A stretch of DNA of 64,000 nucleotides from Bythopirellula sp. (GTDB lineage: Bacteria > Planctomycetota > Planctomycetia > Pirellulales > Lacipirellulaceae), in assembly GCA_028285205.1 (NCBI GenBank), contig JANQQA010000338.1, forward strand, positions 1-64,000. Reading direction: 5' to 3'. Position 1 is the first letter of the stretch, and each line of letters begins with the position of its first letter. A program made the translations under genes and the position numbers. Shown here piece by piece: positions 1 to 64,000 of the stretch. The notes under the pieces are model-generated. The model saw nothing but the letters and a program-made list of their open reading frames with translations, was not told the origin of the DNA and did not search any database.

Positions 1-133
1 CGCAGTAGACATTCTGCTCGCGGACACGCCGAGCGATCAGCTGCGCGTATTGCGACCCAAAGTCGAGCACCAACACACGCTCTTGCGACGTCTGACGGGC
101 AACGGGACTGGCGGAACCAGACGCAACGGTCAT
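1..133 (-). CDS. guaA: GMP synthase (glutamine-hydrolysing), N-terminal fragment
   Basis: The reverse strand from 133 to the window edge encodes a start codon and about 44 residues containing [20 protein letters not shown]. This is the hallmark start of the class I glutamine amidotransferase domain of GMP synthase, which converts XMP to GMP in the cytoplasm. A tail of about 17 residues precedes the conserved segment. A good ribosome binding site (GGAGG) lies a few bases upstream of the ATG. The catalytic Cys and the PP-ATPase domain lie outside the window. Identification is firm from this one segment, but only the first tenth of the protein is visible. Confidence 0.9.
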
Positions 134-216
134 CGCACCCTCCTGGCGGGAAAACAGGGCAGTATACAGAAATTTCGAATGACCAAATACCCGATGACCA
201 AGTCATTCGACGAGGC

Positions 217-699
217 TCAGATCGCCGGGGGCGGGGAGCTCAACGCGATGGGGCCGCGGACGGCGTAGTCCTTGCCGTGGAATGTGCTCATTTTCTCGGC
301 CTGTGGAACGATACCAACTCGCGGCAAATCCATGCGATCTGCGTCCCAGCAAGTCCCGATGGACACCTCTCGCGATGTCAGTCCATCGTTGTGATATCGG
401 CAAGCCTCAAGAAGCAGCTGCATTTGCTTGTCGGAAACCGTGAATACACGTCCGTGGAGTTGCTCAACGAGTTCCGCGCCACGCCTGCCGTGATCTGGAT
501 CATGACCTTCATTCTGTCGTTCCACATCATGAAACAGCGCAAATAGCCTGACGACCATTTCGTCAGCACCGTTGAGACGGCAAAGTTGCAAGCCGTTACG
601 CTCTACATTCCGCCAGTGATTAGGCCCATGCAATGACCAGTCGCCAAGTGCGAAGCGAGCGATCATTTTTTTCCAGAGTTCAGGAAAGTCAGGCGGCAT
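217..699 (-). CDS. HD-domain protein (predicted metal-dependent phosphohydrolase-like)
   Basis: This is a protein of about 160 residues with HGPNHWRNVERNG near the N-terminus, LFALFHDVER (the HD pair) in the middle, and CRYHNDG and WDADRMDLPR further on. Together these are the spaced His/Asp ligands of HD-superfamily phosphohydrolases, including the late Asp in DADR. The substrate cannot be read from the sequence; many short homologues are annotated only as HD-domain hydrolases. The start at 699 (MPPDFPELW) is chosen because the extra 27 residues of the longer reading frame look non-conserved. It lies downstream of guaA's 5' end and on the same strand as it, so it is not in the guaA operon. 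Confidence 0.75.
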   Translation of the reverse strand: MPPDFPELWKKMIARFALGDWSLHGPNHWRNVERNGLQLCRLNGADEMVVRLFALFHDVERQNEGHDPDHGRRGAELVEQLHGRVFTVSDKQMQLLLEACRYHNDGLTSREVSIGTCWDADRMDLPRVGIVPQAEKMSTFHGKDYAVRGPIALSSPPPAI

Positions 700-876
700 G
701 AAATCATCCGTATGGCGTGATTCAGTTCGGTGCCCTCTTGATGCCTCGTACCCTACCACTGTCCGTTGGTTTTTCGCCACTTAAGTTGCCCAAACACACC
801 ACGAACGATTATGATGCAAATAGGCATCACGCGCGGCGGTGTCGACGGAAACCCTTACGAGAAGGACATTTACGAC

Positions 877-1656
877 GTGCAAATTTTGCTGACCAACGAC
901 GATGGCATCTATGCGCCTGGCTTGGCGGCCATGGAACACGAGTTGCGAAAGCTGGGTGACGTGACGTTGGTTGCCCCGCTTACGGAACAAAGCGGCGTCG
1001 GCCACGCAATCACTTACCTGACTCCGTTGATGGCTCGCAAGGTGTATGGCGAGGACGGAAATCAGCGCGGTTGGGCAGTCGAAGGCAGTCCGGCCGACTG
1101 CGTGAAGCTGGCAGTCGCCGAGTTGTGCCCCTCGCGGCCGACGTTGGTCGTCAGTGGAATCAACAGCGGACTAAACGCTGGCATCAACGTGCTGTACTCC
1201 GGCACGGTGGCAGCGGCGATCGAAGGAGCTTTTTTTGGGATCACCAGCGTGGCGGTCTCACTTGGCTATGACGACGACGACACACACTTTCGACCGGCAG
1301 CCAAACTGGCGGTTCCCATCATTCAGCAGATACTGGAAAGCCCCGAATCTGCGAATCACTTGTACAACCTAAACATCCCCCAGCAAGCACTCACCGGCGA
1401 ACCACAAGTGCACGTCGTACCCGCCGCGACCACGCCCTGGGGCGAGGATTTTGAGGAGCGATCAGATCCGCGCGGACGCAGCTACTACTGGGCTACCGGC
1501 CTAGCACCCGATCCTCCTAGCGACATCGAAACTGACCTGTCTGCCTTACGAGCCGGCAACATCACCGTCACACCGCTGAAGTTCGATATTAACCATCGGC
1601 AAAAGATCGAAGAGATGAAACAATGGCAGCTCGGCGCAACCGCTAATCGTGCCTGA
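877..1656 (+). CDS. surE: 5'/3'-nucleotidase SurE
   Basis: SurE is a metal-dependent survival nucleotidase that dephosphorylates nucleoside 5'- and 3'-monophosphates. The N-terminal QILLTNDDGIYAPGL carries the DD metal-binding pair. SGINSGLNAG and YSGTVAAAIEG are the other family signatures. From a GTG start at 877, preceded by GAAGGA at a suitable distance, the product is about 259 residues, the usual SurE length. The longer frame from 766 adds 37 residues of non-family sequence and was rejected. The gene appears to be transcribed alone, followed by a lipoprotein gene on the same strand. Confidence 0.92.
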   Translation: MQILLTNDDGIYAPGLAAMEHELRKLGDVTLVAPLTEQSGVGHAITYLTPLMARKVYGEDGNQRGWAVEGSPADCVKLAVAELCPSRPTLVVSGINSGLNAGINVLYSGTVAAAIEGAFFGITSVAVSLGYDDDDTHFRPAAKLAVPIIQQILESPESANHLYNLNIPQQALTGEPQVHVVPAATTPWGEDFEERSDPRGRSYYWATGLAPDPPSDIETDLSALRAGNITVTPLKFDINHRQKIEEMKQWQLGATANRA

Positions 1657-1731
1657 CACAGTTCGTACATGACACCAGCGCCGCTAAACACTCCCCAAAC
1701 ACAACTCTCCCCAACATACTAGGACACACCG

Positions 1732-2295
1732 ATGAAGCCCTCCGCCCTACTGACACTCGTTGGCATGTTTGTACTGACTACCGGTTGCGATGCACCCCAA
1801 GTCGGCAACCCAGTGACCGTTGCTGATGCGGGTGTGACTGAGCCAGCCCCAGAACCAACAACAACCTCGCGGGTACCCGATTCGAAGGTCGAGCACCCAG
1901 AATGGTACCTCCCCGATGGACGTCTCGACATGTCGGGAATTCCGGGCGAGCCGCCAATGACAACCTCCACGCCACGCAAAGTACACGCGAAAGACCCGAA
2001 GAAGGGCAAATTGACGCGACGTCGCGGCGGCAAGTTGTTGGGAACAACGCTCCAAGCTCTTCCCTGGGCGGAGAACGAAACGATCTTCAACATTGTGATC
2101 CCTAGCCAACTAGCGACCTACGACGCCCTTGAGGGTCGTCCCGTCCGTTCCCACGAAGAGTTCATGGACAAGTTCGTTAACGGGTTCATGCAACAACATC
2201 AACCGGGCTTCAAGCTCCCTGAACTGGAACCTGGTGACGAGTACCTATTCGATCCTGAAGACAAAGTGCTCAAAATCTACCGACCAGAAGGATAA
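1732..2295 (+). CDS. Predicted lipoprotein of unknown function
   Basis: This is a 187-residue protein that begins with a short hydrophobic signal ending in a lipobox (LTTGC, Cys at about residue 19), so lipidation and membrane anchoring are expected. The following about 30 residues are rich in Pro, Thr and Glu, as in a linker. The mature domain has KKGKLTRRRGGKL followed by a region with several acidic residues and ends in DKVLKIYRPEG. I recognise no domain. It sits between surE and another exported protein on the same strand; neither neighbour points to a function. Confidence 0.6.
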   Translation: MKPSALLTLVGMFVLTTGCDAPQVGNPVTVADAGVTEPAPEPTTTSRVPDSKVEHPEWYLPDGRLDMSGIPGEPPMTTSTPRKVHAKDPKKGKLTRRRGGKLLGTTLQALPWAENETIFNIVIPSQLATYDALEGRPVRSHEEFMDKFVNGFMQQHQPGFKLPELEPGDEYLFDPEDKVLKIYRPEG

Positions 2296-2360
2296 CCAAC
2301 GAGTAGGCAGGGATCGCCGATACTTCCCACCTAAGATCTCTCATCTTTGACGATCCTGCC

Positions 2361-3065
2361 ATGAATAACCTTGCGAAGATTCCGACATTCGTCTGGCGAC
2401 TACTGTTTGCTGCCGCGCTGGTTGCCGTCGCATTCCTGACCGACGCGCGTGCGAGCGACTGTCCTTGCGTTAACCGAGCGCAACCTGAGAGTTGGGTCTT
2501 CGCTCGTAGCCGCTACACGCACGATCCCGACACGGGTGGACGCGTGGCGCAGTATGCTCGCAAAGCACCGGTCGAACCCCTGCCTGACCAACGCGCCGTC
2601 ACGAGCGGCTACCGCCGCACACGACAGGTGATGCGCGGAGCTGACGGTTCGGTGGACACCACGTACCAAGTGCAAAGCTACGGCAATGGACGCGGTGGAC
2701 TCGATGCCGAATGGGAACGCTTCCACGATGCCTGGCGCGGTTCGACGATCGGCGGCGGCAACTTCTTCTCGTTCCCAGGCTACTTCGGCTATGGTGCTTT
2801 TCCTGGAGCTGGTTTTCCCGGGGCCGGTTTCCCAGGGTTTGGCCCCGGTGGTAGCGGCGGTGGTGGTGGCGGAGTCCCGCCGGGAACCGTGCCACCTGGA
2901 TTCCGTTTTGATCCACGCCAGCGGTTCGGTCCGGGATTCGGACGCCCCGACGCAGGTCGCCTCGACCCCGACGGTGCTAACGGCTGGCCTGACGGCCGGA
3001 CCCGCACGCCCGACCGTCTGTTCTTCAACCAGGCAGTGCCAACGCCGGCCGACCTCGCCGAGTAG
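2361..3065 (+). CDS. Predicted secreted Gly/Pro-rich protein
   Basis: This is a 234-residue protein. Residues 1-32 form a signal peptide (hydrophobic FAAALVAVAFL, then DARAS as a likely cleavage region). After it come a Cys pair (CPC) and charged sequence up to about residue 130. From about 135 to 215 it is almost wholly Gly, Pro and Phe, with GAGFPGAGFPGFGPGG and a run of Gly residues. The composition suggests an extended, possibly surface-exposed protein. No catalytic motif is seen. It lies 65 bp after the preceding lipoprotein gene, so the two may be cotranscribed. Confidence 0.6.
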   Translation: MNNLAKIPTFVWRLLFAAALVAVAFLTDARASDCPCVNRAQPESWVFARSRYTHDPDTGGRVAQYARKAPVEPLPDQRAVTSGYRRTRQVMRGADGSVDTTYQVQSYGNGRGGLDAEWERFHDAWRGSTIGGGNFFSFPGYFGYGAFPGAGFPGAGFPGFGPGGSGGGGGGVPPGTVPPGFRFDPRQRFGPGFGRPDAGRLDPDGANGWPDGRTRTPDRLFFNQAVPTPADLAE

Positions 3066-3122
3066 TTCAAGTTTCCCTTCCTGAGAGGGAGCGACCAGGC
3101 GAGGCGCGAAGAAAGCGAAGAC

Positions 3123-3698
3123 CTATCGAGTCACCGCCGCTGGTTGATTACCGCGCAAACTGCTCACTGCGTTGAGCGGTTTGCCCTTCCAGTAGGCGGT
3201 GAAGTCTTCGAGCAGCCAATGACCATCGCTTCGCTTCCAGTTGAGTTCGACTTCGTCGAAATAAAAGACGGCGATCCCAGACCGCGCGTGCGTGCCTTGA
3301 ACGCGCCCCTTGAAGCGCGAGGTCGCGACCGTTGGATTGCGTCCCTCGCAATCAATCCGAAGTGCCGTCGCTCCGGTGTCTTTGACGTTGACCATTGGCA
3401 TGAGCGTTTCGATGTCGCTACGGATCTCCGTTGCGGCCGGGTCGACCAAAGCAACGACGCCGTCGACGTCGTTGGCTGCGATAGCGTCGAGAATCTCCTC
3501 GATCGCGACCTCCACCTGCTCGCGCGGCGTGACGACCAGGTATTCGGTAATCAGCAACAGTGAAGTAAACATCACGACAGCCGCCAGACCGACGAGCGGC
3601 GGAACGCTTCTGCGTGATAAGAATACAATCCCAAACAACGTGGCCAGTACGGCGCCGACTGCGAGAATCGGGAGTGGGTTTTCGAGAAGAGTGTCCAA
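3123..3698 (-). CDS. Membrane-anchored protein with SnoaL/NTF2-like C-terminal region (hypothetical)
   Basis: This is a 191-residue protein. Two hydrophobic segments (about residues 10-28 and 34-55) precede a soluble part. That part, VEVAIEEILDAIAANDVDGVVALV with a later VFYFDEVELNWKR and WLLEDF, resembles the cone-like NTF2/SnoaL fold in helix and strand pattern. This is a structural guess from the pattern, not a motif match. It is the last gene of a same-strand series starting at enolase (eno, OYE reductase, small membrane protein, this gene), with about 62 bp to the gene before it. Function is unknown. Confidence 0.55.
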   Translation of the reverse strand: MDTLLENPLPILAVGAVLATLFGIVFLSRRSVPPLVGLAAVVMFTSLLLITEYLVVTPREQVEVAIEEILDAIAANDVDGVVALVDPAATEIRSDIETLMPMVNVKDTGATALRIDCEGRNPTVATSRFKGRVQGTHARSGIAVFYFDEVELNWKRSDGHWLLEDFTAYWKGKPLNAVSSLRGNQPAAVTR

Positions 3699-3760
3699 TC
3701 GCGTGTCCCTGCGTACGGAAGAGCAAATGTGTTTACCACGGAGTCAACGAGAAGACGATT

Positions 3761-4132
3761 TTACTGATCGTGGCCAGTATCTTCCGCGACGCCGTTGTTG
3801 ACGGTATTGTTCGCGTGCAGTCGCTCGCGGGCAAGCATTGAAATCGAGACGGCGAGAATGGCCCCTAGCGTGATTGCCAACGGCTTGAGTCGAATCTTCG
3901 TCATCCCCGGCCGCGAGTACTCGGGGACGTTCGTTGCCGTTTTTCTACCGGTACCATCCTGCGTGATCGTCAGCCCTTCGGCCACCGCCGCGCGAGCTTG
4001 ACTCTTCCGCTCGATCTGAGCCTGACGGTTGCCAAACTTACCGCCGGTCGCCAACAGCGCCGTGAGCCCGACCGCCGAGAACAACGCGAACCACAGCCAC
4101 GGGGAGTCGGTAATGGGTCGAGGCTCAGACAT
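3761..4132 (-). CDS. Small two-pass membrane protein, unknown function
   Basis: This is a 123-residue protein with one hydrophobic segment near residues 12-30 (WLWFALFSAVGLTALLA) and a second near 85-100 (LAITLGAILAVSISMLA). A charged, probably cytosolic loop joins them. No family is recognised. The start at 4132 (MSEPRP) is preferred because it lies 4 bp after the stop codon of the upstream reductase gene at 4137, suggesting translational coupling. The longer frame would overlap that gene. Confidence 0.5.
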   Translation of the reverse strand: MSEPRPITDSPWLWFALFSAVGLTALLATGGKFGNRQAQIERKSQARAAVAEGLTITQDGTGRKTATNVPEYSRPGMTKIRLKPLAITLGAILAVSISMLARERLHANNTVNNGVAEDTGHDQ

Positions 4133-4136
4133 GCGG

Positions 4137-5234
4137 CTACGCTTGCTGCTCCTCATACGTCGGCCAGTCGGCGTAGCCTACAGGATCAAACGAATACCAA
4201 ACGGCCATCTCAGCCGGCTCGGCGAGGGGCCAACCGTTGGCAAATCGCTCCACCAGATCCGGATTGCTAATGAACGGACGACCGAACGAGATGAGGTCGG
4301 CATGGCCGTCGGCGACCGCTTGCTCGGCGGATTCTTGCGTGTAGCCGGTGCTCCCCATCAGTGGTCCGGAAAAAGCTTTGCGGAACTCGGCCAGCGTCAT
4401 CGCCTCACCCAGTTCGTGGAACCCAAAGCCAGTGCCGTCCATCACGTGCAGGTAAGCGAGGTCGCGCTGATCCAATTGCTGGGCGACATAGGTAAACAAC
4501 TCGCGATACTCGGGACTGCCCATCGCATTGAACGCCCCGTTTGGCGAGATCCGCACACCCACGCGATCAGACGACCACGCGTCGCAAACCGCGTCGACCA
4601 CCTCTCCGAGCAGCCGGAACCGATTCTCAATCGATCCACCGTAGTCGTCGGGGCGCTGATTGGTCTTCGACTGCAGGAACTGATCGAGCAGATAACCGTT
4701 GGCACTGTGGACTTCCACGCCATCGAATCCTGCCGACTTACCGCGCGCGGTTGCTTTCGCGTAATCGGCGACGACGCCCGGTAGCTCTTCGGTTTCCAGC
4801 GCCCGCGGCACTTCGTACTCCTGCTTGCCGATGGGCGTGTGGATGTGATCGTTCTCGATCTTCAACGCAGACGCCGAGACGGGCAGCTCGCCGTTATGAA
4901 AACTGCTGTGCGACGCGCGTCCGCAATGCCACAGCTGCAAGAAAATCTTGCCGCCGGCCTGATGCACCGCATCGGTGACCAACTTCCAACCCTCGGCCTG
5001 CTCATCGTTGTAGATGCCCGCGGAGTTCTGCCAGCCAATGCCCTGCTCAGAGATCACCGTGGCTTCGGTAATAATCAGCCCCGCCGACGCGCGCTGCGCG
5101 TAGTATGTGGCCATCAGCTCATTGGGCACCCGTGACTCGCCCGCGCGGGCACGCGTCATCGGTGCCATGACGATCCGGTTGGCAAGCTGCTCACCGCGCA
5201 GGTCAAAAGGCTGCAAGAGAGCTTGGTCGCTCAT
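4137..5234 (-). CDS. Old yellow enzyme family alkene reductase (NemA-like)
   Basis: This is a 365-residue FMN-dependent reductase of the Old Yellow Enzyme family, which uses NAD(P)H to reduce activated alkenes and some nitro compounds. Family signatures are LANRIVMAPMTRARA at the N-terminus, ITEATVISEQGIGW, LQLWHCGRASH, VEVHSANGYLLDQFLQ (the His-Asn substrate-binding pair), and DLISFGRPFISNPDLV at the C-terminus. Length is normal. It follows enolase by about 54 bp on the same strand, so it is probably in the enolase transcription unit. The natural substrate is not evident. Confidence 0.9.
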   Translation of the reverse strand: MSDQALLQPFDLRGEQLANRIVMAPMTRARAGESRVPNELMATYYAQRASAGLIITEATVISEQGIGWQNSAGIYNDEQAEGWKLVTDAVHQAGGKIFLQLWHCGRASHSSFHNGELPVSASALKIENDHIHTPIGKQEYEVPRALETEELPGVVADYAKATARGKSAGFDGVEVHSANGYLLDQFLQSKTNQRPDDYGGSIENRFRLLGEVVDAVCDAWSSDRVGVRISPNGAFNAMGSPEYRELFTYVAQQLDQRDLAYLHVMDGTGFGFHELGEAMTLAEFRKAFSGPLMGSTGYTQESAEQAVADGHADLISFGRPFISNPDLVERFANGWPLAEPAEMAVWYSFDPVGYADWPTYEEQQA

Positions 5235-5288
5235 CGTAGATTCTCCATTCCCCGCCCAATTAGAAACAAACCAGAAACTGCGATTGCG

Positions 5289-6635
<1,347 letters not shown>

Positions 6636-6711
6636 TCATTATTGAGCACGATTGGCCAGGTGTCGACCCATGCCGTTTTGGCCCTGGAATGCAAGCGATT
6701 CTCGTGAGGAG

Positions 6712-6746
6712 AAAAAATTGCAAGCCCGCCAGAGTGGCGAGCTTGC
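6712..6746 (-). terminator. Rho-independent terminator after the CHRD gene
   Basis: Read on the reverse strand, GCAAGCTCGCC and GGCGGGCTTGC pair with one mismatch around a short loop and are followed by AATTTTTTC. It lies 85 bp beyond the stop of the minus-strand CHRD protein and 140 bp before the enolase start, so it should isolate enolase from upstream transcription. Confidence 0.8.
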
Positions 6747-6830
6747 GTCGTCGAGAGCAACCGCGCGTGGCGATTCGAGCTTCGCAGGACAGATTGCGTG
6801 GTCGAACTCTCGCAGAACTTTCCGCACTAC

Positions 6831-7439
6831 TCAAGCACGCCGTCGCCTCATCGCCAGCGCAGCGATGCCGAGGCCGGACAGAACCAACGTCGTTGGCTCC
6901 GGTACTACATTCGGCTGCTGCACGACACTCAGCTGCCCGCGAATTGCACCACCAAGAAAATCGTTGGTGTGCACGTTGATGTAGAGCTCGTCGGTGAGCA
7001 ATGCTGCAAGATTCTGGTTGGCACTGGCAAGATCGTTACCCAACAATCCACCGAAAAAATCACCGTCGATGTTGAGGCTAAAGCCGCCGTTTCCAAACGA
7101 TGTCACATTGGAGTTGGTATTACCGCCACCAAGATCAATAACCACGGGCCCGTTGACGCCGACCGGCGCGTTGTGGATGTGAATCGAACTGATCGCGGCC
7201 CCCAAATCCAAGTCTGCGAGATCGCTGGGACGAATACCCGTCACTTCTAGGCTAAAATCGAAGGTTCCGTCTATCGGTTCCACCGCCAGTACCGCGGCCC
7301 CCAATGCACCCGAGGTCGACGTTGGTCCAGGTTCCTGGCTGGCATCTAACCGGGCAGTTGCCACAATCGGGGTCGCATGGGCGGCGGTGACGACCGCGAA
7401 ACAAATTGCCACAGCAAGTAAATTGATTGTCGTTTTCAT
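6831..7439 (-). CDS. CHRD domain protein with PEP-CTERM sorting signal
   Basis: This is a 202-residue exported protein. Residues 1-22 form a signal peptide ending AHA. Residues about 25-165 match the CHRD domain (chordin-like) in ATARLDASQE, IHIHNAPVGVNG and LYINVHTNDFLGGAIRGQL. The C-terminus is a textbook PEP-CTERM signal: VPEPTT, a hydrophobic helix, and RRRR at the end. Established knowledge is that PEP-CTERM proteins are cut and anchored by an exosortase; no exosortase gene lies in this window. The next gene upstream on the same strand is also PEP-CTERM. Binding partner is unknown. Confidence 0.85.
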   Translation of the reverse strand: MKTTINLLAVAICFAVVTAAHATPIVATARLDASQEPGPTSTSGALGAAVLAVEPIDGTFDFSLEVTGIRPSDLADLDLGAAISSIHIHNAPVGVNGPVVIDLGGGNTNSNVTSFGNGGFSLNIDGDFFGGLLGNDLASANQNLAALLTDELYINVHTNDFLGGAIRGQLSVVQQPNVVPEPTTLVLSGLGIAALAMRRRRA

Positions 7440-7559
7440 CGTCGTTGCTCTTTCTATTCAAGGATTGTTGTTTGGTACAAAGAAACTCATTCGTGTTGCT
7501 CAGTCGACCAGAGAAGCCGACGAGACGGATCTCGCCGACCGCCCTGATCGTTGGCTGGA

Positions 7560-8450
7560 TTAGCCGCGACCGCGACGCGAGATCATGCCGATACCGACAA
7601 GTCCCAGAACGCCAAGTGCGATGGACGAAGGTTCTGGCACAGCCGTGATCGTAATCGTCGCGATCCCGTTGGGGTACAACGACGAATCGTTGAAATCGAA
7701 CGTAGCAGGTGTGCCTTCAATAAAGTTCAACGCCGATAGCGGATCTGGTCCGAGCACATTGGCGTTTACGCCGTTTTCGTCCGCACCTTGGTTCGGTCCA
7801 CTCTGACCACCGGCCAAGCCAAACAGACCGTTTGCGGCCGACGTGACATAGCTTTCGACTTCGGTACCCGCGTCGTTCACCGTCCCTGGAAGGCCAATAC
7901 TGAACGTGACGGAGCCTTCGCCGTCGTATAGCGAGGAAAGATCGTGTGCAAACGGGTTGCCGTTGGCGACATAGAAATCGTTCGACGGCAGCACCATTGA
8001 AGCATACGAGAAGTAGCGATTGATGCCGCTCGTATCGATGTCGAAGAACGAGGTCGCGGTTTCACCCGGTTGAATTGGCGGCGCGCCGGTAGTGCTGGCA
8101 ACCTCACCATCCACTCGCTCGGAGCCTGATTGACTGGACAGAACGCGAGCGCTAACGGCAGAGCCCGACGAGTTGTCAATATACGTGTAGCCGCCCAAGA
8201 AATCGGCACTGATCACCGAGTTGTCACCGTCTTCGGCCAGCCGCTCGAGCCCCACTTGCGATGTCAATCCACCGTTGTAACTATCGAAGCTTCCGTCGTG
8301 AAAACCAACCCAAACGGGCGTCAACGCAACACCGCCGTCTGGGGCATTGCTGGTGATATCCACGCGCACGCGTTGGATGGCCTGAGCTCGCGAAGCAAAC
8401 GTGCTTGCAACGACAACAGCAACGACACAAACAAAACTAGAAATCTTCAT
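7560..8450 (-). CDS. Spondin-N domain protein with PEP-CTERM sorting signal
   Basis: This is a 296-residue exported protein with a signal peptide (residues 1-24, ending SRAQA). The following domain has LTPVWVGFHDGSFDSYNGG and LERLAEDGDNS, characteristic of bacterial spondin-N proteins. The C-terminus is a PEP-CTERM signal (VPEPSS, hydrophobic stretch, RRGRG). A start at 8450 (MKISSF) is chosen because GGAGAG sits at the right distance upstream. The frame opens 4 codons earlier with GTG. It is paired with the CHRD gene on the same strand, 120 bp apart, suggesting two extracellular proteins made together. Confidence 0.82.
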   Translation of the reverse strand: MKISSFVCVVAVVVASTFASRAQAIQRVRVDITSNAPDGGVALTPVWVGFHDGSFDSYNGGLTSQVGLERLAEDGDNSVISADFLGGYTYIDNSSGSAVSARVLSSQSGSERVDGEVASTTGAPPIQPGETATSFFDIDTSGINRYFSYASMVLPSNDFYVANGNPFAHDLSSLYDGEGSVTFSIGLPGTVNDAGTEVESYVTSAANGLFGLAGGQSGPNQGADENGVNANVLGPDPLSALNFIEGTPATFDFNDSSLYPNGIATITITAVPEPSSIALGVLGLVGIGMISRRGRG

Positions 8451-9012
8451 CTCTCTCTCCACTTCTTCAACACATAAACTGATAGGTCAGACCTGGGCAT
8501 CCTCAGGAGCAAAGTCGTTTGCTTTTGTCATGACCAGCCGATGCCTGCACACCGATCGATGTCACCGCATAAAGACGGGCTTGCAGCAAAAATCTTTTTT
8601 GTCGCCGGAGCGTGAGATGAATTACACTACGGTCGAAATTTCTTATCTGCACCGCCAAGTCGTTCCGAGAAGTGTGAGCTACCACACGAAAAACACGAGT
8701 GAGGTCACAAAGACGAGAACCCGACCGCGGCACGAGTAACGCGGCCCTACCTGACTCCTGGCTCACCGGCGATTTGCAAACTTAAGCCGTGAAGAGAACG
8801 CAGCGATTGGACGTTAAAAGGAACTGTCCTGCGGATGCACGCCTTCTTCGCACGAGTTGACCCACAAATCGGTGCCATCGACGCCACATACACCGGGAAA
8901 ATGGCTTCTCTCGGTAAGAATCCCGCACGTTGCGAAGCGAGCTACGGTACGCCACAATAGTAGGCCTGACACCTTCAGTTCCCATACATCTATATGGAGC
9001 ACAAGTCCCACG
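8451..9012. other. Intergenic region, 560 bp, no supported gene
   Basis: This divergent gap lies between the spondin-N gene (minus) and the DUF1080 gene (plus). It must carry both promoters. Short open frames exist on both strands but none shows a family motif, signal peptide or ribosome binding site. I see no tRNA or repeat. Confidence 0.5.
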
Positions 9013-9810
9013 ATGTCCCATCCTTTTCGATTGATTACCTGTTTACTCGCCGCCCTAGTTTTCGTTTCTCAGTTCGATTCGCTTCACGCGGAAGAAGCGA
9101 AAGCAGAGAAGAAAAAGAAACGGAGAGAGGGGTTCGTCTCGCTGTTCAACGGCGAGAACCTTGATGGCTGGATCAAACGTGGTGGCGCCGCGGAGTACCA
9201 TGTCGAGGGGGACACGATCGTGGGATCGTCAGTCATCAATACGCCCAATACGTTTCTTTGTACGCCGCGCCCTTACTCCGATTTCGTATTGACCGTCGAG
9301 TTGAAGGTCGACGACGGGCTAAATTCGGGGATTCAGATTCGTAGTGAAGTCCATGACGAACCGAAGGAAGTCGACATCAAGAACGGCAAGGGGGAAATGA
9401 TTAAGCGAAAGATCCCTGCCGGTCGCGTATACGGATATCAAGTCGAAATCGATCCGACCGATCGTGCGTACTCTGGAGGTATCTACGATGAGGCACGTCG
9501 CGGCTGGTTGAACGACCTATCGGGTGACGAGAACAAAGCGGCACGCGAAGCCTTCAAGCGTGGAGAGTGGAACAAGTACCGCATCCGCGCGGTTGGTGAT
9601 TCGATCAAAACGTGGGTCAACGGCGTTCCCGCCGCCAACCTCACAGACGACATGACCGCTGAAGGCTTCATCGGCCTGCAAGTCCACGGCATTGGCGGCA
9701 ACCAAGACCTTGTAGGCAAGCAGGTCCGCTGGCGCAAATTGTTTATCAAGGAAGTGAAGTCGAAAGCCAAACCGGGCAAGAAGAAAGAGCAAGCGACAAT
9801 CGCGTCGTAG
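9013..9810 (+). CDS. DUF1080 (3-keto-disaccharide hydrolase family) secreted protein
   Basis: This is a 265-residue protein with a signal peptide (residues 1-26, ending LHA). A Lys/Glu-rich linker follows, then one DUF1080 domain: GFVSLFNGENLDGW, SDFVLTVELKV, LNSGIQIRSEV, and NKYRIRAVGDSIKTWVNGV. These are conserved features of this lectin-like jelly-roll family. Some characterised members hydrolyse 3-keto-glycosides. The family is greatly expanded in planctomycetes. The C-terminus is Lys-rich. The start at 9013 gives a proper signal peptide; the frame is open 52 codons further upstream. Its stop is one base from the stop of the convergent gene at 9812. Confidence 0.88.
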   Translation: MSHPFRLITCLLAALVFVSQFDSLHAEEAKAEKKKKRREGFVSLFNGENLDGWIKRGGAAEYHVEGDTIVGSSVINTPNTFLCTPRPYSDFVLTVELKVDDGLNSGIQIRSEVHDEPKEVDIKNGKGEMIKRKIPAGRVYGYQVEIDPTDRAYSGGIYDEARRGWLNDLSGDENKAAREAFKRGEWNKYRIRAVGDSIKTWVNGVPAANLTDDMTAEGFIGLQVHGIGGNQDLVGKQVRWRKLFIKEVKSKAKPGKKKEQATIAS

Positions 9811-9811
9811 A

Positions 9812-11887
9812 CTAGGTCGCATACTCTCCGACCAACACGACGGGTACCAGCTTCGACTGCTGGTCGATTTCGCTTAGCTGGACGACTCCAGAACGCCAAT
9901 GACCGTCCCTGGTTTGTTGGAGCGGGACGTTCGCAACTTGCCTGCTCAGTTGCTGCCACTCCGTGATTGTTATGATGCGGAAATCGGCGTCGACGCCCGG
10001 CGCCACGCGTTTCTCAAGATTCAATGCCACGTGCCCCATCGTCATGCGCGGGTTTAGCTCGACCAGCGGCTTCACGCGGAGCTTCCCCGCAACGTCACGG
10101 CAAACTAGAGCGTCAACTCCAAAGTATCCAACGAAATTCCGCGTCATGAGTTCCTCAGCTAGGCGCGGCTCCAGCCAATCGACGAGTGCTCGAATGCGCG
10201 CACACCGGTCGGCGAGCAGGAATCGCTTCACGTCCGCGTCGCAGTCACGCAATGCATTGCCCAGACGCGTTCCTGCATAGCGCCGTCCCGGCGTAACAAC
10301 CTGTCGGGTCCAGCCGAGATAGGTGGGCGTCGCCGCGTCAGGCGGCATGTGCCACAAGCAGGAAACATCCAGCATGCGAGCCAGTTCCGGTTCATCGACT
10401 CCAAGCGGCCCGTCGCCGTGGTTGTGCGCAGCCACCACGGCACGCAACCAAGCGTTATCGGCTTCGCTCATAGATTCACGACACGGCAGCCTCCTCTGTC
10501 CGCGTCCCGAAGCCGCCAGGTCACGCTTGAACAGCGTTGACTCGTAACCTCGTCGATTGAATTCGGCCAGTGCCTGCTTTACTTCGTCCAAATCGTGCAC
10601 TTCATTTCCAACGCAATCGACGGAAGCGAACCAATCGAGCGACTCTTCGCCTAGCCAACCGCGTAGGCGTTCGGCCGCCCATGACTTGCGAAATACTTCG
10701 CCGGAACGGTCTGACCAGATTGGCGCGGCCTGGTGCGAAGCGCCGGTTAGCGGCTTTGCGACGCGAAGATTCTCTGGTGTCCAAGCCCAGGGCGAGAAGT
10801 CATGGAGCTTGCGTTCGGTCAACTTCTCGCGCTCGTCGAAGGTGACAAACTCAGGTAAATCAAACCCCGAGTCGAGCAAGTGTCGGCAAAACTCGTCCGT
10901 CGGTTTCCGACGCACTAGCACAACGTCATCTTGCTTGGCCAGCGCAACCATAGACAGTTCCAGATCGACTCCAAGCTGATGCAAGAGTTGCTCGTCCTTC
11001 GCCGATAGCGCACCGGCCAATGCTACTTCGGCCGCCGGATCGAACCACCACACCGACGGCGCACGTCCGCGTGACTGGCGATAAATCTCCATCGCGTCTA
11101 TGAATCCATCGTTCAACCCCGCTTGCCGACGGCCCTCGCGATTGAATGCCCCACGTGGACCGCGGCCGCGCTGCGGTGACATCGGAAAGTCGAGCGCCTG
11201 CTGATACGCCTCCCAATCGCTCAGTTCGGGATTCTTCCACTGCCGAAACCAATGCAGCCCGTGCCGCACATGGCCGATTTCGTCCTCGTAAATCTTCTGC
11301 AGGACAGCGGCCGTTTTGTGGTCACCGATGCGCTCAAATACCTTGGCGAAATGCAAACTGTAATCGAGATTCGCCTGCTCGAAGGTAAGGCTCAACCTCG
11401 ACACGAAATCGAGCGGAGACTGCATCGGTTCGACCACGCGCCAGAACTGCCCACTGAGAGGATAAGTGCCGAACTCGACACCACACTCTGCCATCCGCCG
11501 CAGGTACATTTTGGTATGGGCTTGCTCTTCGCGCAGTGTCGCGAGCACTCCTTGCCGAAACTCGGCCGGGGCTTCGGGGAACTTCAGCAGCACCAGCGCC
11601 ATCAACTCTGTGGCAAGCAATTCGTGATTTGCCAAGAAATGCAGTAACTGTCCACGCGCTTGTTCGTTTTCGAGCGCAGCGTCACTGGGCGGCTGTGCGT
11701 TTCCGCCCGGTCCGTTTTTCAGCCCGTCAGCACAATGCATTTTTAACTGGGGCGGTCGCACTGGCGTCGACAGACCATCGACCTTCGGGCCGCGCCGTTG
11801 GTCGTCGTTCAACTCTCCGGGCGCTTGCAGTTTTTCGTCGAGCGTGGATCCGAAAACAATCTGTTCGGCAAATTCCGAAAGGTTCAT
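9812..11887 (-). CDS. DUF455 ferritin-like domain fused to an ATP-grasp-like domain
   Basis: This is a 691-residue two-part protein. Residues about 70-260 resemble the DUF455 ferritin-like family: ANHELLATELMALVLLKFP, LREEQAHTKMYLRRM, LTFEQANLDYSLHF and EIGHVRHGLHWFRQW supply the Glu/His residues expected of a carboxylate-bridged di-iron helical bundle. Residues about 290-690 are a separate region ending in FVGYFGVDALVCRD and VKPLVELNPRMTMGHV, the GVD and E-x-NPR signatures of ATP-grasp ligases. So the protein probably couples an oxidation or hydroxylation to an ATP-dependent ligation; the substrate is unknown. It is transcribed alone, divergent from the ABM gene. Confidence 0.75.
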   Translation of the reverse strand: MNLSEFAEQIVFGSTLDEKLQAPGELNDDQRRGPKVDGLSTPVRPPQLKMHCADGLKNGPGGNAQPPSDAALENEQARGQLLHFLANHELLATELMALVLLKFPEAPAEFRQGVLATLREEQAHTKMYLRRMAECGVEFGTYPLSGQFWRVVEPMQSPLDFVSRLSLTFEQANLDYSLHFAKVFERIGDHKTAAVLQKIYEDEIGHVRHGLHWFRQWKNPELSDWEAYQQALDFPMSPQRGRGPRGAFNREGRRQAGLNDGFIDAMEIYRQSRGRAPSVWWFDPAAEVALAGALSAKDEQLLHQLGVDLELSMVALAKQDDVVLVRRKPTDEFCRHLLDSGFDLPEFVTFDEREKLTERKLHDFSPWAWTPENLRVAKPLTGASHQAAPIWSDRSGEVFRKSWAAERLRGWLGEESLDWFASVDCVGNEVHDLDEVKQALAEFNRRGYESTLFKRDLAASGRGQRRLPCRESMSEADNAWLRAVVAAHNHGDGPLGVDEPELARMLDVSCLWHMPPDAATPTYLGWTRQVVTPGRRYAGTRLGNALRDCDADVKRFLLADRCARIRALVDWLEPRLAEELMTRNFVGYFGVDALVCRDVAGKLRVKPLVELNPRMTMGHVALNLEKRVAPGVDADFRIITITEWQQLSRQVANVPLQQTRDGHWRSGVVQLSEIDQQSKLVPVVLVGEYAT

Positions 11888-12004
11888 GGAATTTAGGGTA
11901 GTGGATGCGATCTCAGGATGCTACGGTCGAGGGCAATGAGGCGTGTGCGCGATGCGCACCAATCATCACAGTTTCTTAATCGTAAGAACTTTGAGGGAGT
12001 ATCA

Positions 12005-12298
12005 ATGAAAGACGCACTCACCATCGTCGCTCGCATCGAAGCAAAGCCCGACCAGGTCGAATTCGTCACGTCGGAGTTGCTGAAGGTCATGGAACCTACC
12101 CGCGCTGAAGCCGGCTGCCTGCAGTATGATTTGCATCAAGACAATGAAAACCCTGCCGTGTTTCTCATGTTCGAAAACTGGGAAACCCGTGACCTGTGGC
12201 AGGACCACATGAATAGCGATCATCTGAAAGCCTTCAGGGAAGCCGTCGGCGATGCGCTTGCGGGCATCGTAGTCAGCGAAATGTCGCAAATTGCGTAG
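12005..12298 (+). CDS. Antibiotic biosynthesis monooxygenase (ABM) domain protein
   Basis: This is a 97-residue single-domain protein. LTIVARIEAKPDQVEFV, EAGCLQYDLHQD, FLMFENWETRDLWQDHMNS and HLKAF are the conserved pattern of the dimeric alpha+beta-barrel ABM family (quinol monooxygenase YgiN-like). Members oxidise aromatic or polyketide substrates without cofactors; this one's substrate is unknown. The start at 12005 follows GAGGGAG. Its stop is 2 bp from that of the convergent beta-propeller gene at 12301. Confidence 0.88.
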   Translation: MKDALTIVARIEAKPDQVEFVTSELLKVMEPTRAEAGCLQYDLHQDNENPAVFLMFENWETRDLWQDHMNSDHLKAFREAVGDALAGIVVSEMSQIA

Positions 12299-12300
12299 CT

Positions 12301-13413
12301 CTAAGACAGCTTTCGCAACTTGGTCACGCGGCCACGTTGGACCCATTCGGCTACGAAGATGTTCCCCGCCGCATCAAAACACGCATCGTGTGGATGGATG
12401 AATTCACCGTCGGCCCAGGTCGTTTCTTGGTCGCGTCTGGCTTTGATGTTGCCGTCGGAATCCATGCCGTTACCCAGCTGAGCGATGACGTTGTTGGATT
12501 TGTCGAGCAACGTCACTCGCGCCGATAGGTCGGGGACGACCATCAGCTCGCCTTGCGTGTCTATATTGGCCGGCAGGATGAAACCGTCCATCGTCTTGCG
12601 ATGCTCGCCTGCGAGGCTGAACCATTGCAAGCGCTTCAGCACACGATCGGCCACGACTACCAGCGGTTCCTCTCCGCGGTCGTCAATCCAGATGCCGTGC
12701 GGCAAGTTGAAATAGCCGTCGCCCTGATGATCGTCGTCCGAGGGTTTACCGAACGAACTGACCCAATTAGCGTCTTGGTCGTAGCGATGAATTCGCCAGG
12801 CCCCATATCCGTCTGCCAAGAGAAAACCACCATCGTCAAGAAAGGCGATGTTTGTGGGCAAGAAACGATCGCGGCCCCACGGGTTGTCCTTGCGCGGGAA
12901 TTGATCCTCGCCATCAACGTAGAAGCCACTTTCCATCGGCGCACCTTTACGCCACACAATCTCACCCTTCGTGTCCAGCTTGGCGATCGATCGCTGCTCC
13001 AAATAGGCGCAGACGTACAAGAAGTCTTGGCCCTTTTCGTTGCGGATCTCGATGCCATGCCCACCATCGATGAATTCCCCGCCGAAAGAACGGACGTACT
13101 TCCCTTCGTCGTCGAAAACGAAGATCGTGTCCTCGTGCTCAGGTTTCTCCTCGCTACGACCTTCATGAATCACGTAAAGCAATCCCTCGCTGTCGAATGC
13201 AACGTTATGCGTCGTTTGCCAGGCGAACTTTTCGGGCAGCTGCGGCCACATGTGATGAACTTCGTACTGGTGCTCACCAGTACCAACAATGGTCGGTCCG
13301 TCGGTCTTCTTCGCAGTGACAATATTTGGAGCAGTCAACGCGGCCGCCGAGCCCGCCGCCGCTGTCGCCATAAAATCACGTCTGGAGAATCGATTGCCTG
13401 ATGGAATGGTCAT
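12301..13413 (-). CDS. Tat-exported NHL/6-bladed beta-propeller protein
   Basis: This is a 370-residue protein. The N-terminus RFSRRDFMATAAAGSAAALTAP is a twin-arginine export signal (RRDF), implying export of a folded protein. The body has repeated propeller strands: TTHNVAFDSEGLLYVIHEG, GKYVRSFGGEFIDGGHGI, LPTNIAFLDDGGFLLADG, YFNLPHGIWIDDRG and FIHPHDACFDAAGNIFVAEW. The His-containing blades (GGHGI, LPHGI, IHPHDA) resemble peptidyl-alpha-hydroxyglycine lyase-type NHL propellers. Enzymatic activity is not proven. It probably acts in the periplasm. Confidence 0.8.
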   Translation of the reverse strand: MTIPSGNRFSRRDFMATAAAGSAAALTAPNIVTAKKTDGPTIVGTGEHQYEVHHMWPQLPEKFAWQTTHNVAFDSEGLLYVIHEGRSEEKPEHEDTIFVFDDEGKYVRSFGGEFIDGGHGIEIRNEKGQDFLYVCAYLEQRSIAKLDTKGEIVWRKGAPMESGFYVDGEDQFPRKDNPWGRDRFLPTNIAFLDDGGFLLADGYGAWRIHRYDQDANWVSSFGKPSDDDHQGDGYFNLPHGIWIDDRGEEPLVVVADRVLKRLQWFSLAGEHRKTMDGFILPANIDTQGELMVVPDLSARVTLLDKSNNVIAQLGNGMDSDGNIKARRDQETTWADGEFIHPHDACFDAAGNIFVAEWVQRGRVTKLRKLS

Positions 13414-13695
13414 GAGGAGTTCCCCGATGAGCTAACAAATAGGAGCAAGAAGAGTGATCAATAGGACGCCCTAGCGTAACTGATTTCCTCTGCTGAAGTC
13501 AGCCCTACGGCCCTGCCCCGCAGACCTTGGTCGTTAAGAATCCCCTGGATATCGCAACTTTGCCCACGGGCCTTGCCCTGTGCCGATTCAGGATTTCCTC
13601 GACAAGTATTGTCTTTCGAACCCTAAAGCGTGGTGGTATCGTGGGTTTGCGGGGCTGTGACACAACCAAGGAAACAATCAGAGGCATCGGCAACT

Positions 13696-14076
13696 ATGGC
13701 GACACCAAAAAATGTCCTGGGCACCGAGCTACAAACGTGCTCGATGGACCCCCTTACCGGTTTCTATCGTGATGGCTGCTGCCGTACCGGTCGCGACGAT
13801 CTGGGCATTCACACCGTCTGCATCCAAGCGACTGCGGAGTTCTTGGAGTTTTCCAAGCAAGTCGGCAACGACCTGAGCACGCCGATCGAGGCCTATCGGT
13901 TTCCCGGCGTCCAACCGGGCGAGCGCTGGTGCCTGTGCGCCCAGCGCTGGGCGCAGGCGCTGCAAGCCGGCGTGGCGCCACCCGTTGTGCTTGAAGCAAC
14001 GCACATCTCAACGCTTGAGTTTGCAAATCTGGAAGACCTGCAGGCGCACGCGGTAGAGATCACGCAAGACGAATGA
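13696..14076 (+). CDS. DUF2237 family protein
   Basis: This is a 126-residue protein with the near-invariant DUF2237 pattern: NVLGTELQTCSMDPLTGFYRDGCC, then GIHTVCIQAT, GNDLSTP, ERWCLCAQRW and GVAPPVVLEATH. The conserved Cys residues (CCR, CLC) suggest a metal or redox role, but the family's function is unknown. The start at 13696 matches the usual N-terminus; the frame is open 22 codons upstream. Confidence 0.88.
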   Translation: MATPKNVLGTELQTCSMDPLTGFYRDGCCRTGRDDLGIHTVCIQATAEFLEFSKQVGNDLSTPIEAYRFPGVQPGERWCLCAQRWAQALQAGVAPPVVLEATHISTLEFANLEDLQAHAVEITQDE

Positions 14077-14180
14077 ACAGGAGCAACGGCTTTGGGTCTC
14101 GCGCCCCGCAGTTAACTCGAACGTAGTTGACTCGAATCTCGCGTCTGCAGCTCCACACTCATCACAAAGGAGCCTTTATC

Positions 14181-14750
14181 ATGGCTGAGGTCGGACTCGT
14201 AGGTCTATGGTTACCGATTGTGTTGTCCTCGGTAGCCTTGTTCTTTCTCGGATTTCTTTCCTTCATGGTGCTGGGCTTTCACAAAGCGGACTGGAGTGAG
14301 CTCCCCGACGAAGACGCGTTCGCCACCGCAGTGCGCGACCTGAACATACCCGTAGGCAACTACATGTTCCCGTACTGTGCTGACGCTGAGCAAATGAATA
14401 GTGAGGCGTTCATCCAAAAGCAACAGCAAGGGCCTGTGGGCTTGGTACAATTGTGGCAGCCCGGTAGCGGGATGGGCAAACAACTTGCATGTCAGTTCGT
14501 CTTTCTGCTGGTGACCACTTTCTGCATTGGCTACCTGGCGACACTCGGTGTGCCGGCGGGTGCTGACTTCATGCAAGTGTTCCGTTTTGTTGGCACGGCA
14601 GGCATGTTAATCTATACAGCTGCCAACGTGCCGACCACGATCTGGTTCCAATCGCGGCTGACTGGCCATGTCATCGATGGCGTCCTAAACGGACTGGCAA
14701 CGGGGATCATTTTCGCACTGCTTTGGCCAGAAGCGCCAACGACGGGTTAA
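14181..14750 (+). CDS. Conserved hypothetical membrane protein
   Basis: This is a 189-residue protein with four predicted membrane segments: about residues 7-32, 103-125, 133-150 and 160-182. Between the first two lies a soluble stretch with FPYCADAEQMNSEAFIQKQ and GPVGLVQLWQPG. I recognise the general type (short planctomycete and Acidobacteria membrane proteins without assigned function), not a function. The start at 14181 follows AAAGGAG. Its stop overlaps the stop of the convergent gene by 4 bp. Confidence 0.65.
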   Translation: MAEVGLVGLWLPIVLSSVALFFLGFLSFMVLGFHKADWSELPDEDAFATAVRDLNIPVGNYMFPYCADAEQMNSEAFIQKQQQGPVGLVQLWQPGSGMGKQLACQFVFLLVTTFCIGYLATLGVPAGADFMQVFRFVGTAGMLIYTAANVPTTIWFQSRLTGHVIDGVLNGLATGIIFALLWPEAPTTG

Positions 14751-15283
14751 GACTTCGTCGAATCGTTCCAAGGTGATTCGTCAGTAGCGTCGTCAGCGGC
14801 AGTCTGCGTATTCGGTGGACGTCCTAGCAATGTCGTACGGAGAAATTCTGAAACGAGGAACACCCCACCGACCAGCACGCCACAGAAGTAACCCATGAAC
14901 GCGCCGAATATACTATTGGCAATGATGGCCCACACCAGATAACCGGGGAATCGCGAACCACCGCTCTCCAAAACAGTAATCGCTGCAGAATAAGCTACTC
15001 CCGCGAGCACAGAAACGACACGCGGATTCTGCCATGAATCGAACACCGACTGGGCCGCGCCCACCAGCGTGATCAATCCCGCGACCACTACGATTGCTGT
15101 GTTGCCGAAGTCCAAGGATTTCATTCCGGCAAAGAGGACTGCGTAAGCGGAGGTCACCACCAACATCGTAGAGAGGTCGAAACGCCGCGGCGCAGAATAG
15201 AGCTTTTTCTGATTCGCTCGCTGGGGATCTCGCATGGGAGTCAGAGCAGCCTGTGGATTTGCAACATGAAAGTCGGAAATCAT
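14747..15283 (-). CDS. Hypothetical membrane protein
   Basis: This is a 178-residue protein. A polar N-terminus of about 35 residues is followed by four hydrophobic segments (about residues 37-54, 60-80, 88-104 and 112-140). The C-terminus is acidic and polar (DDATDESPWND). No conserved motif is recognised. The gene is convergent with, and overlaps by 4 bp, the preceding membrane protein gene. Confidence 0.55.
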   Translation of the reverse strand: MISDFHVANPQAALTPMRDPQRANQKKLYSAPRRFDLSTMLVVTSAYAVLFAGMKSLDFGNTAIVVVAGLITLVGAAQSVFDSWQNPRVVSVLAGVAYSAAITVLESGGSRFPGYLVWAIIANSIFGAFMGYFCGVLVGGVFLVSEFLRTTLLGRPPNTQTAADDATDESPWNDSTKS

Positions 15284-15465
15284 CTGGCTAATTATAGCGG
15301 TCCGACGGACGAGTAGGCCAATATCCCCGGAGAAGGAAACCTAACATGACTTCAACAGTTTGCCTCCGGCTTGAGGGATCTCGACGGGCAACGTAGAATC
15401 GGGTTTCAGCGGCGAGACGGAGCCTCGCAACTATCTCCGACAGCTTACAGCCCATTGCCCTCCAC

Positions 15466-17052
15466 ATGAGCGAACTGAATCACGAATGTGGCGTCGCAGC
15501 CATCTATCACCTGGCCAGCGACGAGCAAAGTCCGCTCTGCCCGCCCCAGGGCCTGGAGGAAACATCCCGGTTGATGCCGCGGATGCTGCTCGATATCCAG
15601 AACCGTGGTCAGCTATCAGCTGGCATGACGAGTTACAATCCCCGGCGGCAGCAGTTGATCGACACCCACCGCAAGCTGGGGACCGTCAACCAGGCGTTCC
15701 GATTGAATCACCGCGGCAAGGCCGAGAGCCTGATGCGCGAGTATGCCGGGCGTGCTGCCATTGGGCATGTCCGTTACGCGACCTGCGGTGCCGACGATTG
15801 CAGCTACGCCCAACCGTTTGAACGGCACCATCTGCAGAAGCACAAATGGTTCAGTTTTGCGTTTAACGGCCAGCTAGCCAACTACACGGACCTTCGTGAC
15901 AAGCTGCTCGCCGAAAACGATCATCATCTGGCACGGATGAACGACACCGAGATCATCATGCATGAGATCAGTCGCGAACTGTCGGGGGATCGACGAATGC
16001 CACTGATCGACGTGATGCGGCATTTGGCAACCCGCTTTGACGGAGCATACACGCTGGCGCTGCTGAATGCTCAAGGAGAAATGCTCGTGGCGCGCGATCC
16101 ACTGGGCATCAAACCCATGTGTTACGCGATCGAAGGGCCGCTGTTCGCTGCTGCGAGCGAAAGTGTGGCCCTCGTGAACCTGGGTTTCGCCGCCGAGTCA
16201 ATCAAGTCGCTGGAAGCGGGCGAGGCGATTACGATCATCGACAACCAGATCAACATCCAGCGATTCAGTGACAATCCGCGACGGGCGCATTGCTTTTTCG
16301 AGTGGATTTACTTCGCCAACGTGGCCAGCACGCTGGACAACCGCAGCGTCTACCTCTCGCGCAAAGTCCTTGGCGAAGAGCTGGCGAAACTGGAGGACGT
16401 GCAACTGGACAAGGATACCGTCGTCGTGCCTGTGCCCGACACAAGCAAGGCGGCAGCCGACGCGATGGCCTTCCAGCTCGGTGTGCCCAGCGTTGAAGGG
16501 CTGATTCGCAATCGCTACTCGGGTCGAACGTTCATCGAGGGAGGCAATGACCGGCAGGCGAAGGCAGCGGTGAAGTACACGCCGCTGCCCGAGGTGCTCG
16601 CAGGCAAACGGGTGTTGCTGGTGGAAGATTCGATCGTACGTTCGACGACCATGCGGGTGCTTATCGACAAAATCCGCGACGTCGGCAAGGCAAAGGAAAT
16701 CCATGTGCGCGTCGCATGTCCGCCGATCGTCGCACCGTGCTTCTACGGGATCGACATGTCAACGATCGGTGAGTTATTCGCTCCCGAGTTTTGTCGTGAA
16801 GGTCAATCTCACGAGGCCGCGTTCACCGCGATGGCCGCGGAGCTAAAGGCCGATTCCCTCCGGTACCTGCCCGTCGAGTCGATTGCTCGTGCGATCGAAA
16901 AACCGCCGGAGCAGATCTGCCAGGCGTGCATCACAGGCAAGTACCCCACGCCGCACGGGCAGCAACTCTATGACATCGCACTCAGCCAGTACGCGTCCAG
17001 TGACGGTGAATCGTCGGGCCGTACTTACGAAACGACTACGAGTGTGGTGTGA
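15466..17052 (+). CDS. purF: Amidophosphoribosyltransferase
   Basis: This is a 528-residue enzyme for the first committed step of purine synthesis, forming phosphoribosylamine from PRPP and glutamine. The N-terminal Ntn glutaminase starts [16 protein letters not shown]. Cys8 would be the nucleophile once the first seven residues are removed. [17 protein letters not shown] and FNGQLANY are glutaminase motifs. [13 protein letters not shown] is the PRPP-binding signature of the C-terminal phosphoribosyltransferase domain. Length is in the normal range. Its stop is 3 bp from that of the convergent rsgA. No neighbouring purine genes are seen. Confidence 0.93.
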
Positions 17053-17055
17053 GCG

Positions 17056-18102
17056 CTACCTCTCGCCTCGTCGACGACGCTTCTCCGTCATGATCGACTT
17101 GCATAGTTTTCCAAATTGCCGGTCGCGATCGCGCCGTTCGGACAGCGAACGCGAGTTATGGGCTTGTTCGGCGAGGAGTTTCCTGAAGCTGACAAACCGC
17201 CGCTCGTCGAGTTCTCCCGACTCGATAGCAGAGGAAATTGCACAGCCATCGTCCCCATCGTGGCTGCAGTTGTGAAAGCGGCACTGCTGGGCAATCCGCA
17301 CCACGTCGTCGAATAGCTCGGTAACGCCCTCCTCGCAGTCGGCCAGCTGCAACTCACGCATTCCAGGGTTGTCGATCAGGACGCCTCCCGCGCGTAGTAA
17401 GTGCAACGACCGCGCGGTCGTGACGTGACGGCCTTTGCCGTCGTGCTCGCGAATGGCACCAGTTGCTTGCCCGTCCGCCCCCAGAGCATTCGCCAGCGTC
17501 GACTTACCAACCCCGGACGAACCCAGTAGCGCCACCGTCTGCCCTGCTCTGCACCAAGATTCCAACACTCCGACCTGCCGCGGATCGCGCGCGTCAAGGC
17601 TTTCCACGAGCAAGCCGGGGCGCAGTTGCTCTACCTGCCGGCGCAGATCACCGACGCGATCGGATAGGTCGGCCTTCGTCAAAACAACCACTGGCTGCGT
17701 TCCCGACTCGATCGCTAGCGCCAGATACCGCTCGATTCGCGACAGGTTGAAGTCCTCGTTGCACGAGCTCACGATAAACATCGTGTCGATGTTCGCCGCG
17801 ATCAGCTGCGGCTTGACTTCGGTGCCGGCCGCCTTGCGATACAGCAGCGTTTGACGTTCGAACCGCTGAATTGCCCGATGGCTTTCCTCATCGAGGAGCA
17901 GCCAGTCGCCGACGGCTACTTCGCCCGCCGCTTCCGCCAGCTGCACGGGTACTCGAAATTCGCCTTTTTCCCCAAGTAACAGAATCTGGCTCCGATGGTG
18001 CGCCGAAACGCGAGCCACGATCGCCCTTTGAGACTCGTCGGGTGCAAGTTGCTGCTGAAAGTGTGGCTTCCAACCGATCGCGAAGAGTTCTTGATCATTC
18101 AT
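17056..18102 (-). CDS. rsgA: Ribosome small-subunit-dependent GTPase RsgA
   Basis: RsgA is a circularly permuted GTPase that checks late 30S maturation. The order of motifs shows the permutation: VVVLTKADL (G4) at about residue 115, then LLGSSGVGKSTLANAL (G1), then LIDNPGMREL (G3, with N where T is usual). A C-terminal zinc site follows (CRFHNCSHDGDDGC). The N-terminal OB-fold precedes these. The start at 18102 (MNDQELFAIGW) is preferred over an upstream frame that would overlap trmB; the product is about 348 residues. It is immediately downstream of trmB, so both ribosome/tRNA genes are likely cotranscribed. Confidence 0.92.
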   Translation of the reverse strand: MNDQELFAIGWKPHFQQQLAPDESQRAIVARVSAHHRSQILLLGEKGEFRVPVQLAEAAGEVAVGDWLLLDEESHRAIQRFERQTLLYRKAAGTEVKPQLIAANIDTMFIVSSCNEDFNLSRIERYLALAIESGTQPVVVLTKADLSDRVGDLRRQVEQLRPGLLVESLDARDPRQVGVLESWCRAGQTVALLGSSGVGKSTLANALGADGQATGAIREHDGKGRHVTTARSLHLLRAGGVLIDNPGMRELQLADCEEGVTELFDDVVRIAQQCRFHNCSHDGDDGCAISSAIESGELDERRFVSFRKLLAEQAHNSRSLSERRDRDRQFGKLCKSIMTEKRRRRGER

Positions 18103-18166
18103 GCTCACGAGTTCCCTAGCTGAGAACCCGACACGCAACCCGACGAGAGGTTCGCGAAAATTCGAC

Positions 18167-18808
18167 CTAGGCCTTCTCAAACTCCGCACGATACACCGGC
18201 TCGTCGTTAAGCCGCGTGCGACGTTCGAAGTGGGTGCGATAGTCGAGATGGTGCTCGGCGGGACGCTCCGGCACGTCGTAGGGGCCGCGCAGTGGAGTGT
18301 GCGATGCGATCAGTTCAAGCGTCGAATCAAAGTACTCCTCGACGTCGGTCCAGAAGTGCAGCCGTCCTTGTGGTTGCAAGGTGCGCACCACGTCGGTGAG
18401 AAACGCTTCGTTAAGCACCCGACGGCGGCGATGACGGGCTTTCCACCACGGATCGGGGAAGTATACGTGCACAGCCGCCAGAGCCTCGTCCGGCACGTAC
18501 TCGCGAAACAATCGCAACCCGTCACCATGGACCGACATGGCATTGGTTGCTCTCTGCTTGGCAAGCCGAGCGGCTGTGAAACGTGCGTATTTGTAAGACA
18601 CTTCCACACCCAGGAAATTGCGGTCGGGCTGATGCGTCGAGGCTGTTTGTAGGAAGAGCCCCTTACCGCTGCCAACTTCTACTTCTAGCGGCGCTTCACG
18701 CCCAAACAGCTCGCGTGGATCCCATGGCGTGGGGAATCCTTCCACGCTAAGTAGATACGCCGAGAGATCGAGCGCGGGATCGATTTTTGGTAACGCACGT
18801 CGGCCCAT
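18167..18808 (-). CDS. trmB: tRNA (guanine-N7-)-methyltransferase
   Basis: This is a 213-residue SAM-dependent enzyme methylating G46 of tRNA. The LEVEVGSGKGLFL segment is motif I of the SAM fold. NFLGVEVSYKYA, VHVYFPDPWWKARHRRRR (the TrmB signature) and LHFWTDVEEYFD follow in order. Length is normal. It lies upstream of rsgA on the same strand, about 64 bp apart. Confidence 0.95.
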   Translation of the reverse strand: MGRRALPKIDPALDLSAYLLSVEGFPTPWDPRELFGREAPLEVEVGSGKGLFLQTASTHQPDRNFLGVEVSYKYARFTAARLAKQRATNAMSVHGDGLRLFREYVPDEALAAVHVYFPDPWWKARHRRRRVLNEAFLTDVVRTLQPQGRLHFWTDVEEYFDSTLELIASHTPLRGPYDVPERPAEHHLDYRTHFERRTRLNDEPVYRAEFEKA

Positions 18809-18864
18809 ACGATGACGCCGAGATCAGGATCTAGGGATGTGGACGGCAGAGCGTTTACTTCATC

Positions 18865-19401
18865 TTACCGGAGCTCTTCAACTGGCAATGGGACACCGCG
18901 GATCTCTCCTTCGCAAGCCAGGGTGAATTCGCCTTCTCTCGGACCCACAAAGCCCTGGAATCGCGCGACCAGCAGACGTCCCCGCCGCACCTGCACGACC
19001 TTGCACACGACCGTTAGCCGGTCGCCTGGATAGACAATGCCGCGGAATCTTACATTGTCCAAGCCACCGAAGCCCATGACCTCGCAACCCAACAAGTCAT
19101 GTCGATGCGAGTGAAACGAACACACCTGGGCTGCCACCTCACACATGATCACGCCTGGCATCAGCGGGAATCCAGGCATGTGCCCGCTATGCCAAAATTC
19201 TCTGTCGGGGGAGATGTCGAGGTAGCCAGCACACACTTGGTTCTCGGGATCGTCTAACACGATCGCCGTGAGTTGCTCCATCGCGTCGCGCTGGGCATTG
19301 TGGCGTCGAATCTCTGCGAGATCGGCAACGACCAGAGAATAGTCGATACTCGCCGGATCGACGATCAACTCTTTGGCAGTCACGGAAACGGTCCTCAACA
19401 C
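18865..19401 (-). CDS. 3-hydroxyacyl-ACP dehydratase (FabZ/FabA-like hotdog fold)
   Basis: This is a 178-residue hotdog-fold protein. GHMPGFPLMPGVIMCEVAAQ is the FabZ/FabA active-site helix with its His (H of GHMPG) and Glu (MCE). DNVRFRGIVYPGDRL is the other conserved strand pair. The family dehydrates beta-hydroxyacyl-ACP during fatty-acid elongation. Planctomycetes carry several such paralogues, so this may be the housekeeping FabZ or a specialised one. It is longer than typical FabZ (about 150) because of about 40 extra N-terminal residues, including MEQLTAIVLDD. Confidence 0.82.
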   Translation of the reverse strand: MLRTVSVTAKELIVDPASIDYSLVVADLAEIRRHNAQRDAMEQLTAIVLDDPENQVCAGYLDISPDREFWHSGHMPGFPLMPGVIMCEVAAQVCSFHSHRHDLLGCEVMGFGGLDNVRFRGIVYPGDRLTVVCKVVQVRRGRLLVARFQGFVGPREGEFTLACEGEIRGVPLPVEELR

Positions 19402-19541
19402 AATTGAAAATCGTTTGAATCAGAAAAGTCCACCCGCAGACTCACAACTCGCCGTCAAACCAAATGATCAAGCCCCAACGACCAACACAAACTGCCATGT
19501 ATTGGTGATTGGGGCATTGAGCATTCGAACATGCGACGCAA

Positions 19542-19640
19542 TCAGGTCTTCACCTTCTGACGGCGGTTCTTGCGGGGTCGGCTGCAAGCGGGGCGCTTGC
19601 CGTGATTCGCTTTTTTGACTTTACGACCAGGTTTGGCCAT
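19542..19640 (-). CDS. 32-residue basic protein, possible bL37-like ribosomal protein
   Basis: The reverse strand encodes MAKPGRKVKKANHGKRPA, then CSRPRKNRRQKVKT, a 32-residue extremely basic peptide with a stop at 19542. A GGAG lies 6 bases before the ATG. The segment GRKVKKANHGKRPA closely resembles what I recall of the short ribosomal protein bL37 described in actinobacterial ribosomes, which ends in ANHGKRPNA. The assignment to that family is inference from this motif. Too short for standard gene calling. It sits alone between the dehydratase and the TraB-like gene, on the same strand as both. Confidence 0.65.
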   Translation of the reverse strand: MAKPGRKVKKANHGKRPACSRPRKNRRQKVKT

Positions 19641-19797
19641 GACTGGCTCCAGTACTGCTGGGTGGGATCTTGGTTAGAACCCCAAATTGTAGCAGGTGTC
19701 TGTGGGTAGGGAAAGGCGAGGAAATTACGTTAACCACGCTGCAATAGGTCAGTCACTCAATGCGTCGTCGGTGCCGGCGTCGCCGACAGAGGTTCCC

Positions 19798-20763
19798 TTA
19801 GGGCCGTAAGTCCCAGGCCTCCAGCCAGACGGTCGCAATCGGCTGCAGGCCGAACTCGCTAACAAGCCGCTCGTGCATATCGGGGAGGTGGCCAGCTCCG
19901 TAGAAGATGCCGATCTTCTTCGTGCCTGCCGTCCGTTGTTCACGCAGAACTTCCAGGGCTCGCTTGTTGCGCTCCGTTATGAGTGTCGACCCCTCCCGAC
20001 CCGACAGTCCGGTCAGCATCGATTCCATCGAATTGAATTGCTTGGCCAGCGCGACCTTCAACTTGCGCGCGCGGTCGGTCGAGAGCAGCGCGGCAAAGAC
20101 GTCGACATCCGCCGACTCGCCTTCTGCGGCTTGCTGACTTTGTTGCGCGATTCCCTGGCCCATCATGCGAAACAGCAGCTGCACGAAACTCTCGTCCTTG
20201 TCGGCCATCGACTGCATGAACTCGTCGGGCGTCAAGTCGGCGTGGATGAAGTTGGGGCGGGTGTAGTCGACTTTCTCCAACTGATGTTCCAGCTCGAGCA
20301 TCGACTTCATACCGTTTTGCAGCGCGCCCAGCGGATGGGCATTGGAAGTACCTCGCCCACGCTCGACGACGGTGCCCTTGGGCGCCACTAACTCGTAGAG
20401 AAGCGCGTCATAGCCTCTGAAGCGACGATTGAGTTCACGATAGTAAGCCAAATCGCCCACGTGGATCGCGCCCACCAAATCGACATATTCGGGCACTTTC
20501 CTAGGCGGCGAGTCCGCATATTGGGGTAATACGTACCGAACGATCGCCACTTCCAGCGCCAGCGGCCGCTTCTTCGCGTCGCGGCGCAGCCGTACCCACT
20601 CCTCGCCAGCAGCCCCCTGCTCCACTGCAGAGCCGCTGTCCGATTTGAGTTTGGTGACAGGCTGGGCTCGCGCGACGTGCGCTAGCGTAGACGCTGTCAC
20701 TGCCAGCAGCACAAACGTGCGGAGCGATCTGCCAGCATTTCGAATTGGAGGGATGCAGTGCAT
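19798..20763 (-). CDS. TraB/GumN-like (TIKI superfamily) exported protein
   Basis: This is a 321-residue protein with an N-terminal signal (residues about 12-34, ending ARA). The conserved GAIHVGDLAYY, ALLYELVAPKG, ITERNKRAL and IGIFYGAGHLP are the spaced GxxH and GAGH motifs of the TraB/GumN/TIKI group, a putative metallohydrolase fold. An insertion, LLFRMMGQGIAQQ followed by Ser/Ala-rich sequence, lies in the middle. Role unknown; homologues are common in planctomycetes. Export implies a periplasmic or outer location. Confidence 0.75.
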   Translation of the reverse strand: MHCIPPIRNAGRSLRTFVLLAVTASTLAHVARAQPVTKLKSDSGSAVEQGAAGEEWVRLRRDAKKRPLALEVAIVRYVLPQYADSPPRKVPEYVDLVGAIHVGDLAYYRELNRRFRGYDALLYELVAPKGTVVERGRGTSNAHPLGALQNGMKSMLELEHQLEKVDYTRPNFIHADLTPDEFMQSMADKDESFVQLLFRMMGQGIAQQSQQAAEGESADVDVFAALLSTDRARKLKVALAKQFNSMESMLTGLSGREGSTLITERNKRALEVLREQRTAGTKKIGIFYGAGHLPDMHERLVSEFGLQPIATVWLEAWDLRP

Positions 20764-21116
20764 GTATCGGTACCTCGATCGAGTGTTTCAAGCGGTTTAA
20801 GAAGTATATGTCGAGTGTGACCAGAGTCTAGACACCGGCGAGCAGCATCGCTTGCCGAAGTAGGCGGGAGCCGGTGGCGGGTCTCCGGGTCCAACCGTGA
20901 AAGCTACCAGGGGCACCACCTCATCATCTGTCGCCTCCCACCCGCCTGCTAGCAGCAAAACCGTTAATTTCGTTAGAGTTTACCACTCTTGCTCAACCCT
21001 TGCGACTGTCAGGTCCGATACTACCGGCACAGGAGTATTCTTCGTTGCTCTCCGTGGGCACTCGAATAACCACCAGGTGCCTGAACAAGGCACTCCAACA
21101 AGGGTAGTTGGACGCT
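20764..21116. other. Intergenic region, 350 bp, divergent promoters expected
   Basis: This gap lies between the TraB-like gene (minus) and the BBP7 gene (plus). Both should have promoters here, but I do not see a convincing sigma-70 pair or operator. No gene, tRNA or repeat was recognised. Confidence 0.45.
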
Positions 21117-22748
21117 ATGACCGTAAAGAAAAGAAAAATGCAGCACCACATATTCAAGATGCTTGCGAGTTGTCTGCTCATCGGAGCACAAGCCACAGTT
21201 GCTTCGGCACAGCTGTTTCCTCAGGTTCAGTTGCTGCAGGACGACCCTTGGTGTGGTGATTGCTGCGAGCATGACCTGCAATTCTTCGCCCCCGTGGACT
21301 TCGATCTCGAATGCCAGCCCATGCTCAAGGACTGCGGCTGGTACTTCGGATACGAGAAGTTGAGTTGGGTGATCACTGGTGAACGAACCACCATCGGCGA
21401 CCCAACGGTCAACGTACAGTCGGAGATCTATTTGCCACAAACCGGAAGTTCACTGGGCGTGGCACCACCGACGTACCAAGTCGTCAATAGCATTCAGGAC
21501 GCTCCGCCCGAAGCCGACTTCGCTTGGGGTAATCGTTACGAGTTCGGTCGGCAAAACAGAGGTAGCGGTTGGAGAATTAGCATCTTGGAAGGGCCTGAGC
21601 TCAACACCCAGGACGTCTACGGTTTTGACGAAATCTCGATTCCGGGAACACTACCTTTCATTACTCGCACTACCAACGACAACGATACGGTGACGATCAT
21701 TGATCCTGACAACTTCGACCCTAGTTTGACGATTCTCCTGTTCCCAAATGGGCCAAACGATGTGTCGACGAGTATCAACGGTTTCGGCAGTGTTGCCGTC
21801 AACTTCAGAACTCCGGCAGGATTTCTCACCGGCCTGCGTGATTATTGGGTTGGCACCACAAGTGGTCCTGTGATCGGTGGACCGGGACGAAGTTTGCTCG
21901 TGACCGGGTCAGAGCAGGTAGAAGTCAACGGTGTTTTGACTGAGGCTAAGATCAGTGCAGCTGCTGTAGTCACCGGAGCGGACGGTCTAGTCGACGACTT
22001 GAACGGCAATGGCCAGTCATTCTTCTTTATCGATCTCGACGCGGACGGCACACACGACGTGGGCGAACCGTTTGGTTTCGACTTCAACGACCTGCATACG
22101 TTCAATGTTTTCTTCGATACTGTAATCGTTCGAAACAATACGAGAACCGATGGCGTGGAACTGATGCATACCTTCGACGTGCCGAATCGATACAAGATGA
22201 AAAAGCATCAAGATAGTCGTTTGAGAATTAGCACCGGTGTCCGCTACTTCCAGTTGCAAGATCTCTTCTACTTTGAGGGGCGAGGCGGTTTTCTCGGCCT
22301 GACCACGATGACCACCGACGTGCAGAACTCGATATTTGGACCGCAGGTACAGCTGCAGTGGCACAAACAACGAGGTCGATTCGGATTGGATGTCGATGGC
22401 CGCTTCATGTGGGGCTTTAACGTCCAGGATCTGGATCTCGATGCCACCATCGGCCAGGATTTACTACCTGGCGGACTCAATAGTTCGGCAACGGGTCGAC
22501 CGACCGCCACACGAACGGGCCGGCATGATGAGACGTTCTCTCCGTTCGTCGAGTTTCGAGCGGATGCTTCTTACAGCATCACCAATTCGATCAAGGCAAG
22601 AGTTGGTTACACAGCGATGTTCATCGATAACATCACTCGCAGCTCACGAGTTACGGATTGGGTCTTGCCAAATCCCGGCCTGCTGAAGGGCGGACAGCAG
22701 GACATCTTCATCAATGGTGCGAACTTCGGTTTCGACGTCCTCTATTGA
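21117..22748 (+). CDS. BBP7-family outer-membrane beta-barrel protein
   Basis: This is a 543-residue exported protein. A signal peptide (residues about 8-30) ends in VASAQ. The mature part has CGDCCEHDLQFF and CQPMLKDCGWYFGYEKLSW, then a long acidic beta-rich region. The C-terminal half alternates hydrophobic strands and charged loops (RFGLDVDGRFMWGFNVQDLDLDA; IKARVGYTAMFIDNITRSS) and ends in a short aromatic strand (FGFDVLY). This matches planctomycete BBP7 barrels. The start may be at 21117 (ATG) or the TTG at 21108. A strong terminator follows directly. Confidence 0.75.
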   Translation: MTVKKRKMQHHIFKMLASCLLIGAQATVASAQLFPQVQLLQDDPWCGDCCEHDLQFFAPVDFDLECQPMLKDCGWYFGYEKLSWVITGERTTIGDPTVNVQSEIYLPQTGSSLGVAPPTYQVVNSIQDAPPEADFAWGNRYEFGRQNRGSGWRISILEGPELNTQDVYGFDEISIPGTLPFITRTTNDNDTVTIIDPDNFDPSLTILLFPNGPNDVSTSINGFGSVAVNFRTPAGFLTGLRDYWVGTTSGPVIGGPGRSLLVTGSEQVEVNGVLTEAKISAAAVVTGADGLVDDLNGNGQSFFFIDLDADGTHDVGEPFGFDFNDLHTFNVFFDTVIVRNNTRTDGVELMHTFDVPNRYKMKKHQDSRLRISTGVRYFQLQDLFYFEGRGGFLGLTTMTTDVQNSIFGPQVQLQWHKQRGRFGLDVDGRFMWGFNVQDLDLDATIGQDLLPGGLNSSATGRPTATRTGRHDETFSPFVEFRADASYSITNSIKARVGYTAMFIDNITRSSRVTDWVLPNPGLLKGGQQDIFINGANFGFDVLY

Positions 22749-22776
22749 ACAAGTGCCGGCGTATAGACAATCACTC

Positions 22777-22806
22777 AAGCCCCGGCAAATCTGCCGGGGC
22801 TTTTTT
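22777..22806 (+). terminator. Rho-independent terminator after the BBP7 gene
   Basis: AAGCCCCGGC and GCCGGGGCTT form a perfect 10-bp stem around a loop of a few bases, followed by a run of six T. It lies 28 bp past the stop codon at 22748. Confidence 0.92.
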
Positions 22807-22830
22807 GTGCTTGAACTCGGCGCATGCAAA

Positions 22831-22857
22831 ACGCAGCCCCTGTTGAGGAGCTGCGTT
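22831..22857 (-). terminator. Possible terminator after the 81-residue gene
   Basis: Read on the reverse strand, CGCAGCTCC pairs with GGGGCTGCG across a short loop and is followed by TTTTGC. It lies about 60 bp downstream of the small gene ending at 22917, so it would close that transcription unit. Confidence 0.5.
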
Positions 22858-22916
22858 GATCGGGTGTCTTAGCCAGACGAGCGCTGGAGTTTTTTGTCTG
22901 TGCGACTTGAGCAGTA

Positions 22917-23162
22917 CTAGGCCTTGGTCTCATGCAGCCGTTGCAATTCCGCCAGCTCGCTGGTGAGCCGGTGACGGAGTGGGCTTTCTGGTCGCAATTC
23001 TTCGAGGAGGTTTTCAGCGTTTTCAAACGAATCTGTCGTAAAATTTCCATCCTTGAACAGACGAGCCCAACTACGCGAAACTTCGCTTTCAGTCAGCAAG
23101 GTAACGCTCCTTATTGAATCAGAGGGTGAGTGAAACGGTGAATTAATAGTTTCATTATCCAT
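22917..23162 (-). CDS. Small acidic hypothetical protein (81 residues)
   Basis: From an ATG at 23162 this frame encodes 81 residues (MDNETINSPFH...), with VTLLTESEVSRSWARLFKDG and a helical, acidic C-terminal half (NAENLLEELRPE, LTSELAELQRLHE). The frame is open further upstream but that part lacks conservation and a ribosome binding site. A terminator-like hairpin downstream supports it being a real gene. No family recognised. Confidence 0.4.
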   Translation of the reverse strand: MDNETINSPFHSPSDSIRSVTLLTESEVSRSWARLFKDGNFTTDSFENAENLLEELRPESPLRHRLTSELAELQRLHETKA

Positions 23163-23921
23163 GCTGGTGCCTTGCGCAGCAAGTAGATTGCAGAACCGTT
23201 GAGTATGGTTTGCCACCAGCCCCGATTTGACGAATCGAGCCAAGGCCATTCGGGTAACTCGCGCGAGCCAGCGACGTCGGCTGCGAAGTGCAACCCAACA
23301 CCGATGTTCCACTTCTGAACACCGGCACCTTCGCGCAACTCCCGCGAGCACAATGAGTTGGGTGTACCTCGCGCTACGACGACGCTCATGCCGCTGAGGT
23401 AATCTTTAGGTACTCTACTGACTCTGTCAGGACCGAAAAGTGAGCGGCTTGGTGAAACACTGTTACTTGCCACGAAAGTACTGGCAGGCCGAGTTTTTCT
23501 ACTGAGAATACCGAGTCTTTCGCGGCAACGAAAAATTGCTCGACCATTGTTCCGATGGTAGTGTCAAGGGTTGAAGCTTTTGTTTGCCCAGCAAATCTGG
23601 GCTGAAGTACGCTACCAGCCACTCCAGAAGGCCCTCCTGTAGGGGGTGTGACTATGGCTTACTCGGTCTACAATGTTGGATTACCCATCGATTCAGCCCG
23701 AGCAACCCTGGCTTGCTGTCGGCTGCGATTCTCAAACATGGCTCCACGAGTTGGCGTAAAGCTGCCGCCCGTCCGTTGCAACAGGACGACCGTTACGCTT
23801 ATTGAAAACGAGCGGTTTTTGAGAGACTCGGCAATGGCGCATCAGGTTTCGCCACTGCGAGACTCTGTCGCTGCAGCCCAGCCGTCCCTTCGAAACACTT
23901 TCCAGCAGGAAAACTCCTACC
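23163..23921. other. Gene-poor region, 760 bp
   Basis: Between the small acidic gene and the FAAL fusion there are only short frames without motifs, signal peptides or ribosome binding sites. I found no tRNA or clear repeat. It may hold the promoter of the lipid-synthesis gene at 23922. Decayed coding sequence cannot be excluded. Confidence 0.4.
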
Positions 23922-26900
23922 GTGCATCTTGACCATCTCCCCGGCTCATTTTTTGGCCCCTCGAATCTCGTAGAGCTTCTCCAGCATCGCGCTCTGCACC
24001 AGGGAGATGACATTGGATTTCGCTTTCTCATGGACGGCGAGCGCGAAACGCTGGAGTGGAGCTACGCCGACCTGGACCGCAAGGCACGCGCGATCGCGGC
24101 GTCTTTGCAGTCGATGGATCTGGAAGGCGAGCGCGCACTGTTGCTTTATCCATCGGGGCTCGATTTTGTTGCGGCGTTTTTTGGCTGCTTGTACGCCGGG
24201 GTCACAGCGGTGCCCGCCTACCCGCCGCGGCGTAATCGCAATATGGCGCGAATCGATGCGATTGCCGGAGATGCAGAAGCGAAAATCGCGCTGACCACGT
24301 TCGATGTCCTCGAGCGCGTGCAGACGATGATCAGCGACACGCCCTCGCTGCAGCAAATACGCTGGCGTGCGACGGATCAGTGGGAAGAGGAGCTCGCCAC
24401 TAGCTGGCGACGCCCCGACGTGCACGGCGAGACGTTGGCCTTCTTGCAATACACCTCCGGCTCGACCGGTGCGCCCAAGGGCGTCATGCTGTCGCACGCC
24501 AACCTGATGCATAACTCGGCGATGATCTCCTACGCGTTCGGGCACACACGCTCAGGTAGCGGCTGTTTCTGGCTACCGCTGTATCACGACATGGGACTGA
24601 TTGGTGGCATTCTCCAGCCACTCTACATGGGTAAGCCGAACACGCTATTCTCACCCACGCACTTCTTGCAAAAACCAGTCCGCTGGCTGCAGATTCTGAC
24701 CCAATGCGGGGCGACGATTAGTGGTGGACCGAATTTCGCCTACGATCTGTGCGTCGAGAAAGTCACCGCCGAACAAAAAACCACGCTTGACCTGAGCCGC
24801 TGGACGCTCGCCTTCAATGGCGCCGAGCCCGTGCGTGCCGACACGATCGACCGATTTAGCAAAGCCTTCGCCGAGTGTGGGTTCCGTCGCGATGCGTTCT
24901 ACCCGTGCTACGGATTGGCCGAAGCGACGCTGATCGTCACGGGCGGCTTCAAGCAATCACCTCCGGCAGTGAAATCTTTCGAAATCCAGTCGCTGGAACG
25001 CAATGAAGTCGTCGAGACCGAACCCGGGGCTGACGACTCGCGCGAATTGGTCGGCAGCGGTGGAAACGTACTCGATCAACAAATCGTCATTGCTGATCCC
25101 GAAACACACGCCTCGCTAGGCAACAATCGCGTCGGCGAGATTTGGGTCTCCGGCCCAAGTGTCGCGGGCGGGTACTGGAAGCGTGACGATCTGAACCAGG
25201 AAACTTTCCAAGCTCGTCTCGACGATGGTCGGGGACCGTTTCTTCGCACCGGTGATTTGGGGTTCTTGCGGAACGGCGAGTTGTTCGTCACCGGTCGCTT
25301 GAAGGACCTGTTGATTTTCCGCGGTGTCAACCATTATCCGCAGGACATCGAGCATACGGCACAGTCCGCGCACGAGCACGTGGAACATTGCCAGGGCGCT
25401 GCGGTCATCGTCGGTGACGAAGGCAACGAACAACTTGTGCTCGTTCAAGAAACGGTGCGCCGTCGTGACCTCGACTTCCCAGCGATCATCGAAGCAATTC
25501 GCAGAAAGATTTCTGGCACGCACGAGTTGCCCGTCGCGGCGATCGTCTTAATCAAGACGCGCAGTATTCCGAAGACCTCCAGTGGCAAGATTCAACGTCA
25601 CGCATGTCGCGACGGATTCCTCGCGGGCACATTGGCGGCACAAGCGACCTGGTCGGCCGAGACTGGCAAGGTTGAGATCACGCCCTCATTGCGACGCCGC
25701 CGCAAGGACGACAGCGTCGAGCAATGGGTCGAGGAAGGTGACTTGCCGATCGCCGCACAGGACGAATCGACGACGGCAGTCGCGACCACGGTCGAAGAAG
25801 CGAAGCCCGAGGATCTCAACGGGGCAGCGGAACGCGCTGAACCGTCGGCCGCCGCCGCCGAGATCGCCGAAATCGTTTACGAACAGGTTCGCAACGTCGG
25901 GCGTGAGCGTGTCGGGGAACTTGATTGGGACACGAACATCGTCGAGCTGGGACTCGATTCGCTGGAACGCATCGAAATCGTGACCGCGTTGGAGGAGGCT
26001 TTCGGCGGCCGGTTCCCTGAATCGGTGATGCAAGAGATGGAAACGTGCGGTCAAGTTGTCGAGGCGATTCAAGAGCACCTCGGGGGCGAAGTCGCCAAAT
26101 CCAAATCCGCGCGACCGACGCATCTGATCGTCCCTGACGAGGATCACATCTTCACCAAGTCGCCCGAGTACTTACGTCTGCAGCAAAACCTGGAGATGAC
26201 CAAAAAGCCTGGCGCGACCAATCCGTACTTCACGGTCCACGAGAGCATAACCAACGATCTCACCACCATCGGTGGCCGCGAGTACATTAACTGGTGCAGC
26301 TACAACTATCTGGGCATGTCGGGTGATCCTGTGGTGATCGAAGCCGCCCGTCGCGCGGTCGCCAAGTATGGCACGAGCGTATCAGCCAGCCGCGTGGTCT
26401 CGGGTCAGAAACCGGTACATGTCCAACTAGAACGAGCGATCGCCGACTTCATCGGCACCGAAGACTCGATCGTGTTCGTCGGTGGTCACTCAACCAACGA
26501 GACCGTCATCGGCCACTTGTTCGGTGCAGGCGATTTGATCCTGCACGATGGGCTCTCGCACAACAGCATCCTGCAGGGTGCGATGCTCTCAGGGGCACGC
26601 CGGCGACCGTTCCGTCACAACGATTGGCAGGAGTGCGATCGCATCCTGCAAGAGGTTCGCCACGAGTACCGCCGTGTGCTGATCATTGCGGAAGGCGTCT
26701 ACAGCATGGACGGCGACTATTGCGAACTACCAAGGTTTGTTGACATCAAGCAACGACACAAAGCGTATCTGATGATCGATGAAGCTCATTCAATTGGCAC
26801 GATGGGCCGACGCGGGCGTGGGATGTCTGAGCACTATGAGGTCAACCCGCGTGACGTCGACATTTGGATGGGCACGTTGAGTAAGTCGTTTGGCAGCTGC

Positions 26901-27419
26901 GGTGGGTATATCGCGGGCTCATCAGCGCTGGTCGAATTTTTGAAATACACGGCACCTGGGTTCGTCTACAGCGTCGGCCTCAGCCCGCCCAACGCAGCCG
27001 CTGCACTCGCCTCTATCAACCTGCTGCTGGAAGAGCCCGACCGTGTTGCCCGCCTTGCAGAGAACTCTCGCCTGTTCCTACGCATCGCGAAGCGCGAGGG
27101 TCTCAATACGGGCACAAGCAACAACACCCCGGTGGTGCCCGTCATCACCGGCAACTCCGAGTACGCGCTTAAGCTATCGCAGGCACTATTCCAACGCGGA
27201 ATCAACGTACAGCCAATCCTCTACCCGGCGGTTGAAGAGAGCGCCGCCCGTCTGCGGTTCTTCATCACCAGCACCCACACCGAATCACAGATTCGCGAGA
27301 CCGTGGCGGCGGTGGCCGAATCACTCGAGCAGATCGATCCCACGTTCCAACGGACCACATCACCATCGGACATCGACTCAAGGATTTTTCCCCCTAATCC
27401 GGTGATGCCACCTAGTTAG
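23922..27419 (+). CDS. Fatty-acyl-AMP ligase / acyl carrier / alpha-oxoamine synthase fusion
   Basis: This is a 1165-residue three-domain protein. Residues about 20-600 form an adenylate-forming enzyme with LQYTSGSTGAPKGVMLSH (P-loop, about residue 175), GCFWLPLYHDMGLIGG and GRLKDLLIFRGVNHYPQDIE, typical of fatty-acyl-AMP ligases. Residues about 640-725 are an acyl carrier with the phosphopantetheine Ser in ELGLDSLERIE (S680). Residues about 755-1150 are an alpha-oxoamine synthase: GTSVSASRVVSGQ, AHSIGTMGRRGRG and the PLP lysine in MGTLSKSFG (K988). Predicted reaction: load a fatty acid onto the carrier and condense it with an amino acid, decarboxylating to a ketoamine, as serine palmitoyltransferase does. 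The amino acid and lipid product are unknown. Confidence 0.88.
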   Translation: MHLDHLPGSFFGPSNLVELLQHRALHQGDDIGFRFLMDGERETLEWSYADLDRKARAIAASLQSMDLEGERALLLYPSGLDFVAAFFGCLYAGVTAVPAYPPRRNRNMARIDAIAGDAEAKIALTTFDVLERVQTMISDTPSLQQIRWRATDQWEEELATSWRRPDVHGETLAFLQYTSGSTGAPKGVMLSHANLMHNSAMISYAFGHTRSGSGCFWLPLYHDMGLIGGILQPLYMGKPNTLFSPTHFLQKPVRWLQILTQCGATISGGPNFAYDLCVEKVTAEQKTTLDLSRWTLAFNGAEPVRADTIDRFSKAFAECGFRRDAFYPCYGLAEATLIVTGGFKQSPPAVKSFEIQSLERNEVVETEPGADDSRELVGSGGNVLDQQIVIADPETHASLGNNRVGEIWVSGPSVAGGYWKRDDLNQETFQARLDDGRGPFLRTGDLGFLRNGELFVTGRLKDLLIFRGVNHYPQDIEHTAQSAHEHVEHCQGAAVIVGDEGNEQLVLVQETVRRRDLDFPAIIEAIRRKISGTHELPVAAIVLIKTRSIPKTSSGKIQRHACRDGFLAGTLAAQATWSAETGKVEITPSLRRRRKDDSVEQWVEEGDLPIAAQDESTTAVATTVEEAKPEDLNGAAERAEPSAAAAEIAEIVYEQVRNVGRERVGELDWDTNIVELGLDSLERIEIVTALEEAFGGRFPESVMQEMETCGQVVEAIQEHLGGEVAKSKSARPTHLIVPDEDHIFTKSPEYLRLQQNLEMTKKPGATNPYFTVHESITNDLTTIGGREYINWCSYNYLGMSGDPVVIEAARRAVAKYGTSVSASRVVSGQKPVHVQLERAIADFIGTEDSIVFVGGHSTNETVIGHLFGAGDLILHDGLSHNSILQGAMLSGARRRPFRHNDWQECDRILQEVRHEYRRVLIIAEGVYSMDGDYCELPRFVDIKQRHKAYLMIDEAHSIGTMGRRGRGMSEHYEVNPRDVDIWMGTLSKSFGSCGGYIAGSSALVEFLKYTAPGFVYSVGLSPPNAAAALASINLLLEEPDRVARLAENSRLFLRIAKREGLNTGTSNNTPVVPVITGNSEYALKLSQALFQRGINVQPILYPAVEESAARLRFFITSTHTESQIRETVAAVAESLEQIDPTFQRTTSPSDIDSRIFPPNPVMPPS

Positions 27420-27549
27420 GAAAATCGGCAAATTTGAACCAGCTGCGACACACTCAATCGCGTGTGCGAGCAGAGGGCGTGAAGAACCTCTTCCGCACGG
27501 CAGCCGACTTCTTTAAATCGCCAACACGGCACCCAACCTCGGCATTTGC

Positions 27550-27578
27550 TTTACGCCACAGTGCACCACGACTAAAAT
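27550..27578 (+). promoter_or_regulatory. Candidate promoter for the WXG100/EssC-like locus
   Basis: TTTACG, a 17-bp spacer, then TAAAAT gives plausible -35 and -10 elements about 170 bp before the first gene at 27750. The rest of the gap 27420-27749 shows no gene. A guess from sequence only. Confidence 0.3.
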
Positions 27579-27749
27579 GTTACTCGTGGGGAGACTAGCG
27601 TCGATCGCCGCTCGGTGGGCTGCGATTCTGAATCAATCGCTTTGTACGCAAGCAGCTTGGAACGACTGCAACGTGGCGGAGCAGACACTCGCATATGTCC
27701 GTGGTGACAGGCCGCTTGCAGTGCGAATCAACAGAAGGTGAGGTCGCAG

Positions 27750-28022
27750 ATGTCTCAAGCGATCGTCGATCCGGCCGAATTGCGCCGCTTCGCGCAGCAG
27801 CTTGGCAACTTCAGCGTGGAGTTGGAAGAACGGCTTTCCACGCTCACCAGCCAACTGCACAATCTCAACAACACTTGGCGGGATCAAGAGCACATGAAGT
27901 TCGCCGAGGAGTTTCAGAATCACCTCAAGATGATTGCACGTACCGTTGAAACTTCCAACGAATACGTGCCGTTCTTGCTGCGCAAAGCCGAGCGGATTGA
28001 AGACTATTTGAATCAGAAGTGA
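27750..28022 (+). CDS. WXG100-family protein (Esx-like)
   Basis: This is a 90-residue, almost wholly helical protein. The size, the two helices and the loop LNNTWRDQEHMKFAEEFQ, with Trp at about residue 44 flanked by Asp, fit the WXG100 family of type VII substrates, which dimerise as helical hairpins. The WXG is replaced here by W-R-D, a known variation. The start at 27750 (MSQAIVDP) follows AGGTGAGG. It is the first gene of a five-gene run ending in the FtsK-type ATPase and a 79-residue protein. Confidence 0.8.
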   Translation: MSQAIVDPAELRRFAQQLGNFSVELEERLSTLTSQLHNLNNTWRDQEHMKFAEEFQNHLKMIARTVETSNEYVPFLLRKAERIEDYLNQK

Positions 28023-28087
28023 AGGAATCGAGAGGCGCGAGTCACGCGACCTAGGCAACCCAATAATCGCTACTCGCAACTGCATCC

Positions 28088-28636
28088 ATGTCCACGCCCG
28101 CACAAGTTCGCAATGTCGAAGCAATCGAGCACTTTCGCAATCAATTGGCGAAGTACGAGGAACGTGTCCAGTTGTCACTCGAGGCGATGACTTCGGAGCT
28201 ACAGCGGGCAACTGATTGGCTGCGCAACGATCGTCCCAGCTTTTGGAAGAAACAGACTAAGCTAGCGGAAGATGCTGTCCATGAGGCGAAGATGGCGTTG
28301 GAACGCTGCCTGATGTTTCCGACCGTCTCGGGGGAACGTCCCTCATGTCGCGAGGAGCGTACGGCGCTGAAGAAAGCCCAAGCACGGCTCGAGTACTGCC
28401 GAGAGAAAGTCGAAAAAGTACGTTACTGGAACCGTCAGATCCAGCACGAAATGTTGGAGTACACAGGCCGCATCGGCCAACTGAAGCGACTACTCGAAAC
28501 GGAATTACCTGCCGCGCGAGCGCGCCTCCAGCAAATCGTTCGTCGGCTGGACGAATACCAAATTGAACGGACGCCGCTTGCCCGCGAGCCCGAACCGGTC
28601 ACCCGTCCTGGCGAAGAACAAGACACCGAGCAATAA
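28088..28636 (+). CDS. Coiled-coil protein of the WXG100/EssC-like locus
   Basis: This is a 182-residue protein, charged and heptad-like through most of its length (IEHFRNQLAKYEERVQLSLEAM, RTALKKAQARLEYCREKVEKVRYW, QIVRRLDEYQIER), with a Pro/Glu-rich C-terminal tail. No signal peptide or membrane segment. No known family is recognised. Position between two small WXG100-like genes suggests a cytosolic chaperone or substrate-adaptor role, which is inference. It ends 2 bp before the next start codon, indicating translational coupling. Confidence 0.65.
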   Translation: MSTPAQVRNVEAIEHFRNQLAKYEERVQLSLEAMTSELQRATDWLRNDRPSFWKKQTKLAEDAVHEAKMALERCLMFPTVSGERPSCREERTALKKAQARLEYCREKVEKVRYWNRQIQHEMLEYTGRIGQLKRLLETELPAARARLQQIVRRLDEYQIERTPLAREPEPVTRPGEEQDTEQ

Positions 28637-28638
28637 CA

Positions 28639-28863
28639 ATGGCGAATTGGGATCTTTACACAAACGCGGCGCGCATTCGCAAAGCAACTGAAGAACTGCA
28701 GATCGCCTGGGAAGAGACCGCCGAATACTGGTCCGACGATGTGAGCCGCACGTTTTGCGAACGTCACCTCGAGCCTATCGGGCCAGCAACAAAGATATCG
28801 CTCGACGCGGTGGCTAGGATGCAGCATCTGATGAAACAAATCCAGCAAGATTGCGAAGAATAG
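28639..28863 (+). CDS. Small WXG100-like protein (74 residues)
   Basis: This is a 74-residue helical protein: MANWDLYTNAARIRKATEEL, then the turn AEYWSDDVSRTFCERHLEP, then a second helix rich in charge. The helix-turn(W-S-D)-helix design resembles half of a WXG100 hairpin, suggesting a second, shorter Esx-type partner. It begins 2 bp after the coiled-coil gene and ends 10 bp before the ATPase start. No family is confidently assigned. Confidence 0.65.
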   Translation: MANWDLYTNAARIRKATEELQIAWEETAEYWSDDVSRTFCERHLEPIGPATKISLDAVARMQHLMKQIQQDCEE

Positions 28864-28873
28864 GCGACCGACT

Positions 28874-31800
28874 TTGAAACACGTCACGCTCTCAACTCGC
28901 CGCCAACTCGAACTCATGCAGCAACTGCAGGAGCTGGCGAATCAGCGCGCCGAGGCTGAGTCGAATGTTGCCAACACACTGGCATCTGAGATGAAGGCGG
29001 CCGAGTCGAACTATCAGGGACGCACAGCGGCATTGACGACCGACTTCGGACTGCGTCGTCGCGAGCTAGAGAATCAGTTCGCCGAGGCGAAGCGGCAGGC
29101 CCGTGACGAGCATCAACAAAAGACCTCATCCTTGCAGCAGGGTTACAACGAAAAGGAGTCGCAAAGCCTCAAATCCTACAAACAGAGCGCTTTAGCAATC
29201 GAACGCAAAACAAAGGAAGCCGAATGGCAAGCGATGGCTGTGTTCGATGCGGCCAAGGACAAGCCGCAAGAAATGCTCGACTTGGCCGAGAAGCGACTGC
29301 TTACTCGTAAGCAGCAAATCGATGGCCTTCGCCGTGACGGCAACACGCTGATGTCGATGAGGCGTCTGAAAAAGAAGACTGAAACCGTCGAGCCGATGAT
29401 CGACGAAGAGGCGACGCCCGCGGCCGACCTCGCTCCCGAAGAGCGTCAGCAAGAAAACCTGACCACGCTTCGCCAGGCGGTCCTAGACTTGCAAGCTCAA
29501 CGTCTCCCGTCGGTGCTACTGGAAGGCATTCGCCCTTTCGGCTGGTGGCTGTTCGCCTGCGTAGTGCTGGCTGGTGCTGGTGGGACACTTGTCGAATGGT
29601 CGCCGCTCAACACATCCCTGATCGGACTGATTGGTGGCACGCTGCTGTCGGCGGTCGTTTACTTTTCCGCCGGCGGCAAAGCCAAGCAACAGTCGCTCGA
29701 TCAGTTCGCCCGGATTCTCGGCTTACTCAATCAAGCCGACGAGCTAGAAGTCTTAGCGCGAGACGATGCCCAGGAGAAAAGTCGAGCCGAGGCCGAACGC
29801 ATTCAGCAGAAAAAGACGGACGATCTCGCGGCGGCACAAGCCAAACGAGATCAGGCGACCGCCAAGAACGAAGCCCGTCGTAAAGCCGAAGCGGAACATC
29901 TGAAAAAGCTGCTCGACGACGGGACCGCTGCCGCAAACCAACTGCGCGATGAAGCGCTCGCGGCTGCCCAAGAAAAATATCCGCCGCTGCTCGACGAACT
30001 CGCCCGTGAGCGAGAGGCTGAGGCCGAAAAGAACTCTCAACATTACCAGCAGCGCAAGATTCACGCCCAATCGGTTCACGACGAGGCGTGGACGGAGTTG
30101 GCAGAGCGTTGGCAATCGGGCTTCACAGCCATCGCTGACGAACTAACCGGCATGCGGGAAATCTGTGACCAACTCTTCCCAGACTGGTCCACCACGGAGT
30201 GGAGCGATTGGCAGCGTCCCGGCGAACCACCGGAGGCGATCCAATTCGGCACCTGCAATGTGCCGCTCTCGATCGTGAAGAACGGACTGTCTGCAGACGA
30301 GCGACTACGTCCAGAACAGACGGAATTCGCTTTGCCGGCCCTGATGCCGTTCGACGAGTTGCCGCGTGTGGTCATCTCCGCCGAGGGTGAAGGACGCAAG
30401 GCCGCAGTGGATGTCCTTCAAGCGATGATGTTGCGCTTTCTCACGGCGATGCCAGCCGGCAAGCTCCGGTTTACGATCATCGATCCTTCGGCACTCGGCG
30501 AGAATTTCGCCGGCTTCATGCACTTGGCCGACCACGATGAACAACTCCTCGGCGGTCGGATTTGGACCGATTCGCGCCAGATCGAAGAGCGGCTCACGTT
30601 GCTTGCCGATCACATGGAAAAGGTGCTCCAAAAATACCTCAGAAATGAATTCGCCACGCTCCGTGAATACAACGAGCAAGCAGGCGAAGTCGCCGAGCCC
30701 TATCACGTACTCGTCCTGGCCAACTTCCCTACCGGCCTGAGCGACGCATCGATCCGCAGACTGGAAACGATCGCCACCGCCGGTCCCCGCTGCGGTGTGT
30801 TCACACTGCTGGGTATCGACACGGGTGTGAAAATGCCAGCGAAGCTCGACCTGGGGCCCTTGCTCAAAGACGCAGTTCATCTGGAGTGGATCGAGGATCG
30901 CTTGCAGTGGAACTATCCGCTCTACAAAAAACTGCCACTCGCGCTTGATCACGTGCCGCCATCGGATCGACTGATCGATTTGCTACGCGCCGCAGGGCAA
31001 GCGTCGCACGACGCGAGCCGCGTGGAGGTGCCGTTCGACGTGGTTGCGCCTCCAGCAGACGAACTGTGGTCGGGCAGCACAGCGCGCGAGCTGGTCGTCC
31101 CTGTCGGACGAGCCGGCGCAAAGGAACTACAGGCCCTGCGACTAGGCCGTGGTACGTCGCAGCACGCACTGATCTCCGGAAAGACTGGTTCCGGTAAGTC
31201 GACGCTGCTGCACGCGCTGATCACCAACACCGCGTTGCACTACAGCCCCGACGAGGTGGAATTCTACCTGGTCGACTTCAAGAAGGGTGTCGAATTCAAG
31301 GCGTACGCCACCGGTCAGCTGCCGCACGCGCGGGTGATCGCGATCGAGAGCGAACGTGAATTCGGCGTAAGCGTTCTGCAACGCCTCGATGAAGAACTGC
31401 GCCGTCGCGGCGAACGGTTCCGGGAACTCGGTGTGCAAGACCTGGCCGGAATCCGCGAAGCGTGCGATGACAAAATGCCGCGTGTGCTGCTGATCGTGGA
31501 CGAGTTCCAAGAGCTATTCGTCACTGACGACAAGCTATCCCAAGATGCGGCGCTGCTGCTGGACCGCCTCGTCCGTCAGGGCCGTGCCTTCGGAATTCAC
31601 GTATTGCTTGGTTCGCAGACCTTGGCAGGGGCGTACTCGCTGGCACGCAGCACGATCGGACAGATGGCCGTTCGCATCGCGTTGGAGTGTAGCGAAGCCG
31701 ACGCCCATTTGATCTTGAGCGACGAGAACTCGGCAGCCCGCTTGCTAAGTCGACCGGGCGAAGCGATTTACAACGACCAAAATGGCTTGGTCGAGGGCAA

Positions 31801-32791
31801 CAGCCCATTTCAGGTCGTCTGGCTTCCCGACCCGCGACGACAAGAGTACCTGCATCAGATTCGCGAGCAGCTTCCCGACGATGTTCCGGCACCTGAGCCA
31901 GCGATTGTCTTCGAAGGCAACGTCCCCGCCGACCCACGCGACAACGACGAGCTCACTGATTTAATTGCGCAGGGCGAACACGCTTCGCAAAGCGACTCCA
32001 AACTGTGGCTTGGCTCTGCTGTGCGGATCGAGCCGCCCACCAGCCTGACCTTCCGCCGGCAAAGCGGCAACAACTTGTTGGTCGTGGGGCAGGAGGAACC
32101 ACTCGCGCTGGGCATACTTGCGACCGCCGCTGTCACTTTCGCCGCTCAGCAAAGCGGCACGACCCCCAGCGTCACGGTGCTGGACGGCACGCGCCCTGAA
32201 TCGATGGAAGCCGGCTTCTGGGCGGAACTAGGCAGTTCACTGCCTGGCCGGATCGACATCCAAACTCCCGGCACGATCGACGCTTCGATCACTGCGTTGG
32301 CGGACGAGCTTGCCCGCCGTAGCGAAGCACCAGAGCTAACCCATCCGCCGCACTTCGTGATCATTCACGACCTGGCACAGTTCCGCAATTTGCGTCAGAC
32401 CGAAGAGGAGTTCAGCTTCTCAGCTAAGACCAGCGACAAGCCAGCGCCGTCCGACAAGCACTTCCGCAATCTGCTCAAGGAAGGTCCCGCTGTTGGCATG
32501 CATGTGCTGATTTGGTGTGATTCATACAACGGGCTGACGCGTTTCGTCGATCGGATGACACTGCGTGAAATCGACTACCGCGTGGCCATGCAAATGAGCG
32601 CTGCGGACTCGACCAGCCTGATCGACTCACCTGCTGCGGGTCGCATCGGCGAGCAGCGCGCCGTCTTCTATCGCGACGACTTGGGCACGCAAGTGAAGTT
32701 CCGCCCCTACGGCAAGCCCACCAACACTTGGGTCTCCTGGGCGTCAGACCAGCTGATGGACGAAAAAGTCGGCCTGAAGGCTTCGGAATAG
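28874..32791 (+). CDS. FtsK/SpoIIIE-type ATPase, EssC-like (type VII secretion)
   Basis: This is a 1305-residue protein from a TTG start. Residues 1-130 and about 270-410 are Gln/Glu/Ala-rich coiled coils. Two membrane segments (about residues 222-265: WWLFACVVLAGAGG and LIGLIGGTLLSAVVYF) lie between them. A degenerate ATPase-like part without Walker A follows (about 480-690). The active FtsK domain has GKTGSGKS at 769-776 and LLIVDEFQE with Asp876/Glu877. A third FtsK-like domain (about 1040-1290) has a broken P-loop (VVGQEEPLALG). One active and two degenerate modules resemble EssC/EccC motors. The N-terminal coiled coil replaces the usual FHA pair. Membrane-bound; substrates are probably the small helical proteins upstream. 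Confidence 0.85.
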   Translation: MKHVTLSTRRQLELMQQLQELANQRAEAESNVANTLASEMKAAESNYQGRTAALTTDFGLRRRELENQFAEAKRQARDEHQQKTSSLQQGYNEKESQSLKSYKQSALAIERKTKEAEWQAMAVFDAAKDKPQEMLDLAEKRLLTRKQQIDGLRRDGNTLMSMRRLKKKTETVEPMIDEEATPAADLAPEERQQENLTTLRQAVLDLQAQRLPSVLLEGIRPFGWWLFACVVLAGAGGTLVEWSPLNTSLIGLIGGTLLSAVVYFSAGGKAKQQSLDQFARILGLLNQADELEVLARDDAQEKSRAEAERIQQKKTDDLAAAQAKRDQATAKNEARRKAEAEHLKKLLDDGTAAANQLRDEALAAAQEKYPPLLDELAREREAEAEKNSQHYQQRKIHAQSVHDEAWTELAERWQSGFTAIADELTGMREICDQLFPDWSTTEWSDWQRPGEPPEAIQFGTCNVPLSIVKNGLSADERLRPEQTEFALPALMPFDELPRVVISAEGEGRKAAVDVLQAMMLRFLTAMPAGKLRFTIIDPSALGENFAGFMHLADHDEQLLGGRIWTDSRQIEERLTLLADHMEKVLQKYLRNEFATLREYNEQAGEVAEPYHVLVLANFPTGLSDASIRRLETIATAGPRCGVFTLLGIDTGVKMPAKLDLGPLLKDAVHLEWIEDRLQWNYPLYKKLPLALDHVPPSDRLIDLLRAAGQASHDASRVEVPFDVVAPPADELWSGSTARELVVPVGRAGAKELQALRLGRGTSQHALISGKTGSGKSTLLHALITNTALHYSPDEVEFYLVDFKKGVEFKAYATGQLPHARVIAIESEREFGVSVLQRLDEELRRRGERFRELGVQDLAGIREACDDKMPRVLLIVDEFQELFVTDDKLSQDAALLLDRLVRQGRAFGIHVLLGSQTLAGAYSLARSTIGQMAVRIALECSEADAHLILSDENSAARLLSRPGEAIYNDQNGLVEGNSPFQVVWLPDPRRQEYLHQIREQLPDDVPAPEPAIVFEGNVPADPRDNDELTDLIAQGEHASQSDSKLWLGSAVRIEPPTSLTFRRQSGNNLLVVGQEEPLALGILATAAVTFAAQQSGTTPSVTVLDGTRPESMEAGFWAELGSSLPGRIDIQTPGTIDASITALADELARRSEAPELTHPPHFVIIHDLAQFRNLRQTEEEFSFSAKTSDKPAPSDKHFRNLLKEGPAVGMHVLIWCDSYNGLTRFVDRMTLREIDYRVAMQMSAADSTSLIDSPAAGRIGEQRAVFYRDDLGTQVKFRPYGKPTNTWVSWASDQLMDEKVGLKASE

Positions 32792-32861
32792 CGTATCTCT
32801 CTTCACTCAAGAGTGCTCCACAGGTACATGAACCGAGTCATCCCGTGTAAGGAATAATCTC

Positions 32862-33101
32862 ATGGCTTATCAAGGATTCGATTCCAGCGACGAAGAATCG
32901 TTTGAGAAGATGCGTGATTTTTTCAGCCCGGCGCAAGTGGATACTTCCGTTCGTCAAGCTCTGCACATGTGCTGGATGATGCTGCCGAACGACAAGAAAA
33001 ACGCCGATGAATTGGAGCTGCAGTTCCGCCGCATCGTTGATCGGGCGTTAGAAGACATGCGTGAAGACGAGCAAGCTTTTGGCTGGTCCCAGAAGTCTTG
33101 A
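32862..33101 (+). CDS. Small acidic protein downstream of the EssC-like ATPase
   Basis: This is a 79-residue acidic helical protein (MAYQGFDSSDEESFEKMRDFF..., ALHMCWMMLPNDKKNADELE). No signal peptide or membrane segment. AAGGA lies 8 bases upstream of the ATG. It is 70 bp behind the ATPase on the same strand, so probably part of the same unit. Family unknown; it could be an adaptor or unrelated. Confidence 0.6.
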   Translation: MAYQGFDSSDEESFEKMRDFFSPAQVDTSVRQALHMCWMMLPNDKKNADELELQFRRIVDRALEDMREDEQAFGWSQKS

Positions 33102-33334
33102 GCACATCGCGTTGGGCGAGCGTAGCAGCCCCGAGTTGCCTTGGGGGTTGCTCCTTGTGCGGCCGACTGCCGGCACTAGCGAAATATCCTATTTCATGCG
33201 TCGTCACGCCTTCTGGTCTAGGACACGACCAGTGATTTGATCGATTCTTTATCTTGCAAGCGCACAGTGAGTCGCCCATACTCGTTTGCTGTATTGCCTG
33301 TCTGTTCTCAACGAATCGCTTGCAATGAGGCCTT

Positions 33335-34348
33335 ATGCGTCCACTTTTGGTTCCGCTCGAAGCCCTAGTGTACGGCCCGTCGTACGCCTATCTGAATTAC
33401 AAGATCCGTTCCCCCACTCCACTCGATCACGATACCGTGTGGCGGGATCTAACTTTCGACCTGCCACCGCTGGCAGACTGGTTGCGCAACAGTTGGCCGA
33501 TTGGGCCAGTACGTCCCCTGCTGCTACGAGCTAAGATCAAGCAGGATCACGTACTGGGAATCGCCGATCACTATGACGTGTCGAATGACTTCTATGAACT
33601 GTTCCTCGACAGGCGGTACATGTTCTACACCTGTGCCGACTTTCATCACCCCGACGAAACCATCGAGGAGGCGCAGCAGCACAAGGCGGACCACATCCTG
33701 GGGCTGATTGATCCCAAGCCGGGGCAGCGAATCCTAGAACTCGGCTGCGGCTGGGGCGCGATGCTCAAGCGGATTTGTGAACACACTGGCGACAAAGACA
33801 ACCTTCACGGTTTGACTTTGTCCAAGGAGCAAGTCGACTACAACAACCAACATAACGGCTTTCATGTCGAGTTCGACAACTTCATCACGCGCACATATCA
33901 GCCGGAATCCTACGATACGATCTACTCGATCGGCGCCTGGGAGCATGTTCGTCCGGATGAAATCGCGCCCTTGTGCAACAAGTTGTACGACGCGATTAAA
34001 CCTGGGGGCAAGCTCGTCAAGCATTTCTTCTGTCGATCGACCGACGACTTGTTCGCTACGGCGGTCTGCTCGCAGCTGTACTTTCCCGGCTCGATCGGCT
34101 CCTCTTATCGCGCGCATGTCGAAGCCTTCGAAGGAGCCGGCTTCCGGATCACACATCGCTCGATCCACGACTACCGCCCTACCTTGCGCGCCTGGTTCGA
34201 TCGACTGGTCGAAAGCCGCGAGCGAGCGCTCGAGTTGGTTGACGTGCGCACGTACAACCGCCAACTCACGTTCTTTCCGGCCTCGTGGCGCTATTTCCAC
34301 GAGGGACGCGGCATGCTCGTCCGCTGGGTGATGGAGAAGCAGGGATGA
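33335..34348 (+). CDS. Cyclopropane-fatty-acid-synthase-like methyltransferase
   Basis: This is a 337-residue SAM-dependent methyltransferase. ADHYDVSNDFYELFLD and FYTCADFHHPDETIEEAQ are signatures of the CFA-synthase/mycolic acid cyclopropanase family; ILELGCGWGAMLKRI binds SAM; YDTIYSIGAWEHVRP carries the catalytic-region acidic residue. It modifies unsaturated acyl chains of phospholipids or related lipids in the membrane. N-terminal CFA recognition domain is partly present. It follows the WXG100/EssC-like locus on the same strand, about 230 bp downstream, and may have its own promoter. Confidence 0.88.
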   Translation: MRPLLVPLEALVYGPSYAYLNYKIRSPTPLDHDTVWRDLTFDLPPLADWLRNSWPIGPVRPLLLRAKIKQDHVLGIADHYDVSNDFYELFLDRRYMFYTCADFHHPDETIEEAQQHKADHILGLIDPKPGQRILELGCGWGAMLKRICEHTGDKDNLHGLTLSKEQVDYNNQHNGFHVEFDNFITRTYQPESYDTIYSIGAWEHVRPDEIAPLCNKLYDAIKPGGKLVKHFFCRSTDDLFATAVCSQLYFPGSIGSSYRAHVEAFEGAGFRITHRSIHDYRPTLRAWFDRLVESRERALELVDVRTYNRQLTFFPASWRYFHEGRGMLVRWVMEKQG

Positions 34349-34352
34349 GATG

Positions 34353-34420
34353 GAAACGATGAGCTATGAACGATAAGCGATGAGGTCTTCTCGCGTTCTT
34401 TGCCCTCAGTTTATCGTTTC
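34353..34420. repeat. Degenerate intergenic repeat with inverted halves
   Basis: GAAACGATGAG, GAACGATAAGCGATGAG and, 45 bp on, TTATCGTTTC form direct and inverted copies. AACGATAA at 34369 pairs with TTATCGTT at 34411. Such short GATGAG-type repeats sit between genes here and could form a hairpin. No function is known. Confidence 0.4.
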
Positions 34421-34492
34421 TCCGATTTCGTTTATCATTCGCGTTCGTCAACGCTCTCCGCTTGTCACCCTCCCGACGAAGAAATCCTCTCC

Positions 34493-35491
34493 ATGGCAAA
34501 TCCCAGTTCCAAGACCGCTGTCGCCGCCGCTATTGCCGGCAACGGCTGCGTGATGATCGCCAAGTTTGTCGCTTTTATGTTCACCGGATCCGGAGCGATG
34601 CTCTCGGAAGCGATTCACACGCTTGCCGACTTGCTCAATCAAGTGCTGCTGATGATCGGCATCGTCCGTTCGACCCGCGATCCCGATCACATTTACGAGT
34701 ACGGCTACCAATCGGAGCGGTACGTGTGGGCATTGATCTCGGCGGTCGGCATCTTTTTCCTCGGCTGCGGCGTGACGGTCTATCACGGTATCCAAAGCCT
34801 ACTTCATCCCCACGAACTGAAAGACCTCAGCTGGGCCATCGGCGTGTTGATTTTCTCGTTCATCCTTGAAGGCATCGTATTTTACATTGCTGTGCGCGCG
34901 GCGAAGCAGCAAGCCAAGGGGAAGCCGCTGATGAAGTTTCTTCGGTATGAGGCCGACCCTGCCGTGACTGCGGTCGTGCTGGAAGACTTCGTCGCGTGCC
35001 TGGGCGTGCTGGTTGCCCTGGGGGCGATTCTGCTTTCCAAGCTCACCGGGGAGGTCTATTGGGATGCGATCGGATCGCTAACGATTGGGGTCCTGCTGGG
35101 TGCGATCGCGATCTGGCTAATCGCTCGCAACACATCGCTGCTGGTGGGAGCGAGCATTCCAGCCAAGATCCGCAAGCAGGTGGAAAAGATCATCGAAGCG
35201 GATCCGGCGGTCGAGGAGATCGTCGATTTGAAGACCCGCATCCTCGACACCGACACTTACCGCATCAAGGCCGATATCCACTTCGACGGCGGCGCACTGG
35301 CCGACAAGCTCCGTCCGCAGCTTCGCGAAGCGTACGATGGCATCAAATCGTTCGAAGAATTCGAGAAATTCGCCCACGAATTCGGCGACGACGTGGTCGA
35401 ATTACTGGCCGCAGAAATTGATCTGATCGAACGCAAGATCCGCCAGGAAGTCCCACAAGCAAAGCATCTGGATCTGGAAGCGGAGATCTGA
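34493..35491 (+). CDS. Cation diffusion facilitator family transporter
   Basis: This is a 332-residue inner-membrane protein of the CDF family, close in layout to the SLC30A9-type branch. Six hydrophobic segments are visible. The second carries SEAIHTLADLLNQ with the expected His/Asp metal ligands, and the fifth AVVLEDFVACLGVLVAL. A basic loop HIYEYGYQSER lies between segments 2 and 3. The C-terminal soluble domain (from about residue 220, ADPAVEEIVDLKTR) is the dimerisation part. Probably exports zinc or another divalent metal against protons. The start at 34493 (MANPSS) is chosen because the upstream extension is repeat-derived. Confidence 0.88.
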   Translation: MANPSSKTAVAAAIAGNGCVMIAKFVAFMFTGSGAMLSEAIHTLADLLNQVLLMIGIVRSTRDPDHIYEYGYQSERYVWALISAVGIFFLGCGVTVYHGIQSLLHPHELKDLSWAIGVLIFSFILEGIVFYIAVRAAKQQAKGKPLMKFLRYEADPAVTAVVLEDFVACLGVLVALGAILLSKLTGEVYWDAIGSLTIGVLLGAIAIWLIARNTSLLVGASIPAKIRKQVEKIIEADPAVEEIVDLKTRILDTDTYRIKADIHFDGGALADKLRPQLREAYDGIKSFEEFEKFAHEFGDDVVELLAAEIDLIERKIRQEVPQAKHLDLEAEI

Positions 35492-35512
35492 ACCAGCCGC
35501 AAAGTGACCTGC

Positions 35513-36064
35513 TCATTCACTGTCGCCGGATAGCGCTATCCGCTTGATCGTCCAGACACGTTTGCCGTCGAAGCCGACCACATCGAGCGTTTCGACTCGT
35601 GCGCGTAGCTCGAACTTCTCGGCATTGACCTCATCGACGATCAGCTGACAATCGGCCGGCTCGCAGGCGTTAGCGAACGCGATGTGCGGGAAAAAAGGCA
35701 AATCGTGCCGCAACTCCGGCCGCAAGATGCCCGTGTACAAACGGTCGTGCAGACGCACGATCTGGCTGAAGCCTTCGTCGGGCATCAGGAACGCGTGGGC
35801 ATGGTCCTGAAAGTCGGCATCCCCTAGTACGGCGCAACGAAACACCGCCTCCAGAGGTGCCAACCCTGCCGCGTGTGAACAGACATGATCGACCAGCTCG
35901 GCTTCAGTGATGTTCTCCGTTGGAAAAACAAACGTAAGGTGCGGCTCAATCAGCGAGAAGTACAGCGGATCGTACTTGCGGCGAATCGTCTGGATCCAAT
36001 CGTAGTCCTGCTGCGAAACCGTCGGATAGTTCAGCACTGCTAGGGCCAAAATAGCGATCTCCAT
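35513..36064 (-). CDS. 2'-5' RNA ligase superfamily (LigT-like) protein
   Basis: This is a 183-residue protein with two H-x-T/A-type motifs, EPHLTFVFP at about residue 41 and FPHIAFAN at about 130, spaced as in the 2H phosphoesterase superfamily. The domain is small and cytosolic. Such proteins hydrolyse or form 2',5'-linkages in RNA or act on 2',3'-cyclic phosphates. The exact role is not established. The start at 36064 (MEIAIL) is chosen on length; the frame extends 19 residues further. Confidence 0.75.
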   Translation of the reverse strand: MEIAILALAVLNYPTVSQQDYDWIQTIRRKYDPLYFSLIEPHLTFVFPTENITEAELVDHVCSHAAGLAPLEAVFRCAVLGDADFQDHAHAFLMPDEGFSQIVRLHDRLYTGILRPELRHDLPFFPHIAFANACEPADCQLIVDEVNAEKFELRARVETLDVVGFDGKRVWTIKRIALSGDSE

Positions 36065-36172
36065 TGTGGGAGCGATCACCCGATCGTAACCAAGCCTAAC
36101 TAAACTAGTGGGACTTGGCAAACTGAGGTAAATTGCACCAGCAAACGTTCAATAACTGAGAATCTCAAAACT

Positions 36173-36207
36173 CCATGACGTCATTGGTGTAACGCATGCC
36201 GTCATGG
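36173..36207. promoter_or_regulatory. 8-bp inverted repeat between divergent genes (operator-like)
   Basis: CCATGACG (36173-36180) and CGTCATGG (36200-36207) are perfect inverted copies with 19 bp between. They lie in the divergent gap between the LigT-like and DUF1559 genes. A regulator-binding site is possible; no regulator gene is nearby. Confidence 0.3.
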
Positions 36208-36355
36208 GCTTCTGACGCGCGTGCCCGTCGATGCCAATTGGGTGAATACCGTCAGAAACTGCAACGCATGCCTTGCTGACCGAGGTCGGCACCTTAGAAT
36301 ACGGTCAATTCGCGCCACCTTTTCGCCGATTTCCCCAGTTGGAGACCACGGAGCC

Positions 36356-37975
36356 ATGCGTCTTCTCTTCGCGCTCAGCCTAGTTGCACTTCTCGCTTCG
36401 CCAACGCACGCGGAATCACTCGTCGATGCCTTTGCAGACCGCAATGCTTGGGTTGTCGTCAGCATGGACGTGCCAACGATCGTCAAACAGCTGTCCGCGC
36501 AGGAGAAGTTGCGCGCGATCTTCCCGCCGGAACATCAAAAGATGGCCGACGAGCTCTTAGACGCAACAGGACCACTGAGAATCGCGAAGGTTCTAGAGTC
36601 TCACAAAGCGGAAGAAGCCATGTTTTCGATGTCTCTGCTGACTTTGCTGCAGGATGAGTCGTCGCTAACACCAATTTTCCAAACCCAGCTGATGGTGAGC
36701 TTTGCGAGTCCGGAAAATGCGTTTAAGTGTTACAACCAACTACAACCAACGATGCACCGCACGGGTCTCGCTCTTTCGAGCATCAACGCTAACGTGCTAT
36801 GCATCTCGAAAACACGAGACTGGGAGGAACCGACACCGTCGCTGCGGTTCCTACTCGACAACAATGTTGTTGAGCCGCTTAGCCGAATTCGTAAGTCGAG
36901 TCCCGTGGGCGCAGTGATATCGCCTCACGTAGAGTTCCTTCCCGCCGAGGAGAGGCCGCAGCTGCCCAGCTGGTTGATCGAGGCGCTCGACTTCAAGTCT
37001 CGCATGAATCTAGAACGAGTTGAAGTTGGGGTCGATTACGCGGCTGGGAAGGCCCATCTGTTGTGGCGCGTCGCCAACGGAGAGAAATCCAGTGAACTAT
37101 TACAGGCGCTGCGAACGCGAATCGAGCAATGGACCAATCAATCACTCGAGAGTCTTGGAAACAAAGAACCAATCCGATTCGATGAAGTGGCAGAGTATCG
37201 CGAAGTTGACGAGGGATTGCAAATGACGGTCGATTTCAATTCCTCGGCCGCGAGGAAGTTGGTGTGGGCGACGCTTGGTAAGCGAGCTGTCGAGGCGAGG
37301 CAAGAAATTGACCAATCACGTAGGATCAATAACTTGAAGTATCTCGCTTTGACGATGCTGATCTATAAAGACCACCACACAAGACTACCAGCGCCGAATG
37401 CTATCGTCGATAAAGATGGCAAGCCATTGTTATCGTGGCGTGTTGCAATTCTACCACTTCTCGAAGAACATCTGAGAATTGACGCCTTTCGCCTCGATGA
37501 GGCCTGGGATAGCGAGCATAACCTACGGGTCGCCAAGAATATGCCCAGTGTGTTCGCCGACCCCGCTCGCCCTGACTTGGCAGAACAGGGGCTCACGACA
37601 ATTCAAATGCCAATCATCGACGAACCCCGACAAACGGGTCGCGACGATTCACCGCAGAAAAGGAGGCAGGGCGGCAAAATCTTCTACCTACAACACGGCG
37701 TCGATATTGCATCCATCCGAGACGGCACATCAAACACCATTCTGTGTGTCGAGGTCGCTCCTGAGCACGCCGTGCCATGGACCAAGCCCGTCGATTGGAC
37801 CGTTGATCGAAGCAACCCAAAAGCGCAGCTTATCGATGAATCACGCGCCGAATTCGCGGCAGCGTTCCACGATGGCCAAGCGCGGGTCATCAAGTTGTCG
37901 CTAGATCCAGAAACGCTGATCGCGCTGTGCACTAAGTCTGGCGGCGAAGAGGTCTACACGGACGATCTCGATTGA
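36356..37975 (+). CDS. Exported protein with C-terminal DUF1559 domain
   Basis: This is a 539-residue protein. A signal peptide (residues 1-19, ending THA) is followed by a large unclassified region. From about residue 320 NNLKYLALTMLIYKDHHTRLP, then KPLLSWRVAILPLLEEHLR and LDEAWDSEHNLRVAKNMPSVF give the DUF1559 pattern, ending with DGTSNTILCVEVAPEHAVPW. DUF1559 proteins are expanded in planctomycetes. Most begin with a pseudopilin-like helix, but here there is a cleavable signal and a long N-terminal domain instead. Function unknown. Confidence 0.78.
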   Translation: MRLLFALSLVALLASPTHAESLVDAFADRNAWVVVSMDVPTIVKQLSAQEKLRAIFPPEHQKMADELLDATGPLRIAKVLESHKAEEAMFSMSLLTLLQDESSLTPIFQTQLMVSFASPENAFKCYNQLQPTMHRTGLALSSINANVLCISKTRDWEEPTPSLRFLLDNNVVEPLSRIRKSSPVGAVISPHVEFLPAEERPQLPSWLIEALDFKSRMNLERVEVGVDYAAGKAHLLWRVANGEKSSELLQALRTRIEQWTNQSLESLGNKEPIRFDEVAEYREVDEGLQMTVDFNSSAARKLVWATLGKRAVEARQEIDQSRRINNLKYLALTMLIYKDHHTRLPAPNAIVDKDGKPLLSWRVAILPLLEEHLRIDAFRLDEAWDSEHNLRVAKNMPSVFADPARPDLAEQGLTTIQMPIIDEPRQTGRDDSPQKRRQGGKIFYLQHGVDIASIRDGTSNTILCVEVAPEHAVPWTKPVDWTVDRSNPKAQLIDESRAEFAAAFHDGQARVIKLSLDPETLIALCTKSGGEEVYTDDLD

Positions 37976-38012
37976 AGCCGACACTAAACTGCCGTGCGGC
38001 CTGTAGTCCGGC

Positions 38013-40583
38013 TCACTTCGCCGAGCTCGCTCGACTCGCTGTGTGCTCGTGACCGTGTGTCGGTTTGTGATTTGGCTCGACGGGGAGCGGCTTGCCGAGC
38101 ATGTCGCCGTTGGGCTTGAACCCACCACCGTCGACGTCGACGAAGATCGGGTTGCTCACCGCCACAGGCATTGCCTTGCCGGCATCAGGACCGTAGACGT
38201 GCCCCAGTTGCAAACCTTCGCCGCCGGTCGCCACGATCACGTGGGCATCCTTTTCTAGCGGCAGGTTGAGCACCTGGTCGAACTTCTTCGCTCCGTGGGT
38301 AAACATCCGCGGGTGCTCGCGGCGTGTGAAGTTCCACTGCGGCTCAGGGCGTCCGTTGACGAACACCTGCACGCGATTGACATCTAACCAGTTGGGGCAC
38401 TGCACACTCACGTGCAGCTCGACCGATCCGCCGGTGGCTGTGAGATCGTCGCCAGGACCAACTGTTTTGCCCGCTGCCGCTGCCTCGACTTCCATGAACG
38501 GACCGTTGGACATCACCACCTGGCCCTGTTCCAGCGCGTGACAGATTTCCATCAAGTTTGCCTTGGCCGGTTCGTCGGTGGTCGAGCGTACGTAGTTGCG
38601 CAGCCAGCCGCTACCGTGAAAGTTCCAGTGTGCATCCGTGTTCACCACACCCGGCACACGATAGCCCAGGTTCAACAGCTGCATCCAATTGAGAACTATC
38701 GTGCCGCGACCTTCCCAACCCTTTTCGTTGACCTGCAGCTCATCGAACACCATCGCGGGCGGATGCACTTCCATCACGTCGGCGAAGTGGAACATCTTGC
38801 GAAAACCCTCGTCGGGCTTGTTATCCAAATCGGCGTCGCCCAGCATTTGCGCAATGTTGGGGTGGTTGATCTGCACAACCTTGTCGCTGTTATCGTCCCA
38901 CATCGCGATCCGTGCGATCTGCACCGTCGGATCGGCGTGAACCTGCGGAGCACCTCCGTCCTGCGTATGACGATGTTCGACCAGCGGAAACACGTTTTGA
39001 TGGTTGATCGACAAGGGCGAACCGGTCAGTTCCATGCCCGTGCACGTGAGCACCCGATCCACCGCGTCGAAGTGCTCCAAGTGCGCCATGTACGTCGTGA
39101 TGCGCTGATGCTCGGTGCATGGGATGAACTCGATGTGTTCGGCCAGCAGATTCAGCACCCGTCCGCGCTGGTGCGAAGTGTTGTCTCCCGAGGGAGTCGA
39201 GTGGCTGTGCAGCTCGGCACTGATCCAACCGCTCGTATCGACCGACCGCACCAACTGCTTGTCGACGCGGGTCGTTTCGCCGGCTTTCACATCGACGGTG
39301 GTCAGCACCGCGTCGTACTCGGTTCCTCGACTCACCAGCACTTCGTAGCTGCCGGGTCGCACTTGCACGCGAAACTCGCCGTCGGCCGTGTACCACAGAT
39401 TCCGCACGCCGTGGATCGCGCTGTCCGGGCCGAAGTTCGGATCATCCACACCTTGGCCGCGGAAAGCGAGCTTGCACGGAATGCCGTCCCCCGATTCGTC
39501 GACAATCTTGCCTTCCACAAAACCCGGCGCCGGCCCGTCGAACTGCAGCGGCAAACTCGCGTCACCACCGACGGAAACCGTCGCAGTCAGTGTTTCTTTG
39601 TGCGCCTGCTCAGTCACACTAATCTCGTAATCGCCGGTGGGCAGCATCAGCCTGAGCCGTCCCTCACCGTTGGCACGGGCCTTGCCAAGCGAGACGTCGC
39701 TTTGCTTCACCTCGACGTAGGCGTCCGCCACCGGACCGTTTCCGTCGGTGATCGTGATTTCCTGGACGGACAGACCCTGGCGTTTCAAGCTCCGCGCCGT
39801 CGCGGCCGCTTGCAAGGTGTCGGCCGCGGGAATCAACTGCCGAGTGAACGTTGCCTCGCCACCGGCTGGTACGACGAGCCCCGCTTCGTTGCCGTCGACC
39901 ACGTACTCAATCGAATACGCTCGCCGCGGGTTGTCTGACTTCTCCTTTCGCACGGTCGCGGCCTGCGACGTCAGTCCGTAGGCGCCTCGCCAATAGCGAT
40001 CGTAACACCAGGCCATGTTGCAGCCCTCGTCGAAGCCAAACTTAAACTCCCCGTCAGCGCGAATGCCGTCGAGCATTTTGAAGGTCTTGGCCTCGTCGCC
40101 GTTGTTGATCAACAACGTGGTCACCGTCAGATAGTCCCGCCCGTCGGCCAGTTCGTAGCCGATGATCGCCTCGATCGACTTGTCGGCGTTGGCCGCCGTC
40201 GACTCCGCTTTGAATGCCAGCCGAGCCGCCCCGTCCGTTGCCGGCAGTTGCTCCGGCCAATCAACCGGACCCGTCAACGTGTACGGGCCGCCGTGCGGAT
40301 AATAGCAACTCAGCTGATCGCTCTCCGCATCGCGACGCGTCAGGTCGATCACCGCCCCACCCACGTTCTTGACCGTCATGTTCGCCTTGCGACCCTCGAC
40401 TGCCTCGCCGATCACCGCCACTACGCGGTCACTCCGCAGCACGAAGTCGCCGTAAATGCAATCGACCTCTTTTCCTTGCGGCACGTACTCGTCCCAGTTC
40501 TGCTTGTCGAGTTGCACCACCTCCGCAGCATTGATGGGGGCGCTAACAAGAACTACCAACACACCGCACAACAGACTTCGCAC
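38013..40583 (-). CDS. CehA/McbA family metallohydrolase (PHP domain), exported
   Basis: This is an 856-residue protein with a signal peptide (residues 1-19). Residues about 20-270 are beta-rich and unclassified. Two carboxypeptidase-regulatory-like beta sandwiches (about 280-450; ITDGNGPVADAYVEVKQ, VEGKIVDESGDGIPCKLAF) precede the PHP metallohydrolase. There WISAELHSHSTPSGDNTSHQ and FIPCTEHQRITTY supply metal-binding His residues, and MELTGSP, INHPN and VNTDAHWNF further ligands. The C-terminus is His-rich (HKPTHGHEH). Family members include the carbaryl hydrolase CehA; the substrate here is unknown. Probably periplasmic. Confidence 0.85.
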   Translation of the reverse strand: MRSLLCGVLVVLVSAPINAAEVVQLDKQNWDEYVPQGKEVDCIYGDFVLRSDRVVAVIGEAVEGRKANMTVKNVGGAVIDLTRRDAESDQLSCYYPHGGPYTLTGPVDWPEQLPATDGAARLAFKAESTAANADKSIEAIIGYELADGRDYLTVTTLLINNGDEAKTFKMLDGIRADGEFKFGFDEGCNMAWCYDRYWRGAYGLTSQAATVRKEKSDNPRRAYSIEYVVDGNEAGLVVPAGGEATFTRQLIPAADTLQAAATARSLKRQGLSVQEITITDGNGPVADAYVEVKQSDVSLGKARANGEGRLRLMLPTGDYEISVTEQAHKETLTATVSVGGDASLPLQFDGPAPGFVEGKIVDESGDGIPCKLAFRGQGVDDPNFGPDSAIHGVRNLWYTADGEFRVQVRPGSYEVLVSRGTEYDAVLTTVDVKAGETTRVDKQLVRSVDTSGWISAELHSHSTPSGDNTSHQRGRVLNLLAEHIEFIPCTEHQRITTYMAHLEHFDAVDRVLTCTGMELTGSPLSINHQNVFPLVEHRHTQDGGAPQVHADPTVQIARIAMWDDNSDKVVQINHPNIAQMLGDADLDNKPDEGFRKMFHFADVMEVHPPAMVFDELQVNEKGWEGRGTIVLNWMQLLNLGYRVPGVVNTDAHWNFHGSGWLRNYVRSTTDEPAKANLMEICHALEQGQVVMSNGPFMEVEAAAAGKTVGPGDDLTATGGSVELHVSVQCPNWLDVNRVQVFVNGRPEPQWNFTRREHPRMFTHGAKKFDQVLNLPLEKDAHVIVATGGEGLQLGHVYGPDAGKAMPVAVSNPIFVDVDGGGFKPNGDMLGKPLPVEPNHKPTHGHEHTASRASSAK

Positions 40584-40842
40584 GTTGCTTCTCCCTTCGT
40601 CGCAACACTAAGAACAGATTCGAGGTGCCGATCACCGCCCACACGGCCAGACACACGATTCGCAGATCCCTATCGCTCGAATATAGCGTTGATCCAGCAA
40701 TTGTCGCGTGGGCACGCACGACTCGCCCGAGATTTTTTGAATCTTCACATTCAAACGCGCACACCAATCCCGCATTGAGACTTGTTGGATGCGGATCGCG
40801 AATCCGCGCCCGCCAGCTCGTCTCGCGTTTCGTTGCCCTTGT

Positions 40843-41385
40843 TTAGGCGTCGTGTTCTTCGTCCTCGTAGTCGTCGTCTTCGTCTGCTTCGAAATCCGAA
40901 CTGATCACGTCCTCGCCGTTCAGAATGAAGAATTGGAGTGCGTACTCTTCCGAAGCAAACTCATAGTCGACACTGTTGTTGCCCACCGTCGTGTCGAAGT
41001 ACGGAGGCCAGATCACTTCGAAAATCACCAACGGCATCAGCAAGGCAATGCCACTCGCAAAGATCGCCAGTCGGCGCGCCTGCCGACCCCAGTCGTCGAA
41101 ATACGGCCACAGCGTCGCAACGATCGCGATGATCACCACCCAATAAGCTAGCGAGCGCCCCCACCGCTGGATAAAGAACCGCGACGTACATGCCGCGCAG
41201 ATCGGAAACTCCACGCGCGACCAGCCTAAGAAATAGAACAGCGGCACGAAGTAACTCAACAGCCAGTTCTGCGAACTCTGCGTGATCTTCGCCGTCGAGT
41301 CCGCCGGCTCCTGACAAACCACACAGTCGTCCGGAAACTCGGGCGTCACGTCCTTCGGCAACTTGATGTCCGTCGACCAAGCCAT
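40843..41385 (-). CDS. Membrane protein with Cys pairs and acidic tail
   Basis: This is a 180-residue protein. CVVCQE near residue 22 and CAACTS near 67 look like a split zinc-ribbon or metal-binding knuckle. Hydrophobic segments follow (about 43-58, 79-98 and 106-127). The C-terminus is strikingly acidic (EADEDDDYEDEEHDA). The start at 41385 is chosen because GGGAGGG lies 6 bases upstream of it; a near-adjacent ATG at 41391 would leave no spacing. No family recognised. Confidence 0.6.
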   Translation of the reverse strand: MAWSTDIKLPKDVTPEFPDDCVVCQEPADSTAKITQSSQNWLLSYFVPLFYFLGWSRVEFPICAACTSRFFIQRWGRSLAYWVVIIAIVATLWPYFDDWGRQARRLAIFASGIALLMPLVIFEVIWPPYFDTTVGNNSVDYEFASEEYALQFFILNGEDVISSDFEADEDDDYEDEEHDA

Positions 41386-41688
41386 CCGCATCCCTCCCAG
41401 CACAAGACGAAGTGAATTCAACCATTTTTCCCCAGCAACGCCAAACCGGCATTCGCAGCCATGATTGCTGTTTCTCCTAGCAGTCCATACAATCGGCTTG
41501 ATCCTTGAGAGGGCTGACAAAAACCGCGTGGCGCTAGCAAACGTCAGTGGCGGTTTCAATATTTGATAGCTTGTGGCGAATAGCAGCAGTATCGAACTCT
41601 CAATCGCGATCCGCCGCTGGGTTCGCACGGCGACTTGTTTTGCTCTTTGCCCTATCGCTCACATACGAAATAGACTTGGACGCATTCC
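41386..41688. other. Intergenic region, 300 bp, divergent
   Basis: This separates the Cys-pair membrane protein (minus) from the CotH-ankyrin gene (plus). No gene, repeat or convincing promoter pair was seen. Confidence 0.4.
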
Positions 41689-44025
41689 ATGATGCAAACT
41701 CTGCAACGAAAATTTGTGGCACTGGTAACCGCTTGGATTCTCGTAGGCATCAGCCAACCGAGCATTTTGACAGCAGCCGAATCGGAATCGACCCGAGCCA
41801 AGTCGAACCGGTTTCAAACAGCCCAAGCCATCGAAGAGGATAGGGCACAGCAGAACGCGACGTCCGCCGATAAACTTGCCCTGGATGACCTCTTCCCGGC
41901 GGATCGCGTGCTCGATGTACAGATTACGCTCGATGAAAGTGATTGGGACAAGATTCGGCAACAATCACGCAGTCTCTTTGAAGTCCTTAACGAGAGACGG
42001 AAACACGCGCCAATCGAAAGCCCCTACACTTATGTTGATGCCAGTGTGACCATCGACGGCGTTGAATTCCCGCAGGTTGGTATTCGCAAGAAGGGCTTCA
42101 TCGGCTCGCAAAGCTCGAGTCGCCCATCGCTCAAGATCAAACTGAATCATGTCGACAAGAACAACGGCATTGAAGGCCTAACGAATCTGACCTTCAACAA
42201 CAACAAACAAGACCCGACGTTGGTAAGCCAGTTTCTCGGTTACGCGCTGTTCAACTCCGCTGGCTCACCCGCGCCTCGCTGTGCCTTCGCCAGCGTGACC
42301 GTCAACGGCAAGCATCTCGGCGTTTATTCGCACGTGGAATCCATGCGGAAGCCTCTCCTGCGGCGAGCATTCGGCAACGACGACGGTACTTTGTACGAGG
42401 GAACGGTCGTCGATTTTGTTGACGGCTGGGAGAACAGCTTTGAGCACAAGTTCGGCGACGACGAATTGGGACGCCAGCGAATCAAACAAGTGGTTGAGCT
42501 GCTGCAACACCAGGACGAAACTCAAATCGATCAGCAAGCCCTCGGCGAACTCGTCGACTTAGATTCGTTCTTCACTTTTTGGGCACTCGAAGGGCTGCTC
42601 GGCGCCTGGGACGGATACTCCGGCAATGGCAACAACTTCTTTTTCTACCTCAACCCCGAGACCGACAAATTCCATTTCCTGCCGTGGGGAGCCGACGCGC
42701 TGTTGGACAAATACAGCAAGATCGCCTACGACCGTGAATCGCCCCTCTCCGTCAAAACGAAGGGATACCTGGCACATAAACTCTATCAAACGCAATTTGG
42801 ACGTGAGCGCTACGCCAACACGATGGCCGCCCTGCTGAAAGATCACTGGGACGAAGAATTTCTGTTGGCGGAAACAACGCGAATCGAGGCCATGCTTCAA
42901 TCGCATTTGGGCGAGTCGCAGCAAGAGTTCACGCGCGCAATCGATCGCGTCCGCAAGTTTATCCAGTCGCGGCGCGAAGACCTCGTCGCCGAGACCGCCG
43001 ACGGTATGCCGGTCTGGACGAAGGTGCCGGATCCGCCGCCGGTAATTCCTGCCACCTTCGGTCAAGATGCCGATTCCATCTGGAACGCCGCCAAGACGGG
43101 GAACATTGAGGCCATAAAAGAACAACTGTCAGGCGGGACGGACGTCAATGCGCGGCATCGCTCTGGGGCCACGCCTTTGTCGATGGCCGCGGTGGCGGGG
43201 GAAATCGAAGCCGTGAAGTTCCTCCTCAGCCAAGGGGCCGACATCAATGCCAAGAACAACGACGGTCAGTCTCCACTGCATGGGGCGTCGTTCCTGGGAA
43301 GAATGGACGTCGTGCGGCTGCTGATCGAGGAGAAGGCGGAGATCAATATCCGCAACAACGAGGGAGAAACTCCGCTGGACAGCGCAGCCGCGGAATGGAA
43401 CGATCAGATTCAACGCATTGTGCAGTTCATCTCCTCGATGATGCAAATTGACGTGGAAGTTGAGGAGGTGAAAACGAACCGGCCCCAAGTTGCCGACCTG
43501 CTTCGTAAGTACGGTGCCGTTTCCGGCGCGGATCTGCCGAAGCTGGCCGGCGAAAATATCTGGCAAGCTGCCAAGCTGGGCAACCTGGAATCGCTCCGGC
43601 AGCACTTGTCCGAGGGCAAGGACGAGATCGATGCCCACGACAAGAATGGCATGACGGCCCTGTGCTGGGCGTCGTTGGCGGGTGAAGTCGAAGCCGTTGA
43701 ACTGCTCTTGGCCGAAGGTGCCGACGCCAATGCCAAGAACCGGGATGGGGGCACTTCGCTCCACGGCGCTGCTTTTCTTGGTCGGATTGAAGTCGTCAAA
43801 CTACTCGTCCAACACGACCTGGAGATCAATCTCAAAAACGGGATGGGGCAAACTCCGCTCGACGGCGTGGCCGCGGAGTGGAATCAGGGCCTGCAGGACA
43901 TCACCCAATTCATCGTCGGCTTTCTCAAGGTGGACGTCGATTTCGATCAGCTCAAAGCCGTCAGACCGAAGATCGCAGAGCTACTCCGCGAGCACGGCGC
44001 CAAGACGAGTGTCGAACTGCGCTGA
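41689..44025 (+). CDS. CotH kinase-like protein fused to duplicated ankyrin repeats
   Basis: This is a 778-residue exported protein. A signal peptide (residues about 8-30) leads to a CotH domain at about 60-440: ADRVLDVQITLDESDWDKI, FPQVGIRKKGFIGSQS, LTNLTFNNNKQDPTLVSQ, GVYSHVESM, and NFFFYLNPETDKFHFLPWGADALLD, the segment with the metal-binding Asp of the kinase-like fold. Residues about 460-615 and 620-775 are a tandem duplication of one ankyrin module, each with two ankyrin repeats (TPLSMAAVAGEIEAVKFLL, and TALCWASLAGEVEAVELLL) and the same degenerate ending. CotH proteins in spores phosphorylate coat proteins. The fusion may use the ankyrins to hold a partner; this is inference. Confidence 0.82.
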   Translation: MMQTLQRKFVALVTAWILVGISQPSILTAAESESTRAKSNRFQTAQAIEEDRAQQNATSADKLALDDLFPADRVLDVQITLDESDWDKIRQQSRSLFEVLNERRKHAPIESPYTYVDASVTIDGVEFPQVGIRKKGFIGSQSSSRPSLKIKLNHVDKNNGIEGLTNLTFNNNKQDPTLVSQFLGYALFNSAGSPAPRCAFASVTVNGKHLGVYSHVESMRKPLLRRAFGNDDGTLYEGTVVDFVDGWENSFEHKFGDDELGRQRIKQVVELLQHQDETQIDQQALGELVDLDSFFTFWALEGLLGAWDGYSGNGNNFFFYLNPETDKFHFLPWGADALLDKYSKIAYDRESPLSVKTKGYLAHKLYQTQFGRERYANTMAALLKDHWDEEFLLAETTRIEAMLQSHLGESQQEFTRAIDRVRKFIQSRREDLVAETADGMPVWTKVPDPPPVIPATFGQDADSIWNAAKTGNIEAIKEQLSGGTDVNARHRSGATPLSMAAVAGEIEAVKFLLSQGADINAKNNDGQSPLHGASFLGRMDVVRLLIEEKAEINIRNNEGETPLDSAAAEWNDQIQRIVQFISSMMQIDVEVEEVKTNRPQVADLLRKYGAVSGADLPKLAGENIWQAAKLGNLESLRQHLSEGKDEIDAHDKNGMTALCWASLAGEVEAVELLLAEGADANAKNRDGGTSLHGAAFLGRIEVVKLLVQHDLEINLKNGMGQTPLDGVAAEWNQGLQDITQFIVGFLKVDVDFDQLKAVRPKIAELLREHGAKTSVELR

Positions 44026-44272
44026 CGGAGCCCGCTTGGGCCAATCCGATCGCTAACCCTGTGTTGACCAAGCCATCCGCATCGCTCCCTGCACAAGACG
44101 AGTGGAGACGCGGGCAAGACTTGCGCAAGCCGCTGCATGGGCGATAGTGCCGGGTCTGGCGGATTTCGAGAGGGTGATTGCATTGAGCTTTGACGTTATG
44201 GCTAATGCAACTCGGAAGTGCGATGGGCTCATGTAAAGAAATGCCCCAAATCTGATTCGGAACTCGATGATA

Positions 44273-45400
44273 TCAAGCGGTAGTCAACAACACATCGTCA
44301 TGAATCTTTGACTTTCCAGTGCTTGAGATCAGTTGTCCACGGTCGATGAGAGACTTTACGACACGGTTAAGTTCCGCTTTTGAGTATCGACAAAAATGCA
44401 ATTTGAGCATTTCCAGCCGTAGAGACTTTCTCGATATCGCTACAGAAGCCTTGGATAGCATGTCACTTTCGAGCATTCCAAGATTTGGCAACTCCCGTTC
44501 AGGGCGCACGGGAAACAGAAACTCCGGAGAATCGAACTCTGCGCCGAGGAATTCTTCGCGTGCTTTACACATAGCATCATTCATAAGTTCGAGCCCGTCT
44601 GGATGACGTGTGCCATAGATCAGCATGTATTTGGGAACTTTGTGTTTGTACTTGGACTTCACCGGATACCAACATACATGCGTAAATGAATCGGTAAGCC
44701 GAAGCGCGTAAGCCTCAACCATGCGGTCGAGCTTAATGTGGAAAGGGAGGCTGTCCGATGCAATATCTTGCCAGTAATCGCCACCAGCGATCGCATTAAG
44801 TGTCTGAATTTCAACTCGCTCATTCGGGTCATCGGCCAAGTAGTCTGGATCGTCATCTTCAATGTTTGGCATGGCCCGTTTCATCGCAGCCAACGCCCAT
44901 CGCATGAACGTGGTCACGTTGAAGTTCATGAGAACTTCAACGCTCGCACCGGAGTGCCGGATCTGATCATAAACCGCCTTCATGGGAGTGAACTCAAGCC
45001 CTTTAACGGAATACGGATCAACATACAGGAAGACCGTCTCCGTAGCGGCTCTACGTCGGATCTCATTTAGGTAATCACCAAACTTGCCGTGCCGCGTTGC
45101 AATCGCGTCACCGAAGGGTTCTAGGTTTTGTGTCAATTCCGAGAAGTGCTCGAGTATTTCCTCAACGAACAGACCCTTTACCTCAATGCCATGGCCTCTC
45201 CATTGTTGAATTTCTTCGGCAATAATCAGTGGTGAGCCATTCGAGCCATCATCAAAGCGACCAGGTCCCGCACAACAATCTACTATGAGAATTCTCTTTC
45301 TCAGTTTCGCTAGCTTTGGTATGTAAGGATGAAGATAGTAGCCCAGAATTAGGTCTTTGTACTTTGACCACTCGCGCTTGCCTTGAAAAAAATCTTGCAT
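44273..45400 (-). CDS. tcmP: Three-Cys-motif partner protein TcmP
   Basis: This is a 375-residue protein. The N-terminal FQGKREWSKYKDLILGYYLHPYIPKL and ILIVDCCAGPGRFDDGS are typical of TcmP. The DCCAGPG segment and FLYVDPYSVKGLEF further on resemble SAM-binding and DPPY-like motifs of Rossmann methyltransferases, so a methyltransferase-like fold is likely. Established knowledge: TcmP is found next to DUF5131/Gp37-Gp68 proteins that carry a three-Cys motif, and its biochemical role is not known. Here its divergent neighbour, 127 bp away, is exactly such a protein. Base composition is visibly more AT-rich than the surrounding genes. Confidence 0.85.
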   Translation of the reverse strand: MQDFFQGKREWSKYKDLILGYYLHPYIPKLAKLRKRILIVDCCAGPGRFDDGSNGSPLIIAEEIQQWRGHGIEVKGLFVEEILEHFSELTQNLEPFGDAIATRHGKFGDYLNEIRRRAATETVFLYVDPYSVKGLEFTPMKAVYDQIRHSGASVEVLMNFNVTTFMRWALAAMKRAMPNIEDDDPDYLADDPNERVEIQTLNAIAGGDYWQDIASDSLPFHIKLDRMVEAYALRLTDSFTHVCWYPVKSKYKHKVPKYMLIYGTRHPDGLELMNDAMCKAREEFLGAEFDSPEFLFPVRPERELPNLGMLESDMLSKASVAISRKSLRLEMLKLHFCRYSKAELNRVVKSLIDRGQLISSTGKSKIHDDVLLTTA

Positions 45401-45527
45401 AGTGCTGGCCCGTATTGGTGTATTTTTGTATACCTATCCATAGTGTCAGCTATCTTCTGCTACCGTTCAACCGCCGTGTACGTGTTTTCGATTATCCTTT
45501 AGTTATGTAGCCTTGGAGGATTTGAGC

Positions 45528-46262
45528 ATGGCTGAAAATTCCAAAATTGGTTGGACGGATCACACACACAATTTCTGGTGGGGATGCCACAAGGTTAGCG
45601 AAGAATGCAAGTTTTGCTATATCTCCGGCATCATGAAGCGTGGTGGATATACTCCATTCGCGGGGCCAATGCGTACTAAGAACTGGGACAAACCCAGACG
45701 ATGGAATAGAAAAGCTGAACAAGACGGTACTCGACTACGCATATTTACATGCTCAATGTCAGATTTCTTCCACGAGGGAGCAGATCTGTGGCGCGGTGAC
45801 GCCTGGAAAGTCATCAAGGAATGCTCGCAGCTAGACTGGCTAATACTGACTAAGCGACCAGAAAGAGTTTTGGCCCATTTGCCGCAGGATTGGTCAGATG
45901 GCTATCCAAACGTTTGGCTTGGAGTCACCGCGGGGTGTGCTGATTCGTTTTCGCGACTGGACGTTCTAAAGTCAATTCCGGCAAGGATTAAGTTCCTGTC
46001 GGCGGAACCTCTGTTGGAACCATTAGATCTATCTCCTTATTTGCCATCGCTCGATTGGGTAATTACCGGGTGTGAGCGGGCCAAGAAGGGGCAAAGACGG
46101 CTTATGGAGTTAGATTGGGTGCGAGATATCGACGACCAATGCCGTAGAGCAAAAGTGCCCCACTTTTTCAAGCAGTACTACAAGAACGATTCAGGGATAC
46201 CTTGCGAAGACGGATACCTCGATGATCTGGTGCGGCAATCCTGGCCAATGGCCGCTGCATAG
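45528..46262 (+). CDS. DUF5131 / phage Gp37-Gp68 family protein (three-Cys motif)
   Basis: This is a 244-residue protein. The start WTDHTHNFWWGCHKVSEECKFCY carries the three-Cys motif with C20, C27 and C30 (C-x6-C-x2-C), suggesting a metal or iron-sulfur site. LDWLILTKRPERVL, WLGVTAGCADS, KFLSAEPLLEPLDL and WVITGCERAKKG are the other conserved blocks. Homologues occur in phage and mobile islands. Start at 45528 is set by GGAGGA 8 bases upstream. It is divergent from TcmP, the known partner family. The function is unknown; the Cys pattern differs from the C-x3-C-x2-C of radical SAM enzymes. Confidence 0.86.
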   Translation: MAENSKIGWTDHTHNFWWGCHKVSEECKFCYISGIMKRGGYTPFAGPMRTKNWDKPRRWNRKAEQDGTRLRIFTCSMSDFFHEGADLWRGDAWKVIKECSQLDWLILTKRPERVLAHLPQDWSDGYPNVWLGVTAGCADSFSRLDVLKSIPARIKFLSAEPLLEPLDLSPYLPSLDWVITGCERAKKGQRRLMELDWVRDIDDQCRRAKVPHFFKQYYKNDSGIPCEDGYLDDLVRQSWPMAAA

Positions 46263-46667
46263 CCGCACTGTCGTTATTGAATGCGCACATATTATCAGGC
46301 TGCAACCCTATACTGTGGGCTCCCACGTCGTGCGGCCCGGCTCGTCCCGACACGCCGAGGCAGTGTTTAATCACCTTCAGTCATTTGATGCGATTCAGCT
46401 ACACATCCGCGTGTAACTCCCGCTGGCTCCGTGTCGACAAGCTCAGTTCAACATTGTTTGCGCAACAGAATCCACGAATCTCTGCTGGGCCAAGGAGCCA
46501 GTCGGCCACTCGCCACCCATTCCAAAATGGCCCAAAAATCGTTGCTGAAATGAAGTTGCCCGGCGGGGATAATGACGTTCGCCCCAGGTAGTTGGCAGCA
46601 GCAACGAACCTCTGGCGATAGCGGTATTGCTGCCGTCGAAGCGGGAAAGATCGGAAACGGTCGCCCT

Positions 46668-46789
46668 GTTTTGAAAGGTGGGAGGCGGTTTCAGAACGCT
46701 AAGTCCTGGGGCAGAAGCACGTTGCCGCGAAGCGGCGGGCGGGGTCGGCGGAGGTTTTGTAAGGTCTGAAACCACGAACCTTTCAAAAC
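46668..46789. other. Structured intergenic element with nested inverted repeats
   Basis: GTTTTGAAAGGT (46668-46679) is the exact reverse complement of ACCTTTCAAAAC (46778-46789). Inside, GGTTTCAG (46687-46694) is the exact reverse complement of CTGAAACC (46766-46773). CCGCGAAGCGG forms a small inner hairpin. The 122-bp unit would fold into a long stem as DNA or RNA. It could be a MITE-like element, a dispersed repeat or a structured RNA. A frame through it on the minus strand was not accepted as a gene. Confidence 0.5.
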
Positions 46790-46909
46790 CGCGGCCCCAC
46801 GAGCATCCGCCAATTACCCTAACGACAAACCAGCAAAGGAGTTATGCATGTCGTCCGGTTTCGCAACCAGCCGAATACTGAAAACGAAAGGTGAAAAGCT
46901 TTCAAAATT

Positions 46910-47018
46910 CGAGTCGCTAGTCGCTAGTTGTTAGTCGTGAGTCGCTAGTTGTTAGCAGTTGATCGAGGGCTCGATGCTCGCGACCCGCGACTCGTCGCTC
47001 GCGACTACCTCGACTCGC
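46910..47018. repeat. GAGTCG/TAGTTG-type intergenic repeat
   Basis: GAGTCGCTAG, TCGCTAGTTG, TTAGTCGTGAGTCGCTAG and TTGTTAG recur in tandem from 46910 to 46960. Inverted forms (CGCGACTCGTCGCTCGCGACTA) follow to 47018 and run into the last codons of the YidC-like gene. A related sequence lies at the end of ruvC. Low-complexity repeat; no function known. Confidence 0.6.
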
Positions 47019-47583
47019 GTTGTGCCGTTTGTCTTACGAGGTAGGACTGGGCGAGGCTTACGCTCGCCGAGACGCCCCAGTACAGCCCCAGGCCGGCCGA
47101 CACTTTCGAAAGGACGATGACCGTCATGATCACGGGTAGGACCAACAGCAGCTGCTTGCCCTCGGACGAGGACGTCGCCGGGTTGGTCGAGATGGCCACC
47201 GACAGCGCGGTAATCCCTGCCACAATCACCGTCAGCCACACGTCTGGCTTCGCAATGTTCTTAATCCACAGAAACTTGCCGCCGGCGGCCACCACACCGC
47301 GGACGGCACTATACACGGCCAAGAAGATGGGCATTTGGGCAACCGCGCCCAGGCATCCCCCGATTGGCAGCGGAGACACGTTGTGTTTTTCGAACAGCTT
47401 TTGTGACTCGGCGGCAATCCGCTCAGGCTGCTTTTGGAACCGCTCGCGAATCCGAGTCAGCTCTGGTTGCAGTTTCTGCAGTGCCTGTTGGTGTGCTTGC
47501 GTGGACCGCGCGAGCCGCAGCGTCAATGGGAACAGTAGCAGCCGCACGGTCAGCGATGCTGCCACCGCACCCAAGATTGCCAC
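47005..47583 (-). CDS. YidC/Oxa1-family membrane insertase-like protein, apparently frameshifted
   Basis: This is a short YidC/Oxa1-type protein with four membrane segments. VAASLTVRLLLFPLTLRLARS, LPIGGCLGAVAQMPIFLAVYSAV, DVWLTVIVAGITALSVAIS and LVLPVIMTVIVLSKVSAGLGLYWGVS follow in family order. Between segments 1 and 2 is a charged loop (QPELTRIRERFQKQPERI). It begins GTG at 47583 inside what should be segment 1. The missing N-terminus (MFLWDQLVDWLRLLIFAYSQ) is in another frame at 47584-47650, directly upstream, so a single frameshift seems to split the gene. It may be inactive, or a sequencing error. The C-terminus (QRESR) is repeat-derived. Confidence 0.7.
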   Translation of the reverse strand: MAILGAVAASLTVRLLLFPLTLRLARSTQAHQQALQKLQPELTRIRERFQKQPERIAAESQKLFEKHNVSPLPIGGCLGAVAQMPIFLAVYSAVRGVVAAGGKFLWIKNIAKPDVWLTVIVAGITALSVAISTNPATSSSEGKQLLLVLPVIMTVIVLSKVSAGLGLYWGVSASVSLAQSYLVRQTAQRESR

Positions 47584-47891
47584 CGCACGCCTGCGAGTAC
47601 GCGAAGATCAGCAGCCGCAACCAATCCACCAACTGGTCCCATAAGAACATGTCGAACTCCCTACACTGAGTCTGCCAAGTATGAACTGCATGCAATTGTA
47701 TCGCCGCGAAATCCCCGCCAACAGACGTCTCGCAGCGAGGGTTTCGCCGTGCTTGCTAGCGTCCGATTGTACCGATTATCACGAACATTCACTCAACCCA
47801 ATGTTTACCGGTTGCCGATCAGTAACAGTGGAAACAACTACCCGCCGGGGCTCCGCGAGAGCCTTGTCGCATCATCTGAGGGGGGAATTCG

Positions 47892-48221
47892 ATGATCCGC
47901 AGGATCCTTTTGTCGGTCTGTTGCGCAGGCGCTTTCGTCTGCGTGAGCACCCAAGCCGACACGGCCAACGCACAACAAGCCTACGGTCGGTCGTGGGGGC
48001 AGACGTTCAGCACCCAAGACTGGAACCGCTTCTATCACTATCCGTACGTGTACTACCCTCAGAACTTCTGGGGCAACGAGTACTACCGCAGCGCCGACAG
48101 CCTGTACCATCGTTATCCGCCCGAGATGCGGATTCCGGTCTACAACCGCAAGTGGCACAACTACTACCCGACGCGTCGTCGGTTCCACTCCGGGCATCAC
48201 TTCGTGCTCGACGTATTTTGA
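47892..48221 (+). CDS. Tyr-rich small secreted protein
   Basis: This is a 109-residue protein with a signal peptide (residues 1-27, ending ANAQ). The mature part is rich in Tyr, Trp, His and Arg (NRFYHYPYVYYPQNFWGNEYY, HHFVLDVF at the end). The composition matches small planctomycete proteins often labelled calmodulin-binding; that label is not supported by any motif here. Probably cell-wall or surface located. GGGG-rich bases upstream are consistent with a ribosome binding site. Confidence 0.7.
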   Translation: MIRRILLSVCCAGAFVCVSTQADTANAQQAYGRSWGQTFSTQDWNRFYHYPYVYYPQNFWGNEYYRSADSLYHRYPPEMRIPVYNRKWHNYYPTRRRFHSGHHFVLDVF

Positions 48222-48259
48222 GCAGCGGTCCATCGGATAGCGGTTGTGGCGTAGCCGAC

Positions 48260-49510
48260 TCAGCCGTCGATGGCCAACCGATAGAAGACCTCGGTCGCGC
48301 GTTCGAGTTGGTCGATGTCGATCCATTCGTCGTCGGTGTGGGCTTGCTCGATCGAACCGGGACCGAACACGACGGTGGGAATACCCAACGCGTCGAGCAC
48401 CCACGCATCGGTGCCGAAGGGAACGCCGATCAGCTGCGAGCGCTGGGTTGGCGCAGCAGCGTCAACGCCATCGACCGTCGTGGCGATGTGCTGAGCCCAT
48501 TCGCTGTTGGTCTGCCCGCGCAAGCCAACGCAATGATTGGACGGCGGCTCGTGCTCGATGAAGGCGGATTCGTCGGAGTTAGCGGCAGTGACGTAAGCGA
48601 TCAGTTGCTCGCGCGCCACATCGGGATCGTCACCGGGCGATACCCGATAGTCGATGTCAATCACGGCATGATCGGGCACGGTGTTCACGCCTGAGCCACC
48701 TTGGATCGTGCTCACGCATACGGTCGGCCCTCCGCAGCGTGGATCGGGTTCGCATTGGTCGAGCACTTCGGACTGATACCGCTGGAGGGACTCGACGACG
48801 CGCACCATCGTCGAAATGGCATTGCGGCCCTGCTCAGGGCGTGAGGTGTGAGCCGCCTTGCCATGGGTGTGACACCGCCAGCGCACACAGCCTTTGTGTG
48901 ACACGACCACATCGAGCATCGTCGGCTCGGCGACGATGGCTCGCAGGGGCCGCAAGTCGCGGATCTCGTCTAGGGAGAGATCGCCCCTAACGTTTTCCCC
49001 CTCAGCCTGAGCTTCCGCTTCGTCGCCCCACAGCCGAGCCAGGGATTTCACACCGCTGAATCCGCTCTCCTCGTTGATCGTCAGCGCCAGCACGGTGGTT
49101 TGACGCGGTGCGGCGTTTTCCGCCCTAAGCCGCGAGAAGGCCGCCAGCATCGCCGCCATGCCGCCCTTCACGTCACAGGCTCCCCGCCCCCAAACGCGTC
49201 CCTCCGCCTCAGAGGCGGCGAACGGGTCGATTTTCATGCCCTGCACGCCCACCGTGTCCTGGTGGACCTCCCACAGGATCGATCCCGCCGCCGATGGTGG
49301 ATTTTGGCCTCGAAAGACCGCAAACAGGTTCTCCCGATCCGGGTGAACTAGCTGCCGCCACGTCGGCAGTCCCAGATTTTCAAAAAAATTCTCCAAAAAA
49401 TCCGTGATTCGAGATTCACCGTAAATCGCAGCTTCATCGTGCTGAAATGCGGGATTGACGCTTGGGATTTTCACCAAGTCTCGCAATAAGTCCTTTACTG
49501 ATAGCACCAT
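48260..49510 (-). CDS. M20-family metallopeptidase (ArgE/DapE-like)
   Basis: This is a 416-residue dinuclear zinc amidohydrolase. WEVHQDTVGV (first His), GRGACDVKGGMAAM (Asp bridging), INEESGFSG (Glu pair), VVAEPTMLDVVVSHKG, and EQAHTDDEW near the C-terminus (last His) are the M20 ligands in order. The central lid domain contains HGKAAHTSRPEQGRNA. Probable substrates are N-acyl amino acids or short peptides; ArgE versus DapE cannot be decided. Normal length, cytoplasmic. No operon partner. Confidence 0.85.
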   Translation of the reverse strand: MVLSVKDLLRDLVKIPSVNPAFQHDEAAIYGESRITDFLENFFENLGLPTWRQLVHPDRENLFAVFRGQNPPSAAGSILWEVHQDTVGVQGMKIDPFAASEAEGRVWGRGACDVKGGMAAMLAAFSRLRAENAAPRQTTVLALTINEESGFSGVKSLARLWGDEAEAQAEGENVRGDLSLDEIRDLRPLRAIVAEPTMLDVVVSHKGCVRWRCHTHGKAAHTSRPEQGRNAISTMVRVVESLQRYQSEVLDQCEPDPRCGGPTVCVSTIQGGSGVNTVPDHAVIDIDYRVSPGDDPDVAREQLIAYVTAANSDESAFIEHEPPSNHCVGLRGQTNSEWAQHIATTVDGVDAAAPTQRSQLIGVPFGTDAWVLDALGIPTVVFGPGSIEQAHTDDEWIDIDQLERATEVFYRLAIDG

Positions 49511-49625
49511 ACGGCGAATCCGTTGCGCAAGAGTTGAGCGGCGTGGTTAGGTACAAATCAGTCTATCCCGCAGCACCCCACCAGACAAACCAGGGAAATA
49601 ACCCGACATTTATGCGTCTAAGTAT

Positions 49626-49654
49626 TTGCCAAATGGTCCAGTTGTCGTTATGAT
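49626..49654 (+). promoter_or_regulatory. Sigma-70-like promoter in front of a candidate small RNA
   Basis: TTGCCA at 49626 and TATGAT at 49649 are separated by exactly 17 bp, a near-consensus pair. Transcription would start about 49660, only 60-65 bases before a strong terminator, which points to a small RNA. Confidence 0.5.
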
Positions 49655-49660
49655 CGGTTG

Positions 49661-49726
49661 TGCGTGGCGAGTCCATGCATACTCTACCCTCTGTGGGTCG
49701 CTGCCCCACCCACAGAGGGCTTTTTT
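49661..49726 (+). ncRNA. Candidate small RNA with intrinsic terminator
   Basis: The predicted transcript of about 65 nt starts near 49661 and ends in a perfect 11-bp stem CCCTCTGTGGG / CCCACAGAGGG (49687-49719) followed by TTTTTT. No gene lies upstream on the plus strand for this terminator to serve: the nearest, the Tyr-rich protein, ends at 48221. The closest downstream gene (Mrp) begins at 50084. No known RNA family was recognised. Confidence 0.45.
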
Positions 49727-50083
49727 ATGCTTCTACATAGCGAATTCTCGTGCTGGAGGCCGATTCTGTTCGGCTCGCCCGGAGGTAGAACCTCTGTTCG
49801 TGATCTGTGCACGCACCTTGTCGTAGCTCGGAGTTGTCGCTAGGGCGCTGTGATGCTCACCACCGCTCTTGCAGGTACAGAGGAACAACGGCTGCCGGTT
49901 TGGCTGCAGCGACTTCGCAGGCCATGGCTACCTTGGCAAGCTTGGCGGGGACGATATGGTAGAGGATTCGTCGTCGCCTTGCCTTCCTGACTACCCACCA
50001 ACACAACTCCCCTCCAACGCCAGAGAAGATTCGACACATTCGGAAGTGACGAACTGGCGGCTGTCACCCTGAAGGAACCATTC

Positions 50084-51166
50084 ATGTCTGAGAGTCCCAT
50101 CGATCTGTCCGTTGTCGACAACCTATTGCAAGAGTTCGCTGACCCAGAGACCGGCAGAGGCCTCAAAACCATGGGGCAAGTGGTCGATGTTGCAGCGCAA
50201 GGAAACGATCTGGAAGTCACGATCGGACTGACCACCTACAGCGCGCCGCTGTGGGAACACACGCGTGAGCGATTGGCGGAGCAACTTCAGGCGAAACTTG
50301 GAGGCACGGGGAATGTCAGCGTGAAAGTCGTCGAGCACGACCGCCCCGCCGAACCAATCGGCGGCATTGGACTCACCGCCAAAAGCGTGATTGCGGTCGG
50401 GTCTGGCAAAGGGGGCGTCGGCAAAAGCACGATCGCCGCGTCATTGGCACTTGGACTGAAGCGAGTTGGCGCGAAAGTCGGTTTGATGGACGCCGACGTC
50501 TACGGTCCGAGCATCCCGCATCTGCTAGGTGTCAACGAGCAACCAACCGCTTCGCCCGAAAAGCGTCTGCAGCCGATCGACGCGGATGGACTGAAAGTCA
50601 TGAGCATGGGTTTTCTCGTCCCCGCTGAGGAAGCCGTCATTTGGCGGGGCCCCATGCTTCACGGTGCGATCACACAATTCTTGCGCGACACCGATTGGGG
50701 GAACCTCGACTACCTCATCATCGACATGCCGCCAGGCACCGGTGACATCGCGCTCACGCTATCGCAATTGCTACCGCTGACCGGTGCGGTTGTTGTTTGC
50801 ACGCCGCAAGACGTCGCGCTACTTGATGCGGTGAAGGCAGTCGCCATGTTCCGCAAGGTTAACATCCCACTGCTTGGCATCGTCGAGAACATGAGTTTCT
50901 TCTTGTGCCCTGATAACGGGAAGCGGTACGACATTTTTGGCTCCGGAGGCGCGCGACAAAAAGCGGAAGCGATGGATGTGCCCTTCTTGGGCGAAGTACC
51001 GATTCAAATCCCAATCCGCGAACGAGGCGACGCGGGCGACACGGCAGGCAACCTTGCCGACCAAGAATCGGCGCCGTACCTGGAGCGGATTTGCTTCAGC
51101 CTGGCTCAGAACATCGCGAACTCGAAAGCTGCCGATCCGCCCATGCCGAGCCTGTCGGTCCTTTGA
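50084..51166 (+). CDS. Mrp/NBP35-type iron-sulfur cluster carrier ATPase (ApbC-like)
   Basis: This is a 360-residue protein. An N-terminal DUF59 (MIP18-like) domain occupies about residues 1-85. The P-loop ATPase follows: VGSGKGGVGKSTIAAS (deviant Walker A), MDADVYGPSIPHLLG, DYLIIDMPPGTGDIAL and GIVENMSFFLCPDNGKRYDIFG. This last segment lacks the usual CxxC pair (only one Cys is seen), so cluster binding may differ from canonical Mrp. It loads or transfers Fe-S clusters to target enzymes. Followed by a bidirectional terminator. Confidence 0.9.
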   Translation: MSESPIDLSVVDNLLQEFADPETGRGLKTMGQVVDVAAQGNDLEVTIGLTTYSAPLWEHTRERLAEQLQAKLGGTGNVSVKVVEHDRPAEPIGGIGLTAKSVIAVGSGKGGVGKSTIAASLALGLKRVGAKVGLMDADVYGPSIPHLLGVNEQPTASPEKRLQPIDADGLKVMSMGFLVPAEEAVIWRGPMLHGAITQFLRDTDWGNLDYLIIDMPPGTGDIALTLSQLLPLTGAVVVCTPQDVALLDAVKAVAMFRKVNIPLLGIVENMSFFLCPDNGKRYDIFGSGGARQKAEAMDVPFLGEVPIQIPIRERGDAGDTAGNLADQESAPYLERICFSLAQNIANSKAADPPMPSLSVL

Positions 51167-51269
51167 GATGGCTGGTGGATAACCGGTTGACTAGTCCGGT
51201 TGCGCGACGCAGAGCAATCTGCCTAAGACGTTGGCGGATTGAAACTTACGCCTACAGAAGATAGCTAGC

Positions 51270-51306
51270 AAAAAAGACCGCCTCGCGCAGGACGCGGGCG
51301 GCCTTT
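51270..51306. terminator. Bidirectional terminator between mrp-like and histone-like genes
   Basis: GACCGCCTCGCG and CGCGGGCGGCC form a GC-rich stem. TTTCTT follows on the plus strand and TTTTTTGCT on the minus strand. It lies 100 bp after the Mrp stop and 60 bp before the end of the convergent histone-like gene. Confidence 0.75.
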
Positions 51307-51363
51307 CTTGGTTTCTAGGGACTTGGTTGAATGCGTTACTTGGTAGCGCATCAGCCCATCGGT

Positions 51364-51648
51364 CTACCTCTTCTTCTTGCGCTTGGCCGTCTTCTTCTTA
51401 GCGGCTTTCTTCTTCTTGCGCTTGACGGTCTTCTTCTTAGCGGCCTTTTTCTTTGTCTTCTTCTTGGCAGCTTTCTTCTTTGCCTTTTTCTTCTTGGCCG
51501 TCTTCTTCTTGGCGGCCTTCTTCTTCGTCTTCTTCTTGGCCGTCTTCTTCTTGGCTGTCTTCTTCTTGGCTGCCTTCTTCTTGGTCTTCTTCTTAGCCGT
51601 CTTCTTCTTGGCGGCCTTCTTCTTGGCTGCCTTCTTCTTCTTAGCCAC
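51364..51648 (-). CDS. Lysine-rich histone H1-like protein
   Basis: This 94-residue protein is made almost only of Lys, Ala, Thr and a few Arg, in repeats of AAKKKTAKKKT type. It resembles the C-terminal tail of eukaryotic histone H1 and bacterial Hc1-type DNA-condensing proteins. Probably binds nucleoid DNA without sequence specificity. The start is the GTG at 51648 (GTG-GCT-AAG), 6 bases after GGAGGA; the TTG two codons upstream would leave no spacing. The opposite strand is also open because of the repeat, but encodes only a Leu/Phe-rich shadow. Confidence 0.72.
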   Translation of the reverse strand: MAKKKKAAKKKAAKKKTAKKKTKKKAAKKKTAKKKTAKKKTKKKAAKKKTAKKKKAKKKAAKKKTKKKAAKKKTVKRKKKKAAKKKTAKRKKKR

Positions 51649-52006
51649 AGTCAATCCTCCATAAAGGGTCGTGGTGCTTCGTCCGACTAAACGGCTTAGT
51701 CATTCAGAACTGAAGGCACCCATAAGAAAACATGTCACTCGTCCGATGTGACACGACATTTCGTAAGGTATGAAGCTGAAGTCGTCAGATTGCTCGCTGG
51801 TGTTGAAAAGCAAAATTCGATTACTTCGATCGCGACAACTCAATGCAAGCTCGTCGCTCTTCGGAGTATTTGTACGAATTCATCGAAATAGTGCAACACA
51901 TTTTTTAACAAAAAATTCTTCGAGGCAAAGATTTTTGCAACGGGTCGACGTGCATTAGCGCGCGTTGATGTACGTTTCTGAGAAAGTCATTGAACTTTTT
52001 TCAAAA
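51649..52006. other. Intergenic region, 350 bp, AT-rich
   Basis: Region upstream of the histone-like gene, also downstream of the SGNH hydrolase gene. TGTCAC ... GTGACA at about 51733-51753 forms a small palindrome, possibly an operator. On the minus strand TTGCAC, 16 bp, TACAAA near 51870-51898 is a weak promoter candidate for the histone-like gene. No gene. Confidence 0.35.
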
Positions 52007-52840
52007 TCAATACAAAGAAATTGTGCTGCCGTCTTTCAACTGTCCGGTCGGTTGCACTGCGCTGCGCGAGAAACCGAAAGTCGACCAACTCTCAGGGCGT
52101 AAACGGCGCAAATACCAACGCTTCGCGAGCGCGCAACGATGCGACGACACGTCCGGCATACTATCGGTCGCTAAACCCAGGAGTCCTGCCCATATTTGCG
52201 GTTGGTGCCGCATAGGTGGATGGATTGGATCGAGGCCGTACCATTCATTAGGCACTGCAAAAACAGGGATTTCTCGTTGCTCCGCTAACTCATGCACGCC
52301 CAGACTGAGCCGTTCCGCACGGTGCAACATCTCTTCCCAATTGAGTCGGCATTGAGGAAATAGTATGGCACGAAAACACCGATAACGGAGCGCGCCGACC
52401 GTACGTAGCACTGGCACAGGCAAGTCGCTCATTACGACGCGCGCATCCAGCGCTAACAGGCGATCAAGACAACCTTCAACCCATTGCAAAACTGTCTCGA
52501 CGGGCACTTCGTAAGCCAAATCGTTACCAATATCTGTAACAAGTGCTGTGATTGGCACGCTTTTTTCGTGCTCGAGTGCGCGCCAGATTCCACAGGAAAA
52601 AATTCCTGAATTTTTTTTTCCAAAACAACTCGCTTCTTGGCCATAAGAACGTCCATGACCTTTCGCTATGTAGAACGCCATTGGCGCATCAAAGACATGT
52701 TGCGACATCGAAATGGCAATGGGGAACGCGCGCGACAAGTTGCTCGCACCCAACATCACAACCTTGTGACGCGGGTGAGACGTCTCATTGTGAGACCGCA
52801 TATCTAGTTGCGAGTCGTCATTCACACCAGTTGATCGCAA
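52007..52840 (-). CDS. SGNH/GDSL hydrolase-like protein
   Basis: This is a protein of up to 277 residues. VVMLGASNLSRAFP provides a Ser in a block I-like setting, ALVTDIGNDLAYE a GND block, and YGLDPIHPP a D-P-x-H at the end, the expected SGNH order. Substrate is unknown, possibly an ester. The start is uncertain: the frame opens with TTG at 52840, with GTG and ATG at 52825 and 52801 and no clear ribosome binding site. Confidence 0.6.
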   Translation of the reverse strand: MRSTGVNDDSQLDMRSHNETSHPRHKVVMLGASNLSRAFPIAISMSQHVFDAPMAFYIAKGHGRSYGQEASCFGKKNSGIFSCGIWRALEHEKSVPITALVTDIGNDLAYEVPVETVLQWVEGCLDRLLALDARVVMSDLPVPVLRTVGALRYRCFRAILFPQCRLNWEEMLHRAERLSLGVHELAEQREIPVFAVPNEWYGLDPIHPPMRHQPQIWAGLLGLATDSMPDVSSHRCALAKRWYLRRLRPESWSTFGFSRSAVQPTGQLKDGSTISLY

Positions 52841-52877
52841 GATGTTGTGTTTTTTTTGCTCAATGGCGACTAGGCAA

Positions 52878-53648
52878 TTACCACATACTCGCGCGATAGG
52901 CTTCCAAGGTCTTGTAACTGCTATACGCGAGGTAACCGAACAGAATCACGATAAGCAAGTCACCCCAAGAAAGTCCCACGATCGCCATCGCGATGCCAGC
53001 GATCATCGAAATCTGGAGTGAGAGGATCACTCCCCGGCGGGGATCGCTCAATTGACAGACTTCGCGTGAGACCTGGCCACCATCAAGCGGATAGATTGGC
53101 AACAGATTGATCGCGCCCCACATGATGTTGATAAAAAAAAGATCCCGCAGCAATTCGTTCGTATGCGGCGACGCAAAGGAATCCCAGACGAGCCACAAAC
53201 CAAAAACCCGCAAACCATCGGGTTTTGAGTCGAACGCAGGAAAGTTGCCTTCCGTGTACACTCCCACTGGTTTCCCGGCGAGAGCCATTATTAATGTGAG
53301 CGCTGCCGCAAACATAAACCCGGCAAACGGTCCCGCCAGAGAAATTAGAATTTGTGATCGCGGCGATCGATCGCAATCACCGCAGATCGCCAGCCCGCCC
53401 ATGCCGTGCAACACGATTCTTGGCTCGCCGCCATAGTGACGTTGCAAGAACGCGTGCCCAAGCTCGTGAATTAGTATTGAAACGAATACCGCGACGATCC
53501 ACGTCAGCACTTCTGCTGGTGGGGCAGATTCACCTCGAATTGCCATCACCAGGCTGACAACCCAGAAGAAGGGATGAATACGCACCGGGAAGCCGAACAG
53601 ACGAAAATGCAGATCGCCTTGAGACGGAGCGGGCTCGGCGAGAATCAC
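52878..53648 (-). CDS. Site-2 protease family (M50) membrane metalloprotease
   Basis: This is a 256-residue intramembrane protease. HELGH at residues 61-65 is the zinc motif in the second membrane segment. LLPIYPLDGGQ about 120 residues on supplies the third ligand Asp (LDGG) in the last core segment. Several other hydrophobic segments are present, and the N-terminus carries the FGFPVRIHPFFW pattern of this group. It cleaves membrane-bound substrates, often regulators; target unknown. It starts GTG at 53648. Confidence 0.88.
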   Translation of the reverse strand: MILAEPAPSQGDLHFRLFGFPVRIHPFFWVVSLVMAIRGESAPPAEVLTWIVAVFVSILIHELGHAFLQRHYGGEPRIVLHGMGGLAICGDCDRSPRSQILISLAGPFAGFMFAAALTLIMALAGKPVGVYTEGNFPAFDSKPDGLRVFGLWLVWDSFASPHTNELLRDLFFINIMWGAINLLPIYPLDGGQVSREVCQLSDPRRGVILSLQISMIAGIAMAIVGLSWGDLLIVILFGYLAYSSYKTLEAYRASMW

Positions 53649-53675
53649 TGTGTTGCTCCTGAAGTCTGTCTGCCG

Positions 53676-54896
53676 CTACGCGGCTGCGCCGCGCCGTTCA
53701 ATTCGGTCACGGCTGAGAACGTTGTTGCTAATGTACTCCGCCGCCCGCTGCGATGCGCCCCCCTGGGCAACCTGTGACTTAAGCCGTGACAATTTCGACT
53801 CAACCTCCTCGTAAAGCGTTTCGTCCGTGAGCCAACGGACGATGTGGTCGGCCAAGTCCTGCGTCCGATCATCATACGTCAGGTATTCGGGCATCAGCAC
53901 ATGCTGGTCGCGGGGATCCGCAGGGTCGTAAATGCCTGCGGACCGATCTGCGAAGGGATCCTCGGCAGTGAGCAGATTGACCAACGTGATGTATCGAATC
54001 TTGCGGAAGACCCATTGCACGGCGTAACCCACTCTGGAGATCTGATACAGGATTGCTGAGGGCTTCGTGTGGTAGAGCAATTCCAACGACACCGAGCCAG
54101 AACAGGCGAGGCAACACCGAGAGGCGTGGATCAATTCTGGGGTACGACCAACATGCACTTCGACCTGTAGGCCGCTCTCGGCGACGAGTTGACGAACCAC
54201 TTCGAGTTGCGACGGCTTGAATACTGCGATGGCAAACTTTGTGTTTGGTACTTGTGATTCAATCTTGCTGGCCGATTGCAAGAACGGAGCCAGATTGTTT
54301 TTCACTTCCTGCGTTCTTGAACCAGGCAGGATCGTCACCAGCGGGCGCTGGGGATCGAAAAGCTGCTCGACGAAGCCGTCGTCCAGGTGTCGGGAGTTCA
54401 GTTCGTCGAAGTAAGGATGACCGACGAACGTGGCGTGGCAGCCACGATCGCGAAACCATTTTTCCTCAAACGGCAACTTGCACAGCACATGATCGACAAA
54501 CCTTCGCATCTTGCTCACCCGCCAGCTCGCCCAGGCCCATAGTTGCGGCGTTCCGTAGTACAACACCGGAATGCCTTGCGCTTTCGCCTTGCGAGCAATC
54601 CACCAGTTAAATCCTGGGTAGTCAATCAGCACGACGAGATCAGGGCGTTCGCGTCGAAAGTACTCGTCGGCGCGCGAGAGCAACCTCAGAAACTTGCTAA
54701 TGTTCCAAACGACCTGAGCGACCCACATCACGGCCAACTGCGTGAGGTCCTCGTGCAAGTGGCAGCCGGCAGCTGCCATGCGTGGTCCGCCATAGCCAAC
54801 GAACTCGCAGTCTGGTTCGCGATTCTTGAGCGCTTCGATCAGGTTCGCGCCGTGCAAGTCGCCGCTGGGCTCGCCCACAGAAAAGAATATTCGCAT
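53676..54896 (-). CDS. lpxB: Lipid-A-disaccharide synthase
   Basis: This is a 406-residue glycosyltransferase joining UDP-2,3-diacylglucosamine and lipid X to form the lipid A disaccharide. Signatures are FFSVGEPSGDLHGANL at the N-terminus, FVGYGGPRMAAAG, LIDYPGFNWWIARKAKAQG, VLYYGTPQLWAWASWRV, FVGHPYFD and VTILPGSRTQEV. The start at 54896 (MRIFFSVG) is the usual LpxB N-terminus; the frame opens 6 codons earlier. Presence of LpxB shows an outer membrane with lipid A. Confidence 0.93.
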   Translation of the reverse strand: MRIFFSVGEPSGDLHGANLIEALKNREPDCEFVGYGGPRMAAAGCHLHEDLTQLAVMWVAQVVWNISKFLRLLSRADEYFRRERPDLVVLIDYPGFNWWIARKAKAQGIPVLYYGTPQLWAWASWRVSKMRRFVDHVLCKLPFEEKWFRDRGCHATFVGHPYFDELNSRHLDDGFVEQLFDPQRPLVTILPGSRTQEVKNNLAPFLQSASKIESQVPNTKFAIAVFKPSQLEVVRQLVAESGLQVEVHVGRTPELIHASRCCLACSGSVSLELLYHTKPSAILYQISRVGYAVQWVFRKIRYITLVNLLTAEDPFADRSAGIYDPADPRDQHVLMPEYLTYDDRTQDLADHIVRWLTDETLYEEVESKLSRLKSQVAQGGASQRAAEYISNNVLSRDRIERRGAAA

Positions 54897-54991
54897 CGTC
54901 ACGCCTCGGTTCACACACTTACCTTACAGACCACTAAAGCGAGGCGAAGTATGGCAAAATGGTGAAACGGGGTGAAGTTCAATTCCAACCG

Positions 54992-55543
54992 CTATTCACC
55001 GAGCAAGAGCTCCAAGTAGCTGCGTCGTTCCGTGCCAGCTAGTTCCAGCTGCTCCGCAACAGCGTTGATGCGCTGCTTGGCAGGTTCGATTTCGTCGTCG
55101 TGTTCCACCACGATCTCCAACTCCACATAATCGCCGACGTCTTTCACTTGGTCCAGGGAGACTTCGATCTCCTGGTCACTGGTGGGCAAGCTGTAGATCT
55201 GTCGAATCTTGGCGACTTCAGCAACCGTTTTGAAGCTGAGCGACTGTAGCAGCTCGTCGAAGCCCTCGGCGGACGAGGCTCCCGATGCGAGCGGGAGTTC
55301 GATCTCGCGGCGCGTCTTGGTGGTCGCGTCGAGCTTGGGCCCCTTGTAAGTGACAAAGTTCGATTCGCCCACCCGACGAATCCGCAATGCCTCGTCCGTG
55401 GCGGCAAAATCGCGATTCGGATGCGCGTAGTAAGTGTCCACCTGATGCACGATGTGCTTGGACTTGGCGCCCTGGGCCGTCAACTTCGTCAGCAGAGCGT
55501 CGGTATCGGCAATGCGGAATTTCTGTTCGACTTCGATCGACAT
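54992..55543 (-). CDS. CYTH-domain protein (class IV adenylate cyclase/thiamine triphosphatase-like)
   Basis: This is a 183-residue protein starting MSIEVEQKFRI, with the ExExK-type motif (EVEQK) of the CYTH superfamily. DTYYAHPNRDFAATDEALRIR, YKGPK, TKTRREIE and YVELEIVVE supply the basic and acidic residues that line the triphosphate tunnel. Members include CyaB adenylate cyclase, thiamine triphosphatase and inorganic triphosphatases. The true activity is not decidable here. Confidence 0.85.
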   Translation of the reverse strand: MSIEVEQKFRIADTDALLTKLTAQGAKSKHIVHQVDTYYAHPNRDFAATDEALRIRRVGESNFVTYKGPKLDATTKTRREIELPLASGASSAEGFDELLQSLSFKTVAEVAKIRQIYSLPTSDQEIEVSLDQVKDVGDYVELEIVVEHDDEIEPAKQRINAVAEQLELAGTERRSYLELLLGE

Positions 55544-55594
55544 CAGTGGCTCGTCGGTTAGCAGGACCGCACGCGGGGGCTCGGTCGGCGTCAG

Positions 55595-57019
55595 TTAATC
55601 CCTGAGATACTCAGATTTGTCAAAAAAGTGGTCGGGTGGGAGGCGTTGCTCCACTGCGGCAGCGTCCAATGCGTAGAGCGGGCTAATCTCGACATCCACA
55701 CGGTCGGCGATGCTCGCTCCGGCGGCGGTCAACCAGCGGTGATGCTGCGCGAGCAACATCCGTTGGACGTACTCGGGAGTGTCTTTCGGCGCGCCGGGGG
55801 CATTCTTAAGCGGCGCGAAACACTCAGCTTCGGCGTATTCGACAACAATCGGCCGCTGGGCAGCGGGCAGCAGATCGAAAATGAACTTCTCGAACTTCAG
55901 CGCGTTGGGCTCAGTCGGCGTGACATGCGTCCCGTCAGCACCAATGTGAGGTACGTTCTTACGAGCGATGTGAAATGGCAGCGTTTCCTTGATCTCAACG
56001 GCGCGCTCCAGCAACGCACGTTCGAACACATGCACGGCGATGCTTCCGGCCCAGAACTTCAGTTCGCCATGCTCGTCGCGCTGCTGCGCGACGTCGTCGG
56101 GTAAATCGCTGTATTCGATGACGTGCAACCGTCCGTCGATCATGGCGAAATTGCCCAGCTTGTCCTGGGGCTCTTGCTTGGCAATCGTCAACGAAGCCAA
56201 TTCAGAATTCGCCAGAATGTGGTATCCGATCAGCGCTGGATCACAAATCGGCACCAATGGATTGTCGACCTGCAAATAGAACAGTTGCTCGATCCCGCGT
56301 TGCCGCATTGCATCCAACGCCCCACTGTCCTCCAGCGCCGCAATCGTTCCACCATGTCCGTTGGGGCTCATGAACAACTGATGCTTGTCAGCCAGCAACA
56401 AATGTCCGGTCTCGATGTCTACGGCGGGCATGCAGCCTTGGCAGAAGACGGTGAGGTCGTGATCGGTCAGCCCAAAGTTGTCGTTATCCGCCAGGAATCG
56501 CACCGTGTCGGCGTGGGTGGCAGGACTGGTCATCACATACAGCGGCACATTCACGTCGAATTTTGCCGCAGTGGCGCGCACCTTCTCGATGTGGATTTGC
56601 AACAACGAAGCCTTCGAGATTGGTCCAATCGGATACAGGCTCTTCGGGAGTTCAAATCCCAGTCGACTCCCCTGCCCTCCGGCCGTGAGAATCACCCCCA
56701 CCTTTCCGTCGCGCAGCGCTGCTTCCCCGCGCTGAATTGCCTGCACATCGGTGACGCCCAGGTCGCCACCGGTACCGGCGCGCCGCTCGGTCAGTCGAAC
56801 TGCGGGGGGTGGTGTCGCGCGTCGCGACAGGTCCGCCCAGTCGGGCAGATCGACGTCGCCGCGGTACAACGAGGAAATCAAATCGAGGTCGAGGTTGGCG
56901 ACCTGCTTTGCCAGATCGGTCCGTTGCTGGCTGTCGAGTTCGTCCCAAAACGCCAGTAAGTGGGTTTGCCCACGTGGCTCGAGTAGCTTTGTCAGCGACT
57001 CTCGGTCAATCATGTGCAT
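55595..57019 (-). CDS. UDP-N-acetylglucosamine pyrophosphorylase-like (UAP1/UDPGP family)
   Basis: This is a 474-residue uridylyltransferase of the eukaryote-type UDPGP family. GVILTAGGQGSRLGFELPKSLYPIG is the nucleotide-binding start, VPLYVMTSPATH, FCQGCMPAVD, SPNGHGGTIAAL, YLQVDNPLVP and FEKFIFDLLP follow in order. This type makes UDP-GlcNAc or another UDP sugar for cell-envelope synthesis. Start is uncertain: Met at 57019 and at 57013 are both possible. A 38-codon membrane peptide ends 3 bp before it, suggesting coupled translation. Confidence 0.88.
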   Translation of the reverse strand: MHMIDRESLTKLLEPRGQTHLLAFWDELDSQQRTDLAKQVANLDLDLISSLYRGDVDLPDWADLSRRATPPPAVRLTERRAGTGGDLGVTDVQAIQRGEAALRDGKVGVILTAGGQGSRLGFELPKSLYPIGPISKASLLQIHIEKVRATAAKFDVNVPLYVMTSPATHADTVRFLADNDNFGLTDHDLTVFCQGCMPAVDIETGHLLLADKHQLFMSPNGHGGTIAALEDSGALDAMRQRGIEQLFYLQVDNPLVPICDPALIGYHILANSELASLTIAKQEPQDKLGNFAMIDGRLHVIEYSDLPDDVAQQRDEHGELKFWAGSIAVHVFERALLERAVEIKETLPFHIARKNVPHIGADGTHVTPTEPNALKFEKFIFDLLPAAQRPIVVEYAEAECFAPLKNAPGAPKDTPEYVQRMLLAQHHRWLTAAGASIADRVDVEISPLYALDAAAVEQRLPPDHFFDKSEYLRD

Positions 57020-57022
57020 AGT

Positions 57023-57139
57023 TCAGAAAATCCACTGCTGCACCCATGCGTAAGCGAGCAAACACAGCAGCGGGAAGCCGACAAAGATGATGCCGTAAGT
57101 AAAAATCGAGGTCCAAACGTGTCGAGGCCAGCGGGCCAT
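57023..57139 (-). CDS. 38-residue single-pass membrane peptide upstream of the pyrophosphorylase gene
   Basis: The reverse strand encodes MARWPRHVWTSIFTYGIIF, continuing with VGFPLLCLLAYAWVQQWIF and stop. It is a basic start followed by one hydrophobic segment of about 20 residues ending in Trp-rich sequence. GGAG lies 11 bases before the ATG. The stop at 57023 is 3-9 bp ahead of the pyrophosphorylase start, typical of coupled translation. It is too short for routine gene calling. Function unknown; could be a regulatory leader or a membrane anchor. Confidence 0.5.
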   Translation of the reverse strand: MARWPRHVWTSIFTYGIIFVGFPLLCLLAYAWVQQWIF

Positions 57140-57361
57140 TGGCGGAGGTACTCCGGTGAGGTATGAATGCGGATCTGCCTAAGTCATTATGAGATTCAGG
57201 ACTTTGAGCGTCTAGAGAGCAGCGCCGGCTGCCCGCTGCTACCGCGTTCGCGGCAGAAATTCAGTCGGGCGCGCATGCTGCTGGCGACTCTAGTTTCCCG
57301 ACTCTCGACTTACTATACTGGTGGACTTTACCACTTCTTAACGCAATGCGGAGAGACACCC

Positions 57362-58537
57362 GTGGCATCCGGAAAGTACCTATTCACCAGCGAAGCAGTC
57401 AGCATGGGCCACCCCGATAAGCTGGCGGACCAAATCTCCGATGGCGTGCTGGACGCCTTGTTTGCTCAAGATCCGATGAGTCGCGTCGCGTGCGAAACGA
57501 TGGTCACCACGGGCGTGGTCGTGATCGCTGGCGAAATCTCGACCAAAGCGACCGTCGACATGCAGTCGATCGTCCGCGACGTGGTGCGGGAAGTTGGCTA
57601 CACCGACTCGAGCATGGGCATCAGTGCCGACCACTGCGCGGTGATGGTCGCGATCGACGAGCAGAGCCCCGACATTGCGATGGGCGTGGACGACGACGCA
57701 TCCAAGGGCAAAGACGTCGGCGCCGGCGACCAAGGCCTGATGTTTGGCTATGCATGCAACGACACAGAAGAACTGATGCCGCTGCCAATCGCGTTGTCGC
57801 ACCGCATTCTCAATCGACTGACCGCCGCGCGTCAAAACGGCGAAGTCGATTGGCTACGTCCCGACAGCAAGAGCCAAGTGACTGTCGAGTTCGACGGGAA
57901 CACGCCTGTGCGAATCGACACGGTGGTCGTCTCGACACAGCATGCCCCCGAAGTGAGCAACGAAGAAATCCGTGAGTTTGTGATCGAAAAAATCATCAAG
58001 CCGGAACTGCCTGCTGGATTGGCCGGCGGCGACATCACTTACCACATCAATCCGACCGGGCGATTCGTGGTTGGTGGACCGCATGGCGACTGTGGCTTAA
58101 CAGGCCGAAAAATTATCGTCGATACCTACGGTGGCTGGGGACGACACGGCGGTGGTGCCTTCAGCGGCAAAGACCCCACCAAGGTCGATCGCAGCGCTGC
58201 CTACATGGCTCGCTACGTGGCCAAGAATATCGTCGCGGCTGGCTTGGCCGATCGCTGCGAAGTGCAGTTGGCCTACGCCATTGGCGTGTCGGAGCCCGTG
58301 AGCATCTACATCGACACTGAAGGCACCGGCAAAGTCGAAGACGCTGAAATCTGCGCAGCGGTGAAGGAGATCTTTCCGCTGAGCCCGGCCGGCATCATCG
58401 ACCACCTGAAGCTTCGTCGGCCCATTTTCCGCCAGACCGCCGCTGGCGGCCATTTTGGCCGTAGCGAGGAAGATTTTTCCTGGGAAAAGACCGACATGGC
58501 CGTCAAGCTAGCCGAGGCCCTCGGACAAACCGTATAG
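57362..58537 (+). CDS. metK: S-adenosylmethionine synthetase
   Basis: This 391-residue enzyme makes SAM from methionine and [22 protein letters not shown] at the start and [16 protein letters not shown] are the two PROSITE-type signatures. [28 protein letters not shown] and AYAIGVSEP follow in family order. The GTG start at 57362 follows GGAGAGA; the 65-codon upstream extension has no conservation. No SAM riboswitch was recognised in the 220 bp before it. Confidence 0.96.
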
Positions 58538-58802
58538 GCTTAGCCGAGTGTCAACACGGCAGGGACCGCGGGCACTGCCTATGCCTGGTCGCTGTTTTTG
58601 CTAGTTTCTGCCGCACAGCTGCAAACCGCTTGAGTCAGTTGCACCCAGGGCAATGACGTAGTCTGAATTCGCTGCACCGCGTATGCTTCACTTAGGTCGC
58701 GGTGCGCCAGTCTGGGCGTGACGACCGGTCCGCATTCGATGGTGCGTTATGTCGCTGGGTCATTCGCTAAGATCAACACCGCTGAGCACCCAAGGTCGAC
58801 GG

Positions 58803-59594
58803 ATGCCTTGGCAATTTCGCGTCCGTCCGGTGCTGTTTGTCACTGTATCGGTGGTCGTATCTCTACTCGTGCTGGTCGGCCTGCTGGTATTCGTCCGCCG
58901 GATGCTCGGTCCGCTTAGCGGCGAGTTGCCACCCGCGATCATGCTGTTCGTTGCGCTTGCTAGCGCCGGTATGGCCGCGTTCGCGCGGATCGCCTGGCGT
59001 CGCAACTTTCCGCTGGGTTCTCCGGGCGACTTATCCTTAACCGATCAGGTCATCGGCTGGGCGTCGTCTCTGGGACTCGTGCTGCTGGCCGTCGGGTGTT
59101 GCTACCCTGGCTATCGCACGGCCGATTGGCTGATCTGGCTGCCGATCTTAATCGCTGATCAGTTTTGGCGGCAAACCTTCTTCGACGCGGGCGAACCCTG
59201 GACTGGTGAGGAAGTGATGGATGCGGAGGACCCTGTCACGCCCGCCTTAGAGCTGGTCGAATTACCGCAGGACGAAAACCTCGTTCAGCAGCTATACCGC
59301 TTGGCGGACGATGATGGGAAAGAGATCATTTACGGCACGGTACGCGCCGACTTCGTAACCGAGCAACGCACCACGGTGGTCCACATCGGGTTTTGCCCAC
59401 CACTTAGCTACCTGCCGGAAATCGAGGCAGAAGCACTGCCGGGTAGCGTTGCGAAGATCAAGGTCGTGCAAGCGCTCGCCCACGGCACACGTCTGGAAGT
59501 CCGGCTGCCAGCGCCCGCGGAAGAAGATTTTTTCCTGTGGATCGACATGGCAGCCCGCCCCGTCGGCGCGGTCGCGAGCGCCGAGTCGGCGTGA
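58803..59594 (+). CDS. Hypothetical membrane protein with C-terminal soluble domain
   Basis: This is a 263-residue protein. Four hydrophobic segments occur before residue 115 (about 8-30, 41-58, 76-98, 101-115). The C-terminal half is soluble and acidic, starting DAGEPWTGEEVMDAEDP, with IYGTVRADFVTEQRTTVVHIGFCPP, a beta-rich pattern. No family recognised; the soluble part resembles sugar- or ligand-binding beta domains in outline only. Start may be at 58803 (AAGG upstream) or at 58749. Confidence 0.55.
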   Translation: MPWQFRVRPVLFVTVSVVVSLLVLVGLLVFVRRMLGPLSGELPPAIMLFVALASAGMAAFARIAWRRNFPLGSPGDLSLTDQVIGWASSLGLVLLAVGCCYPGYRTADWLIWLPILIADQFWRQTFFDAGEPWTGEEVMDAEDPVTPALELVELPQDENLVQQLYRLADDDGKEIIYGTVRADFVTEQRTTVVHIGFCPPLSYLPEIEAEALPGSVAKIKVVQALAHGTRLEVRLPAPAEEDFFLWIDMAARPVGAVASAESA

Positions 59595-59731
59595 ATCGCA
59601 TTACAGACTCACGTTGTGACGTAATGCAAGGAGCAGTATAATTCGCGCGATGTTGTGGAAAATGGGGACTTTGAGCTGGCCTTGCTGACGCGCTGGCACT
59701 CGGCGGGTCCGCCAGCAATGAATCGAGTCAG

Positions 59732-60208
59732 ATGCGAATTGGCCTAGGCGAAGATACTCATCGGCTCACCGACGGCGGGCCGCTACGGCTGGGTGGGATC
59801 GACATCCCGCACGACAAGCACGCCGTCGGCCACAGCGATGCCGACGTGTTGCTTCATGCCGTGACCGATGCACTGCTGGGCGCGGCCGGATTGCCCGACA
59901 TCGGGCAGTTGTTTCCCAACACCGACGAAGCAAACCGTGACCGCGACTCGGCTGAGATGCTGCAGTTGGCGCACCGAAACGTGAACCAAGTGGGACTGCA
60001 GATCGTCAATCTCGACTGCGTGGTCGCGGCCCAGCAGCCCAAACTGGCACCGCACAAGGAAGACATCCGACAACGTATTGCTGACATTCTTGCGATCGCT
60101 ACCGACCAGATAAACGTCAAAGCCAAAACAGGCGAAGGCGTGGGCCCTGTCGGCGAACAGCAGGCAATCGAGGCGCGATGCGTTGCTCTATTGGAAAACA
60201 CGAGTTGA
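59732..60208 (+). CDS. ispF: 2-C-methyl-D-erythritol 2,4-cyclodiphosphate synthase
   Basis: This is a 158-residue enzyme of the MEP isoprenoid pathway. GLGEDTHRL supplies the zinc-binding Asp and His (D-x-H). GHSDADVLLHAVTDALLGA is the family signature with the other His. LPDIGQLFPNTDE and KAKTGEGVGPVG complete the pattern. Normal length. It lies 14 bp before cysS, so both are probably in one operon. Confidence 0.95.
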   Translation: MRIGLGEDTHRLTDGGPLRLGGIDIPHDKHAVGHSDADVLLHAVTDALLGAAGLPDIGQLFPNTDEANRDRDSAEMLQLAHRNVNQVGLQIVNLDCVVAAQQPKLAPHKEDIRQRIADILAIATDQINVKAKTGEGVGPVGEQQAIEARCVALLENTS

Positions 60209-60221
60209 GAACTAAAAGACC

Positions 60222-61985
60222 ATGAGTACTTCGACCCTTACGCAAAGTGATATGGCTACGCTTTCCGAACCGCACCCGTCGTTGCAGATCTACAATACGC
60301 TAAGCAAAAAGAAGGAGCCTTTCCGCACCGTCGCGGCGGGCAAGGTCGGCATCTATCTGTGCGGACCGACGGTGTACGACAAAGCTCACATCGGGCATAT
60401 GGTCGGGCCGGTGATCTTCGATTGCATCACGCGGTATCTCACCTACTGCGGCTACGACGTGAATTGGGTTGTCAACATTACCGACGTCGACGACAAGCTG
60501 ATCAACAAGGCCAACGAGCGTGGCATCTCGATGCTCGAAGTCGCGGCCGAGAACATCCAGGACTACGAAGAAAACCTCGCTGCGCTGGGCGTCGATCAAA
60601 TTAGTCACTTCCCACGCGCGACCGACTGCATGGACGAGATCATCGGCTTCGTCGCATCGCTGGTGGAACAAGGTTTTGCCTACGAGTCGGCGGGCGACGT
60701 CTACTTCGAAGTCGGCAAAGACAACCAGTACGGCAAGCTCAGCAATCGCAGCGTCGACTCGATGCAAGGCGAAGGCGGCGGCACTGCCGAACGCAAGCGC
60801 GGCCTGGCGGACTTCGCCCTCTGGAAGTCCGCCAAGCCCGAGGAACCTTCGTGGGGCAGCCCATGGGGTAAAGGTCGGCCCGGCTGGCACATCGAGTGCT
60901 CGGCAATGAGCAAGAAACTGCTGGGCGAAACCTTCGACATCCACGGCGGCGGACTCGACCTCGTCTTTCCACACCACGAGAACGAGATCGCCCAAAGCGA
61001 ATGCTGCCACTCCGCTCCGATGGTCACTTACTGGGCCCACAACGGTCTGCTCCGCAGCGATCCCAGCGCAGGCAAGATCGGGGGCCGCGCCGAACGTGCC
61101 GATGATGGCGCGTCCGCTTCAGCAGACGGTGCCGGGGGCAAGATGAGCCGCAGCAAAGGCGCGGGCGGCCTAGCTGAGCTGATTGCCAAGCAGGGCGGCG
61201 AACGCATCCGTTTCTTCCTGCTCCGGACACACTACCGCAGCACTGTGCTGTTTAGCGAACCGGCGATCGAAGAAGCCGGCACCGGCCTGGACGGCTTTTA
61301 TCGGCTCTTCAAGCGTTACACACGCGTGACCGGCAAGGATTTTTACGATCTGAAAGCCGCCACGACGCGCGAGGCAGGTGCAATCGACGCAGGGGACGAC
61401 GACGCGCTCCAGGCCGCCGCCGCTTGCCGCGATAAGTTCCTCGCCGCGATGGACGACGACTTCAACACCGGCGGCGCGATCGGCGAGTTGTTTGAACTGG
61501 CGAAAATCACCAACAAGTTCTGCGACGACGCTGGCCTAGAGACCGACGGCAAAGACGGCAGCGATATTGCGAGATTCGAGCAACTGCTCACCACGCTCAA
61601 GGAACTGGCAAGCATCCTGGGGATCTTCACTCAGCCGCCAAAACAAGCGGGCGGCGCCGACGACGAGTTACTCGGCCAGGCGATGCAACTGGTCATCGAC
61701 CTGCGGGCCGAAGCTCGCGCGAACAAGAACTTCGCCACGGCCGACGCCATTCGCGATGGCATCGGTCCGCTGGGGATTGTGCTGGAGGACCGCGCCGGCG
61801 GCACCGAGTGGACCGGCGGCGAGGACGACACACTCGATGGGCTCATGCAGCTGCTGATCGACCTACGCCAAACAGCGCGTGCCAACAAAGACTTCGCGAC
61901 ATCGGACACAATTCGCGATCGCCTCACCGAGATCGGCGTGACGCTTGAGGACCGCGCCGGCGGGACGGAATGGAGGAAGGATTGA
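60222..61985 (+). CDS. cysS: Cysteinyl-tRNA synthetase with enlarged catalytic loop and duplicated C-terminus
   Basis: This is a 587-residue class I synthetase charging tRNA-Cys. YLCGPTVYDKAHIGH contains the zinc Cys and HIGH signature. The zinc and Cys-binding residues recur (WHIECSAMS, FPHHENEIAQSE). The KMSKS loop is KMSRS at residues 307-311, preceded by a Gly/Ala/Asp-rich insert of about 25 residues absent from most CysRS. The C-terminus is a tandem duplication: residues about 481-532 and 536-587 both read L-(x)n-LxIDLRxxARANKxFATxDxIRD...LEDRAGGTEW. Same operon as ispF. Confidence 0.93.
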   Translation: MSTSTLTQSDMATLSEPHPSLQIYNTLSKKKEPFRTVAAGKVGIYLCGPTVYDKAHIGHMVGPVIFDCITRYLTYCGYDVNWVVNITDVDDKLINKANERGISMLEVAAENIQDYEENLAALGVDQISHFPRATDCMDEIIGFVASLVEQGFAYESAGDVYFEVGKDNQYGKLSNRSVDSMQGEGGGTAERKRGLADFALWKSAKPEEPSWGSPWGKGRPGWHIECSAMSKKLLGETFDIHGGGLDLVFPHHENEIAQSECCHSAPMVTYWAHNGLLRSDPSAGKIGGRAERADDGASASADGAGGKMSRSKGAGGLAELIAKQGGERIRFFLLRTHYRSTVLFSEPAIEEAGTGLDGFYRLFKRYTRVTGKDFYDLKAATTREAGAIDAGDDDALQAAAACRDKFLAAMDDDFNTGGAIGELFELAKITNKFCDDAGLETDGKDGSDIARFEQLLTTLKELASILGIFTQPPKQAGGADDELLGQAMQLVIDLRAEARANKNFATADAIRDGIGPLGIVLEDRAGGTEWTGGEDDTLDGLMQLLIDLRQTARANKDFATSDTIRDRLTEIGVTLEDRAGGTEWRKD

Positions 61986-62063
61986 ATGCGACATTCGGAC
62001 TGCGGAATCTGGATGGAATCGTCCGACCTCAATTCCGCACTCCGCTTTCCGCAATCCGCATTC
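61984..62063. repeat. Nested inverted repeat between cysS and ruvC
   Basis: GAATGCG (61984-61990) pairs with CGCATTC (62057-62063). Inside it CGGACTGCGGAAT (61996-62008) pairs with ATTCCGCACTCCG (62032-62044) with one mismatch. The result is a hairpin between the cysS stop and ruvC start. It could slow transcription or be a mobile repeat. No T run, so not a classical terminator. Confidence 0.5.
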
Positions 62064-62064
62064 G

Positions 62065-62562
62065 ATGAGAATTCTCGGCATTGACCCCGGACTCAACACC
62101 ACCGGTTACGGCGTGTTGGAGATCGTCGAGCATCAGCCTCGGCTCGTGGAAGCGGGGATCGTGCGTGGCAAGGCGCGAGGCGACGTCACCGCTCGTGTGA
62201 AAGAGATCTACGACGGTGTGTCGGACGTGATCAAGTCGCTAGCCCCTAACGTTCTTGCGCTCGAAAAACTCTACGCTCACTACGATCGACCCACCACCGC
62301 AATCTTGATGGGCCATGCCCGCGGCGTCATCTGCCTGGCCGCCGCCGAAGCAGACATTGCCGTCGCGGACTACGCTGCCACGCAGGTAAAAAAAACTCTC
62401 ACCGGCAACGGCCGCGCCCCGAAGCCTCAAATGCAGCGTGCAATCCAGCTCGAACTGGGCCTCTCGACCGCCCCGGAGCCGGCCGACGTCGCCGATGCGC
62501 TGGCGATCGCATTCTGTCATTACTGTTCGAGTCGTGAGTCGCGTGTCGCGAGTCTCGAGTAG
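62065..62562 (+). CDS. ruvC: Crossover junction endodeoxyribonuclease RuvC
   Basis: RuvC resolves Holliday junctions. MRILGIDPGLNTTGYGVL starts the protein with the first catalytic Asp (GIDPG). VLALEKLYAHYDRPTTAILMG supplies the catalytic Glu, and the C-terminal EPADVADALAIAFCHY gives the last Asp residues. The start at 62065 is required by this N-terminus. The last dozen residues (SSRESRVASLE) come from an intergenic GAGTCG-type repeat rather than from the family. Followed by ruvA after 57 bp. Confidence 0.95.
   Translation: MRILGIDPGLNTTGYGVLEIVEHQPRLVEAGIVRGKARGDVTARVKEIYDGVSDVIKSLAPNVLALEKLYAHYDRPTTAILMGHARGVICLAAAEADIAVADYAATQVKKTLTGNGRAPKPQMQRAIQLELGLSTAPEPADVADALAIAFCHYCSSRESRVASLE
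62525..62562. repeat. GAGTCG-type repeat at the end of ruvC
   Basis: CGAGTCGTGAGTCGCGTGTCGCGAGTCTCGAG resembles the repeat at 46910-47018. It is read through as the last codons of ruvC and supplies its stop. Confidence 0.5.
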
Positions 62563-62619
62563 CCGACGGCGTGAGCTTCACGCGTTCTCCCCCCTTACCT
62601 ATCAACCCTGCCCCCTCCC

Positions 62620-63243
62620 ATGATCACCAAAATCACCGGCATCCCCGTCGACGCCGCGGGCGACGCGTTGACGCTCGCCGTCGGGGCGTTTGAGTACGAA
62701 GTGCTCATCCCCGAATTCGCACGCCACTTTGTTCAGGAAAAAATCGGCAAGGAAATCAGTCTGCATACGATTGAGTATCTGGAAGGCAATCCAATGCAGG
62801 GACGGATGACGCCGCGCCTGATTGGATTCTTGAGTTCGTTTGAACGCGAGTTCTTCGAGTTGTTCTGCCAGGTCGATGGTGTGGGCGTGAAGAAAGCGCT
62901 ACGCGCGATGGTGCGGCCAGTGGACGAAGTCGCCGCGTTGATCGAAGACCAAGATGCCAAGGGGCTCAGCGGTCTGCCCGGCATTGGTCCCGCTACCGCC
63001 GAACGGATCGTGGCTAAGCTGCGCCGCAAGGTGCCCAAGTTCGCTCTGCTTGTGGGCCGCGAAGCACCCAGCAGCGCCGACGTGCCACGCGACGTGGTGA
63101 GCGAAGCGTTTGAGGTGCTGCGAGCCTTGGGGCACAGCGAGTCAGAGGCTCGCCGGTTGCTTGACGAGGCGATGTCCAAAAAGAAGAAATACAAAGACGT
63201 CGAAGCCCTACTGCACGCAATTTACGAGCAAAAACAACACTAG
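62620..63243 (+). CDS. ruvA: Holliday junction DNA helicase subunit RuvA
   Basis: RuvA binds the junction and recruits RuvB. The 207-residue protein starts [17 protein letters not shown] (OB-fold). The two helix-hairpin-helix motifs follow: [13 protein letters not shown] and [16 protein letters not shown]. The C-terminal domain ([16 protein letters not shown]) binds RuvB. The N-terminal third lacks the usual G-strand residues of proteobacterial RuvA but keeps the overall order. It lies directly behind ruvC; ruvB is not in the window. Confidence 0.9.
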
Positions 63244-63328
63244 GTATGAAGGGCGGAGACGGAAGGTTGCCCTGTCTCCTACCGTCTTTCCGCCTTCCTC
63301 CCGCACCGTTCCGCCTACCTCCTTCGCT

Positions 63329-64000
63329 ATGCTCCGCAGCTTTGAACGCCGACTTGTGTTCCCCGCGCCGCGCGCGAGTGAGGCGGATTGGGATCCGCCT
63401 GATCTGGAGTTCGAGGACGTTTACTTTGATGCTGCAGACGGCACGCGGCTGCACGGCTGGTACGTTCCACACCGCAACCCGCGCGCTGTCGTGCTCTACT
63501 GCCACGGCAATGGCGAAGACGTGCCCCGGCTAGCACCACGACTAAAAACACTCAACGAGTTCATCGGGGTCAGCGTCTTCGCCTGGGACTATCGGAGTTA
63601 CGGTCGCAGTGAAGGCACTCCCCACGAGGACAACCTCATCCGCGACGCCCACGCCGCGCACGACTGGCTCTACCGACGGGCGGGCGTGGGCTCGGAAGAT
63701 ATCGTGCTGATGGGTCGGTCGCTCGGAGGTGCCGTGACGGTCGCGCTAGCCACCGAGCGTCATTCGCGTGGGTTGGTGTTGGATCGCACGTTTTCGACGC
63801 TCGTGGAAGCCGCGGCCCACAATGTTCCGTGGCTGCCGGTCTCGTGGATCATGCGGAATCGGTTTGCTTCGATCCAGCGCATCCGCAAATACCACGGACC
63901 ACTGTTTCAGTCGCACGGGACTGCCGACCAGATCGTCCCCTTCCACCAAGGCCAAGCACTATTCGAAGCCGCTCCCAGCAAAGAAAAGCGGTTTCTCGAA
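63329..64000 (+). CDS. Alpha/beta hydrolase (BEM46/ABHD13-like), 3' truncated by window edge
   Basis: From ATG at 63329 this frame is open to the window end, so the C-terminus is missing; 224 residues are visible. LHGWYVP, VVLYCHGNGED (oxyanion region), FAWDYRSYGRSEG and IVLMGRSLGGAVTVALA (nucleophile Ser in G-R-S-L-G-G) are typical of the BEM46-type serine hydrolases. HGTADQIVPFHQGQ supplies the late acid. The catalytic His would lie beyond the window. Substrate unknown. Confidence 0.85.
   Translation, partial: MLRSFERRLVFPAPRASEADWDPPDLEFEDVYFDAADGTRLHGWYVPHRNPRAVVLYCHGNGEDVPRLAPRLKTLNEFIGVSVFAWDYRSYGRSEGTPHEDNLIRDAHAAHDWLYRRAGVGSEDIVLMGRSLGGAVTVALATERHSRGLVLDRTFSTLVEAAAHNVPWLPVSWIMRNRFASIQRIRKYHGPLFQSHGTADQIVPFHQGQALFEAAPSKEKRFLE

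What the first reader, a model, noticed from the sequence alone, without database searches (positions are those of the whole stretch)
27550..33101. Compact WXG100/EssC-like locus in a planctomycete-type genome
Seen: five same-strand genes, namely a 90-residue WXG100 protein (TWRDQ turn), a coiled-coil protein, a 74-residue W-S-D hairpin-like protein, a 1305-residue FtsK-type ATPase with one intact and two degenerate ATPase modules plus two membrane segments, and a 79-residue acidic protein. The first four are 2-66 bp apart. Known: EssC/EccC motors drive type VII secretion of WXG100 dimers in Gram-positive bacteria. Here there is no EccB, EccD, EsaA or EsaB homologue, and lpxB elsewhere in the window implies an outer membrane. 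Inference: a minimal secretion or assembly system that must be completed by unknown envelope parts.
Basis: partly seen in the sequence, partly recalled or inferred. Interest (0 to 1): 0.78.

Follow-up and report, generated by a model that had tools for sequence, protein, structure and literature searches.

The report
Membrane-anchored T7SS-like module in Planctomycetota
Four genes (a membrane-anchored pump-like ATPase and three small helical-hairpin proteins) form a single-copy unit kept together in about one in seven planctomycete genomes; [quoted passage not shown]

Summary
The observation largely holds. A WXG100 protein (Pfam E=1.9e-8, over cut-off), a coiled-coil protein, a 74-aa hairpin and a 1305-aa FtsK-type ATPase lie in tandem; the 79-aa fifth gene is not part of the set (0 of 115 loci). 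The four components co-occur almost perfectly in 294 Planctomycetota genomes (ATPase 40, WXG100 38, coiled coil 39, 74-aa 40; all four in 36), even in eight genomes where the genes lie in 2-4 separate places. The ATPase tree follows genome families, which argues for vertical inheritance. The ATPase has three modules, only the middle one with a P-loop (59/59), matches EccC/EssC over its whole length, and carries a TM pair. The 74-aa protein is a second WXG100-like hairpin; the coiled-coil protein is a long hairpin related to N-terminal parts of longer proteins in plasmid relatives. A Helicobacter plasmid relative has a WHH nuclease plus SUKH immunity gene at that position. The kind was noted before (Zhang 2012 names planctomycetes; CoCoNuTs 2024; H. 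pylori HP0062/HP0066). New here: the membrane-anchored, toxin-free, apparently vertical planctomycete variant. Protein export across the inner membrane is the best reading; no transport has been shown and the outer-membrane step is unknown.

The parts
27750..28022 (+). WXG100 protein, 90 aa (ATG start fits relatives' MAQAIVDPEEL; a GTG start at 27738 is also open); turn motif W-R-D
   Evidence: PF06013 1.9e-8 over cut-off; nearest solved structure H. pylori HP0062 3fx7 2e-6; about 37-54% identical in planctomycete loci
28088..28636 (+). coiled-coil protein, 182 aa: long helical hairpin (H10-76, H88-160)
   Evidence: AlphaFold2 pLDDT 91; same family in 39/294 genomes, single copy; homologous to N-terminal regions of longer proteins in Rhodococcus/Deinococcus/Caballeronia systems
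28639..28863 (+). 74-aa second WXG100-like hairpin with invariant W-x-D
   Evidence: W31 and D33 invariant in 40 sequences; profile match to the WXG100 set P=3e-6, 40 shuffles best 0.024; 10/40 members hit PF06013 weakly
28874..32791 (+). [quoted passage not shown]
29510..29677 (+). TM pair of the ATPase (about residues 213-268)
   Evidence: hydropathy in the window and in 97 of 99 distinct sequences; a separate 119-aa two-TM ORF beside the ATPase in L049
31178..31204 (+). Walker A GKTGSGKST (residues 769-777) of the middle module
   Evidence: 59/59 sequences match GxxxxGK[ST]
32862..33101 (+). 79-aa acidic ORF: NOT part of the module
   Evidence: 0 of 115 loci

Best explanation
A four-component type VII-like export module adapted to a diderm. 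The ATPase sits in the inner membrane through its TM pair, is presumed to hexamerise, and uses only its middle ATPase module as motor. The WXG100 protein, the 74-aa WXG100-like hairpin and the long coiled-coil hairpin act as a pre-secretion complex, or themselves as the exported product, in the way that an LXG domain with its two small Lap hairpins does in T7SSb. In plasmid-borne relatives the coiled-coil slot can carry a C-terminal toxin with a neighbouring immunity gene, whereas in Planctomycetota no toxin part is recognised. Shown here: gene set, architecture, co-occurrence, homologies. Inferred: hexamer, complex formation, export, direction. Unknown: substrate fate and outer-membrane passage.
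For: Co-occurrence of four families over 294 genomes, pairwise Fisher p from 2.6e-42 to 6e-48, one copy each in nearly all, also where the genes are dispersed over 2-4 places. Whole-model match to EccC (4nh0, Foldseek E=1.5e-32; VIA Z 28 over 741 residues, rmsd 15), while FtsK matches only the middle module. NCBIfam EccCa 110 bits against FtsK 26 bits. TM segment(s) in 97 of 99 sequences. Two WXG100-like hairpins plus a long hairpin. A Helicobacter plasmid relative has WXG100, then a coiled coil with a WHH nuclease (PF14414 1.1e-11), then SUKH immunity (PF09346 1.6e-6), a 77-aa protein and the ATPase. Coiled-coil homology P=1.6e-7 and 7.6e-5 against best 0.062 in 60 shuffles. LXG-Lap1-Lap2 precedent: PMC9600955.
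Against: No transport data. No toxin or immunity gene was recognised at the planctomycete loci examined (flanking ORFs were not surveyed systematically). The canonical YxxxD/E export motif is absent (0/74 WXG100, 1/74 74-aa, 3/74 coiled coil). YukD and YukC were not found. The Helicobacter coiled coil itself did not match the planctomycete one (P=0.23). High conservation and single copy fit a structural or housekeeping role as well as secretion.
Confidence: 0.62

Rival explanations
1. An intracellular defence or stress-response module of the TerY-P/CoCoNuT type, in which the EssC-like ATPase and WXG100 proteins act inside the cell against phage or damage rather than export protein.
For: Plasmid relatives sit with VWA, PP2C, kinase and CARF genes (Caballeronia) or TerD (Rhodococcus); published CoCoNuT and H. 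pylori TerY-P islands carry the same kind of unit; the middle module also hits PADLOC SspH and mad8 profiles.
Against: No widely conserved neighbours besides the four genes in planctomycetes; the planctomycete ATPase is membrane-anchored, unlike the published CoCoNuT ones; its tree follows genome families, while defence islands are usually mobile.
Confidence: 0.17
2. An envelope structural or cell-biology machine: the ATPase assembles the hairpins into a membrane or periplasmic structure, with nothing released.
For: Single copy, WXG100 well conserved across the phylum, vertical pattern, no cargo recognised.
Against: Of the relatives outside the phylum, the one with a recognisable cargo carries a toxin and an immunity gene. 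Absence from about 86% of sampled genomes argues against a core role.
Confidence: 0.14
3. A DNA translocase of the FtsK type with accidental small neighbours.
For: The middle module has the FtsK motor fold (VIA Z 30.4, rmsd 2.7, 278 residues).
Against: The genome has a separate FtsK (C50); FtsK profile 26 bits against EccCa 110; four-gene co-occurrence even when unlinked.
Confidence: 0.04

Closest known systems
'Mobile versions of T7SS' with solo WXG and a YueA-like ATPase, only the middle of three domains active (Zhang et al. 2012, PMC3482391, Table 1 footnote 6; names planctomycetes)
   Same: solo WXG100; three FtsK/HerA modules with only the middle one active; same phylum
   Different: The footnote gives no gene set. 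Here: four conserved components, a TM pair, a pattern of vertical inheritance and dispersed genes in eight genomes, so in this phylum it does not look mobile
EssC-like unit of extended type III-A CoCoNuTs (PMC11090510)
   Same: central-only active ATPase, N-terminal coiled coil, two WXG100 proteins (one without the motif), a coiled-coil protein
   Different: [quoted passage not shown] the window's ATPase has a TM pair and its coiled coil no nuclease
H. pylori HP0062/HP0066 (PMC4978471, PMC3397514; 3fx7)
   Same: nearest solved WXG100 relative (2e-6), W-R-D turn, FtsK-type gene in the cluster, diderm host
   Different: HP0066 was not compared by sequence here; a related Helicobacter plasmid system has no TM pair and carries a WHH nuclease with SUKH
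T7SSb EssC with LXG-Lap1-Lap2 substrates (PMC9600955) and T7SSa EccC
   Same: TM pair before tandem ATPase modules; two small hairpins plus a long helical protein
   Different: no YukD or YukC found, no FHA hit, only one active module, no YxxxD/E motif, no LXG toxin

Membership tests
WXG100 superfamily (PF06013), for the 90-aa protein | curated profile score over cut-off | tested here: met
   34.9 bits against 27.3
WXG100 superfamily (PF06013), for the 90-aa protein | W-x-G in the turn | tested here: not met
   W-x-D in practically all 74 relatives (WRD 60, WQD 13); HP0062, counted as a relative of the family, also has WRD (PMC3397514). Membership is therefore filed by profile score only
WXG100 superfamily, for the 74-aa protein | curated profile score over cut-off | tested here: not met
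   no hit for the window protein; 10/40 relatives hit weakly, best 2.5e-4. Profile-profile match to the 90-aa set P=3e-6; so 'WXG100-like', not a filed member
EccC/EssC (T7SS motor) | tandem FtsK-type ATPase modules, whole-architecture similarity | tested here: met
   Foldseek 4nh0 1.5e-32; VIA Z 28 over 741 residues
EccC/EssC (T7SS motor) | NCBIfam equivalog score over cut-off (TIGR03924, TIGR03928, TIGR03925) | tested here: not met
   110, 89 and 87 bits against 509, 778 and 347
EccC/EssC (T7SS motor) | N-terminal TM pair | tested here: met
   97 of 99 distinct sequences with at least one segment, 81 with two or more
T7SSb | YukD (EsaB) and YukC (EssB) | tested here: not met
   no match in the genome (93% complete); B. 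subtilis control rings
T7SSa | EccB | tested here: inconclusive
   no match, but no control genome rang
T7SSa / T7SSb | EccD, EsaA | not tested
   not searched for
T7SS substrates | C-terminal YxxxD/E motif | tested here: not met
   0/74, 1/74, 3/74 in the last 35 residues
T7SS | ATPase-dependent export of WXG100 proteins | not testable with these tools
   needs experiment
Solo-WXG / middle-active-ATPase systems (Zhang 2012; CoCoNuT extension) | three modules, only the middle active, with WXG100 | tested here: met
   P-loop 0/59, 59/59, 0/59; WXG100 in 37 of 40 ATPase-bearing genomes
LXG domain | Pfam LXG hit for the coiled-coil protein | tested here: not met
   no LXG family in the Pfam scan up to E=1

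The most novel reading that the evidence does not exclude
A vertically inherited, toxin-free, membrane-anchored type VII-like exporter that is native to an outer-membrane phylum and delivers a hairpin protein complex to the periplasm or surface for a housekeeping purpose, i.e. a diderm T7SS that is not a weapon.
Probability: 0.3. Interest if true: 0.8.

Novelty: new variant of a known kind. Interest (0 to 1): 0.56.

Why it matters
Type VII secretion is usually described as a system of Actinomycetota and Bacillota. A four-gene unit that co-occurs almost perfectly across Planctomycetota, even when its genes are scattered over the chromosome, gives a small set with which to ask what the minimal T7SS is, and how it could work in a cell with an outer membrane. 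It also gives the two WXG100-like hairpins and the coiled-coil protein a predicted common function.

Tried and rejected
79-aa gene as a member: rejected (0/115). FtsK DNA translocase: rejected. Fold search with the coiled-coil model: only generic long-helix matches, no Foldseek hit at E<=0.001, so no family assigned by fold. Which EccC modules the three correspond to (D1-D2-D3 or DUF-D1-D2) stays open: the whole-model alignment suggests the former, the best sequence hit is to the EccCa profile. The first merged HMM search drifted between the small proteins, so separate profiles with shuffled controls were used. The idea that loci without WXG100 had lost it: rejected, it lies elsewhere in the same genome. 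EccB absence: left inconclusive.

Full report
Observation. The first protein passes the Pfam WXG100 cut-off (1.9e-8), the fourth is FtsK/SpoIIIE (3.3e-31), and the 182-, 74- and 79-aa proteins have no hit over a curated cut-off. The genome holds one WXG100 over cut-off and two FtsK-type proteins, the other being the FtsK on contig 50. LpxB lies in the window and an Omp85 protein elsewhere in the genome.

Conservation. A search of 294 Planctomycetota genomes found the ATPase in 40. The fetched loci, 35 from these genomes and 80 from named genome records, nearly all labelled Planctomycetota, show the order WXG100, coiled coil, 74-aa, ATPase, complete in 69 of 86 loci with at least 2 kb upstream. 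Closest are MAGs of Pirellulales and Planctomycetota at up to 62% identity in the best segment. Other neighbours are shared only among a few loci, and the 79-aa gene is in none of the 115 loci.

Co-occurrence. The same 294 genomes were searched with WXG100, the coiled-coil and the 74-aa profiles: 38, 39 and 40 genomes, 36 with all four, 41 with any. Most exceptions are incomplete genomes or Pfam misses: G144 has its WXG100 by the local profile. G107 has no coiled coil or 74-aa gene. In eight genomes the components are dispersed; in the single-contig genomes G024 and G105 they lie in three and four places. Linkage therefore cannot explain the pattern, and the four proteins very probably work together. 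The ATPase tree places the genome families f4, f13, f68 and f71 as clades, which fits vertical descent with many losses better than a mobile element; sampling is limited.

Motor. The AlphaFold2 model of residues 430-1300 (pLDDT 85) matches the EccC cytoplasmic domain over its whole length, and FtsK motors over the middle module only. P-loops: 0/59, 59/59, 0/59. A TM pair precedes the modules (at least one hydrophobic segment in 97 of 99 distinct sequences, the window counted once). In L049 it is a separate 119-aa ORF between WXG100 and ATPase. The five relatives outside the phylum show no TM pair in the ATPase; two have a small adjacent protein with one C-terminal segment.

Small proteins. The WXG100 is nearest to H. 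pylori HP0062 among solved structures. The 74-aa family has invariant W and D at the turn and matches the WXG100 set (P=3e-6, shuffles best 0.024). The coiled-coil protein is a long two-helix hairpin. It is homologous to N-terminal regions of 314-, 326- and 436-aa proteins in Rhodococcus, Deinococcus and Caballeronia (P=1.6e-7, 7.6e-5, 1.8e-3; 60 shuffles best 0.062). The Caballeronia and Rhodococcus proteins have C-terminal extensions that look like enzymes by eye, but no Pfam hit. In the Helicobacter plasmid the same position holds a WHH nuclease followed by a SUKH immunity protein, although its coiled coil does not match by profile. In three Phycisphaerae loci the coiled coil is fused to an Imm33-like domain (1.4e-14 to 6.1e-8).

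Prior knowledge. Zhang et al. 2012 (PMC3482391) noted solo WXG with a middle-active ATPase in planctomycetes and other phyla and called them mobile T7SS. The CoCoNuT paper (PMC11090510) describes the same parts without TM helices. PMC4978471 calls the WxG and FtsK genes a minimal T7SS set, with paralogues HP0062 and HP0066. The finding is thus a variant of a known but, as far as I found, untested kind. Two literature searches for WXG and planctomycetes gave nothing more specific, within an open-access library only.

Mechanism. Most likely an inner-membrane ATPase that exports, or loads, a complex of three hairpins, by analogy with LXG-Lap1-Lap2 (PMC9600955). Architecture and co-occurrence are shown; complex, transport, direction and outer-membrane passage are inference. 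The missing YxxxD/E motif and the lack of YukD/YukC mean it should not be filed as T7SSb, and T7SSa membership is untested beyond an inconclusive EccB search.

Noticed in passing
L091:4572-5633, L125:4505-5575, L136:4716-5696: Phycisphaerae coiled-coil proteins fused to an Imm33-like domain (PF24719).
   Followed up: partly
L049:8340-8699: Separate 119-aa two-TM ORF between WXG100 and a 1006-aa ATPase; genome G107 lacks the coiled coil and the 74-aa gene.
   Followed up: partly
L078:2565-4451 and L077:4475-6007: Hsp70-like genes beside the ATPase in Helicobacter and Rhodococcus plasmids (annotated in L077; by eye in L078, no Pfam hit).
   Followed up: no
H21, MT836827.1 (phage collection): Unannotated 10-kb faecal phage record with a 30% identical ATPase over 69% of the query.
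   Followed up: no
window 23922-27419: Fusion of AMP-binding enzyme, carrier domain and class I/II aminotransferase upstream of the module.
   Followed up: partly
window 33335-34348: CMAS-type (cyclopropane synthetase) methyltransferase downstream of the module.
   Followed up: partly
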